A stretch of DNA of 44,525 nt, taken from contig CANHZI010000015.1 of the NCBI GenBank assembly GCA_947464955.1, positions 1-44,525 on the forward strand, written 5' to 3'. Below the pieces are notes generated by a model. It was not told the DNA's origin. It made no database searches and saw only the letters and a list, made by a program, of their open reading frames with translations. The stretch is from Oxalobacteraceae bacterium (GTDB lineage: Bacteria > Pseudomonadota > Gammaproteobacteria > Burkholderiales > Burkholderiaceae_D). Shown piece after piece: positions 1 through 44,525 of the stretch. Both the position numbers and the translations under genes were made by a program. Position 1 is the first letter of the stretch, and the number at the start of each line of letters is the position of its first letter.

Positions 1-1130
1 ACCCAGCGATAGAGGGTGTAGGCAAAGCGATTTTTTAATCTTTTTATCCAAGTTTGCTTCCCTATCATTTCAGCAGTGACTTCAACGGATTGGTCAAAGC
101 CAACTTGCAAGTGGGCTTCCAACTCAAGACTTAATTTGGGGTCGTTGATCAAGATATTCGCTTCGTGATTCAGAAACAAACTCAGGCCATCAAAATTACT
201 TGAGCCTACCGTTGACCATTGTTGGTCGATCACAGCAACCTTGGCGTGCATATGAGTGCGATGGTACTCGTAGATCTTGATGCCGTGCTGGAGCAGCTTG
301 GGGTAATACGATTGTGTGACTAAATCTTGTAAATCGAATTCGCCGACGCCTAACAATATTCTGACATCAACCCCACGTTTGGCGGCGTTGATCAGACCAT
401 TGCGCAGCCTTCTACCAGGTGCAAAGTAGGGATTAGCGAAATAGGCCGTCGTTTTGGCTCTGCCTAAGGCTTTTAAATAGGCTCTTTGGATGGTGAAGCG
501 ATTTCTCAGATTGTCGCGAAAAACGATGGCGGCGGCACTTGCCTGTTCGTTTTTTATCATGACAGCACGGCGTAAATCTCGGGCCAGCAAGAGGCGGTTC
601 AATAAAGGCATGGTCCCAAGTTTTAACCATTGTGCTGTAATTTCTTTATAGATCGTCGCGACACAGCTACCTTCAAGTTCGATCGCAAAATCCCAGCGTG
701 CAAAAGGCAGCGGTTGCGGGGGAATGTGATCGGTCAAGAGATCGTCAACGATATTGATGCCTCCGATAAAGGCAATCGCTTGATCGATGACGCACAGCTT
801 ACGGTGGGTTCGTACTAAACCGCGTTTGAACCAGACATTAAATATTCGGCATTGCACGCCTAGCTGCGCTAGTCTTTGCTGAAGCGCGAGGCTATGGTCA
901 CGACCGCTGCCTATCCAGTCAACGATCACGTGTACACGAACCCCGCGCGCCGCCGCCCGACCTAAAGCGGCTTCAATTTCTTGTGAGCTTTGATCATTGG
1001 CGAAAATGTAGGTCTCTAGATAAATTTCCGTTGTTGCATGATCGATGGCCTTAAGTAAAGCAGGGAAGAACATCTCGCCTGTGTGCAAGAGTTTTAATTG
1101 ATTCCCGCTTTGGTAATTAATTCTCGGCAT
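1..1130 (-). CDS. clsB: Cardiolipin synthase B-like phospholipase D family protein (partial)
   Basis: The reading frame starts at ATG 1130 (an in-frame stop lies just upstream) and runs off the left edge, giving about 376 residues. Two HKD phosphodiesterase motifs are visible: H109-x-K111-x4-D116, followed by a GGIN-type segment, and H295-x-K297-x4-D302, followed by GSSNFD. This pattern identifies the phospholipase D superfamily. The lack of N-terminal membrane helices and the overall spacing fit the ClsB (YbhO) branch, which makes cardiolipin from phosphatidylglycerol and phosphatidylethanolamine at the inner membrane. It begins 11 bp after the EEP nuclease stop and is probably in the same transcript. 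Its Shine-Dalgarno sequence is weak. The substrate assignment comes from the family; the superfamily call is seen directly. Confidence 0.88.
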   Translation of the reverse strand, partial: MPRINYQSGNQLKLLHTGEMFFPALLKAIDHATTEIYLETYIFANDQSSQEIEAALGRAAARGVRVHVIVDWIGSGRDHSLALQQRLAQLGVQCRIFNVWFKRGLVRTHRKLCVIDQAIAFIGGINIVDDLLTDHIPPQPLPFARWDFAIELEGSCVATIYKEITAQWLKLGTMPLLNRLLLARDLRRAVMIKNEQASAAAIVFRDNLRNRFTIQRAYLKALGRAKTTAYFANPYFAPGRRLRNGLINAAKRGVDVRILLGVGEFDLQDLVTQSYYPKLLQHGIKIYEYHRTHMHAKVAVIDQQWSTVGSSNFDGLSLFLNHEANILINDPKLSLELEAHLQVGFDQSVEVTAEMIGKQTWIKRLKNRFAYTLYRW

Positions 1131-1141
1131 GGATCAAGGTC

Positions 1142-1957
1142 TTAGCTCAACAAATCAAATCGATGCAAGCTGAGTTCTACGCTCAAAGGCACATGATCGG
1201 ATAAGTGTTTCCACGGTGCGCCCTGCATCACAGCGGCATGTTCGACTTTAAACCCGCGCAAGTAAATGCGATCTAGGCTTAGCCACGGTAAGCCGGCAGG
1301 GAAGGTGCGTGCATGATGATGCTGTCCGAGCGCGAGACCTCGCAGTTTGAAACGTGGAGATATTAGCGGTTTTCCATGGTGTGGCGCGCCGTCGAAAGCT
1401 TCAATTACATTGAGTTCTTTATACATGGTGTGACTTAGGCGTTGGCTCCAATCGTTGAAGTCACCCGCGATAATTAGGGGCGCTTGTGGTGGAACGTGCT
1501 CCTGAATCTGTTGAATCAGCGCTTGAATCTGACGGCGTCGACTGGCGGCGAACAGGCCGAGATGCACCACAAAGCAGTGCGCTTCAAACTCAGCGAGCTG
1601 CACGACAACATGCAAAATACCGCGTTGTTCGTAGGCGTGATCGGAAACATCGCGATTGATTGATTCCTTAATAGGCAGGCGACTCAACAAGGCGTTACCA
1701 TGGTGGCCATGTTCATACACTGCATTCATACCATAGACAGATTCATGGGTGTCGCCGGCTAAAAACTCATGCTGACCTTGACTTGGCCAGGCTTCATGTT
1801 TCTTCGCATGATGGTCGTGCTGACCTTGCACCTCTTGCAGGAAAATGATATCGGCATCAAGCGCTTTGATCGCGTCTTTTAACTCATGAATGCGTGCCTT
1901 GCGCCCAAACGCGCTCACTCCTTTATGAATATTGTAGGTCGCGATGCGAAGTTTCAT
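1142..1957 (-). CDS. Endonuclease/exonuclease/phosphatase (EEP) family protein
   Basis: This 271-residue protein has the EEP fold signatures in order: an N-terminal RIATYNIHKG segment with N9, FLQEVQ with the metal-binding E42, H132 in VVHLGL, the AGDFND catalytic segment (D166, N168), SLDRIY with D229, and the terminal SDH pair D254-H255. It is a Mg-dependent phosphodiesterase or phosphatase related to exonuclease III and sphingomyelinases; the substrate cannot be read from the sequence. No signal peptide is visible, so it should be cytoplasmic. It lies between nudB and clsB on the same strand with short gaps (24 and 11 bp), which suggests co-transcription and possibly a role in phospholipid or nucleic-acid turnover. 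Confidence 0.88.
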   Translation of the reverse strand: MKLRIATYNIHKGVSAFGRKARIHELKDAIKALDADIIFLQEVQGQHDHHAKKHEAWPSQGQHEFLAGDTHESVYGMNAVYEHGHHGNALLSRLPIKESINRDVSDHAYEQRGILHVVVQLAEFEAHCFVVHLGLFAASRRRQIQALIQQIQEHVPPQAPLIIAGDFNDWSQRLSHTMYKELNVIEAFDGAPHHGKPLISPRFKLRGLALGQHHHARTFPAGLPWLSLDRIYLRGFKVEHAAVMQGAPWKHLSDHVPLSVELSLHRFDLLS

Positions 1958-1981
1958 ACAAGCTTCCTAAAAAGGATAGGA

Positions 1982-2434
1982 TCAACCCTTTGGCGATACG
2001 CGTTGATGCAATTGAAGAATTGCTTCAGCGTTCGAGGCTGAAAAACATCGATCCGCTGCTTCCTTGATAGAAAGCCATTCAAAGCGCAGATGTTCACGTG
2101 GTGCTAGTGTAACGGAAGTATCCCTTGGTACGCATAAACCGAATACATGTTCTTTGTTTTGTGTCACACCAGGTGCATAACGATGACGCCAGACAGGGTA
2201 GATTTCGTACAAGTTACTGATCTGCCAGTTTGTTAGCGTATGCAATGAGGCATCGATCCCTGTCTCTTCCATTACTTCACGTTGCGCGGTGATCTCAAGA
2301 TCTTCTTCGATGCTGTCTTTTGAGCCAGTAACGGACTGCCAAAAGCCAGGTCGATCTGCACGTTCAAGCAGCAGTACATCGAGCTCGGGAGTGTAAATGA
2401 CGACAAGAACTGATTCAGGGATTTTGTAGGGCAC
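1982..2434 (-). CDS. nudB: Dihydroneopterin triphosphate diphosphatase (Nudix)
   Basis: This 150-residue Nudix hydrolase removes pyrophosphate from dihydroneopterin triphosphate, the second step of folate biosynthesis. The Nudix box runs from G37 to I60 and ends in REVMEETGI; it has one residue more before the first box glutamate than the E. coli protein, as I remember that sequence. FWQSVTGS before the box and the RHRYAPGVT segment after it are hallmarks of the NudB branch, so the assignment is more specific than just Nudix. The protein starts at ATG 2434 and is soluble. It is followed after 24 bp by the EEP nuclease. The plus-strand gene at 2630 is divergent from it, leaving about 195 bp for both promoters. 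Confidence 0.9.
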   Translation of the reverse strand: MPYKIPESVLVVIYTPELDVLLLERADRPGFWQSVTGSKDSIEEDLEITAQREVMEETGIDASLHTLTNWQISNLYEIYPVWRHRYAPGVTQNKEHVFGLCVPRDTSVTLAPREHLRFEWLSIKEAADRCFSASNAEAILQLHQRVSPKG

Positions 2435-2629
2435 GACAGTATCTTAAGTTGGGATATGCGACTAAAATCAAGCAGAGACCTTTCTGAGCTTGCGACGTAG
2501 TATACAAGTTAATCGCAAATTGTATCTGGGTGAATTGAGTGTAGAAAGAACTGTTGATATTTCTTTTGCCTATTTAGTCGTTTTATCTATCTTTTTGATT
2601 GGAATTGATGTGCGCGTTTTTCTTTTTTT

Positions 2630-3748
2630 ATGATGGCTTTTGTATTTGTTGGTAGTGCAGCGGCACAGTTAGCATCAGAGAATTTGTTGTTGAGTGTCCC
2701 CGAGAGCTACAAGTCTGCGACCAACACGCAGAAGGGCAATGTGATTCTGCATGAATATATACCAAAGACAGAGTCGCTTTCTGATTGGACCGAAATGCTG
2801 TCGGTACAAACCTTTCATGGTTTGAATTTGTCCGCGAAAGTTTATCGCTCCAATTTGCAGGCAATGCAGAAAGCAGTATGCTCGAAGTACGAAAGTTTGC
2901 CAGTCAACGAGGCACTTGAATTTGGTTTTGAAACCACTGTTTGGATTCAGACCTGTGAGACTAACAATAAAACGCTAAAAAACGAAGTAGCCGCCGTAAA
3001 AGTACTACGTGGCAAGGAGGCGATCTATGTGATCCAAAAGATCTTTAGATTCGACCCTGAGCCGGAGAAAATGGAAACGTGGCTGCGAAATTTAAAATCG
3101 ACACGTCTCTGTGCAGATGGCTCGAGCGATAGTGCTTGTTCTCGATTTGGCCGCTCAAAGTCGATCGAGAAGGCGACGGTGGTGACGCCGATTTTCGGTG
3201 AGTTGTTCGGGATGAGTCTGTTGCCTCAATTCCGTGAGCAAGGTAGTCAAACTCGTGGTGATACATTTATGCGCTCAATGATTCTAAATACAGATGAGAA
3301 CGTTTCATGGACACAGCGAGTACTCTTGATAGGAACCAAACTCACCAGTAAAGAAGAGCCTCAGTTTGCCCGTGAAAGAGTAGTTGCGGTTGCAGAGAGC
3401 TTTAAGCAAGCATGTCCAAGCAGCTTTTTTGCGAGAGGTTTGAGCAGCGGTAAAATTAACTCGGGTCATGAGGTTTATTCAATGCTTGCATCATGCGGCA
3501 CTCATACTATGACCCAATCGAAAGCAGCTACCAGTGAGACAACTCTGGTGCAGGTTATCCGTGGTGATCGAAATTACTATGTATTGCAATGGTCAGAACG
3601 CGGGGCGCCGAGTGTCACAGCGCTTGTTCCTGATTTAGAAATGTGGAAACAGCGTATTACGAAGTTGGGCCCATTTATGATCTGCCCAGAAAAAGAAGGT
3701 GAAGGCGCACCGTATCCGAGTTGCTTTAAAGCCAGCGGAACCCAATGA
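2630..3748 (+). CDS. Secreted protein of unknown function with two copies of a cysteine-rich domain
   Basis: I do not recognise this 372-residue family. The ORF opens with MMAFVFVGSAAAQ, the hydrophobic half and cleavage site of a signal peptide without the usual positive N-region; a one-base slip in the T run at 2622-2629 may hide the true start near 2608-2610. The mature part consists of two similar domains, about residues 17-170 and 186-365. Matching landmarks are an SDWTEML versus SWTQRVL segment, VKVLRG versus VQVIRG, and four cysteines each (C84, C109, C161, C170 and C262, C289, C352, C365). It probably sits in the periplasm with disulfides. It is the only plus-strand gene in the first 24 kb and interrupts the nudB-aspS row. 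A strong hairpin follows its stop. Confidence 0.75.
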   Translation: MMAFVFVGSAAAQLASENLLLSVPESYKSATNTQKGNVILHEYIPKTESLSDWTEMLSVQTFHGLNLSAKVYRSNLQAMQKAVCSKYESLPVNEALEFGFETTVWIQTCETNNKTLKNEVAAVKVLRGKEAIYVIQKIFRFDPEPEKMETWLRNLKSTRLCADGSSDSACSRFGRSKSIEKATVVTPIFGELFGMSLLPQFREQGSQTRGDTFMRSMILNTDENVSWTQRVLLIGTKLTSKEEPQFARERVVAVAESFKQACPSSFFARGLSSGKINSGHEVYSMLASCGTHTMTQSKAATSETTLVQVIRGDRNYYVLQWSERGAPSVTALVPDLEMWKQRITKLGPFMICPEKEGEGAPYPSCFKASGTQ

Positions 3749-3782
3749 GTAAATTTTCCAAATAAATCAAATTAACCATAAA

Positions 3783-3808
3783 AAATGGCAGACCGAAGTC
3801 TGCCATTT
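3783..3808 (-). terminator. Bidirectional hairpin terminator between aspS and the plus-strand secreted protein gene
   Basis: An 11-bp perfect stem (3783-3793 with 3798-3808) closes a four-base loop. Read on the minus strand the loop is C(UUCG)G, an extra-stable tetraloop, followed by a T-rich run. It lies 22 bp after the aspS stop and about 35 bp after the convergent gene's stop, so it can end both transcripts. The hairpin is seen directly; termination in both directions is inferred. Confidence 0.9.
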
Positions 3809-3830
3809 GTCTTGGATACTGAAACTCGGT

Positions 3831-5633
3831 TTACACCACTTTAGCTTCCGTCGCACGCAGACGAATATGCAATTCTTTCAATTGCTTTTCATCGACTTCG
3901 GACGGCGCTTGCGTCAATAAACATTGTGCGCGTTGTGTTTTCGGGAAGGCGATCACGTCACGAATAGACTCTGCGCCGGTCATCATCGTCACGATACGAT
4001 CGAGACCGAAAGCCAAACCACCGTGTGGAGGCGCGCCGTATTGCAGGGCGTCGAGCAAGAAGCCGAATTTCAATTGCGCTTCTTCCGCACCGATATTCAA
4101 TGCGCGGAATACTTTGCTTTGTACATCAGCACGGTGAATACGAACTGAACCACCACCAAGCTCCCAGCCATTCAAGACCATGTCATAGGCTTTGGCGATA
4201 CACTTGCCTGGATCAGTTTCCATCAAGTCTTCGTGGCCATCTTTTGGTGCTGTAAATGGATGGTGAACCGCTGTCCAGCGATTGTTTTCTTCGTCGTGTT
4301 CGAACATTGGGAAGTCCACTACCCATAGTGGTTTCCAAACATCTTCAAACAAGCCATTCGCTTTACCAAACTCGCTATGACCAATCTTCACGCGCAAAGC
4401 ACCGATTGCATCGTTGACGATCTTCGCTTTGTCTGCACCGAAGAAAATCAAGTCGCCGTCTTTCGCGCCGGTACGTTCCAAAATCTGCGCCAAAGCTGCA
4501 TCGTGGATATTCTTGACGATAGGTGCTTGCAAACCATCACGACCAGCAGCTTTGTCGTTGACTTTAATGTAAGCCAAGCCTTTCGCACCATAGATACGCA
4601 CGAACTGATCGTATGCATCGATTTCAGAACGTGGCATGCTGCCGCCGCCTGGAACCAACATACCAACCACGCGGCCGTTGGCCATGTTCGCTGCATTGGA
4701 GAAGACTTTGAAGTCGACATCTTTCATGACATCGGTCAGATCTGTGAATTGCAATTTCACGCGCATATCTGGTTTGTCGGAACCATACAGACCCATCGCT
4801 TCGGCGAAATCCATCACTGGGAATGGGTTAGGCAAATCGATATTCAAGGTGTTTTTGAATACGCCACGAATCATGCCTTCAAACATGTCGCGAATTTCTT
4901 GTTCAGACATGAACGATGTTTCGCAGTCGATCTGGGTAAATTCTGGTTGACGGTCAGCGCGCAAATCTTCGTCGCGGAAGCATTTGGTAATTTGGTAGTA
5001 ACGATCGAAGTTAGCGACCATTAACAATTGTTTGAACAATTGTGGAGACTGTGGCAAAGCAAAGAAGTTACCTGCATTCACGCGAGATGGCACTAAGTAA
5101 TCGCGCGCGCCTTCTGGTGTCGACTTCGTCAACATCGGTGTTTCGATGTCGATAAAGCCATTCGCATCCAAGAACTTACGGACTTCCATTGCGACTTTAT
5201 AACGCAAACGCAAATTGTTTTGCATTTGCGGACGACGCAAATCAAGGACGCGATGTGTCAAACGTGTCGTTTCAGACAGGTTCTCATCATCCAATTGGAA
5301 TGGTGGCGTTACAGAAGCGTTCAATACTTCCAATTCATGGCACAGCACTTCGATTTTGCCGGACTTCAAATTGTTGTTAATGGTGCCGTCAGGGCGATTG
5401 CGTACGATACCTGTGATGCGCAAACAGAATTCGTTACGTACGGACTCAGCGATTTTGAACATCTCTGCACGATCTGGATCGCAAACGACTTGTACCAAAC
5501 CTTCGCGGTCACGCAAATCGATGAAAATCACACCACCGTGATCGCGGCGACGATGAACCCAGCCACACAGGCTGACGGTTTGGCCCAATAATTCCTCAGT
5601 TGTAAGGCCGCAGTAGTTGGTACGCATGGACAT
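3831..5633 (-). CDS. aspS: Aspartyl-tRNA synthetase (probably non-discriminating)
   Basis: This 600-residue class II synthetase charges tRNA-Asp in the cytoplasm. The N-terminal anticodon-binding OB fold contains [13 protein letters not shown]. Class II motif 2 appears as [16 protein letters not shown], the bacterial GAD insertion lies in the middle, and motif 3 is GLAFGLDRI near the C-terminus. H32 and G83 align with H31 and G82 of the Pseudomonas aeruginosa enzyme, residues linked there to charging both tRNA-Asp and tRNA-Asn, so a non-discriminating enzyme is likely. That would need GatCAB, which is not in this window. The start ATG 5633 has an AGG Shine-Dalgarno; ATG 5627 is an alternative. 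A UUCG terminator follows. Confidence 0.97.
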
Positions 5634-5745
5634 AATTTCTTACCTGTCTATTTGAAAGTTAAATGCTGTGTTGAATGTCTATTTTATTTACTAGGCTTGG
5701 GCAGCGTGGGAAAGGAATTTAACTCACCAGCACGATGCCAGTGGT

Positions 5746-6369
5746 TCAATTGCAAGCCTTATTTTGTTCCGCTTGCGCGGCCATCTCTGGTGCTACCACG
5801 CCCATAGACACGACATACTTGAGCGCAGTGTCAACGCTCATATCGAGCTCAATGGCATCCTTTTTGGGGATCATCAAGAAGAAGCCTGAAGTAGGGTTAG
5901 GTGTCGTTGGTACATACACACTAATGTAGTCGCCATTGAGATGCTTGGCGACGTCACCACCTGGTTTGCCAGTTAAAAACGCGATGGTCCAAGAACCTTC
6001 GCGGGGATATTGAATCAACAAAGCCTTGCTAAATGCATTGCCTGTTGATGAAAAAAGCGTATCGGAAACTTGTTTAACACTGGAGTAAATCGAGCTGACG
6101 ATAGGAATATGGTTGAGCGCTTTTTCCCATAAACCAACGACATATTTGCCAACAAAGTTTTTAGTGAGTAAGCCTGTGACAAAGATGATTAGTACTGTCA
6201 GAACAGCGCCCAAGCCCGGAATCTTGAAGCCAACCAAGACTTCTGGTCGCCATTGTGCAGGCAAGAGCAGTAGAGACTGATCCATGGTACTGATGATCGC
6301 ATGCAGTACCCATAGAGTAATTGCTAAGGGAACTAAAATCAGCAAACCGGTAATAAAATATTTACGCAT
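5746..6369 (-). CDS. DUF502 family inner-membrane protein
   Basis: This 207-residue protein starts with RKYFITGLLILVPLAITLWV, a first membrane helix typical of DUF502, and has a second helix near residues 50-70 (LGAVLTVLIIFVTGLL). The rest is a soluble domain with HIPIVSSIYSSVKQ and a VYVPTTPNPTSGF segment, both family hallmarks. Its biochemical function is not established. It lies 22 bp after the fmdB-like gene and 112 bp before aspS on the same strand, probably in one transcript with them; in many betaproteobacteria these three genes are neighbours. The start ATG 6369 fits the usual family start. No truncation is visible. Confidence 0.9.
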   Translation of the reverse strand: MRKYFITGLLILVPLAITLWVLHAIISTMDQSLLLLPAQWRPEVLVGFKIPGLGAVLTVLIIFVTGLLTKNFVGKYVVGLWEKALNHIPIVSSIYSSVKQVSDTLFSSTGNAFSKALLIQYPREGSWTIAFLTGKPGGDVAKHLNGDYISVYVPTTPNPTSGFFLMIPKKDAIELDMSVDTALKYVVSMGVVAPEMAAQAEQNKACN

Positions 6370-6391
6370 AGATCTCGCTTGGTGTACTTAC

Positions 6392-6712
6392 TTAAGCCGC
6401 CTTGGTATCAGCGGAGGTGCTGCTGGTTGCTGTCGTGCTGCTTGTGCTATCACTGGAAGTACTGCTGCTAGATTCGGTGCTGCCAGCGTTGTTAGCGGTT
6501 GCACCTCCAGCGGCCCCGGTACCACCCGAACCACCTCGGAAATCAGTCACATACCAGCCAGATCCTTTCAACTGAAAGCCAGCAGCAGTGATTTGTTTCT
6601 TGAAACTTGCTTGTTGACACTCGGGACAAACCGTCAAAGGCTCATCCGACATCTTTTGCAACACATCTTTGGCAAAGCCGCATGCTTCGCAGCGATAAGC
6701 GTAGATAGGCAT
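6392..6712 (-). CDS. FmdB family zinc-ribbon protein
   Basis: This short protein (106 residues from ATG 6712) opens with MPIYAYRCEACG and continues with CPEC, giving a CxxC...CxxC zinc ribbon of the FmdB/CxxC_CxxC_SSSS family. That family is loosely linked to regulation and has no settled function. After the core the sequence becomes a flexible tail rich in Gly, Ser, Thr and Ala, about 45 residues long. ATG 6712 is preferred over the upstream in-frame start at 6727 because GGGAAG lies a few bases before it and because the family starts at MPIY. A good -10 box sits at 6746-6751, so this looks like the first gene of the fmdB-DUF502-aspS transcript. Confidence 0.9.
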   Translation of the reverse strand: MPIYAYRCEACGFAKDVLQKMSDEPLTVCPECQQASFKKQITAAGFQLKGSGWYVTDFRGGSGGTGAAGGATANNAGSTESSSSTSSDSTSSTTATSSTSADTKAA

Positions 6713-6745
6713 TTTCTTCCCAGACAAAAACTCGTAAAACCCTGA

Positions 6746-6751
6746 ATTATA
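6746..6751 (-). promoter_or_regulatory. -10 box for the fmdB-DUF502-aspS transcript
   Basis: On the minus strand this hexamer is TATAAT, a perfect sigma-70 -10 box. It would place the transcript start near 6739, about 27 bases before the fmdB ATG. The matching -35 (around GCAAAA) is poor and lies inside an inverted repeat at 6763-6802. The box is seen; use as a promoter is inferred. Confidence 0.55.
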
Positions 6752-6762
6752 ACGGCTTATTG

Positions 6763-6802
6763 CGGGCTTTTGCAGATTTGAATGGAATCTACCAAAAGCC
6801 CG
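6763..6802. repeat. Long inverted repeat between symporter and fmdB
   Basis: A perfect 10-bp outer stem (CGGGCTTTTG with CAAAAGCCCG) encloses a second 5-bp stem (AGATT with AATCT) and a 7-base loop. It lies 25 bp beyond the symporter stop. There is no T run after it on the minus strand, so it is not a classical terminator. It could be a 3'-end stabiliser of the symporter mRNA or an operator overlapping the fmdB -35 region. Confidence 0.6.
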
Positions 6803-6826
6803 TATTTGATTCAGAAAAATGATGTT

Positions 6827-8257
6827 TTATGCATGTTTTCTGTGGTTATTGCCGATTACTTGAGGCAATAATGAACCGAAAAACATACCCGCGAAGCTCA
6901 TTAAGACGCCCACCAGTTGTGGCGGCCAGAAACCTTCTGGTGCGCTCACCTCTAATGTAATCCATGAAACAAGCCCAAACACGATAGAAAGTTGTGCGCC
7001 TTGTGTGGTGGCTCGCTTCCAGTAAAGTCCGAAAGCAAGTGGCACAAAAGCCGCAACTAGAGTGACCTTATACGCATTTTCGACCATCTTGTAGATACTG
7101 GCTTCGGTATTCATCGCGAACAGTGTCACGATCGCTGTAAACACCAAGACCACCACACGCATCATGAATAGGAACTGCTGATCGCTTTGATTCTTGAATA
7201 GCGGTCTTAATATGTTTTCAGAAAAAGTCACGGAAGGAGCCAACAAGGTCGCACTGGCACAACTCTTAATCGCCGAGAGTAGGGCGCCAAAGAACATCAC
7301 TTGGGCCAATAGTGGCATTTTTGTCATGATTAATGTCGGCAAGATCATTTGCGGATCGGTGCCGAGCAGGCTTTCTACCATCTTAGGGTCGATCAAGGTC
7401 GCAGAGTAGGCCAAGAACATGGGGATGAAAGCGAAGAGGAAGTATAGACTGCCACCCAATACAGCGGAATTGGCCGCCGCATTTTCAGAATGAGCAGACG
7501 CGACCCGTTGGAAAACGTCTTGCTGTGGAATGGAGCCCAACATCATCGTGATCCAAGCTGCAAAGAACCACAATACTTCGCGCGAGGTCGGCGCTGGCCA
7601 GAATTCCATTTTGCCTGCTTGCACTGCGTGTTCGACGACATGACCCGCTCCACCAACCATATTGGATACTTCCCAACCCATATAGAGCATACCAATCATA
7701 ATAATGATCATTTGCAGAAAATCGGTAATTGCCACTGACCACATGCCACCCATCAAGGTGTAAATCAAGACACTACCGGCGCCGATGATCATGCCGGTGT
7801 TCATATCAATCGCGCCTCCAGATACCACACTAAAAACTAAGCCTAAAGCCTTAATCTGTGCGGCAACCCAGCCAAGATATGAGACTACGATACACAGCGA
7901 GACTAAGATTTCCACCGTGCGTCCATATTTATTGCGATAGTAGTCACCAATCGTCAATAAGTTCATCCGGTATAGAGGGCGCGCAAAAAATAAGCCGACA
8001 AAGATCAAACACAATGAAGAGCCAAACGGATCCGCAACCACGCCTTTGAGGCCTTCTTTAACGAAGGTCGAGGAAATACCCAGTACTGTCTCCGAACCAA
8101 ACCAGGTCGCGAATACGGTCGCGGTAACGATGTACATTGGTAAAGAACGGCCAGCGACCGCGAAGTCCTTGGAGTTGTTGACATAACGCGCAGCATATAA
8201 GCCAATACCGACAGAGATGATCCAATAGAGAACGACTAACCAAAGCAAAATATTCAT
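6827..8257 (-). CDS. Sodium:solute symporter family transporter
   Basis: This polytopic inner-membrane protein of about 476 residues has the SSSF fold. The N-terminus carries the first helix (ILLWLVVLYWIISVGIGLYA), then KDFAVAGRSLP and the FATWFGSETVLG segment typical of the family's second helix. GDYYRNKYGR follows, and the C-terminal half has several further helices; about 13 are expected. The substrate cannot be read from sequence; organic acids, amino acids or choline-like compounds are the family's range. ATG 8257 is preferred over a TTG at 8326, because the longer frame would read through the terminator hairpin at 8292-8317 that belongs to the upstream response-regulator gene. It stands alone in its orientation. 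Confidence 0.88.
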   Translation of the reverse strand: MNILLWLVVLYWIISVGIGLYAARYVNNSKDFAVAGRSLPMYIVTATVFATWFGSETVLGISSTFVKEGLKGVVADPFGSSLCLIFVGLFFARPLYRMNLLTIGDYYRNKYGRTVEILVSLCIVVSYLGWVAAQIKALGLVFSVVSGGAIDMNTGMIIGAGSVLIYTLMGGMWSVAITDFLQMIIIMIGMLYMGWEVSNMVGGAGHVVEHAVQAGKMEFWPAPTSREVLWFFAAWITMMLGSIPQQDVFQRVASAHSENAAANSAVLGGSLYFLFAFIPMFLAYSATLIDPKMVESLLGTDPQMILPTLIMTKMPLLAQVMFFGALLSAIKSCASATLLAPSVTFSENILRPLFKNQSDQQFLFMMRVVVLVFTAIVTLFAMNTEASIYKMVENAYKVTLVAAFVPLAFGLYWKRATTQGAQLSIVFGLVSWITLEVSAPEGFWPPQLVGVLMSFAGMFFGSLLPQVIGNNHRKHA

Positions 8258-8282
8258 GGTGGAAAGTGAATAAAAGGAAAGG

Positions 8283-8317
8283 TAAATAAAAAATGCCCGC
8301 ATTAATTTGCGGGCATT
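8283..8317 (-). terminator. Rho-independent terminator after the response regulator gene
   Basis: A 9-bp perfect stem (8292-8300 with 8309-8317, AATGCCCGC/GCGGGCATT) and an 8-base loop are followed on the minus strand by TTTTATTTA. It lies about 115 bp after the stop of the single-domain regulator and ends the chemoreceptor-kinase-regulator operon. It also separates that operon from the symporter and decides the symporter start. Confidence 0.85.
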
Positions 8318-8433
8318 ATAAGACAATGTCGGCCAGATCGCGGTGTTATCAAAGAAAGTGATGACGATCTGTGCGAGATAGCCTCATTTCGCCGCGATTC
8401 ATGGTGGGTTGCGGCGATTTTGGTAGAACTACT

Positions 8434-8841
8434 TTATTGATTTTGCAACATCTGATCTATCTTTTCAGCAACATCTTTCTTGTTGACAGGTTTTTCTATA
8501 TTGCCCAGGAAATTTTGGCGAGAAAGTTGTGCGACTAAGGAAGCTGAGTAAAGCACGCGAGAGCCTTGTCCAGACATTAAAATCACGCCACCAAAAAACT
8601 TACGTTCGCCCATCGCCTTCATGAACTCGAAGCCATCGATGTCGGGCATTTGGATGTCGCACAAAAGTAAGTCAGGCTTGGGATCCGCTTTGTCAAAGGC
8701 GCGAAGACCATCTTTTCCGCCTGTGGCTGTAGTGATGCGGGATATACCCATATCATTGAGCAAGTCGGACACAAAGTCGACTTGGAACTCATCGTCATCC
8801 ACAATCAATACACTCAGGTCTTGATATTTTGCATTACTCAT
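8434..8841 (-). CDS. Single-domain response regulator (CheY-like receiver)
   Basis: This 135-residue protein is a lone receiver domain with no output domain. Visible residues are the acidic cluster D15-D17, the phosphoacceptor D62 in LLLCDIQMPDIDG, the switch serine S90 in GGVILMSG and K117 in NIEKP. It begins 50 bp after the giant hybrid kinase on the same strand, and a terminator follows, so it is probably the kinase's soluble partner or a phosphate sink. Its receiver type, with GGVI(L/M)S and a long variable stretch before the KP motif, matches the third receiver of the kinase and resembles receivers normally joined to EAL domains. ATG 8841 is preceded by GAGGA about ten bases upstream. 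Confidence 0.9.
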   Translation of the reverse strand: MSNAKYQDLSVLIVDDDEFQVDFVSDLLNDMGISRITTATGGKDGLRAFDKADPKPDLLLCDIQMPDIDGFEFMKAMGERKFFGGVILMSGQGSRVLYSASLVAQLSRQNFLGNIEKPVNKKDVAEKIDQMLQNQ

Positions 8842-8891
8842 AGCTCACTATTCCTCAAAAAGAGATCGAATTTGCTGATTGCTGAAGTACG

Positions 8892-11800
8892 TCAGTTTGG
8901 GCGATTCCCCTCACGACGCATTTTTTTCTCCCACTCTATTTTCCATTCGATGAATTGATCTGCTGGCATTGGCTGCGCGACGAAGTAACCTTGCACCTCG
9001 TCACAACCTGATTCCGCGATCAAATCCCAATCCTGTTGCGTTTCGACGCCTTCTGCAACGAGGTTTAGATGGAATATTTTTCCTAGTTGAATACTTGAGC
9101 TGAGGATAGCTCGTGCTGCCTCATCTTGTACCGCGCCATTGACGAAAGCACGATCGACTTTTAATTCGGTAAACGGCAATTGTTTTAAGTTTTCCATGGT
9201 GGAGAAACCAGTACCGAAGTCATCAATAGAAAGGCCAAAACCTTTCAGACGTAAACGCGTCAGGATCTCTAAACTAACGGTTAAGTTCTCCATCAAGCGA
9301 GTTTCGGTCAACTCCAAAATGAATTGAGAAGGACGTACGCCTACCGCTTGTACGATAGATTCAAACTCTTCCGGCAAGTTCAATTGATTAAGATTGTCCA
9401 TGGAGACATTCACGGCAAGCTTCAGTTGATGTCCTTGGTTATACCATTTACGTAATTGGGCAGCGCTCTTCTCGAGAATAATCTTGGTCATAATATCAAT
9501 TAGACCATGTGTCTCTATCACAGAAATAAAAGCCGCCGGGCCGAGTAGACCACGCACGGGATGGCGCCAGCGGGCCAAACATTCGGCACCGATTACGCGT
9601 TTAGTGGCGATCGAAATCTTGGGTTGATAAAACACCTCAACACAATCGTCAGCGAAGCCTTTTTGAAGCTCTTGCAGCGACAGAACTGCCACCTTCGACA
9701 TGCGATGATGTTCTACACTCGATGGTGTTTGTTTGGCGAGCGCCTGCAACATTTCATCTTCGTTGAGGGGCTTACGCAGTGATGCCAAGAGGTGTAGGCC
9801 ATAGGCTTTGACTAAATTCTCAGCCGCCTTCATCACACTTCGATCGACAGAGCTGAGAATAATCACACCGCCTGTAAAATTGTGTTCTGCCGCAAAACGT
9901 AAGAAACTGATGCCGTCCATACCTGGCATATTCAAATCGCAAATAATAATATCAGGCTCGTAAGTGCGAACCACTGCCAAGGCTTGATTACCATCGGTAC
10001 AGGTAGAAATGTGGGTAATGCCAAACTTACGCAAGCTGGTACACACAATCTCCATATCAATGCGGTCGTCTTCTAACACGACCACATGCATATTTGGTTT
10101 TAGCGCGACAGGTGTTGAAGCCTTCACCGCATCTGTGCGGGCTTTATCTAACTTGATGATAATGTCTGGTGGCGGATCTGCAGGATTGAGATAGGCGGAG
10201 ATTTCCTGTTCTATCGTGACCAACATCGGAGTTAGTTCGGCAATGATTTTGTCCGCATCTTGCAGGCTTCCACCAGCCTTGAGCTGCTCTAGATTGTGGC
10301 AAAGATCGGCAAATTTACTGGCTCCCACCGTACGAGCACTTGATTTAAGACGATGACCTAATGCACATAGACCAGTTAGATCATTTGCTTCTCTTGCCTC
10401 TCTGATTTCTTGCAGGCTCCGCTGTGCGGAGTCGAGAAATTTAAGCGCAAATTTACCAATCTTATCGGGGGCATTGCCGACTAAACCTGCCAAGATGCTG
10501 AGGTCTATGGTTAAGCTTGGCAGCAAGGGCACTTCGGCTTGTTCGATGACTTCTTCCGGCAAGACGATCTCTTCAGTACTATCACTAATCCAACGTAAAA
10601 TTGTTGCGTACAAAATATCAGGCGCAAAGGGTTTCGGGATGAAGTCATTCATGCCAGCAGAAAGACAGTGAATGCGATCTTCATTCATGGCATTGGCAGT
10701 GATCGCAATCACTGGCAAATCTGCGTACTTGGCGTTGCTGCGGATGCGACGGGTTGCCTCTAAGCCGTCCATGATCGGCATTTGAATATCCATCAATACG
10801 CAGTCGAATTCATTCTCACTAATCGTATTGAGTGCTTGCTGACCATCACCCGCGACTTTGACTAAGCACTTGGCCGATTCCAGTAGCTCGGTACCCACTT
10901 GTTGGTTGAATTCATTGTCATCGACTAGCAAGATCCTAACCGGGTGCTCGGTTTGATTGATCCGTTTGAGGCGCGCCAATACGTTCTGTGGGGTGATGCT
11001 GCTACTCTTCTCAAGCGCAGGGCCTTTGGTTTGTTCCAACATGGCGGTAAACCAAAACGTGCTGCCCACATTTGGCGTGCTGATGACACCGACTTCGCCG
11101 CCCATTAAAATCGCCAATTGCTTACTGATCGCTAAGCCCAATCCAGTTCCACCATATTTACGTGTGGTGGAACTGTCGGCTTGTTCGAAAGATTGGAACA
11201 GTTTGGCCTGCTGTTCAGGCGTCATGCCAATTCCAGGATCTTCTACTTCAAATCTTACAAGCCAGCCGCTCGGCGTGTCATTGACTTTTCTGACGCGAAC
11301 CTTAATCTCGCCTTGCTCGGTGAACTTGATCGCATTATTGGTGTAATTGATCAAGATTTGACTCAGTCGATGCGGATCGCCATGCATATGCATAGGGACA
11401 TCAGGTGCCACCGATATCGACAAACTTAGGCGTCGTCCCGCGACTTTCGTGTTCATAATCGCCGACAGTTTATTCATCAGCTCTTCAAGACTAAAATCGA
11501 CGCCCTCGATGGTCATCTTGCCGGCTTCGATTTTTGAGAAGTCGAGAATATCATCGACGATATGCAAAAGATGTTGGCCTGAGAGATGAATCTTTTGCAG
11601 ATAGTCACGCAGCTTAGGATCGGTAGTGCTAGTGAGTGCTAAGTAGGTCATGCCTAACACGCCGTTCATCGGTGTGCGGATTTCATGACTCATATTGGCA
11701 ATGAAGTTACTCTTAGCCCGATTTGCGGCTTCTGCAAGCTGACGGGCTACCGCTAACTCTTCAGTGCGGCTCTCTACTAACTCCTCAAGATGATGTCTAT

Positions 11801-13712
11801 GCTTGTCGAGCTCTTCGCCCAGTTTCTTCTTCTCATTAATATCTTCTTGGGTTGATACAAAGTGTGTAATGGTGCCGTCGCTTTGTCGCAGCGGAGAGAT
11901 CGTTGCGTATTCGACTGAGAGGCTTCCATCTTTGCGTTTGTTGATTAACTCGCCTTTCCACGTTTCACCTGCTCGTATGGTTTTCCATAGCGTGCTAAAC
12001 ACTTCTTTCGGCGTTTGGCCTGAGTTAAGAATATTGGGATAGCGTCCAATCACCTCGGATTTCTCGTAGCCCGACTTTATTACAAAGGTCTGATTGACGT
12101 ATTCGATCTTCCCAATAACATCGGTGATGATGATGGCCTCGGTACTTTGTTCGACCGCCTGTGAGAGCTGGTTTAGCTGTGCTTCGTAAGTGAGACGTTG
12201 CGTGATGTCTTGGATTTGGGTGACGAAATTGACAGGCGTGCCGAAAGCATCTCGCACCAAAGAGATATTGCCTTGCAACCAAACCAAGGTTGAATCTTTG
12301 TGATAGTAACGCTTGTGAATCTCGTAACTTTCGATTTCACCTTTTAGTAACTGTTGTATTAGGTGCTTATCTGAGTTCACGTCATCCGGGTGCGTAAATT
12401 TCTTCCAATCGTGGCGTAATAATTCTTCTTCGCTATAGCCAAACATATTGCACAGAACACGATTCACACGTAAGACCTTGCCCTCGATATCAATCAAGGC
12501 CATACCGATTGGCGAGCTGCCGAAAGCTTGCTCCATACGTGCGTCGTTGAGGCGACGCTCCTCTTCAGCCTGTTTGCGTTCAGTGATGTCTTGGACGGTG
12601 CCAGTCAGACGTGTAATCTTGCCACGCGCATCTCTTTGTTTGCGGCCAGTTTTGGCCCAGATATTGCAAATACCCCCGTCAGGCAGAAAAATTCGATACT
12701 CGAATGGGGTGTATTCTGCGCGTTCTTGAAACGCCTCTTTACAGGTGCCGATGACGGTCGCTTGATCCTCTGGAAGCACAGTGCGCCGTATCATTTCGAA
12801 TAAGTCGCCATTGAACTCATCGGGGTCGCGTTGCCAGATCCTCTTCATCTCTTCCGACCAACTAATCTTGTTGGTCGACGCATCCCAGATCCAGTGACCA
12901 ACGTGGGACGACTTTTCGGCTTCAAGGAGGTCGTGCTCGCTTTGTCTTAGCGCTTCAAGCGTGCTTTTCCGCTCAGTGATATCACGGGTGATGCCGATAA
13001 AATGCGTCAGCTGCCCTTGCTCATCAAAGGCGGGTGTAATCGATAATTCGTTCCAGAACATCGATTCGTCTTTGCGATAATTGAGGATCTCGCCAAAATA
13101 GGGTTTGCCTTGTGAAATCGCCTCATGAATGGCCTGCCTACTGGCTGGGCTAGTGGCGGGCCCTTGTAAGATGCGGCAAGTGAGACCAACGATATCACTC
13201 GAGGAGTATCCCGTCTGTTCGGTGAATGCTTGGTTAATCGATATGATCTTTTGATCTGGCGTGGTGATAATGACGCCTTGGGAAATGGCTTTCAGCGCCA
13301 AATCGCTGATTTGCAATTTGGTTTCCGCTTGGTGCTTATACAGTGCCATCTCGATGACGGCACGTAATTCCTGATCAGAGAAAGGTTTGACGATATAGCC
13401 AAAGGCATTTGCTTGAGTGGCCCGTTTGAAATCTACTTCAGACTTGTTCCCAGTGAGGAAAACCACCGGTAGAGTGAAGTTGGCGCGTATTTTTTCGGCT
13501 GCGACAATCCCATCCATTTCACCCGCAAGCTGGATGTCCATCAGGATCAGATCTGGTTTGAGTTTACCAGCTAGCTCGATGGCTTCTTCGCCGCGCGAGG
13601 TCTGACCGACGGTTTGATAGCCAAATAATTCCAGTTTGAGCTGGATAAATATGGCTACTAATTCGTCGTCTTCGACAATCAATATCCTTGGTTTGCTTGG
13701 CGACTCTAGCAC
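8892..13712 (-). CDS. Giant hybrid histidine kinase with LOV-like PAS, phosphorelay and EAL output domain
   Basis: This 1606-residue soluble protein has no membrane helix. Domains in order: receiver 1 (8-122, D59); PAS1 (134-250, LOV-like, C179 in GLTCRILQG); PAS2 (262-382); PAS3 (392-507); PAS4 (514-628); coiled coil (630-670); HisKA (H676 in SHEIRTP); HATPase (N793, [13 protein letters not shown]); receiver 2 (925-1042, D975); Hpt (about 1075-1165, H1120); receiver 3 (1208-1325, D1259); EAL (1340-1595). The EAL domain reads ECLAR and keeps N1435 in NVS, ELTE, D1497-D1498 and EGVE, so c-di-GMP hydrolysis is likely. A complete phosphorelay H676-D975-H1120-D1259 could control the diesterase within one chain. 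The start is GTG 13712 with GGAG six bases before it. The gene lies between a chemoreceptor and a lone receiver. Confidence 0.93.
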
Positions 13713-13744
13713 TCAACGCTCCACTTGGATCAGATTTGGACAAA

Positions 13745-13760
13745 TTCCCAAGCTTGGGAA
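13745..13760. repeat. Perfect 16-bp palindrome (1 of 2) upstream of the hybrid kinase
   Basis: TTCCCAAGCTTGGGAA reads the same on both strands. It lies 33 bp upstream of the kinase GTG, in the 104-bp gap after the chemoreceptor gene. No T run follows in either direction, so a dimeric regulator site or a short RNA hairpin is more likely than a terminator. Confidence 0.7.
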
Positions 13761-13770
13761 CCCCTTGCAA

Positions 13771-13786
13771 CTCTCAATATTGAGAG
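13771..13786. repeat. Perfect 16-bp palindrome (2 of 2) upstream of the hybrid kinase
   Basis: CTCTCAATATTGAGAG is a second perfect palindrome, 10 bp from the first and with centres 26 bp apart, but of different sequence. GCAA and TTGC flank it and can extend the hairpin with a small bulge. As RNA the two would form adjacent 6-bp stems with four-base loops. Confidence 0.7.
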
Positions 13787-13816
13787 GCTTGCTGAAACCG
13801 TCATTCGAATTTGGAT

Positions 13817-14968
13817 TTAGAAGAAAGTAATTTCCGAGTCATTGCTAACTGCCGCGGCACCACCAGAACCATGACTACGATGCTCATCGTGCATGGTATA
13901 AGTATTTTTCAACTCGTCCAACCAAGTCGCCGTTTCAGGGAAATTTCCATTGTTAAATTCAGCGGCAGTCTTCTCTAGTTTGGCAATGTCGTTTTTCACC
14001 ACTTGTAGAATTTGGCTGATGCGATCTTGGAACTGGAGAGTGACTAAGAGATCTTCAATATCGCTGCGAATTACATTGCCGTGATGAAGCATTTGTTGAG
14101 CCGCATCGCCCATGGTTTCGACATGGGATAAAACGTCCCGCACAACCGCGCCAGACACCTCGAGCACTTTTTTGTCTTGAATGGCCGAACGGTCGGCTGC
14201 ACTCAGCGCGACTTTCATCACAGCAGAGATATGGTTGACACGTTCACCCATGCGTTTTCCCGTCTCTGCAGACAGTTGGGAAAGCTTGCGAACTTCGTCC
14301 GCAACGACGGCGAAACCACGGCCTTGGATGCCGACGCGCGCGGCTTCAATCGCGGCATTAATCGCTAGCAAATTTGTCTGTGCTGCGATTTGTCCTACCT
14401 CATGCGCCATATTGTTCATGTCTGCAGTCGATTTGGCTAGATCACGTATGCAGTTGAGGAGCTCATCTTTGCTATCAATCATTTGCGATAGTGAATTAAT
14501 CACAGGAGCCAGCTCTTTTTTGCAGAGCTGCAGCAAAGTGATGGTGGCGTCAGAATTTTTAGCAGCATTGAGTTCAACATTGCTGACCCCACCAAAACCA
14601 GCTTTATCGAACTCGTGCACCATCGATGAGAAACTCATGATTAATTGTTGTACCGACTGCTCAGAATGGTTCTTTACTGTTTCAACATGGGAATTCCACA
14701 GCGGCAAAATGTTCTGCAGCAGATCACCTAAACGATGTGCCAGTTCAGCGTCGAGTTGGAGTTTCTCATCTTCCGCTTCTAGGCTCTCTTGAACTGCAAA
14801 ACTGCGGAGTAAGGTGGTTACCATCAGCACCGTGATGATACCGATCAAAACAACGAGACCAAAACTAAGAAAGCTAGGCTGTTGCCAAGCTAAGATAAGC
14901 GCCAGCAAGCAAACCGCGCCGCCGCTAATGTAAGCAAAAACTGGTTGCCGAAAAAAATCTTTTTGCAT
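13817..14968 (-). CDS. Methyl-accepting chemotaxis protein-like receptor without periplasmic domain
   Basis: This protein of about 383 residues has two membrane helices near the N-terminus, separated only by a few residues (WQQPSFLSF), and then a cytoplasmic coiled-coil region. The signalling tip is clear: LLAINAAIEAARVGIQGRG followed by FAVVADEVRKLSQLSAETG, the contact site for CheA/CheW in this family. A later LQFQDRISQIL segment also occurs in other betaproteobacterial receptors. With almost no external part it probably senses an intracellular or membrane signal. ATG 14968 is chosen because AGGA lies about ten bases upstream; a TTG at 15004 has no such support. It is probably the first gene of the operon that continues with the hybrid kinase. 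Confidence 0.9.
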   Translation of the reverse strand: MQKDFFRQPVFAYISGGAVCLLALILAWQQPSFLSFGLVVLIGIITVLMVTTLLRSFAVQESLEAEDEKLQLDAELAHRLGDLLQNILPLWNSHVETVKNHSEQSVQQLIMSFSSMVHEFDKAGFGGVSNVELNAAKNSDATITLLQLCKKELAPVINSLSQMIDSKDELLNCIRDLAKSTADMNNMAHEVGQIAAQTNLLAINAAIEAARVGIQGRGFAVVADEVRKLSQLSAETGKRMGERVNHISAVMKVALSAADRSAIQDKKVLEVSGAVVRDVLSHVETMGDAAQQMLHHGNVIRSDIEDLLVTLQFQDRISQILQVVKNDIAKLEKTAAEFNNGNFPETATWLDELKNTYTMHDEHRSHGSGGAAAVSNDSEITFF

Positions 14969-15304
14969 AATTACCCATCCTGATTGATGTGTCTTACGAG
15001 GCAATGTGTCTCACCAATGCTCATACTTGATCAAGCTGAGTCTTAATTGGTGAAATCCTTGAGCAACTATTGCCCGCACTCTGCTGCTTTTCGATTTACT
15101 TCTCGTTCTTTGCTACTGGCTTTCTACTTGTTCCAGTTAGGCTGAACCCGGAATGAATCGCATCCCAGCATTCACATGATGGCTGTGTAGAAAGTATTAC
15201 GAATGATTTTAAACAAGTTTTGAGCGTCCTTGCATTAAAAAACGTTCAATTGGGAAATTAGTTTCCAAAAAACATCACTTCTCAACTTGCGTTTTAGCTA
15301 ACTA
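14969..15304. other. Intergenic region between chemoreceptor and pcp
   Basis: These 336 bases hold no convincing gene. They must contain the chemoreceptor operon promoter, but I could not pick a good -35/-10 pair. A weak hairpin at 15250-15268 (TTGGGAAA with TTTCCAA, loop TTAG) is followed on the minus strand, after seven bases, by six T residues (15237-15242) and may be the terminator of the 5-oxoproline operon. Confidence 0.4.
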
Positions 15305-15955
15305 CTAGCTGAGGCTACCGTCACTGAGCTTCAAGTCTTTGCCGTGTTTAGTAGTTACTTCTAGAGCGAGGCTAAGGCTGTTTAGTAGATTTTCAAGCGA
15401 CATACTAGCGGCACCGGGGTGGTGTACTGCCTGTTCAGGCAGGTAAGGGATGTGGATAAAACCTGCACGTTTGATGTGCGGGTGTTGTCGTGCGTAATGC
15501 ATCAGGCCATAAAATACATGATTGCAAACATAGGTGCCGGCACTCTGCGATACATGAGCCGGAATGCCGGCTTGTCGTAATTCGTAGACGATGGCTTTGA
15601 TTGGCAGTGTGCTGAAATAGGCGTTTTCACCAGTCGCTTCGATCGCTTCATCGATAGGTTGTAGACCAGCGTTGTCAGGAATGCGCGCGTCATCAACGTT
15701 GATGGCGACTCGCTCCACACTAATTTCCGAGCGTCCACCCGCTTGTCCAACGCAAATGACAATGTCGGCTTGATGTTGTTGAATTAAGTGCCGCAACACT
15801 TCAGTGGCGCGGCCAAACTCGCAGGGGAGCTCTGCTACATGGATATGACTGCCATCGCTGGTTGTCTTGCCCGCAAATTGTTTTACCGCTTGCCAAGAAG
15901 GATTAGTGGTTTCGTGGTTAAACGGTGTAAAGCCCGTCAAGAGTATGCTTGCCAT
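15305..15955 (-). CDS. pcp: Pyrrolidone-carboxylate peptidase (pyroglutamyl peptidase I)
   Basis: This 216-residue cysteine peptidase (family C15) removes N-terminal pyroglutamate from peptides in the cytoplasm. The N-terminal LLTGFTPF segment, GQAGGR, and the catalytic triad E81 (SVERVAINVDDARIPDN), C144 (SAGTYVCNHVFY) and H168 (GFIHIPYLPEQ) are all present, and the length is normal. It starts at ATG 15955, 16 bp after the DUF979 gene, with no clear Shine-Dalgarno, so it may depend on translational coupling. As the last gene of the pxp operon it supplies free 5-oxoproline for PxpABC, and the grouping makes metabolic sense. Confidence 0.95.
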   Translation of the reverse strand: MASILLTGFTPFNHETTNPSWQAVKQFAGKTTSDGSHIHVAELPCEFGRATEVLRHLIQQHQADIVICVGQAGGRSEISVERVAINVDDARIPDNAGLQPIDEAIEATGENAYFSTLPIKAIVYELRQAGIPAHVSQSAGTYVCNHVFYGLMHYARQHPHIKRAGFIHIPYLPEQAVHHPGAASMSLENLLNSLSLALEVTTKHGKDLKLSDGSLS

Positions 15956-15971
15956 GGGGGAATTTGTAACC

Positions 15972-16961
15972 TTATACCAAAGCGATCATTAGAAGAATAT
16001 TGCAGATTAACACGCCGATTGCCGTCGGAATTTGATATCGAATAATCTGATACTTGTCTTTGAGCTCAAGCAGAGCCGCAGGGACAATATTGAAGTTCGC
16101 AGCCATCGGTGTCATCAAAGTACCGCAATAGCCAGATAGCATACCTAAAGCAACTAAGGGAGCAGGGTTGGCATGGTGTTGCACGATCAAGAAGGGCAAG
16201 GCGATCCCCGCTGCCATCACCGGAAAAGCAGCAAACGCATTGCCCATGATCATGGTGAACAAAGCCATCCCCAGCGCATAAATAATAATCAAGGCAACGC
16301 GACTCTCAGGGTTGACGAGTGTGCTCACAAGTGCCTGAATTGATACCCCTGTCTTTGCCACCACAAACACGCCCCCTAGCATGGCCAACATCATCGGTAA
16401 AATCAAAGTCCAGCCGACTGCATCCACTAATCGCCGCGCTTCCTTGATGGATTCATTTGGTGTGCCTGTGGTCATGACGCAGGCAAAGCCGAGACTCAGT
16501 ACGCAAGCCAATGCTAGGCAAGCTAAAGTGAGATTTTTGGGGTCGAGTAAGGGGATTCCAGCAATCGCAATATTTTTACCCAGCAGTGTCAGTAGAACGG
16601 TAATCACCGGTATAAACACTGCGGGCAAGAATAGTTTATTACCAAGCCGATTGGCCGAGGCTTGTTTCGCTTCGACCTCAGTTGATTTTGTTTGACCCGA
16701 GCCTAATAGGTTGGCGCCCGCCAAAACTGCCAGTAGCATGACGATCACGCCAATCAATCGATAGGTCGTGCTTTTGCCTAAGGTCATAATGAGCAGATCG
16801 CCAAACAGGAAACCGATGCTGAACAGAAACCAAAATAGAGCGGTGGTATAGCGCTTAGGATTGCTGCGGTCAATGGCGTTCAGAACAGACACTGCCAATA
16901 ACAAGGCACCGACAAGATAGAAAACGATATCGATGCTGATCCAACTATGGAGTGCGTTCAT
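15972..16961 (-). CDS. DUF979 family membrane protein, putative 5-oxoproline permease component
   Basis: This polytopic inner-membrane protein of about 329 residues belongs to the DUF979 family, which occurs next to DUF969. Many hydrophobic helices are visible, with conserved-looking GNAFAAFPVMAAG and SGYCGTLMTPMAANFN segments that resemble re-entrant loops of ion-coupled carriers. ATG 16961 overlaps the DUF969 stop as ATGA, so translation is coupled and the two proteins probably form one transporter. The longer frame upstream is not needed. Lying between pxpA and pcp, it is a candidate importer of 5-oxoproline or pyroglutamyl peptides; transport activity itself is inferred only from context. 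Confidence 0.85.
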   Translation of the reverse strand: MNALHSWISIDIVFYLVGALLLAVSVLNAIDRSNPKRYTTALFWFLFSIGFLFGDLLIMTLGKSTTYRLIGVIVMLLAVLAGANLLGSGQTKSTEVEAKQASANRLGNKLFLPAVFIPVITVLLTLLGKNIAIAGIPLLDPKNLTLACLALACVLSLGFACVMTTGTPNESIKEARRLVDAVGWTLILPMMLAMLGGVFVVAKTGVSIQALVSTLVNPESRVALIIIYALGMALFTMIMGNAFAAFPVMAAGIALPFLIVQHHANPAPLVALGMLSGYCGTLMTPMAANFNIVPAALLELKDKYQIIRYQIPTAIGVLICNILLMIALV

Positions 16962-17677
16962 GCTTGCGCTCCCGTGCCGGTTTGTTGACGCCATACGGCA
17001 ACTTCTTTAGCAATGCGTGCATCGAGCAGTGATAACCGGAATAAGTGGATGACGAGTGCGCAGATGGCGGTCGGGATGGCCCATAAGCCTATGCTTAGCG
17101 GCTCAACATTGCTAATCCCATTCTCTTTGAGAAAATTGCTCATCAATAAAACCGCACCAAAGGCAATAAAAATATCTTCGCCGAAAAACAGTGCGATGTT
17201 ATCGCATGCCGCCGCGTGCGCGGCGATTTTGTCGCGTAGTTCAGGTGGAAGATCGCCGTATTCGTGCAGTGCCGCTCCTTCAGCCATTGGGACTAAAAGT
17301 GGGCGTACCGTTTGTGGATGGCCACCGAGGCTAGTCAAGCCCAGTGCGCTGGTAAACTGGCGAACAACAAGATACAGCATAAAGATGCGACCTGTGGTGG
17401 CGCTGCGAATACCGCGTATCCAAGTTTGCGCGCGTTCTTTTAAGCCATAGCGCTCGAGTAGGGCGATGACCGGGAAGATTAAAATCACACAGGCGATTTG
17501 ACGGCTATTCATAAATTTCTCGCCGAAGGTTTCTAACAGAAGCACGAAATCCATGCCAACTGCGAGACCAGTTGCCAAGCCTGCGCCTATTACCACCAGC
17601 AAGGGATTAAAGCGGAAGGCAAAGCCGAAAACGATAATGGGTATGCCTATCAAAGGTAGAAGTAGTGCACTGTTCAC
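16958..17677 (-). CDS. DUF969 family membrane protein, putative 5-oxoproline permease component
   Basis: This protein of about 239 residues with several membrane helices belongs to DUF969. It opens with a long hydrophobic stretch (LLLPLIGIPIIVFGFAF), and the central part includes TSLGGHPQTVRPLLVPMAEG. GTG 17677 is chosen because GGAG lies five bases before it and because it avoids the overlap with pxpA that the longer frame (17740) would need. The stop overlaps the DUF979 start by four bases. Function is not known from biochemistry that I can name. The pairing with DUF979 and the position after pxpBCA suggest the two together move the PxpABC substrate across the inner membrane. Confidence 0.85.
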   Translation of the reverse strand: MNSALLLPLIGIPIIVFGFAFRFNPLLVVIGAGLATGLAVGMDFVLLLETFGEKFMNSRQIACVILIFPVIALLERYGLKERAQTWIRGIRSATTGRIFMLYLVVRQFTSALGLTSLGGHPQTVRPLLVPMAEGAALHEYGDLPPELRDKIAAHAAACDNIALFFGEDIFIAFGAVLLMSNFLKENGISNVEPLSIGLWAIPTAICALVIHLFRLSLLDARIAKEVAVWRQQTGTGAQA

Positions 17678-17696
17678 GATGTCTCCGATATTGATT

Positions 17697-18473
17697 TTAT
17701 GGCGAGAGGTAAGATGCAACCTGAATTTGTTGCCGCGCAAATTCTTGTCGTAGATGTTGAATTAATTGCAGAGCATGTTCGCCATCACCGTGCACGCATA
17801 AAGTGCGTGCATTGAGCGCTATGCTTTGACCACTGATGGTGGTGAGACGTTGATTCTTGATCAGGTCTATGCTTTGATCTGTTGCGATCGTGACAGATTC
17901 GATGACTGCACGCTCCATGTGGCGCGGCACCAAGCTGGCATCGTTTTGGTAGCGGCGATCGGCGAATGCTTCTTCAATGACGGTGATTCCTGCTTGGCGT
18001 GCGCGCTGGACTAAGGGGCTAGCGGCAAGTGCGAACAGACGGCAATTGAGGCCAAGGCTCTGCACTAAGCGAATAATTACGTCTGCCAACATTGGGTCAT
18101 GCGCAGCCTGATTGTACAGCGCGCCGTGCGGCTTGATGTGGGTAAGGTGCAAATCAAGTGCATCGGCCAGTGTGGCGAGACTTTGTACTTGCTCTAGCAA
18201 ATGGGAGAATAGAAGTTCGCTGTCAAGTTGCATCGCCTTGCGACCGAAATTTTCTCGGTCGGGAAAGCTGGGGTGAGCGCCTATGGCAACTCCATGTTGC
18301 TTGGCGCACTTGAGTGCACGCTCCATGCTTTGCGTATCTCCCGTATGACCACCGCAGGCGATATTGGCCGAACTGACCAAGGCGAGAATCGCATCATCGG
18401 TATCGCCACCTTCACCCAGATCGGCGTTGAGGTCGATGCGATAGGTCTTTAATGATGATAAGTTTTCAGCCAT
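17697..18473 (-). CDS. pxpA: 5-oxoprolinase subunit A (LamB/YcsF family)
   Basis: This 258-residue subunit of the ATP-dependent prokaryotic 5-oxoprolinase PxpABC converts 5-oxoproline to glutamate. LamB/YcsF hallmarks are plain: DLNADLGEG near the N-terminus, NIACGGHTGD, HPSFPDRENFGRKAM, HIKPHGALYNQ and EEAFADRRY. The length matches the family (about 250). ATG 18473 overlaps the end of pxpC by 8 bp, and the DUF969 gene follows 19 bp after its stop. It is cytoplasmic. The function of this family as PxpA is established for Bacillus and E. coli homologues; no missing residue is evident here. Confidence 0.95.
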   Translation of the reverse strand: MAENLSSLKTYRIDLNADLGEGGDTDDAILALVSSANIACGGHTGDTQSMERALKCAKQHGVAIGAHPSFPDRENFGRKAMQLDSELLFSHLLEQVQSLATLADALDLHLTHIKPHGALYNQAAHDPMLADVIIRLVQSLGLNCRLFALAASPLVQRARQAGITVIEEAFADRRYQNDASLVPRHMERAVIESVTIATDQSIDLIKNQRLTTISGQSIALNARTLCVHGDGEHALQLIQHLRQEFARQQIQVASYLSP

Positions 18474-19425
18474 AGTGATGGAGCTGCTGTCGTATCTTTT
18501 GTAATTCTTGTTGTGACTCTAGTGCCGCATTTCTGGCCGCGTCAAGATCGACACGAATAAAGCAAAAGCTTTTACCGATTGGTGTCTGCGCGAGCTTCCA
18601 CAGATCGGCTTGTATCACACAAGTGATGCGAGGATAACCTCCCGTTGTTTGGGCGTCGGCCAGCAAAACAATTGGTTGCCCGTTGGGTGGCACTTGCACC
18701 ACGCCCGGCATCACCGCGTGGGAAAACAGGTCTTGCTTGCTGCAACGATCAAGACGGTTGCCTTGCAAGCGATAGCCCATGCGATTGCTCTGATTCGTGA
18801 CTTTCCACGCATGATGCCAGAAGTCATGTTGCGCTTTTTTGCTAAATTGATCGAACTCCGGCCCTACGACTGCGCGAATTTCGGGTGTCCATTTGCGCTG
18901 TTGAACACCGATACTCCGATGGAAGTTAGTGCTATTACCCAGCATTAACACATCATGTTTGCGCAAAGCGCGTCCATTAAGCCCACCAAATCCTGCTTGT
19001 AAATCGGTCGCCCTTGCTCCGAGCACAACATCGCAAAGGATGCCACCACTGATGGCAAGATATGCTCGACATTCTCGTTGTGGGCCACGGAGTAACAACT
19101 TTTGCCCTGCATTTGCCTGGTATCGCCAACCTGGGGCAATTGGTTTGCCATCGAGACTCGCTGCGAAATCGGCACCACAAATGGCGAACCAGGTCGGTTG
19201 ATGAAAGCGGACTTCAAGTGGCCCAATAACAACTTCCAAGCCAGCAAGATTGGCTGCATTACCGACTAAAGTATTGGCTAAAGCTAGTGACTGCGGGTCG
19301 AGTGCGCCGGCTTGAGCGATCCCAAGATGGCGAGAGCCGTAACGCCCCAAGTCTTGTATTGTGGTTTGTATACCGGCTTGTACGATCTCAATTTTCGAAT
19401 CGGTTGTTGGCAGCAAGTTAGACAT
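18466..19425 (-). CDS. pxpC: 5-oxoprolinase subunit C (KipA/carboxyltransferase-like)
   Basis: This 319-residue protein has the KipA/AHS2 domain. Visible hallmarks are QDLGRYGSRHLGI near the N-terminus, the AGALDPQSLALANTLVGN stretch, GPLEVRF, and the C-terminal GGYPRITCVIQADLW. It forms the catalytic complex with PxpB and PxpA. It overlaps pxpB by 8 bp and pxpA by 8 bp, so the three subunits are translationally coupled. Length and order (B, C, A) are normal for the system. The older name carboxyltransferase subdomain comes from similarity to urea amidolyase. No defect is seen. Confidence 0.94.
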   Translation of the reverse strand: MSNLLPTTDSKIEIVQAGIQTTIQDLGRYGSRHLGIAQAGALDPQSLALANTLVGNAANLAGLEVVIGPLEVRFHQPTWFAICGADFAASLDGKPIAPGWRYQANAGQKLLLRGPQRECRAYLAISGGILCDVVLGARATDLQAGFGGLNGRALRKHDVLMLGNSTNFHRSIGVQQRKWTPEIRAVVGPEFDQFSKKAQHDFWHHAWKVTNQSNRMGYRLQGNRLDRCSKQDLFSHAVMPGVVQVPPNGQPIVLLADAQTTGGYPRITCVIQADLWKLAQTPIGKSFCFIRVDLDAARNAALESQQELQKIRQQLHHYG

Positions 19426-20098
19426 CGATGTCCTCGACGCGAAAACGCACTAAGTCACCGGGGCCTAGCAAGCTGGCAGCTGAGTTTTTTGGATCGAAGA
19501 GGCACGTCGGCGTCCAGCCGATTAACTGCCATCCCCCTGGACTTTCGCTGGGGTAAATCCCGGTTTGACTCCCACCTATGCCAACCGAGCCAGCCGGCAC
19601 CAAGAGGCGTGGTTCGGCGCGACGCGGTGTATTGAGTCGCGCAGCTAGGCCTCCCATGTAAGCAAAACCTGGTTGAAAGCCGAGAAAGTAAACTGTATAG
19701 CTTGTTTCGCTATGAAGGCGCACGACTTCGCTCTCACTGAGTTCACAGTGTTCCGCGACCAATGACAGATCAGGACCATGTACGCCGCCATAACACACTG
19801 GAATATCGACTTGGCGCTGATGAAAACTTTCAGCCTCTGTTTTGTCCCACACAGCCCGCATTCGTTGCAGCCAAAGTTCACCACTGTCTTGTGTTGGGTC
19901 AAACAACACGGTCAAGTTATTCATGCCCGGCACGATATCTTGAGATTGGTATTCTTGCCCTAAGACTTTCGCCACTTGCCAGATCTTGCGTTGCAACTGC
20001 AAGTCCGGTGCAGCGATGTTCAAGCCTGTTTTCGGCCGCGCTTGTATGCTGGCGGCCGACTCGCCTAGAAGTTCAAAGTGGATCTCGACTTGGGGCAT
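19418..20098 (-). CDS. pxpB: 5-oxoprolinase subunit B (KipI family)
   Basis: This 226-residue KipI/AHS1 protein is the partner of PxpC in the 5-oxoprolinase complex. Recognisable stretches are VCYGGVHGPDL, the YTVYFLGFQPGFAYMGGL block, RLNTPRRAEPR and VGIGGSQTGIYPSESPGGW, the strongest signature of this family. ATG 20098 has AGGA about eight bases upstream. It begins 33 bp after the outer-membrane protein gene and overlaps pxpC at its end. In Bacillus the homologue KipI was first described as a kinase inhibitor; here the complete pxp set argues for the metabolic role. Confidence 0.95.
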   Translation of the reverse strand: MPQVEIHFELLGESAASIQARPKTGLNIAAPDLQLQRKIWQVAKVLGQEYQSQDIVPGMNNLTVLFDPTQDSGELWLQRMRAVWDKTEAESFHQRQVDIPVCYGGVHGPDLSLVAEHCELSESEVVRLHSETSYTVYFLGFQPGFAYMGGLAARLNTPRRAEPRLLVPAGSVGIGGSQTGIYPSESPGGWQLIGWTPTCLFDPKNSAASLLGPGDLVRFRVEDIDV

Positions 20099-20131
20099 AG
20101 ACGCGTCCTGAACTGTGTGATTTTTCTGTAC

Positions 20132-20854
20132 TTACCAGCGGAAGCCCAGCTTCACACTGACGGTATCGTTGCTGCCTGTGCGATCAACTTCACCAGCGAC
20201 ATTGAATAGGCCGAAATTAGCGTTTAAACCCGCAAATACCTTGCTTGAAGTAGGTGATGTTTTTTGGAGCGTGCCGACATGCGGTGTAACTGATCCCCAA
20301 ACACGACCGACACCGACATAGGGCGTCAACATCAAGAATCCTTTGGAAGCGACTAGCTCTACACTTTTGGCATCAAAGCCTAATTGATCGACGCCGGACA
20401 ATTTACTGTAAGCAGCGCGCACACCAACGGCTGGCGTTGCTACCCCGCCTTCAAGCAAAGCATAACGTGCTTCGAGACCAAGAAGTTTAATATTTGAATC
20501 GGGTACCGCAATGAGAGATGCACCGACATCGATATTGAAAGGTAAGCCTTTAGTCAAATGTAATTTTGGCATAGGCAGAGCAGAAACATTTGCCCCTGCT
20601 TTTTTCCATACGGCGCTATTCTCTAATTGTGTGACACTAATCTCACCACCGAGATCGAAGCCGGTAATACCGAGTGGTGTAGCGGGCGTAATCGCTTTGT
20701 AACTTCCAGCGGCAGTGAAGTCTTTTGCAAGTTGATTAAATTCGCTTTGGCTTAAGCTTTTGAGTTGATTGAAATCAGTCGAAGCGTTCGCTGTGCCGGC
20801 AGCGGTAAACAAAGACAAAACCGCGAGCGAGATAAAACGTGGGGAGAATTTCAT
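20132..20854 (-). CDS. Putative small outer-membrane beta-barrel protein
   Basis: This protein of about 240 residues opens with MKFSPRFISLAVLSLF, a signal peptide that probably ends at ANA-S. The remainder alternates polar and hydrophobic residues, has strands such as YVGVGRVWGSV and NANFGLFNVAGEV, and ends in KLGFRW; a terminal aromatic residue is typical of outer-membrane barrels. I cannot name a family. ATG 20854 is chosen over the longer frame because GAGGA precedes it by a few bases and because the signal peptide starts there. It lies 33 bp upstream of pxpB on the same strand, so it may be the first gene of the 5-oxoproline operon. Confidence 0.78.
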   Translation of the reverse strand: MKFSPRFISLAVLSLFTAAGTANASTDFNQLKSLSQSEFNQLAKDFTAAGSYKAITPATPLGITGFDLGGEISVTQLENSAVWKKAGANVSALPMPKLHLTKGLPFNIDVGASLIAVPDSNIKLLGLEARYALLEGGVATPAVGVRAAYSKLSGVDQLGFDAKSVELVASKGFLMLTPYVGVGRVWGSVTPHVGTLQKTSPTSSKVFAGLNANFGLFNVAGEVDRTGSNDTVSVKLGFRW

Positions 20855-20902
20855 ACTGTCCTCAAGATAGAAACGTGGCTGCTGAATCGCAGCGAAAGTC
20901 AA

Positions 20903-20941
20903 ATTTTACCTTGGAACGAGGTGATACAAACAATTGTTTGT
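20903..20941 (-). promoter_or_regulatory. Possible promoter and operator palindrome for the outer-membrane/pxp operon
   Basis: A perfect 16-bp palindrome, ACAAACAATTGTTTGT, lies at 20926-20941, 72 bp upstream of the outer-membrane gene. On the minus strand a TAAAAT -10-like box lies at 20903-20908. A -35 would fall inside the palindrome (TTGTTT with a 19-base spacer, or GTTTGT with 17), so a regulator bound there could block the promoter. The palindrome is seen; its role is inferred. Confidence 0.45.
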
Positions 20942-21054
20942 GTGGATAGCGTCGAAGCTAGGGATTGAAGGTGAAACTAGTGCAGTTTGAAATGCAAAAC
21001 TAGAGCAAATGTGGGGGATCGGAGACTGGGCTGCTGCCTCCGATCAAACCTCAT

Positions 21055-21480
21055 TTAGTCAATTTCTAGCAAGACTTTTACGCTAGGGTCAACCGCGCTT
21101 TTCTCAATATAGCCAACGGCGTCAGGGTTGGCAGCAACTAGCTTCTTCACATCCGCGCTGCTGGATGCTTCCTTTGGTGGTGTCGATTTGCCAGAAAACA
21201 CCAGGCGCGCCCAGATCGCTTTCACCTGTGCTGGCGTTTTATCAGCGACCTTGCCGTAGAAATTTTTACGTACTTCTGAGGTCTCACCCTGGTCAACTAG
21301 AACGGGCGCACCAGCTCCCGGTAATTGAGATGATTTCCCCAAAAATAGCGCCGCTGTTTGTTCCTTATTCAAACCAGTTGCAGGGCTTTTGGCACTCACA
21401 ACGACCGCAATTTGCGCACAAGCTATATTAGTTAAGCTAAGACCAGTGATGGTTGCCACAATGAAGATAAGTTTTTTCAT
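21055..21480 (-). CDS. Small periplasmic PstS-like substrate-binding protein
   Basis: This 141-residue protein has a clear signal peptide (KKLIFIVATITGLSL, cleavage near ACA-Q) and a short periplasmic-binding-like domain: VVSAKSP, LNKEQTAALFLGKS, RKNFYGK, IWARLVFSGKSTPPKE and AVGYIEKS. These are hallmarks of the PstS-like phosphate-binding superfamily, but at about 120 mature residues it is less than half of a real PstS, so it cannot form the usual two-lobed receptor. It begins 15 bp after the porin-like gene and is surely co-transcribed with it. No ABC permease or ATPase lies nearby. Phosphate binding is a family label and is not shown here. Confidence 0.85.
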   Translation of the reverse strand: MKKLIFIVATITGLSLTNIACAQIAVVVSAKSPATGLNKEQTAALFLGKSSQLPGAGAPVLVDQGETSEVRKNFYGKVADKTPAQVKAIWARLVFSGKSTPPKEASSSADVKKLVAANPDAVGYIEKSAVDPSVKVLLEID

Positions 21481-21495
21481 GATCGATACTCCTCA

Positions 21496-22662
21496 TTAAA
21501 ACACACGGTCATAACTGAGACGGAAAACGGTCGCATTCCCACCAAAATTTTTGGTGATGTCGGTGTGGCGATCGACCTGTGCTTTGACGGCGCTACTTGC
21601 ATCGATGTCGTATTTCAGTGTCAAAGAGAGGCGTTTAAATGACTGAGGTGCATATTTTTTCTCGTCAGAGCTTGATTCCTTATACTGCGCGTAGTTCAAG
21701 AAAGGAGTCCATTCACCTAAATGTACACCGGCACCGAACGTGAATGCAGGCGCTTTGTAGGAATATCCGGCGTTGTTGAACTTGCGCTCAAGTTGGGTCA
21801 GTTCCGAAAGAATAAACCACTGATCGAGATCGAGGTTCATCGCAACACCAAATGCGCTGAGTTTCGCGGAATCATCTATTCCTAAGGCGAAAACTTTGGT
21901 GCGAGCGGTTGAAGTCATATAGACGCCGCGCACTGTCAGCGCGCCTTGATTGATCTCGAGGTCGCCGCCAACGATACTTTTCCAAGAAACTTCAGACTTG
22001 TTCGGGTAATACAGTGTCAAGTACAGGGGATCTTTTGCAGTTTCAGAACCGCCGAAGATACTCGCAGTGACGTTTGTATCTCCAAAGCTATTGTTATAGC
22101 GCAGACTAGCGCCATTGTAGTTGGTGACCTCCCAGCCATACAGTTCTGGCGGGGTGCTGACCCAAGGGTAGGACAAGCCAATGTCTTGGAAGTCGGAATA
22201 GTAGTACAAAGGAATGCGTTTGCGACCGACTTGTAGTTCCCAGTGCTTATCGAATTTGTAGCCGCCATATGCCCATTGAACATTTGGGGTGGAGTCGGTG
22301 CCCCGTACCACGACTTGCCCGACTAAACTCAAGTCCGCCGTCGGTTTGTAATTGAGCTGAATTCCTGCACGGGATTCGGGTTTGAGTGAAAAATTGTCGC
22401 GATAGACACCAGCGTTACCCCAGTCAGCTGTATAGCAAGGGCATTTTTCACCCGCCACTGGTACACCATTGGCATCGCCACTGATCACCTTGCCGCCGAC
22501 AACCGAGACGAAACCAGTGACTTTGAAATCGGAGGAAGCTTCTTGCGCAAAGGCAGGTGACGATAGGGTATTCATCGCGGCAAGGCCAGCTACGCCAAGC
22601 AGAAGTGATTTGACGCGAAGTTTGGAACCGAAAAGCTGCGGACGAGAACGGACAAGCATCAT
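21496..22662 (-). CDS. Porin-like outer-membrane protein
   Basis: This 388-residue protein has an N-terminal export signal with a hydrophobic core (SLLLGVAGLAAM) and likely cleavage at AFA-Q. The mature part begins with FKVTGFVSVVGGKV, shows many amphipathic strands (for instance SLVGQVVVRG and WELQVGRKRIPLYY) and ends in RLSYDRVF with a terminal phenylalanine, as outer-membrane barrels do. The GRKRIP segment resembles the inward region of other proteobacterial porins. ATG 22662 has AGGAG seven bases upstream. The PstS-like gene follows after 15 bp. The passing solute is unknown; the pairing hints at an anion. Confidence 0.85.
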   Translation of the reverse strand: MMLVRSRPQLFGSKLRVKSLLLGVAGLAAMNTLSSPAFAQEASSDFKVTGFVSVVGGKVISGDANGVPVAGEKCPCYTADWGNAGVYRDNFSLKPESRAGIQLNYKPTADLSLVGQVVVRGTDSTPNVQWAYGGYKFDKHWELQVGRKRIPLYYYSDFQDIGLSYPWVSTPPELYGWEVTNYNGASLRYNNSFGDTNVTASIFGGSETAKDPLYLTLYYPNKSEVSWKSIVGGDLEINQGALTVRGVYMTSTARTKVFALGIDDSAKLSAFGVAMNLDLDQWFILSELTQLERKFNNAGYSYKAPAFTFGAGVHLGEWTPFLNYAQYKESSSDEKKYAPQSFKRLSLTLKYDIDASSAVKAQVDRHTDITKNFGGNATVFRLSYDRVF

Positions 22663-22765
22663 GATGTTTCTCCTGTGTGAGGGATACGCGAAGACTGTGT
22701 CAGACAGCTTATCTTCTGCCTATTTTTGCTGCAAGGCAAGAAAATTGATGAAAAATGCAGCAAAA

Positions 22766-23956
22766 TTACGACGTCAGCTTGCGGTTCAAATTCATGGAGA
22801 AAAGTAATACCAGTGAAGTCGCTGCGAACGCTGCACCAGCGAAAAAGGTTGCTGTGGAACCCATGCTTTCCCATAACATGCCAGCGATCAAGCTAGCTAT
22901 GAGAAGACAGATACCACTGATGAGATTGAACATGCCAAAAGCGGTGCCGCGCAGCTCTGCTGGTGCGTGCGACGCGACCATGCTGGCCAGTAGCCCTTGC
23001 GTCATCCCCATGTGTATACCCCATAGCGCCACACCGACAATTAGGCCAAGCCACGAGGCACTGAGTGCAAACATGAGGTCAGCGACGATCAGGACCAAGA
23101 GCCCAGCGGCGAGCAGGGTGGAAGGGGCGCTACGATCGGATAATTTCCCAAAAGGATAGGCCGATACTGCATAAATCAGGTTCATCGCCACCATCACGAG
23201 AGGGATGTAGGCCATAGGAATCTCGAGTTGTTGTGCGCGCAACAGTAAAAAAGCCTCGCTGAAGCGCGCGAGGGTGAACAGTCCACCAAGTAACACGACT
23301 GACCAATAACGGCTTGATAAGCGACGTAGATTTTTGGCCTGCAAAGGAAAACCGTCGCTTGGCTTGGGTATGGTCTTTGGCTCTTGAACGCCGAAAAGCA
23401 ATAGGAACATGGCGGCGAAGCCTGGTATCGCCGCCAGCCAGAATACTAATCTGAAATCGTTCGCCCATATAATCATCAAGCCAGTGGCCAACAAAGGACC
23501 GGCGACGGCCCCAAGGGTGTCGAGCGATTGACGCAGACCGAAAGCCGCACCACGAATCTCGGGTGGCGTGATGTCGGCGATCAGCGCATCTCTGGGTGCA
23601 CCGCGTATACCTTTGCCGATGCGGTCGCACATGCGGGCGAAGAGTAAAAGATTTAAGCCCTGCGCCAAAGCAAAAAAAGGTTTGGAAAAGGCACTCAGAC
23701 CATAACCAATGACAGCCAAAGACTTACGTTTGCCGAGTTTGTCGCTAAGTGCTCCAGAAAATACTTTGACGATGAGTGTGGTTGATTCCGCGATCCCATC
23801 AATCAGGCCGACCAGCATTACACTCATCCCTAAACTACTGACCATAAAGACAGGCAAGAGGCTATGGATCATTTCTGAAGAAATATCCATTAACATGCTA
23901 ACTAAGCCTAGAGTCCAGATGCTAGTGGGGATGCGTGACCTTTGAATTTTTTGCAT
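22766..23956 (-). CDS. Major facilitator superfamily transporter
   Basis: This protein of about 396 residues has roughly 12 membrane helices. The loop between helices 2 and 3 reads GALSDKLGKRKSLAVIGY, the MFS motif A, and a matching PFGKLSDR lies in the second half after helix 8. Other features are MLMDISSEMIHSLLPVF in helix 1 and the IGKGIRGAPRDAL segment in helix 4. The class resembles drug or small-metabolite exporters, but the substrate cannot be read. ATG 23956 gives the usual family length; a longer frame from 24034 would add 26 polar residues. It is divergent from the periplasmic amidohydrolase, with 140 bp between the starts. Confidence 0.88.
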   Translation of the reverse strand: MQKIQRSRIPTSIWTLGLVSMLMDISSEMIHSLLPVFMVSSLGMSVMLVGLIDGIAESTTLIVKVFSGALSDKLGKRKSLAVIGYGLSAFSKPFFALAQGLNLLLFARMCDRIGKGIRGAPRDALIADITPPEIRGAAFGLRQSLDTLGAVAGPLLATGLMIIWANDFRLVFWLAAIPGFAAMFLLLFGVQEPKTIPKPSDGFPLQAKNLRRLSSRYWSVVLLGGLFTLARFSEAFLLLRAQQLEIPMAYIPLVMVAMNLIYAVSAYPFGKLSDRSAPSTLLAAGLLVLIVADLMFALSASWLGLIVGVALWGIHMGMTQGLLASMVASHAPAELRGTAFGMFNLISGICLLIASLIAGMLWESMGSTATFFAGAAFAATSLVLLFSMNLNRKLTS

Positions 23957-24096
23957 AGTTAAATGTGGTTTGAGCTCAACATGGTTTGTTGTAAATTGCG
24001 CGTAATTGATCGAATGCTGAGAGTTTATCTGCACTTTCTATTCACTTCGCACTAAGCTGTGCTCTCTGTATGTATTTGTCTTTTTGGAGAGTCTGG

Positions 24097-25431
24097 ATGA
24101 AACGTTTGATTGCTAGCTGTGCATTGTTCACGCCAATCGCCCTGTGTGCTACACCTGTTTTGGCGCAAGCGGATTTAAAGGCGTCGATTGATAAAGACTA
24201 TAAAGCAAGCCTAGGTGCTTTGTTTGACTATTTTCATCGCAACCCTGAACTATCGTTTGTGGAAACCAATACTTCGGCGCGTTTAGCGAAAGAATTGCGT
24301 GCTGCGGGCTTTGAAGTGACTGAAGCGGTGGGCAAGACCGGTGTCGTTGCTATCTTGAAGAATGGCCCAGGGCCGTTGGTGATGCTTCGTGCTGACATGG
24401 ATGGATTGCCAGTTCAAGAGAAATCCGGTTTGCCGAATGCCTCAACGGTGATGCAAAAAGACCTAGCCGGCAACCTGATGCCAGTGATGCATGCCTGTGG
24501 CCATGATGTGCACATCACCAGTATGGTTGGAACAGCGAGACAAATGGCAGCGCGTCGTAAAGAGTGGTCCGGTACCTTGATGTTAGTCGGCCAACCTGCA
24601 GAAGAGATCGTCGCTGGCGCAAAGGCTATGATGGACGATCAACTGTGGAAGAAATTTGGGCAACCAGACTACGCCATCACCTTCCATGTCAACGCAGCAG
24701 TTGAGGCAGGCAAGATTGATGCAGTAGAAGGCTCACCGTGGTCTGGTGTCGACACCGTTGATATTTTGATTCATGGACAAGGGGCTCATGGTGCCAGTCC
24801 ACATCGTGGTCGCGATCCCATCGTGATCGGCTCTCAAATTGTATTGGCCTTGCAAACCATCATTAGCCGTGAACGTGCCCCGCGCGACCCTGCTGTGATC
24901 ACTGTCGGTAGTTTTCATGCGGGAACCAAAAGCAATATCATTGGCGATAATGCAAAGCTAAGTCTCACCGTAAGAAATGAAAGCTTTGAAACGCGTGAGA
25001 TGCTCTTGAAGGCAATTAAACGCGTCGCGATTAACACAGCCCGCGCTGCTGGTGTGCCAGAAAACCAACTGCCAGAAATCACCATCGTTGGTGAACCTGC
25101 ACCACCAACTTTGAATAATATTCCTTTGACTAAGCGCTTGAAAAAAGTATGGACGGAAAAGTTAGGCGTCGGTATTTTCGACCCTAACTATCATCGTCTC
25201 GACATGGGCGCGGAAGATTTCCCGCAATTTACAACCAAGCCTTATATCCCCAGCGTGTACTTCTCGGTAGGTGGTACACCGAAAGAAGCATTTGAAGCGG
25301 AGAAGGCTGGCGGTCCACCAGTGCCTAGTCATCATAGCCCTTTGTTTAAAATTAGCGCTGAGCCAGCGGTAAAGACGGGGGTGGAAACGACGGTGATCGC
25401 CTTGATTGATCTGCTGCAAAAGACCAAGTAA
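24097..25431 (+). CDS. Periplasmic M20 family amidohydrolase (hippurate hydrolase-like)
   Basis: This 444-residue protein opens with MKRLIASCALFTPIALCA, a signal peptide with likely cleavage at VLA-Q. The mature protein is an M20D metallo-amidohydrolase: RNPELSFVE, LRADMDGLPVQEKSG, the metal-binding MHACGHDVH, QPAEEIVAGAKAM with the catalytic glutamate, GQGAHGASPHRGRDPI in the dimerisation domain, and PSHHSPLFKI near the end. It should cleave N-acyl amino acids or similar amides, outside the cytoplasm. ATG 24097 has GGAG seven bases upstream and starts the signal peptide directly; an ATG at 24070 would add nine residues. A convergent terminator follows. The divergent MFS gene may move its substrate or product. 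Confidence 0.92.
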   Translation: MKRLIASCALFTPIALCATPVLAQADLKASIDKDYKASLGALFDYFHRNPELSFVETNTSARLAKELRAAGFEVTEAVGKTGVVAILKNGPGPLVMLRADMDGLPVQEKSGLPNASTVMQKDLAGNLMPVMHACGHDVHITSMVGTARQMAARRKEWSGTLMLVGQPAEEIVAGAKAMMDDQLWKKFGQPDYAITFHVNAAVEAGKIDAVEGSPWSGVDTVDILIHGQGAHGASPHRGRDPIVIGSQIVLALQTIISRERAPRDPAVITVGSFHAGTKSNIIGDNAKLSLTVRNESFETREMLLKAIKRVAINTARAAGVPENQLPEITIVGEPAPPTLNNIPLTKRLKKVWTEKLGVGIFDPNYHRLDMGAEDFPQFTTKPYIPSVYFSVGGTPKEAFEAEKAGGPPVPSHHSPLFKISAEPAVKTGVETTVIALIDLLQKTK

Positions 25432-25486
25432 AAGATAGGGGCAAAGTTCGAACCAAGAATCTGGTTTGGATTGATGCGTCAAAAAG

Positions 25487-25525
25487 AAGAGCCTGCTCAA
25501 TCACAGATTTTACAGGCTCTTTTTT
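25487..25525 (+). terminator. Terminator between M20 amidohydrolase and beta-CASP hydrolase genes
   Basis: A 9-bp perfect stem (AAGAGCCTG 25487-25495 with CAGGCTCTT 25513-25521) has a 17-base loop and ends in a T run on the plus strand. On the minus strand the stem is followed by TTCTTTTT-type sequence (reverse of 25481-25488), so it can also serve the convergent gene ending at 25544. Confidence 0.85.
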
Positions 25526-25543
25526 GTTTTGAACTTACCCGAG

Positions 25544-26944
25544 TTAGAGTGCCAGCAAATCAAAGCATTCGCCTTGTTGCGGCAGATGTATTTTGGTGTT
25601 TTGAAGAAGTCCAGCAAAGTGCTGCATGACCTCATCTTCGCCATGCACGAGAAATGTATGAGGCGCCTGAATATGGTGATGCCATGCTAGTAATTCGTCG
25701 CGGTCGGCGTGGGCAGAAAAACCATTGATAGTATGAATTTGGGCATTGACTGCTACTTCTTCGCCTAGGATACGAACACTGCGTTGGCCATCGATAATTT
25801 GCCGCGCCAAGGTGCCCTTAGAAGCAAAGCCGACAAATACCACGCTTGAATTTCTATCCCATAAATGATGTTTGAGATGGTGTTGCACTCTTCCACCTGT
25901 GCACATGCCAGAGCCCGCCATGATGACGGCGCCACCCTTGATCTGATTGATCGCCATACTATCGTTCATATCGCGCACGATATGCAGATTTGCCAAGGTA
26001 AACGGATCGCGTTGATGGGCAAATAAATCAGCGCTTTGTTCGTCATAACATTCAGGATGATGGCGATAGATCTCGGTCGCTGAAATCGCCATCGGCGAAT
26101 CGAGAAATACGTGCATGCCAGCAGGCAAAGCGCCCGATTCCACACCTTCTCGCAAATACCACAAAAGCTCTTGCGCACGTTCTAAGGCAAAGCTAGGAAT
26201 GATGACATTGCCGTTACGCGCGAAACAGGCATTGATAGCGCCGTACAGCTCCTCGATCGAAGCCCCAAGTGAGCGATGTAAGCGGTCGCCGTAGGTTGTT
26301 TCCATCACGACGAAATCAGCAGGTGGGGGCGGTTCTGCATCACGTAAGATGACACGACCATCGCTACCTAAATCACCGGAAAAGACAATGCGCCGACGGT
26401 GATCACCTTCTTCCAACTCGAGGGCGATACTGGCAGAGCCGAGTATATGGCCAGCATCGTAGAAGCAGGTGGTAATACCTTCAGCGAGCGGGATACTTTG
26501 TTGATACTCGGCGACGCGACCAAAAAAATCAAAGCAGCGCGTGGCGTCGTATAGCGTGTAGAGCGCCGGCGCTGGTGCTTCATGCTCGTGCCTTTGGCGA
26601 CGACTCCGTTTTTCTCGGTTACGTGCTTCAGATTCTTGCAAATGTGCGGAGTCGAGTAACACTAAGCGCGCTAAATCTTTGCTGGCACTGGTCGTAATGA
26701 TTTCGCCTTTAAAGCCGCGTTTAACGAGTAGAGGAAGGCGCCCACAATGATCGAGATGTGCATGGGTTAGTAAGACGAAATCGATTTCCCAAGGATGAAA
26801 GCCGAAGTCTTCTGCGTTTTCTTCTGAGAGTGCGCGTCCGCCTTGAAAGAGCCCGCAGTCAATCAGAATTTTTTTGCCAGCGCATTGAATCAGGTGGCAA
26901 GATCCGGTGACATTGCGGTCAGCGCCGTGGAAGGATAAATGCAT
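25544..26944 (-). CDS. MBL-fold beta-CASP metallo-hydrolase (RNA-processing type)
   Basis: This protein of about 466 residues is a metallo-beta-lactamase with the beta-CASP insert, related to CPSF73/Ysh1 and bacterial ribonucleases. The zinc motif THAHLDHCGRLP is intact, followed by the TYGDR motif, SFALERAQELLW, the DSPMA segment of the beta-CASP domain, GSGMCTGGRVQHHL, and the C-terminal GFSAHADRDEL and FLVHGE. Nuclease action on RNA is the family's best-supported role; the substrate here is unknown. ATG 26944 (MHLSFHGADRNVTGS) matches the family start. An upstream in-frame ATG at 27019 lies at the edge of a hairpin and is less likely. Shine-Dalgarno support is weak for both. Confidence 0.92.
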   Translation of the reverse strand: MHLSFHGADRNVTGSCHLIQCAGKKILIDCGLFQGGRALSEENAEDFGFHPWEIDFVLLTHAHLDHCGRLPLLVKRGFKGEIITTSASKDLARLVLLDSAHLQESEARNREKRSRRQRHEHEAPAPALYTLYDATRCFDFFGRVAEYQQSIPLAEGITTCFYDAGHILGSASIALELEEGDHRRRIVFSGDLGSDGRVILRDAEPPPPADFVVMETTYGDRLHRSLGASIEELYGAINACFARNGNVIIPSFALERAQELLWYLREGVESGALPAGMHVFLDSPMAISATEIYRHHPECYDEQSADLFAHQRDPFTLANLHIVRDMNDSMAINQIKGGAVIMAGSGMCTGGRVQHHLKHHLWDRNSSVVFVGFASKGTLARQIIDGQRSVRILGEEVAVNAQIHTINGFSAHADRDELLAWHHHIQAPHTFLVHGEDEVMQHFAGLLQNTKIHLPQQGECFDLLAL

Positions 26945-27009
26945 ATCAAAGCTCGCAGTCTGTTGAAAGTCGCTAGCAGAGTGTACGCTTAATTGACCGA
27001 TTAAGTGGA

Positions 27010-27037
27010 GGGAGATCATTGTTTATTCTGATCTCCC
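27010..27037. repeat. Hairpin between ThDP enzyme and beta-CASP gene
   Basis: GGGAGATCA (27010-27018) pairs perfectly with TGATCTCCC (27029-27037) around a 10-base loop. It lies 28 bp after the ThDP enzyme stop. The T-rich side is on the plus strand, where no gene is being read, so it is not a clear terminator for the minus-strand transcript. It covers the alternative start codon at 27019. Confidence 0.65.
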
Positions 27038-27065
27038 TTTCTTTACCCTGTTTAATTCCAGCGAT

Positions 27066-28766
27066 TTATTTTCCCGCGGCTTGGGCTTGTTTGCGTAGAG
27101 TTTGCAAACTCGCCCCTGGGGTAATCAGATTGCCGTCGTAACGCAATTCAATCAGTGCAGGCAGTTGGTGTTCACCGGTATAAGCCATGGCGCGTGCCAA
27201 TGCGGGCCCGAACTCCGCCGTGTTTTCAACTGCTTCTCCGCTGCCACCATAAGCGCGTGCTAAGGCCGCAAAGTCAGGATTGTGTAGTTCGGTTCCAGAG
27301 ACGCGGGCGGGGAATTCTTTTTCCTGATGCATGCGTATTGTGCCGTACATGCCGTTGTTGAAAACAATGATGATGACCCCTGCGCGATACTGAACGGCGG
27401 TGGCTAGCTCTTGGCCATTCATCATGTATTCACCGTCGCCAGCGAAAGCGATGACAGTGCGCTCTGGTGCTGTAATTTTTGCCGCGACCGCGGAAGGCAC
27501 GCTATAGCCCATGGCACCCGAAGTCGGCGCCAGCTGTGTGCGCCAGCCACCATATGGGAAGTAGCGGTGTGCCCAAGTCGCATAATTGCCCGCACCATTG
27601 GTGATGATGGTGTCGGCTGGGCATTGCTGTTTGATGTCTTGCACTACCTGCCACAAGTTCAAAGGTGCTTGTTCTTGCGCGAAGATCGCGGGCTCTTGCT
27701 GCCAAGCCTGAAGTTCGGCGCGGGCTTCGCCAACCTGATGGCGCCATGCGCTGCTATCGAGCGTATCCATCTCAAACAATTCGCGTGCAAATTCTTGCAT
27801 GCCGCTGTTGATCATCATTTGTGCCTGATACACGCGACCTAGTTCTAGGGCATCGCTATGTACATGAATCAGCGTTTGCTTAGGCACCGGCGCTTCAAAA
27901 ATCGTATAGCCACTAGTGGTCATTTCACCCAAACGTGGGCCAATTGCCAAGACTACGTCAGCATCTTTGATCCGTTGCGCGAGCTTCGGGTTGATGCCGA
28001 TGCCAACGTCACCAACGTAGTTCGGGTGCTTGTTATCGATCAAATCTTGGAAGCGGAAAGCACAACCCAAGGGCAGATGATTGCGTTCTGCGAAGGCCGT
28101 CATTTGTGCGCAGGCTTCGGGACTCCAACCACCGCCACCGAGTAAGACGAATGGTCGTTTTGCTTGGCTTAAAAGTTCACGTACTTGTTGCATTTGCGGC
28201 TTGGACGCGCACGCTTGCACAGCGCGATAGTGGCCAGTGTCTGCAACCGTTGCCACCGCTGACAAGCAGTCTTCAGGGAGGGCGAGTACAACAGGCCCCG
28301 GGCGGCCACTGGTAGCAACTTGAAAGGCGTGGGCGATGTATTCAGGAATGCGATCGGCCCTATCGATTTGCGCTACCCATTTCGCCATCGGCCCATACAT
28401 ACGGCGATAATCGATTTCTTGGAACGCTTCACGTTCAACGAAGTCATTACCGACTTGGCCGATAAATAGAATCATCGCCGTCGAATCTTGGTGCGCGGTA
28501 TGTACTCCAATGGAAGCGTTGGTGGCTCCTGGCCCGCGGGTGACAAAACAAATCCCTGGTTTTCCAGTCAGTTTTCCATAGGCTTCTGCCATAAAAGCAG
28601 AACCGCCTTCTTGGCGATTAATGATGAAACGAATGGGGCTATCGTGTAATGCATCTAAGACGGGTAAATAGCTTTCCCCAGGTACACCAAAAATAGTATC
28701 AACACCGTGCACTTGTAGTGCATCGACAATCAATTGTCCACCAGAACGAGATGTGAGCATGACCAT
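27066..28766 (-). CDS. Acetolactate synthase-like thiamine diphosphate enzyme (large subunit type)
   Basis: This 566-residue protein has the three-domain ThDP fold. The N-terminal pyrimidine-binding domain has IFGVPGES with the catalytic glutamate and NRQEGGSAFMAEAYG; the central domain has VLLGGGGWSPEA; the C-terminal domain has AFAGDGEYMMNGQEL and the closing NN that bind Mg and diphosphate. It resembles acetolactate synthase-like enzymes of unknown substrate; glyoxylate carboligase, sulfoacetaldehyde acetyltransferase and benzoylformate decarboxylase relatives are alternatives. No regulatory small subunit (IlvN) lies next to it, so a role in branched-chain amino acid synthesis is doubtful. 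ATG 28766 is taken; ATG 28760 is two codons in. It is divergent from the SDR gene. Confidence 0.88.
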   Translation of the reverse strand: MVMLTSRSGGQLIVDALQVHGVDTIFGVPGESYLPVLDALHDSPIRFIINRQEGGSAFMAEAYGKLTGKPGICFVTRGPGATNASIGVHTAHQDSTAMILFIGQVGNDFVEREAFQEIDYRRMYGPMAKWVAQIDRADRIPEYIAHAFQVATSGRPGPVVLALPEDCLSAVATVADTGHYRAVQACASKPQMQQVRELLSQAKRPFVLLGGGGWSPEACAQMTAFAERNHLPLGCAFRFQDLIDNKHPNYVGDVGIGINPKLAQRIKDADVVLAIGPRLGEMTTSGYTIFEAPVPKQTLIHVHSDALELGRVYQAQMMINSGMQEFARELFEMDTLDSSAWRHQVGEARAELQAWQQEPAIFAQEQAPLNLWQVVQDIKQQCPADTIITNGAGNYATWAHRYFPYGGWRTQLAPTSGAMGYSVPSAVAAKITAPERTVIAFAGDGEYMMNGQELATAVQYRAGVIIIVFNNGMYGTIRMHQEKEFPARVSGTELHNPDFAALARAYGGSGEAVENTAEFGPALARAMAYTGEHQLPALIELRYDGNLITPGASLQTLRKQAQAAGK

Positions 28767-28792
28767 GTAAAGGAATTAAGAAAAGCGATACG

Positions 28793-28948
28793 CTACCAGA
28801 TTCCCAGACGCTCGTGCGCATTCTGACCTGCTTTACCACAACGATGTTTGCGATTAATCAGGAGCTTGACTTCGCGATTAACTTCAGTTGAACTGGTATG
28901 GAAATTTCTGCTTTGAATTTGCTGCATTGCAGAATGAAAAGTGATCAT
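28793..28948 (-). CDS. Possible small protein of unknown function
   Basis: A 51-codon frame begins with MITFHSAMQQIQSRNFH and is basic, ending in ERLGIW. It lies in the 233-bp divergent gap between the ThDP enzyme and the SDR gene and ends 26 bp before the former's start. Codon use looks ordinary for this genome and an AGAAG run lies just upstream, but nothing else supports it. It could equally be untranslated leader of the ThDP gene. Confidence 0.3.
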   Translation of the reverse strand: MITFHSAMQQIQSRNFHTSSTEVNREVKLLINRKHRCGKAGQNAHERLGIW

Positions 28949-28999
28949 CGGTCTTCTTGATTGGTAGGTCGTCGCGGTGAATCGTATTGAGGATTTGGT

Positions 29000-29812
29000 A
29001 TGCAAAAAAGAGTGGTCGTAATTACCGGTAGTTCAGATGGCATAGGCGCTGAGCTAGCAAGACAATTGGCGCGTGAACATGGCCAACAGTTGGGGCTTTG
29101 TTTGGCGGCGCGTAATCCAGTGATGTTAGAGCAAGTGGCGCAGCAATGTCGTGAATTGGGGAGCGAGTGTTTGGTGGTGCCTACAGATGTCAGCGATCAA
29201 GAACAATGTCGTCAATTGATCCATCGCGCGATTACCCATTTCTCTCGCATGGATGTGTTGATTAACAATGCAGGCAAATCCGCACAAGCTTTGTTGAATG
29301 ATGTCAAAGACTTGTCTTGGTATGAAGATTTAATGCGGGTGAATTTTTGGGGCAGCGTTTGGTGTACCCATGCAGCTTTGCCGTATCTGCAGCAAAGTAA
29401 AGGTAGCATTGTTGCGGTGTCGTCTTTGGCTGGTTTAATTGGCGTCCCTGGGCGCAATGCCTATAGTGCCACCAAGTTCGCGATGAATGGTTTCTTCGAA
29501 GCGTTGCGGGCGGAGTTGAAGGAGGCTGGAGTAAGTGTCACGATTGCCTATCCAGGCGTGGTTGCCACGGCAATTCGTTACCGAGGGTATAACGCCGACG
29601 GCGTTGCGGCAGGAAGCAGTGGTTTGAAAGAAGATGGAGCGATGAGCGTAGAACAATGCGCGCGTTTGATTATTTCAGGTATGAACCAGCGGCAGCGCGA
29701 TGTGGTGATGAGTGCAAAGGGTAAGCTAGGACGTTGGCTAAAACTCCTTTTGCCAGGGCTGGTGGAAAAGATGGCATTAGCGGCACTAAAACAAGAGGTG
29801 CGACCTCGATGA
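29000..29812 (+). CDS. Short-chain dehydrogenase/reductase (SDR)
   Basis: This 270-residue classical SDR has the NAD(P)-binding motif TGSSDGIG at residues 10-17, NNAG in the fourth strand, and the catalytic set serine (VAVSSLAG), tyrosine and lysine (YSATK). AARNP after strand 2 suggests NADPH preference. The substrate is not predictable. ATG 29000 has GAGG seven bases upstream. It is divergent from the ThDP enzyme; both act on carbonyl compounds, so a shared pathway is possible but speculative. It stands alone on its strand up to the secreted protein gene 300 bp later. Confidence 0.92.
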   Translation: MQKRVVVITGSSDGIGAELARQLAREHGQQLGLCLAARNPVMLEQVAQQCRELGSECLVVPTDVSDQEQCRQLIHRAITHFSRMDVLINNAGKSAQALLNDVKDLSWYEDLMRVNFWGSVWCTHAALPYLQQSKGSIVAVSSLAGLIGVPGRNAYSATKFAMNGFFEALRAELKEAGVSVTIAYPGVVATAIRYRGYNADGVAAGSSGLKEDGAMSVEQCARLIISGMNQRQRDVVMSAKGKLGRWLKLLLPGLVEKMALAALKQEVRPR

Positions 29813-30115
29813 TTGGGCTTGACGAATTCTGCATTGGCGTCTCCTTGGTCGATCAATTTAGATGGCGTGTCGAATAGGTAGTTTGATAAGTGATTATCAA
29901 TTTTGCTTCATATCTTTGTTTATCTAGGTATTTGGGTCTTCGATATACGTAAAAATTCTGATTTTTGATGTCGATTAGTCTTGCACCCTCTAAAAATAAT
30001 CACTATTGTGGTGTGCACAAAATAAAACGGTCGTTCGTTATTTCGAACAAAACCGTCAGCAAAAAACGAAAAAGTGTGTCCCACATTTTTTCATTCCAAA
30101 ACCAGAGGAGAACAT
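29813..30115. other. Intergenic region with inverted repeat upstream of the chalcone isomerase-like gene
   Basis: These 303 AT-rich bases contain no convincing gene. An interrupted inverted repeat at 30027-30056 has two paired blocks (ACGGT with ACCGT, and GTTCG with CGAAC) around TTATTT. It lies about 60 bp before the next start codon, in operator position. TGTGCACA, an 8-bp palindrome, lies at 30012-30019. Confidence 0.5.
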
Positions 30116-30712
30116 ATGAAGTTGGTAACAAAATTGTTTCGTGGCCTAATTGCGATGGGTTTGAGCCTAGGTTTGGCACAAGCTGCGATGGCCGACACCG
30201 TCGTTGCCGGTGTTAAATTAGATGACACCGTACAAGTCGGTAACCAAACCCTAAAGCTGAATGGCGCCGGTGTGCGTTATAAAGTCGTGTTTAAGGTATA
30301 TGTCGCTGCTTTGTACCTCCCTGAGCTTCGTTCTACAACCCAAGAGGTGCTAGCCTTACAAGGCGCAAAACGCGTTACTTTGGTGATGATGCGTGACCTC
30401 AGTAACGACGATTTGGGTCAACGTTTCCTCGACGGATTGCGCAACAACTTGGATGCGACCGAACGCACGAAATTGATTGGTGCGATGGTGACTTTCGGTA
30501 AGATTTTCTCTATCGTGCCAAAGCTGAAAAAAGGTGACATTCTGACCTTCGATTGGGTGCTAGGTACCGGTGTGGTTTGTCAGTTGAATGGCGAAAAAAT
30601 TGGTGATCACATCTCAGATCCTAATTTTTATAACGCTGTGCTGAAGATTTGGCTTGGTAATCAACCAGCAGATGAAACTTTGAAACACAAAATGTTGAAT
30701 TCAAAAGAATAA
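30116..30712 (+). CDS. Secreted chalcone isomerase-like domain protein
   Basis: This 198-residue protein opens with MKLVTKLFRGLIAMGLSLGL, a signal peptide with cleavage near AMA-D. The mature part has the chalcone-isomerase-like features FKVYVAALYLPE, LVMMRDLSNDDL and the FLDGLRNNL stretch. Bacterial members of this fold are periplasmic, are probably not flavonoid enzymes and may bind fatty acids or other lipids; that is a family inference. ATG 30116 has AGGAG five bases upstream and starts the signal peptide; the longer frame from 30074 is rejected. A strong terminator follows 27 bp after the stop, so the gene is a single unit with its own upstream inverted repeat. Confidence 0.9.
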   Translation: MKLVTKLFRGLIAMGLSLGLAQAAMADTVVAGVKLDDTVQVGNQTLKLNGAGVRYKVVFKVYVAALYLPELRSTTQEVLALQGAKRVTLVMMRDLSNDDLGQRFLDGLRNNLDATERTKLIGAMVTFGKIFSIVPKLKKGDILTFDWVLGTGVVCQLNGEKIGDHISDPNFYNAVLKIWLGNQPADETLKHKMLNSKE

Positions 30713-30739
30713 GTTTGTTGAGTTCGATTTAGAAGGAAG

Positions 30740-30772
30740 AAAGCCGTCCGCTTACGCAGACGGCTTTTTTTT
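30740..30772 (+). terminator. Rho-independent terminator after the chalcone isomerase-like gene
   Basis: A 9-bp stem AAAGCCGTC (30740-30748) pairs with GACGGCTTT (30759-30767), with a 10-base loop and a run of T residues after it. It separates the protein gene from rnpB, whose 5' end lies about 37 bp further on. Confidence 0.92.
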
Positions 30773-30795
30773 CTGAGTGAGCTTGCTTGAGCTGG

Positions 30796-30801
30796 TACAA
30801 T
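30796..30801 (+). promoter_or_regulatory. -10 box of the rnpB promoter
   Basis: TACAAT lies eight bases before the predicted first base of the RNase P RNA, the right distance for a sigma-70 start. No good -35 hexamer is seen 16-18 bases upstream. Confidence 0.6.
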
Positions 30802-30808
30802 AGCGCTT

Positions 30809-31178
30809 GAAGCAGGCTAGACAATCGCTGGTTGTCATGTTCACATGATGACGGGAGGAAGGTCCGGACTCCATAGAGCAGGGTGACGGCTAACGGCCGT
30901 ACGTTGAAAGCCAAGGCGTAAGCTGAGGTATAAGACGAGGAATAGGGCCACAGAGACGAGTCTTTGGGGAGTAGCGAAGCGCAAGCGGATACTAAACCAC
31001 AAAGGGTGAAACGCGGTAACCTCCACCCGGAGCAATTTCAAATAGGCACGCGTTGAGGTGGCTCGCGGAGCGTGCGGGTAGAAAGCTTGAGTGGCAGAGC
31101 AATTTGTCGCCTAGAGGAATGATTGTCATAGCATACGCGAGTATGCCGTAACAGAATCCGGCCTATCGGCCTGCTTCA
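30809..31178 (+). ncRNA. rnpB: RNase P RNA, class A
   Basis: This is the catalytic RNA that trims the 5' leaders of precursor tRNAs. The ends pair as P1 (GAAGCAGGC at 30809 with GCCTGCTTC at 31170-31178). The conserved core is plain: GAGGAAGGTCCGGACTCC at about 30857, the AGGGTGAAACGCGGTAACC block near 31003, and ACAGAATCCGGCCTAT near the 3' end, which includes the P4 partner. About 370 bases is normal for the bacterial A type. It has its own -10 box and is isolated from neighbours by a terminator upstream. The exact ends are set by the P1 pairing and could be off by a few bases. Confidence 0.97.
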
Positions 31179-31331
31179 TTTTTAATGCAAAACTGCGCCC
31201 TGTGGTTTTACCCGCTGATAAATGTTCTTTTTGTCACGCATCCCCCCTTGCTTTTCTTGGTTGAAGATAAATACCAGTGATACACTCTGAGGAGAGGCAG
31301 TCGCATAGTTAGTAGCTCAGAAAGGAAATGC

Positions 31332-34300
31332 ATGGCAAACAAACCAAAACAAGATGCTTGGGAAGTACCTTTGTCGGTATTGGTATCCTGTGTTTTGGTG
31401 ATCCTAGTTGTGATCGTCGCGCAAACATGGTGGTCGATTGAGCAGGATCGTACCCTGACTCTGGCTGCTGCGAATAAGAATAGTCTACTCAACACGCGAC
31501 TTTTTGAAGAGCACGCGAATCGTATTTTGAATGATGCGAGTCGAGAGATTGTGGCGGCGGCGGAAAATTTACAAAGTCAACCGAACAGTGTCTTGAAAGA
31601 CGAAGCAGCGGTGCGTCAAGTTTTGGGCGCACAACGGCGCGGCTCGCCTTTTATTCATGCCTTGTCTTTGGTTGATAATCGGGGTTTATTGTGGGCGTCG
31701 TCTGCACGCTTTCCGGTCGAGCAAATCGATCTCTCAAATCAAGATTACGTTAAATTTCTCAGTAAAGGTTCGAACGCTTTGCAGCGTAATGTGGTCTTAG
31801 GCGCCGTCTTTAAATCCAAGAAATCAAATCAAGAATTCTTGCCCATCGCGCGCAATTACTTCGATAGTGAAGGCAAAAATCTAGGACAAGTGCAAGCTGA
31901 AATCAATCTCGCGTATTTTCAAGAATTCTATGAACGCGTCGCCAAAGACGCTAGCGCAAAAGTCTCGTTATATGACAAGAACGGCGAAGTCATTGTGCAA
32001 GCCATGTCAGATAAGAGCCAATATCGAAAAGATGAGCTTGATTCTGCGGTGGCCAACCAAATTAGAGAAGTGATTGCCGAGACAGGTCGAGTTGAGGCTG
32101 CAATTAGTGGTAGCGATCAAGCGCTTGCATACACACTGCTAAAAATGAGTGACTTCCCGCTTGTCGTGGTGTTCGGACGTGATCTCGACACCATACTGCT
32201 TGAGTGGAAAAAAAGGCTTGAGCAAAAACTCCTATTTGCCGCATGCTCAATCATTTTTACTTTGATTCTTGCCTTTCTTCTGTATAAGAAAATTACAAGT
32301 CTTCGTCTCTCTAGGGAACGATTGAGTGATAGCGAAAGACGTTATCGTTTATTGTTTCAAGACGCGCAAGACGGAATCTTGTTGATTGATAAGTCCTATC
32401 GATTTGTTGATGGTAATCAGAATGCCTTAGAGATGTTAGCAGTCGATGTAAAGGCAGATCTATATAGTTTAGATATTGGTGAATTCTCTGCGGATTGGCG
32501 TTACACGCAGCCGACTGTCGCGGCAAAGAAAGCGGAGGCCATCAAAAAATTTGTGGACCTCGCTTTCAAGGGACATGTTCAAAAATTTGAGTGGATTGCG
32601 CATCGACGCGGCAAAGATTGGTTTAGTGAAGTCACCTTGAGTCGAGTAAAAATCTCGAATGAGACGATCGTGTTTTGTGTGATGCGCGATATCTCTCAAC
32701 GCAAGCACGCAGAACGCTTGCTACAGGGGCAAAATCAATTATTACAACTAATCGGCAGCAGCGAAAGTTTAGAGTCGATTCTGATTGACACTTGCCATTT
32801 TGTCGAACGTAATAATCCGCACTGGCACTGTGGCGTGCAACTTTTATCGATCGATCAAAAAGTATTCACACAGACAATCGGCCATCATTTTCCGGAAATT
32901 TTGCGCCGACAGCTAACTGAGGCTCCTGTGTGTCGAGGCAATGGCGTTTGGAGTGAAGCTGTATTAGGGGTTGTGCCAGTTTGGGTGACGGACATTCCTC
33001 GAGCGTCTGAAATGGAGTTCATCGTACAGCGTAAACTTCTAGCCAACTATGCTGCCGTTGGTTCCTGGCCAATTATGGGTAAAACGGGTCTCATTCTCGG
33101 TGCGTTCACGCTCTTCACAGAGTCGACCGCTGCCTTATCGAATGAGGATCTAAGTCTAATCAGCATCGCAACAGACGTCTCCAGCATTGCGATCGAAGGC
33201 AAGCGCGCGGAGGAAAAGGCAATACGATTAGCCCATTACGACGAAATTACAAAACTGCCAAATCGATTCCTATTTAATCAATATTTATCGAAAGCCCTGA
33301 CTTACGCCGAAGATAGCAATTCTAGTCTCGCTGTTTTGCTGCTAGATTTAGATAGGTTTAAGGCGATCAATGATAGTTTTGATCACGAAGAAGGCGATAA
33401 AGTATTACGTAATATTGCTGAACGTTTGAAGTCGGAACTGTCTGATTCCGACACCATTGCACGCGTTGGTGGTGATGAGTTTATGCTCCTGCTTGACCGC
33501 TATAAAACCCCACGCGAGCTCACTGATATTGCAGATAGGCTCTTGCAATCGGCGGCCACCCCTTTCGAAATTAATGGTCAAGAGCTACAAATCAGTGCAA
33601 GTATTGGTATCGCGGTCTATCCAGAAGATGGCGCTGACTCTCAAGTTCTGATGAAAAATTCAGAAATTGCGATGTATCGAGCCAAGCATAATGGTAAGAA
33701 CAATTACCAGTTCTATGACGCCAATATGAACGTGCATACGATAGAGCGCCTCGCTTTTGAAGCACAATTGCGTCGTGCCTTGGACAACCATGAATTTGTG
33801 GTTCATTACCAACCCAAAGTTAGTGTGAAGACTGGCCAAATCCTTGGTGCTGAAGCTCTGGTTCGTTGGCAGCATCCGGAAACTGGTTTGATCTATCCGA
33901 CGGAGTTCATTGGTTTGGCCGAGGAAGCTGGTTTGGTGGGCAAAATGGGAATGCAAGTGCTTGATTTGGTATGTAGTGGCATTGCCAAGTTTAGGCTTGC
34001 AGAGAAGCGCTTTGGCCGGATCGCAATTAATCTCTCTGGTGCTCAATTTAATGATGATAATTTGCTCAGTGAATTACAAAGAGTGATCGATTACTGGGAA
34101 ATCTCATCGAGTGATATCGAGTTTGAAATTACCGAGAGTATGGTGATGAATAACCATGAACAAGCGATTGCCCACATGGATGGCTTAAAGGCAGCCGGCT
34201 ACACACTCTCAATTGACGACTTTGGTACCGGCTACTCTTCATTGGCCTATTTGAAGCGCTTCCCCGTCAATAGCCTGAAAATTGATCGTTCGTTTATTCA

Positions 34301-34514
34301 GGATATGCCGAATGACGCCAACGATACTGCTATCGTGCTCGCCATTATTGCTATGGCGAAAACGCTGGGACTCAAAGTGGTCGCTGAAGGCGTCGAAAAT
34401 AAAGTGCAACTTGAAACCTTGATCCAAAGTCAGTGCGATGAATACCAAGGTTTCTATTTTTCCAAGGCGGTGCCCGAAGAAGCTTTCATGGCATTACTCG
34501 ATTCCAAAACCTAG
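31332..34514 (+). CDS. Membrane CACHE-like-PAS-GAF-GGDEF-EAL c-di-GMP enzyme
   Basis: This 1060-residue inner-membrane protein has a first helix at 13-33, an extracytoplasmic sensor of about 260 residues (dCACHE-like), a second helix at 298-318, PAS (about 330-460), GAF (about 465-625), GGDEF (about 630-795) and EAL (about 800-1058). The cyclase signature is intact (RVGGDEF, G713-F717). The inhibitory RxxD site is lost: S704-DSD replaces R at the first position. The diesterase signature E841-A-L-V-R, NLSGAQF, EITES, D962-D963, LKIDRSF and EGVE are all present. Both activities are therefore possible. It starts at ATG 31332 with AAAGGAAA upstream. It lies after rnpB and is followed by a terminator. 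Confidence 0.94.
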   Translation: MANKPKQDAWEVPLSVLVSCVLVILVVIVAQTWWSIEQDRTLTLAAANKNSLLNTRLFEEHANRILNDASREIVAAAENLQSQPNSVLKDEAAVRQVLGAQRRGSPFIHALSLVDNRGLLWASSARFPVEQIDLSNQDYVKFLSKGSNALQRNVVLGAVFKSKKSNQEFLPIARNYFDSEGKNLGQVQAEINLAYFQEFYERVAKDASAKVSLYDKNGEVIVQAMSDKSQYRKDELDSAVANQIREVIAETGRVEAAISGSDQALAYTLLKMSDFPLVVVFGRDLDTILLEWKKRLEQKLLFAACSIIFTLILAFLLYKKITSLRLSRERLSDSERRYRLLFQDAQDGILLIDKSYRFVDGNQNALEMLAVDVKADLYSLDIGEFSADWRYTQPTVAAKKAEAIKKFVDLAFKGHVQKFEWIAHRRGKDWFSEVTLSRVKISNETIVFCVMRDISQRKHAERLLQGQNQLLQLIGSSESLESILIDTCHFVERNNPHWHCGVQLLSIDQKVFTQTIGHHFPEILRRQLTEAPVCRGNGVWSEAVLGVVPVWVTDIPRASEMEFIVQRKLLANYAAVGSWPIMGKTGLILGAFTLFTESTAALSNEDLSLISIATDVSSIAIEGKRAEEKAIRLAHYDEITKLPNRFLFNQYLSKALTYAEDSNSSLAVLLLDLDRFKAINDSFDHEEGDKVLRNIAERLKSELSDSDTIARVGGDEFMLLLDRYKTPRELTDIADRLLQSAATPFEINGQELQISASIGIAVYPEDGADSQVLMKNSEIAMYRAKHNGKNNYQFYDANMNVHTIERLAFEAQLRRALDNHEFVVHYQPKVSVKTGQILGAEALVRWQHPETGLIYPTEFIGLAEEAGLVGKMGMQVLDLVCSGIAKFRLAEKRFGRIAINLSGAQFNDDNLLSELQRVIDYWEISSSDIEFEITESMVMNNHEQAIAHMDGLKAAGYTLSIDDFGTGYSSLAYLKRFPVNSLKIDRSFIQDMPNDANDTAIVLAIIAMAKTLGLKVVAEGVENKVQLETLIQSQCDEYQGFYFSKAVPEEAFMALLDSKT

Positions 34515-34544
34515 ACTTGGCCACATCTAGGCTGAGTCGGCCAG

Positions 34545-34580
34545 GTCGGCGTTGAAGTTCCTTGCCGACTTGCTTTTGTT
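34545..34580 (+). terminator. Probable terminator after the GGDEF-EAL gene
   Basis: GTCGGC (34545-34550) pairs with GCCGAC (34564-34569) around a 13-base loop, in which AAG and CTT can pair further. TTGCTTTTGTTT follows. The T run is interrupted, so strength is uncertain. Confidence 0.65.
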
Positions 34581-34795
34581 TAAATCAGGCATGATTTCTC
34601 CACTGTCGCTTTTTTAGGCAAATCCTCGCTTGCCATCTATTCGGCAATAAACACATGTTTATTGCTCACACCTCACTTTCACTATCTTCGCTAAGTCTCT
34701 AATTTATTGAGATATTCTGCTTTTTGCAACTTTAATAGTCAACGCTAAGTCATTGACTTTATTCAAGAATTTCCTGTTTTAACGCATTAATTCGC

Positions 34796-34824
34796 TTGAC
34801 CGAGTTTAAAGCTTCCTCTAAAGT
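34796..34824 (+). promoter_or_regulatory. Candidate promoter of the dcw cluster
   Basis: TTGACC (34796-34801) and TAAAGT (34819-34824) are separated by 17 bases. Transcription would start near 34831, inside the MraZ repeat array, about 75 bases before the mraZ start. The spacing is ideal, but the -10 matches only four of six positions. Confidence 0.5.
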
Positions 34825-34862
34825 GGGAAAAAGTGTGAAAAAGTGTTTTTTTGTGGTGAAAA
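34823..34862 (+). promoter_or_regulatory. MraZ operator: four GTG repeats at 10-bp spacing
   Basis: Four consecutive decamers begin with GTG at 34823, 34833, 34843 and 34853 (GTGGGAAAAA, GTGTGAAAAA, GTGTTTTTTT, GTGGTGAAAA). MraZ is known to bind direct GTG/TGGG repeats spaced 10 bp apart ahead of its own gene and to repress the cluster. The match in position, spacing and core supports an autoregulatory operator that covers the transcription start. Confidence 0.85.
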
Positions 34863-34904
34863 TTCATTTTTTCGTTTTCTTTAACCAGAGTGATAGGTCA
34901 AACA

Positions 34905-35333
34905 GTGTTTCAAGGCGCGTCAGCACTTAATCTCGATGCTAAAGGGCGGATGTCAATTCCGGCTCGGCATCGTGACGCCTTGAGTGTGCAATGCGAAGGC
35001 CGTGTTACTTTGACTCGTCATCCACACGGTTGTTTGCTGCTGTTTCCTCGTCCTACTTGGGAAGCGCATCGTGAGCAAATCGCCGCTTGGCCGATGGCAG
35101 CACGCGCTTGGCAACGAATTTTTCTCGGGAACGCTTCTGATGTCGAAATGGACGGCACAGGCCGCATTTTGGTGGCGCCAGAATTACGTAGCGCCGTAGG
35201 CATGCAGCGCGATGTGATGTTGCTTGGCATGGGCTCTCACTTTGAAATTTGGGATGCCGCAAAACTCGCTGAAAACGAAGCGCAAGCGATAGCCGGTGGT
35301 ATGCCCGATGCACTCAGTAATTTCTCCTTTTGA
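34905..35333 (+). CDS. mraZ: Transcriptional regulator MraZ
   Basis: This 142-residue protein is the first gene of the dcw cluster and regulates it by binding repeats in its own promoter as a ring of identical subunits. Its two SpoVT/AbrB-like halves are seen at [23 protein letters not shown]-like and [19 protein letters not shown] segments. The start is taken as GTG 34905, giving (M)FQGASAL, the usual family N-terminus, with AGG seven bases upstream; GTG 34890 would add five residues and has poorer support. Four operator repeats lie 40-80 bases upstream. rsmH begins nine bases after the stop. Confidence 0.95.
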
Positions 35334-35342
35334 TAGCAAGTC

Positions 35343-36299
35343 ATGACGGTCACGCATCCAGGAGAATTGATTCACCTCACGGTGTTATTAGACGAGGCTA
35401 TTGAGGCTCTCGATATTCGCGATGTGCGCGCCAATGGTACATACGTTGACGGTACATTCGGGCGCGGCGGCCATAGCCGTAAGTTGCTACAGCAATTGGG
35501 GCCACAAGGTCGCCTCATCGCTTTCGATAAAGATCCTTATGCGATCGCGAATGCAGAGCAGATCTCTGATCCACGCTTTCAAATCATGCATGACAGCTTC
35601 GCCAATATGAGTGCTTGCTTGGCGCAGGCCGGTATCGCTCAAGTTGATGGCATTTTGATGGATCTTGGTATTTCTTCGCCTCAGGTCGACGACGCTGAGC
35701 GCGGTTTTAGTTTTAGACACGATGGCCCATTAGATATGCGTATGGACACAACGCGCGGCGTTTCCGCGGCCGAGTGGTTGGCGCAGGAAGATGAGCAAAA
35801 AATCAGGGAGGTCATAGAAAATTATGGGGAAGAACGGTTTGCTTTTCAGATTGCAAAGGCGATTGTTGCTCGCCGGGCGATCGAGCCCATTTCAAGTACA
35901 AGGCAGCTTGCAGAACTCGTTGCAAACGCCGTCAAAACTCGCGAGAAGGGCAAAGACCCGGCAACTCGCACCTTTCAGGCTATACGGATTTTCGTCAATC
36001 AAGAGCTTGCGGACCTCGAGACCGGTTTAGCTGCGGCATACGAACATTTGGCGCCGAATGGTCGGATGGCAGTCATTAGTTTTCACTCCCTTGAAGATCG
36101 TATCGTAAAGCAGTTTTTTGCAGCCAAGGTGAATGTCGAGCAGCCAGATCGTCGTTTGCCAATTCGAACTGTCGATCTGCCGAAGCCAAAGATGCGCCTC
36201 CTTACGCGCATTAAGCCAAGTGAGCAAGAAGTTCAAGTAAATCCACGCGCTCGTTCAGCAATTATGCGCGTGGCTCAGAAAATTGAAGGAGCGAACTAA
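35343..36299 (+). CDS. rsmH: 16S rRNA (cytosine-1402-N4)-methyltransferase RsmH
   Basis: This 318-residue SAM-dependent enzyme, formerly MraW, methylates N4 of C1402 in 16S rRNA at the ribosomal P site. The SAM-binding [11 protein letters not shown] segment is at about residues 36-46, followed by [26 protein letters not shown], the inserted helical domain with [27 protein letters not shown], and [10 protein letters not shown] at the end. Length is normal. ATG 35343 follows the mraZ stop after nine bases; its Shine-Dalgarno (AGCAAG) is weak, and coupling to mraZ is likely. The stop codon shares one base with the ftsL start. Confidence 0.97.
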
Positions 36300-36574
36300 T
36301 GGGTACGCGCCTCAATCTTTTGCTCGGTATTATTTTAGTTGCATGCGCCTTGTCTCTGATTAACGCGCAATATCAAGCACGTAGTTTGTTCATTGAACTG
36401 GAGCGAACACAAACGCAAAGTAAGCAGTATGAATTGCAGTGGACGCAGTTGAAGTTAGATCAGTCGACTTTCGGTAAACACTCTCGTATTGAAGCGGTGG
36501 CAGAAAAAGAGTTGAATATGACGCCGCTGACAGCAGACCGCACGCAGTATCTGACGGCGGAGGTAGTCAAGTGA
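36299..36574 (+). CDS. ftsL: Cell division protein FtsL
   Basis: This 91-residue bitopic membrane protein has a short cytoplasmic start, one helix (residues 4-22, LNLLLGIILVACALSLINA) and a periplasmic coiled coil (LFIELERTQTQSKQYELQW). It fits FtsL of the FtsQLB complex, which activates septal peptidoglycan synthesis by FtsWI. FtsL is poorly conserved, so position is a strong part of the call: it lies between rsmH and ftsI, overlapping the former by one base (TAATG) and the latter by four (GTGA). Confidence 0.93.
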   Translation: MGTRLNLLLGIILVACALSLINAQYQARSLFIELERTQTQSKQYELQWTQLKLDQSTFGKHSRIEAVAEKELNMTPLTADRTQYLTAEVVK

Positions 36575-38334
36575 GCCGCCAGAACAATAATCAACGCACA
36601 GCCGCTGGACGCGGCGTTTCGTTTTCTTCGAGCCCAGTCCTAGAAGTTCGCCTTCCTGTTTGGCGTTCACGTTTGGTTTTGTTCTTCTTGTTCGGCGCAT
36701 TTTTCGCGCTCATGGGACGCGCTCTGTTCTTGCAAGGGATGAACACAGAGTTCTTGCAGAAGCAGGGAGCAACGCGTTACGCCAGAACGATCGAACTGCC
36801 AGCCACTCGAGGCAAGATTACAGATCGTAATGGACAAGTCTTAGCATCTTCGATTCCTGTGAAGGCTGTCTCTGCATTCCCTGAAGATGTGGCAGATGCG
36901 CCGAAAGAAAAGCTGGTCGAATTAGCCAGACTCCTCGGCATGAGTGAAGCGGATTTACGTAAGAAGTTAGATTCGGATCGGCAGTTTGTTTATTTGAAGC
37001 GTCAAGTCGAGCAGGATATTGCGGATAAGGTCTTGGCACTGAATATTCCAGGTGTGGAAACACGTAAAGAGTACAAACGATTCTACCCAGAGGGTGAGGT
37101 CATGGCGCACGTCGTCGGCTTTACCAACGTTGAAGATAAAGGGCAAGAGGGAATTGAACTTGCTTCTGAACAGAGTCTTGCTGGTAAAACCGGAAGCCGT
37201 CGCGTGATTAAAGATCGCCTAGGTCGAATTGTCGAAGACATTGAATCAGTGCGTGTGCCGCATGATGGTAAGGATCTTAAGTTATCGGTCGATAGTAAGA
37301 TTCAATACATCGCCTATACCCATGTCAAAGAAGCGATCGAGAAGCACAAGGCAAAGGCAGGTGGTGCCATTGTTTTGGATGTGCATACCGGTGAAGTTTT
37401 AGCCTTGGTGAATTTGCCTACCTACAATCCAAATGACCGTGCGAATTTGACTGGGGCTCAATTACGTAATCGGGTGATGACCGACACCTTCGAGCCGGGT
37501 TCAACGATGAAGCCCTTCACGGTCGCTTTGGCGCTTGAGACCAAACGGGTCACGCCAGAAACAGTGTTTCAAACTGCGCCCGGCGTGATGATGATCGGCC
37601 CCGCACCAATTCACGATGCGCACAAACAAGGCGCTCTTACGGTGGCTCAGGTCATTCAAAAGTCTTCCAATATCGGTACCGCGAAGATGGCTTTGCAAAT
37701 GCCAGCGCAAGAGATGTGGGAAATGTTCACTTCGCTCGGTATTGGTCAACAACCCAAGATTGGTTTTCCAGGCGCGGTCGCGGGGCGTATGCGTAACTAC
37801 AAGACCTGGCGACCTATCGAACAAGCGACCATGAGTTATGGTCATGGTCTTTCAGTTTCCTTAGTGCAGATTGCACGTGCTTACATGATTTTTGCACGTC
37901 GCGGCGATACCATACCGCTGACCTTTCAGCAGTCGAATGAAATTCAAATAGGGACCCCAGTCATTTCTGAAAAGACTGCCATGCAAATGCGAGAAATGCT
38001 TGAGTCAGTTACTTTGCCAGGCGGGACTGCGCCGCAAGCAAGGATTCCAGGCTATCGCGTCGGTGGTAAAACAGGTACCGCACACAAGGTTGAAGAGGGG
38101 CGTTACGTCAATAAATATCTGGTCGATTTCGTTGGCTTCGCCCCCGTTTCCAATCCGCGTGTCATCGTCGCTGTGATGATCGATGAACCCACGGTGGGTG
38201 GCCATTATGCTGGACCTGTTGCAGGCCCTGTTTTCGCTGCCATTATGCAAAACGTTTTGCGTTCGTTGAACGTTGTACCAGATTCATCTGTCATGAATAT
38301 TATTCCTGACGAAGGTGTCCCGGAGAGTCTTTAA
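36571..38334 (+). CDS. ftsI: Penicillin-binding protein 3 (septal transpeptidase FtsI)
   Basis: This 587-residue class B PBP has one N-terminal membrane helix (about 31-52, SRLVLFFLFGAFFALMGRAL), a pedestal domain and a C-terminal transpeptidase. The active-site motifs are complete: S311-T-M-K314, S365-S-N367 and K500-T-G502. It cross-links septal peptidoglycan together with FtsW. The start is GTG 36571, overlapping the ftsL stop as GTGA. The TAA stop shares its last base with the murE start. Length and motif spacing are normal for the family. Confidence 0.97.
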   Translation: MSRQNNNQRTAAGRGVSFSSSPVLEVRLPVWRSRLVLFFLFGAFFALMGRALFLQGMNTEFLQKQGATRYARTIELPATRGKITDRNGQVLASSIPVKAVSAFPEDVADAPKEKLVELARLLGMSEADLRKKLDSDRQFVYLKRQVEQDIADKVLALNIPGVETRKEYKRFYPEGEVMAHVVGFTNVEDKGQEGIELASEQSLAGKTGSRRVIKDRLGRIVEDIESVRVPHDGKDLKLSVDSKIQYIAYTHVKEAIEKHKAKAGGAIVLDVHTGEVLALVNLPTYNPNDRANLTGAQLRNRVMTDTFEPGSTMKPFTVALALETKRVTPETVFQTAPGVMMIGPAPIHDAHKQGALTVAQVIQKSSNIGTAKMALQMPAQEMWEMFTSLGIGQQPKIGFPGAVAGRMRNYKTWRPIEQATMSYGHGLSVSLVQIARAYMIFARRGDTIPLTFQQSNEIQIGTPVISEKTAMQMREMLESVTLPGGTAPQARIPGYRVGGKTGTAHKVEEGRYVNKYLVDFVGFAPVSNPRVIVAVMIDEPTVGGHYAGPVAGPVFAAIMQNVLRSLNVVPDSSVMNIIPDEGVPESL

Positions 38335-39860
38335 TGAAAACTTTGACCGACATCGATCAATTATTAAACTGGCTGCGTGATCATGCTCCGCAAGCCAAGC
38401 TTACAACCGACTCACGTAGCGTCGCGGTCGGTGATGTGTTTTTTGCTTTGACTGTTCCCGGCGGGCGTGGTGACGGTCGCGACTTTATCAGCAATGCGAT
38501 TGAGCGTGGTGCTGGCGCAGTAGTATTCGCGGCCGAAGGTGCTAGTGTATCTGCACTGAACGTACCAGCCATCGGCTTCAAGAATTTGCATCAGCAACTT
38601 GGTGACATTGGAAATGCTTGGTACAACAATATTCAAGCGGATATGTTCAATGTGGCCATTACTGGCACCAACGGCAAGACCTCTTGTTCGCAGTGGATTG
38701 CACGCGCGTTGTCTTTAACGGGCACATCGTGTTCAGTCGTGGGCACCTTGGGTGTTGGTACCTATCGTGAAGGTACTTTAAGTGCTTTGCATGAAACGGG
38801 TTTCACGACCCCCGACGCTTTACAGTTACAAGAGCGTTTAGCAGATTCCTATGCGCGCGGCGCACGAGCTTTGGCTATTGAGGCTTCCTCGATTGGATTG
38901 CATCAGGGGCGTTTGAATGGTTTACATTTTGACGTTGCAGTTTTCACCAACCTAACGCGTGATCATCTCGACTACCATGGCACGATGGAAGCATACGCTG
39001 CAGCGAAAGCACAGCTCTTCACATGGCCAGGATTGCAAACAGCAGTAATCAATATCGATGATGAATTTGGACTAAAGTTAGTTCAACAAATACAAAAGCA
39101 AGCGAGTTCGCCCAAGATCCTGGCTTACACACTTGATCCAGAATTGAGTGTCGACACGGACGTGCTGCGTGCCAGTCAGTTGCGTTCAACCCATGCTGGA
39201 ACCAGCTTCTTCGTCGAATCACCGTACGGTCAAGGGGTCGTAAAGACTCAGTTGATCGGTCGCTTCAATGTCTCTAACACGCTAGCAACCTTGGGAGTGT
39301 TACTCGCACGCGGTGTTGAATGGGATAAAGCAGTTTCAGTGATCGAAAAATTGAGTTCGGTGCAAGGTCGTATGCAGCAATTAGGAACGCCTGGCCAAGC
39401 CATGGTCGTGGTGGATTATGCACATACTCCAGACGCGCTACAAAAAACTTTAGAAACCTTGCAAGAAGTCGCGCAAGAACGCCACGGCGAGTTGTGGTGC
39501 GTGTTTGGATGTGGTGGGGATCGTGATCCTGGTAAGCGTCCACAAATGGGCAAAATTTCACAGTTAGCACAACATGTCGTCGTGACTAGCGACAACCCTC
39601 GTACAGAGGATGCTGCGAAAATCATTCTCGACATTATTGGGGGAATGGACGGTACACCTACCACAATCGAAGATCGTGCCAGCGCAATTTTGTATGCGGT
39701 GAAACATGCTGGTGTGAATGATGTGATTTTGATCGCAGGTAAAGGTCACGAGACCTATCAAGATATCAACGGTAAAAAGTGGCCATTCTCTGACGAAGAG
39801 CATGCTCGTCTGGCATTGGCCACAGTCGCAACGAATAACACGATGAGGAGAAGTTCGTGA
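38334..39860 (+). CDS. murE: UDP-MurNAc-L-Ala-D-Glu:meso-diaminopimelate ligase
   Basis: This 508-residue Mur ligase adds meso-diaminopimelate to the peptidoglycan precursor in the cytoplasm. The ATP-binding loop TGTNGKTS is at 110-117, EASSIGLHQGRL and FTNLTRDHLDYHGTMEAY follow, and the C-terminal domain has DNPRTED from about residue 420. The DNPR motif specifies meso-DAP rather than lysine, as expected for a Gram-negative. ATG 38334 shares a base with the ftsI stop, and the stop overlaps the murF GTG by four bases. Confidence 0.97.
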   Translation: MKTLTDIDQLLNWLRDHAPQAKLTTDSRSVAVGDVFFALTVPGGRGDGRDFISNAIERGAGAVVFAAEGASVSALNVPAIGFKNLHQQLGDIGNAWYNNIQADMFNVAITGTNGKTSCSQWIARALSLTGTSCSVVGTLGVGTYREGTLSALHETGFTTPDALQLQERLADSYARGARALAIEASSIGLHQGRLNGLHFDVAVFTNLTRDHLDYHGTMEAYAAAKAQLFTWPGLQTAVINIDDEFGLKLVQQIQKQASSPKILAYTLDPELSVDTDVLRASQLRSTHAGTSFFVESPYGQGVVKTQLIGRFNVSNTLATLGVLLARGVEWDKAVSVIEKLSSVQGRMQQLGTPGQAMVVVDYAHTPDALQKTLETLQEVAQERHGELWCVFGCGGDRDPGKRPQMGKISQLAQHVVVTSDNPRTEDAAKIILDIIGGMDGTPTTIEDRASAILYAVKHAGVNDVILIAGKGHETYQDINGKKWPFSDEEHARLALATVATNNTMRRSS

Positions 39861-41236
39861 TTCACGCGACTCTACAACAATTGCAACACGCGATCCCTGG
39901 CTCTGAGCTGCGCGGGGATGCAACGTTTACAGGATTAAGCACCGATAGTCGCCAAATTGCCGCAGGTAATTGCTTTGTTGCCTTGCGCGGCGAACATTTC
40001 GATGCGCATCAGTTCTTGATGCAAGTCCAAGATGCTGGTGCCGCAGCGATGGTGGTGGAGCATGTGCCTGAAGGGCTGACTTGTCCCGTTTTGATTGTTC
40101 CAGATACGAAGCAAGCATTGTTAGCCATTGGTCGTTTTTGGCGTCAACAATTTTCGATTCCTGTAATTGGTGTAACTGGCAGCAATGGCAAGACGACGGT
40201 CAAAGAAATGATCTCCAGTATTCTGGTGGTAGCCGTCGGCGCCGAGCACATGCTCGCGACTAAAGGCAATTTGAATAATGAGATTGGTGTTCCGCTCACG
40301 GTATTGCGCTTCACAAACGAAGTAAAAGCAGCCGTAGTGGAATTAGGCATGAATCATCCAGGTGAGATTGCTGCGATTAGCGCCACCGCATTGCCTACTG
40401 TAGCGCTCGTGAACAATGCGCAGCGTGAGCATCAAGAATTTATGCAAACGGTGGAAGCGGTTGCGATCGAAAATGGTCAAGTGATCCGTGCTTTGCCCGC
40501 GAATGGCATCGCAGTGTTTCCAGCGCAAGATACTTACACAGCCATTTGGCAAAACTTTGTGGCGGAATTGCCCGGTCGTAAAGCGATCACGTTTGGCCTA
40601 AGCTCGGCTGCTGATGTCTACGCAGATGTCGAGGTGTTGGCATTCGGTAGTCAGTTGCAAATCCATGCGCAAGGCCAATCGGTGAAAGTGACTTTGGCTG
40701 CTGCTGGTCAACACAATGTGCTCAATGCCTTAGCTGCTAGTGCATGCTGTTTGGCAGCGGGTATTTCTTTGTCAGTGATTGCGCAAGGACTGGAAAATTT
40801 TTCACCAGTAGCAGGTCGCCTTCAACCTAAGCAAGCAGTGGCGGGTGCTCGAGTTATCGATGACACCTATAACGCGAATCCTGATTCGGTGCGCGCGGCT
40901 ATTGATGTGCTCGCTGCGCAAGTTGAAAACACGAGTTTGGTGTTAGGCGATATGGGCGAGGTTGGTGCAGATGGAGCTGCTTTTCATCGCGAGATTGGCG
41001 AGTACGCGAAGCAAAAAGGTGTGCGAAGTTTGTTTACCCTAGGCCAATTGGCCGAGGCATCGAGTACCGCATTTGGCGAAGGTGCTCAGCATTTCTCCGA
41101 ACTGGAAAGTTTGTTGGTAGCGCTACAAGAGAAACAGTCTGCGGGAAACACGATTTTGGTGAAGGGTTCGCGTTTTATGAAGATGGAACGTGTGGTAGGG
41201 CATTTAACTGGCACGGTCACCTCCGCAAAACATTGA
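39857..41236 (+). CDS. murF: UDP-MurNAc-tripeptide:D-Ala-D-Ala ligase
   Basis: This 459-residue Mur ligase attaches D-Ala-D-Ala to the tripeptide precursor. The ATP loop GVTGSNGKTTVKEM lies near residue 107, followed by ATKGNLNNEIGVPLT, typical of MurF, and DDTYNANPDSVRAA in the C-terminal part. The start is GTG 39857, with GAGGAGAAG just upstream inside the end of murE and a GTGA overlap with its stop, so translation is coupled. A 73-bp gap precedes mraY, the largest within the cell-wall part of the cluster. Confidence 0.97.
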   Translation: MIHATLQQLQHAIPGSELRGDATFTGLSTDSRQIAAGNCFVALRGEHFDAHQFLMQVQDAGAAAMVVEHVPEGLTCPVLIVPDTKQALLAIGRFWRQQFSIPVIGVTGSNGKTTVKEMISSILVVAVGAEHMLATKGNLNNEIGVPLTVLRFTNEVKAAVVELGMNHPGEIAAISATALPTVALVNNAQREHQEFMQTVEAVAIENGQVIRALPANGIAVFPAQDTYTAIWQNFVAELPGRKAITFGLSSAADVYADVEVLAFGSQLQIHAQGQSVKVTLAAAGQHNVLNALAASACCLAAGISLSVIAQGLENFSPVAGRLQPKQAVAGARVIDDTYNANPDSVRAAIDVLAAQVENTSLVLGDMGEVGADGAAFHREIGEYAKQKGVRSLFTLGQLAEASSTAFGEGAQHFSELESLLVALQEKQSAGNTILVKGSRFMKMERVVGHLTGTVTSAKH

Positions 41237-41309
41237 AATGAATTTGTTAGTTCAAGAAAACAAGAACTGAATACAGAACTAAGTATTAGAAAAAGAGATA
41301 GGTAAATAT

Positions 41310-42479
41310 ATGTTGCTTTGGTTGGCAGAACTTTTTAAACAAGACATCGGCTTCATGCGCGTGTTTGGTTTTATTACCTTTCGCGCGGTATTTGCGACGA
41401 TGACGGCAATTTCGATTGGTCTGATTGCCGGACCAGCCGTGATTCGCATGTTGACGCGGATGAAAGTGGGACAAGCGGTTCGCACCGATGGACCACAAAC
41501 ACATTTGGTGAAATCAGGTACACCGACGATGGGTGGTGCATTGATCTTGATCGCGATTGGTATCTCTACGTTGTTGTGGTCTGATTTGAGCAATCGTTTT
41601 GTCTGGGTTGTATTGATTGTGACTTTAGGATTTGGTGCCATTGGTTGGGTCGATGATTACCGCAAAGTAGTCTATCGTGATCCGAATGGTATGGCTTCAC
41701 GTGAGAAGTTCTTTTGGCAATCGTTGATTGGTATCGTCGCGGCAGTGTATTTGGCGTTTTCTGTTTCCGCACCAACGAATTCCAAAGTAATGGAATTGTT
41801 TGTTGCATGGGTACAGTCGGGTTTTAGTTTGGATTTGCCGCCGAAAGCGGATTTGATTATCCCTTTCTTCAAGACCTTTAACTATCCGCTCGGCGTGTGG
41901 GGCTTTATTGCTTTGACGTTCTGCGTCATCGTTGGCACCAGTAATGCAGTGAATCTAACTGATGGTCTCGATGGTTTAGCGATCATGCCTACGATCATGG
42001 TCGGTTCCGCTTTAGGATTGTTTGCGTATTTGACTGGACATGCTGGGTATTCGAAATATCTCTTGATTCCCTACATTCCTGGTGCCGGTGAATTGTTGAT
42101 TTTTTGTGGCGCGATGGCAGGTGCAGGTCTGGCGTTCTTGTGGTTTAACGCACATCCGGCGCAAGTATTTATGGGCGACGTCGGTGCTTTAGCATTGGGT
42201 GGCGCACTAGGCACAGTTGCGGTGATCGTACGCCAAGAAGTCGTGTTATTCATCATGGGCGGGATTTTTGTAGTGGAGACCTTTTCGGTCATGCTGCAAG
42301 TCACGTACTTCAAATACACGAAGCGCAAATTTGGTGTGGGTAAGCGTTTGTTCTTGATGGCGCCTTTGCACCACCACTTTGAACAAAAAGGTTGGAAAGA
42401 AACACAAGTCGTTGTGCGTTTCTGGATCATCACGATGTTGTTGGTGTTGTTGGGTCTGTCGTCATTGAAGTTACGCTAA
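41310..42479 (+). CDS. mraY: Phospho-N-acetylmuramoyl-pentapeptide transferase
   Basis: This 389-residue polytopic inner-membrane enzyme (about 10 helices) joins the soluble pentapeptide precursor to undecaprenyl phosphate to make lipid I. Diagnostic segments are [25 protein letters not shown] with the paired aspartates, [29 protein letters not shown] and the histidine-rich [13 protein letters not shown]. Length and motif order are normal. It starts at ATG 41310, with AGAGATAGG ten bases upstream. murD follows after 44 bp. Confidence 0.98.
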
Positions 42480-42523
42480 ACGACAAACACTGGATTTAAA
42501 ACAGTAAGAAAGAACTGAAGGCA

Positions 42524-44026
42524 ATGAATTTTTCTGAACAACGTATCTTAATTGTTGGGCTCGGTGAGTCGGGTCTGGCAATGGCAAAGTGGTTGACGCG
42601 CGCTGGTGCGAAACTGCGTATTGCGGATACGCGCACACAGCCTGATCGTTTGAGTCAATTACCAAGCGTTTCTGCTGACGCTGAGTTCATCGGTGGAAGC
42701 CTGATCGCGAGCTTAGTGGATGACATTGATTTTGTTTTTGTGAGCCCAGGTTTAGCACCACATGGCGATTTGAAAGTCGTCATCGAGCGCGCGCAAGAAT
42801 TGCAGGTGCCAGTATGGGGAGAGTTGGAGCTATTCTCTTTGGCGTTAGCCGAACTCAAAGAGACGCAGCAATACCAACCCAGGCTGATTGCGATCACGGG
42901 AACGAATGGTAAGACCACGGTGACAAGTTTGACGGGGCAGTTGTGCGCACGTGCTGGATTGCAAACCAAGGTTGCTGGCAATATTAGCCCATCGATGTTG
43001 GATGTGTTATGTGACTGTATCGATGCCAATGCCTTGCCACAGGTCTGGGTTTTAGAATTGTCGAGTTTCCAGCTGCATAGCAGCCAGAGTTTTAACCCTG
43101 ATGTCGCGACGGTGCTCAATGTGACGCAAGACCATCTCGACTGGCATGGCGATATGAAGAGCTATTGCGACGATAAAGCCAAGATTTTCGGCGCTAACAC
43201 TTTGCAAGTCCTTAATCGCGATGATGCACAGGTGATGGCGATGGTGAAGCCTGGTAATCAAGATTACTTGAGTTTTGGATTCGACGCCCCTAGCCTCGAT
43301 GGTGAATTTGGTTTGTTGCAGGAAACTGGCATGACATGGTTGGCTTGTGCGACGGCGCATGAGGAGGAACAGACGAGCAGCCGTAAGCGTAAGAAAGACG
43401 CGCAAGATGTGCCGGTGATGATTTCTCGCTTGATGCCAGCCGATGCCTTAAAAATTCGCGGTCAACATAATGCGAGTAATGCTTTGGCGGCTTTGGCTTT
43501 GTGTCGCGGTATTGGCTTGCCTTTGGCGCCGCTCTTACATGGCTTGCGTGACTACAAAGGCGAGCCGCATCGTGTTGAGTTGGTCAACACCATTGCAGAC
43601 GTCAACTATTTTGATGACAGCAAAGGCACCAACGTCGGCGCGACGGTTGCCGCATTGCGAGGACTCGGCGCCGAAGCGGGCGGCGATACACCACGCATTA
43701 TTTTATTGGCAGGCGGTGATGGCAAAGGACAGGATTTCTCACCTTTGGCAAAACCGGTCATGCAATATGTCAAAGCGGTCTATTTGATCGGCAAAGATGC
43801 TGGAGCGATTCGCGCTGTATTGCAAGAAACGTCGGTTGCTTTGACTGATTGCGGCAGCTTGGAAGATGCTGTTGCGCAAGCAGCCAATATGGCGCAAGCG
43901 GGCGATATCGTGTTGCTTTCCCCAGCCTGCGCTAGTCTCGACATGTTTAAAAATTATGCGCATCGTGCACAAGTATTTATTGATGCGGTGCGTGAAGTGG
44001 CCTTGAACAAAGGAGAGATCTGCTGA
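42524..44026 (+). CDS. murD: UDP-MurNAc-L-Ala:D-glutamate ligase
   Basis: This 500-residue Mur ligase adds D-glutamate to UDP-MurNAc-L-Ala. The N-terminal Rossmann part has ILIVGLGESGLAMAKWL; the ATP loop ITGTNGKTTVTSL starts at about residue 123; the C-terminal domain has YFDDSKGTNVGAT and LAGGDGKGQDF. It is longer than the E. coli enzyme (about 440); part of the difference is a charged insertion near residues 280-297 (EEEQTSSRKRKKDAQ), which may be a surface loop common in this order. The stop shares one base with the ftsW start. Confidence 0.97.
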   Translation: MNFSEQRILIVGLGESGLAMAKWLTRAGAKLRIADTRTQPDRLSQLPSVSADAEFIGGSLIASLVDDIDFVFVSPGLAPHGDLKVVIERAQELQVPVWGELELFSLALAELKETQQYQPRLIAITGTNGKTTVTSLTGQLCARAGLQTKVAGNISPSMLDVLCDCIDANALPQVWVLELSSFQLHSSQSFNPDVATVLNVTQDHLDWHGDMKSYCDDKAKIFGANTLQVLNRDDAQVMAMVKPGNQDYLSFGFDAPSLDGEFGLLQETGMTWLACATAHEEEQTSSRKRKKDAQDVPVMISRLMPADALKIRGQHNASNALAALALCRGIGLPLAPLLHGLRDYKGEPHRVELVNTIADVNYFDDSKGTNVGATVAALRGLGAEAGGDTPRIILLAGGDGKGQDFSPLAKPVMQYVKAVYLIGKDAGAIRAVLQETSVALTDCGSLEDAVAQAANMAQAGDIVLLSPACASLDMFKNYAHRAQVFIDAVREVALNKGEIC

Positions 44027-44525
44027 TGAAACAGCTACTCCTCAATTTGAACCAATGGCGTCCGTTTGGCAAAAGCCAAGCGTCGACCCATTTCGTCAAG
44101 CGTTCAAAGATGATGGAGTACGACCAGCCGTTAGTGTGGGTGACTTTAATTCTGATGGTGTTCGGCATGGTGATGGTGTATTCGGCATCGATCTCTCTAC
44201 CCGATTCGCCCAAATATGCCAGTTATAAGAATACGCATTTTCTGTTTCGCCAAGCGATCTTTATTTTAGTGTCGATCGCAGCCAGTTTCATTTTCTTCCG
44301 CATTCGTGTCGAGGATTGGCAAAAGGCAGCGCCTTACCTGTTTATTTTTACTTTGATCTTATTGGTTTTGGTTCTGATTCCTGGTATCGGGAAAGGCGTC
44401 AATGGTGCAAAGCGCTGGTTAGCGTTTAAGGGCTTCAATATACAACCATCTGAATTGATGAAGCTTTTCATGGTGCTCTACGCAGCCGACTACACTGTAC
44501 GCAAACAAGAATACATGCACAAGCT
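44026..44525 (+). CDS. ftsW: Septal peptidoglycan polymerase FtsW (partial)
   Basis: The frame opens at ATG 44026, sharing the A of the murD TGA, and stays open to the right edge (166 residues). After a polar N-terminal tail come SEDS-family segments: YDQPLVWVTLILMVFGMVMV as helix 1 with YSAS after it, FRQAIFILVSIAASFIFF, a third helix (LFIFTLILLVLVLIP), then GVNGAKRWL and QPSELMKL, which are invariant features of FtsW/RodA. Position after murD in the dcw cluster identifies FtsW rather than RodA. The C-terminal half, including the catalytic region, is outside the window. Confidence 0.95.
   Translation, partial: MKQLLLNLNQWRPFGKSQASTHFVKRSKMMEYDQPLVWVTLILMVFGMVMVYSASISLPDSPKYASYKNTHFLFRQAIFILVSIAASFIFFRIRVEDWQKAAPYLFIFTLILLVLVLIPGIGKGVNGAKRWLAFKGFNIQPSELMKLFMVLYAADYTVRKQEYMHK

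Follow-up and report, generated by a model that had tools for sequence, protein, structure and literature searches.

The described systems closest to the domain considered here are light-oxygen-voltage (LOV) domains without the Gln late in the domain, of which about 350 natural examples were reported by Dietler et al. (2022; PMC9098866). According to the accessible text of that article, a natural Gln-less LOV from Mesorhizobium loti is still light-responsive, one assayed as a LOV-GGDEF protein is repressed by blue light, and most late-Gln substitutions in YF1 leave the protein light-responsive, the exceptions being Pro, His, Trp, Tyr and Arg. For the Asn preceding the adduct Cys, the available part of PMC10751770 reports that AsLOV2 N449 variants with A, I, K or T do not bind flavin, that the E variant does, and that the S variant recovers about 60-fold faster. 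Related departures include Cys-less LOV-like proteins that respond to flavin reduction (PMC4682037, in the portion available) and EL346, which the accessible text of PMC8694187 lists as a riboflavin-binding LOV. A LOV with the full Arg cluster was only about 10% flavin-loaded in the available part of PMC5314338, which implies that sequence alone does not predict loading. Literature searches found nothing joining Undibacterium with light-oxygen-voltage and nothing on degenerate or pseudo-LOV domains, and none of the literature matches listed joined Undibacterium with blue light or photoreceptor.

The window, that is, the whole stretch of 44,525 nucleotides that was analysed, comes from an Undibacterium-like genome (assembly of 4.66 Mb in 274 contigs). 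It encodes a hybrid kinase whose first PAS domain, PAS1, has its nearest named relative in Undibacterium nitidum (95%).

LOV descent of PAS1 in a hybrid kinase

The 117 residues of PAS1, which include a 26-residue and a 10-residue stretch carrying the LOV-like sequence, were described in a preliminary description as a LOV-like PAS domain in a giant hybrid kinase, and translation, PDB matches, fold and phylogeny all agree with this (Table 1). A phmmer search of the PDB with PAS1 returned 152 sequences at E up to 0.001, with MrLOV as the best (1.6e-28). Among the best 60 of these 152, the first clear non-LOV, MmoS (3ewk), ranks 40th (1.9e-20), and most of the other matches are LOVs by table name or title, a few such as 7oo9, 8c05 and 29lw being left aside. 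The controls behaved differently: PAS4 of the same protein had MmoS (4.6e-34) and NifL as its top matches and Aer in fourth place, LOVs appearing only from 2.7e-11; PAS3 gave four weak matches; and a PAS domain of another genome (L066) had MmoS and NifL on top. An AlphaFold2 model of PAS1 (27 aligned sequences; mean pLDDT 84.2, pTM 0.73) superimposes on CagLOV with an rmsd of 0.7 A over 104 columns, and the titles of the best 50 of 612 Foldseek matches (E up to 0.001) all name LOVs, although the model alignment included canonical LOVs and may favour LOV fold matches. Canonical LOVs have an Abeta-Bbeta loop 2-3 residues longer than that of PAS1.

The phylogenetic analysis used 92 of 180 rows (175 plus 5 references) and 126 columns, after 14 duplicate loci (L001, L084, L010-L021) and rows with short cores had been left out of the alignment; the tree is limited by these few columns, by two very long own-genome rows and by an outgroup that does not form one side of any branch. 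PAS1 falls inside a LOV clade of 72 rows (support 95/88), which comprises a long-loop branch of 39 rows (99/88) holding three reference LOVs and a short-loop branch of 33 rows (99/87) holding PAS1. Within the latter, PAS1 belongs to a set of 25 rows without the late Gln (99/92), whose other members are Methylococcaceae/Methylococcales domains, two other Undibacterium-genus proteins, one same-family protein, one Opitutae MAG and one Pseudomonadota MAG, and the 12 PAS1 orthologues form a single clade (100/99). Both N-C-R and the late Gln are retained in two short-loop domains at the base of the branch (L023 and L085); loss of the Gln within the short-loop branch would thus be the simplest reading. 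PAS1 lies outside the MmoS/NifL group in this tree. PAS1 is therefore of LOV descent, as the PDB matches, the fold matches and the tree indicate together. In the Gln-less branch, L053:6001-6354 and L056:6001-6354 have no Cys at its site (GKDYCLLEG, with Cys one residue later, and GRNPGFLWG).

Table 1. Features of the hybrid kinase, its neighbours and the PAS1 pocket, in window coordinates
Feature	Position	Strand	Basis
Hybrid kinase, 1606 aa, REC-PAS1-PAS2-PAS3-PAS4-HisKA-HATPase-REC-Hpt-REC-EAL	8892..13712	-	ORF list, Pfam
REC1 receiver domain with the helix that leads to PAS1	13338..13685	-	Pfam, motif residues, alignment
PAS1, LOV-derived PAS domain (residues 134-250)	12963..13313	-	translation, PDB, fold, tree
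10-residue motif (residues 176-185), counterpart of GxNCRFLQG	13158..13187	-	translation, alignment, DNA pattern match
Thr178, replacing ribityl-binding Asn; T 12/12	13179..13181	-	alignment
Cys179, adduct-cysteine position; C 11, F 1 of 12	13176..13178	-	alignment
Arg180, phosphate-side Arg; R 7, A 2, G 1, S 1, L 1 of 12	13173..13175	-	alignment, site rates
His196, at F-helix phosphate Arg site; R 4, H 2, E 2, A 2, D 1, V 1 of 12	13125..13127	-	alignment, site rates
Asn211, first ring-binding Asn; N 12/12	13080..13082	-	alignment
Asn221, second ring-binding Asn; N 11, S 1 of 12	13050..13052	-	alignment
Thr242, replacing late Gln (I strand); T 10, S 1, M 1 of 12	12987..12989	-	alignment
PAS4, nearest PDB entries the FAD-binding redox PAS proteins MmoS and NifL	11829..12185	-	phmmer vs PDB
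EAL domain (c-di-GMP phosphodiesterase type)	8970..9674	-	Pfam, motif residues
MCP-signal-domain protein, upstream of kinase	13817..15004	-	Pfam; adjoins kinase in 11/11 other orthologous loci
Single-domain response regulator, downstream of kinase	8434..8841	-	Pfam; kept in 10/11 other loci (L046 match weak, 24%)

Pfam recognized three receiver stretches, PAS families, HisKA, HATPase_c, Hpt and EAL in the hybrid kinase, and no GGDEF. The predicted output is thus c-di-GMP breakdown only, and the "turnover" proposed initially should be worded as breakdown. The motifs of HisKA, REC2, Hpt and EAL that were looked for, whose residues presumably have the catalytic roles usually assigned to them, are largely intact across the orthologues, and all 11 orthologues with an EAL domain have ECL as its signature; L046, whose frame stops at 1118 aa, was scored as lacking Hpt and EAL. 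In REC1 (13662-13676, residues 13-17), the acidic pair is E-D in the window and E-S or E-C in 7 of 12 orthologues; with the second acidic residue gone, the REC1 of some members of the lineage may be a pseudo-receiver. In REC3 the acidic pair varies among the orthologues. The gene order Pcp, MCP-like, kinase, REC is common to the 11 other orthologous loci, counting the weak REC match in L046, and an SSF gene comes next in nine, which are all those whose stretch reaches that far. The PDB ranking of PAS4 suggests that, in addition to PAS1, the hybrid kinase may contain a flavin-based redox sensor. Elsewhere in the window, another PAS_9 match lies at 32370-32699(+), within a 1060-aa frame (31332-34514).

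Flavin-pocket residues among orthologues and relatives

Pocket residues were compared across 12 orthologues, namely those from 11 of 43 genus genomes (the source genome included) with a PAS1 of at least 65% identity, plus U. nitidum; eight of the 12 occur twice, under a G handle and as a named record, and each was counted once. The residues that we take to be the AsLOV2 counterparts were placed by alignment. Contact roles were drawn partly from the accessible text of PMC5314338 and PMC13322254. Instead of GxNCRFLQ, PAS1 reads GLTCRILQ, with Thr for Asn and Ile (181) for Phe, so that, set against the definition of Gln-deficient LOVs, it lacks not only the late Gln but the motif Asn and Phe as well. 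Of the pair of phosphate Arg residues the window domain keeps Arg180, with His196 in place of the second; both are present in its two nearest relatives, U. nitidum and G038. The motif Gln (Q183) is Q in 11 of the 12 orthologues and Y in one. In U. fentianense (L047), which has Phe at the Cys site, the next Arg and the motif Gln are also gone, and even there the PAS1 domain and its helices are conserved.

The placement of Cys179 at the photoactive cysteine position is supported by alignment, PDB, fold and tree, and its presence in all orthologues except U. fentianense means that it also withstood comparison across homologues, the check on which the preliminary description had staked it. The two deviations listed there, Asn to Thr (178) and Gln to Thr (242), are both correct, but the list is incomplete, given His196, Ile181 and the short Abeta-Bbeta loop. 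Site-rate percentiles within PAS1, from the 12-row tree, are 8 for T178, 56 for C179, 93 for R180, 53 for Q183, 97 for H196, 12 for N211, 51 for N221 and 64 for T242. Residue counts and site rates together imply that the phosphate side varies, that the ring side is mostly held and that the Asn site is fixed as Thr. An unusual constraint on Cys179 was rejected on its mid-range percentile.

The comparison groups were hand-picked. The 25 canonical LOVs were chosen for N-C-R and the late Gln (five D-C-R rows lie outside them), hence their Asn, Cys, Arg and Gln counts are full by choice; both ring Asn residues are present in all 25 and the F-helix Arg in 17. Ten NCR-type relatives without the late Gln have Asn in 9, Cys in 10, Arg in 9 (the tenth having Lys) and the ring Asn residues in 10 and 9, and nine non-Cys LOV-like relatives have Pro at the Cys site in every case, Arg and the first ring Asn in nine and the second ring Asn in none. 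Proline, proposed earlier as the usual residue at this site, thus holds for the non-Cys LOV-like domains and not for PAS domains at large, judging from the source genome, where 36 of the PAS domains surveyed (57 stretches plus the four of the hybrid kinase) have an aligned letter at the site: P in 7, I in 6, H in 6 and Cys only in PAS1. Relative to the whole domain, the E-helix motif block is conserved 1.03x in the PAS1 orthologues vs 1.47 in the canonical LOVs, 1.49 in the non-Cys relatives and 1.18 in the NCR relatives. Variability of the F-helix was rejected as a sign of erosion by itself, being the highest of the domain in all four groups (0.52-0.70 of the domain mean), and the case for erosion is therefore built on the motif block together with the Asn and the Arg.

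The DNA pattern G-x-T-C-(R/S)-x-L-Q-G was matched in 3 of 398 genomes of a phylum sample, one of them the source genome. The two other matches were rejected as LOVs by eye, since one has a stop within the motif and the other lies in a frame that shows no PAS features, and no T-C-R LOV motif was found in the other genomes of this sample. The N-C form of the pattern occurs in 46 of the 398 genomes, at 78 sites. The source genome also encodes a LOV-like PAS with Pro at the Cys site (L006/L118, G000:C61; GLNPRMLQG) and two BLUF domains (L070, G000:C140:8456-8731; L071, G000:C8:26168-26437), and a search of it for PHY domains gave 0 matches. The BLUF domains make blue-light sensing by other proteins of the genome likely.

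A different PAS domain in the same slot of sister kinases

The downstream REC gene is present in 21 of 43 genus genomes, 11 of which have no LOV-type PAS1. Nine of these 11 loci were examined (all except G028 and G007), and in seven the sequence could be read across the slot between REC1 and PAS2; the frame begins past the slot in G014 and the contig stops before it in G021. All seven readable loci, from seven related species, have a different PAS domain in this slot, flanked by linkers like those of the LOV-type kinases (a 12-residue stretch before, an EALRQSELDL-like one after). L172 has two PAS domains there, and the one slot domain tested, that of L176, has PAS_4 as its best match and two weak PDB matches, neither of them a LOV. 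A different PAS in exactly the same slot of orthologous kinases implies that the module was exchanged in place. In both the PAS2-EAL tree and the REC1 tree, the LOV-type proteins lie on one side of a branch (100/100 and 100/98), so a single exchange suffices. L172 joins the LOV-type set in the unrooted REC1 tree (100/99), and its position would fit a gain of the LOV module, as far as unrooted trees can suggest a direction. Of 294 family genomes, a PAS2-PAS3 query matched 13 at an E cut-off of 1e-50; every one belongs to the same genus, and G005 and G016, whose slot loci are readable, fell below this cut-off. The kinase frame of G014 (L171) has a REC1 match upstream of it, and this short frame and that of L046 represent either shortened proteins or assembly errors.

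Possible roles of PAS1 and relation to known LOV systems

The explanation that we favour, with about even confidence, is that PAS1 is a LOV-derived domain in which flavin binding is most likely weak or lost and which serves mainly as a dimerisation and relay module. In one Undibacterium lineage, the LOV-descended PAS1 stands in the REC1-PAS2 slot that other PAS domains fill in sister species. It keeps the fold of a LOV, both signalling helices (A' and J) and the ring side of the pocket, but has neither the late Gln nor the Asn preceding the Cys, and some members of the lineage have lost the phosphate Arg too; these losses would probably leave little or no flavin binding. PAS1 would then act mainly on the REC1-to-PAS2 helix and not as an efficient blue-light receptor. 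We infer that the inputs of the hybrid kinase pass through the His kinase to REC2, Hpt, REC3 and EAL, whose predicted activity would degrade c-di-GMP; which way this route would shift EAL activity is likewise tentative. The pocket is considered compromised because of Thr178, fixed in all 12 orthologues, the loss of Arg180 in five, and the AsLOV2 N449T result, and in U. fentianense Cys, Arg and motif Gln are all gone. Against an eroded pocket stand the Cys and the motif Gln, each kept in 11 of 12, the ring Asn residues, kept in 12 and 11, the Arg180 of the window domain itself and the pair of phosphate Arg residues in U. nitidum and G038; retention of the Cys and of the ring Asn pair supports retained flavin, yet the Cys-less relatives have lost the second ring Asn (0 of 9). 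The N449T result may not carry over to the PAS1 background, and a photoactive PpSB-type LOV among the PDB matches has Asp before the Cys, so Asn is not strictly required. The missing Gln, singled out originally as a possible cause of altered signalling, is not the main obstacle, its loss being widely tolerated according to the available part of PMC9098866. By analogy with these variants, the change from Asn to Thr would be graver for the PAS1 flavin pocket than the loss of Gln.

The same retained residues (Cys, motif Gln and ring Asn pair), the CagLOV-like fold, the signalling of Gln-less LOVs in the accessible text of PMC9098866 and the two BLUF domains, which suggest that blue light may matter to the cell, favour PAS1 as a working Gln-less photoreceptor. 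Flavin would be bound, Cys179 would form an adduct in blue light, and a shifted kinase/phosphatase balance would alter EAL activity, probably with a fast or attenuated cycle. The loss of flavin from AsLOV2 N449T (PMC10751770, in the part available), the absence of a T-C-R LOV motif from the other sampled genomes and the loss of Arg180 and, once, of Cys among the orthologues speak against this, and we regard it as possible but doubtful. A blue-light photocycle or sensing in the window's own PAS1 is placed at about one third on the basis of its residues, and blue-light control of c-di-GMP by the hybrid kinase is hypothetical. Somewhat unlikely, in our estimate, is a LOV lineage in transition from photoreceptor to a different sensor, which kept the adduct Cys and ring contacts, lost the ribityl Asn and repeatedly the phosphate Arg, and may bind unphosphorylated flavin or answer another cue, with U. 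fentianense as the Cys-less end point. A held ring side beside a variable phosphate side would also suit another kind of sensor on the LOV scaffold, either a redox sensor holding a flavin without phosphate contacts (riboflavin or FAD) or a receptor for another ligand with Cys179 as a thiol. Riboflavin binding by EL346 (PMC8694187) and the flavin-reduction responses of Cys-less LOVs (PMC4682037), both as given in the text available, agree with such a sensor, as does the likeness of PAS4 to redox-flavin PAS domains; however, any such ligand is putative, and the ribityl chain, which every flavin has, is contacted by the very site that is fixed as Thr, which makes this quite improbable. That PAS1 is an ordinary PAS domain with a Cys and LOV-like residues by chance is barely credible and was rejected: sequence, fold and tree, read with the PAS4, PAS3 and L066 controls, group it with LOVs, and its short Abeta-Bbeta loop, otherwise a feature of ordinary PAS domains, also occurs in L023 and L085, which have N-C-R and the late Gln.

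The LOV-type set spans nearly complete pockets to a Cys-less one and offers a natural series in which the pocket residues necessary to a LOV, and the ability of a LOV module to signal with no flavin bound, could be tested. It is also a warning that a Cys within a LOV-like motif is insufficient to call a photoreceptor. The occurrence of a LOV-type domain and of a different PAS in one slot of orthologous kinases is new here.

PAS1 shares with the natural Gln-deficient LOVs, as described in the accessible text of PMC9098866, its LOV descent, the adduct Cys, the absence of the late Gln and a link to c-di-GMP enzymes (LOV-GGDEF-EAL in their case); unlike them, it has neither the Asn preceding the Cys nor the F-helix Arg, its Abeta-Bbeta loop is short, and it follows a receiver domain in a phosphorelay kinase. 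Its nearest relatives in the tree, the Methylococcaceae short-loop Gln-less LOVs (L048-L052, L054, L055 and L057), have the same short loop and A' helix but keep Asn-Cys-Arg in 8 of 8, and sit in PAS-GGDEF, GGDEF-EAL or kinase proteins, or, in L048, with PAS domains only. Canonical LOVs (CagLOV, MrLOV, YtvA) have the fold, the Cys, the ring Asn pair and the motif Gln in common with PAS1, which differs in its missing ribityl Asn and late Gln and its shorter loop. MmoS/NifL-type FAD PAS domains resemble it as short-loop PAS domains of multi-PAS sensor kinases, but have no adduct Cys and form a tree group that excludes PAS1, and it is PAS4 that resembles them. The Cys-less LOV-like domains, in the portion of PMC4682037 available, likewise combine a LOV scaffold with an altered active site, but in them it is the Cys that has been replaced, with the remaining contacts kept; PAS1 shows the opposite, a retained Cys and losses among the other contacts.
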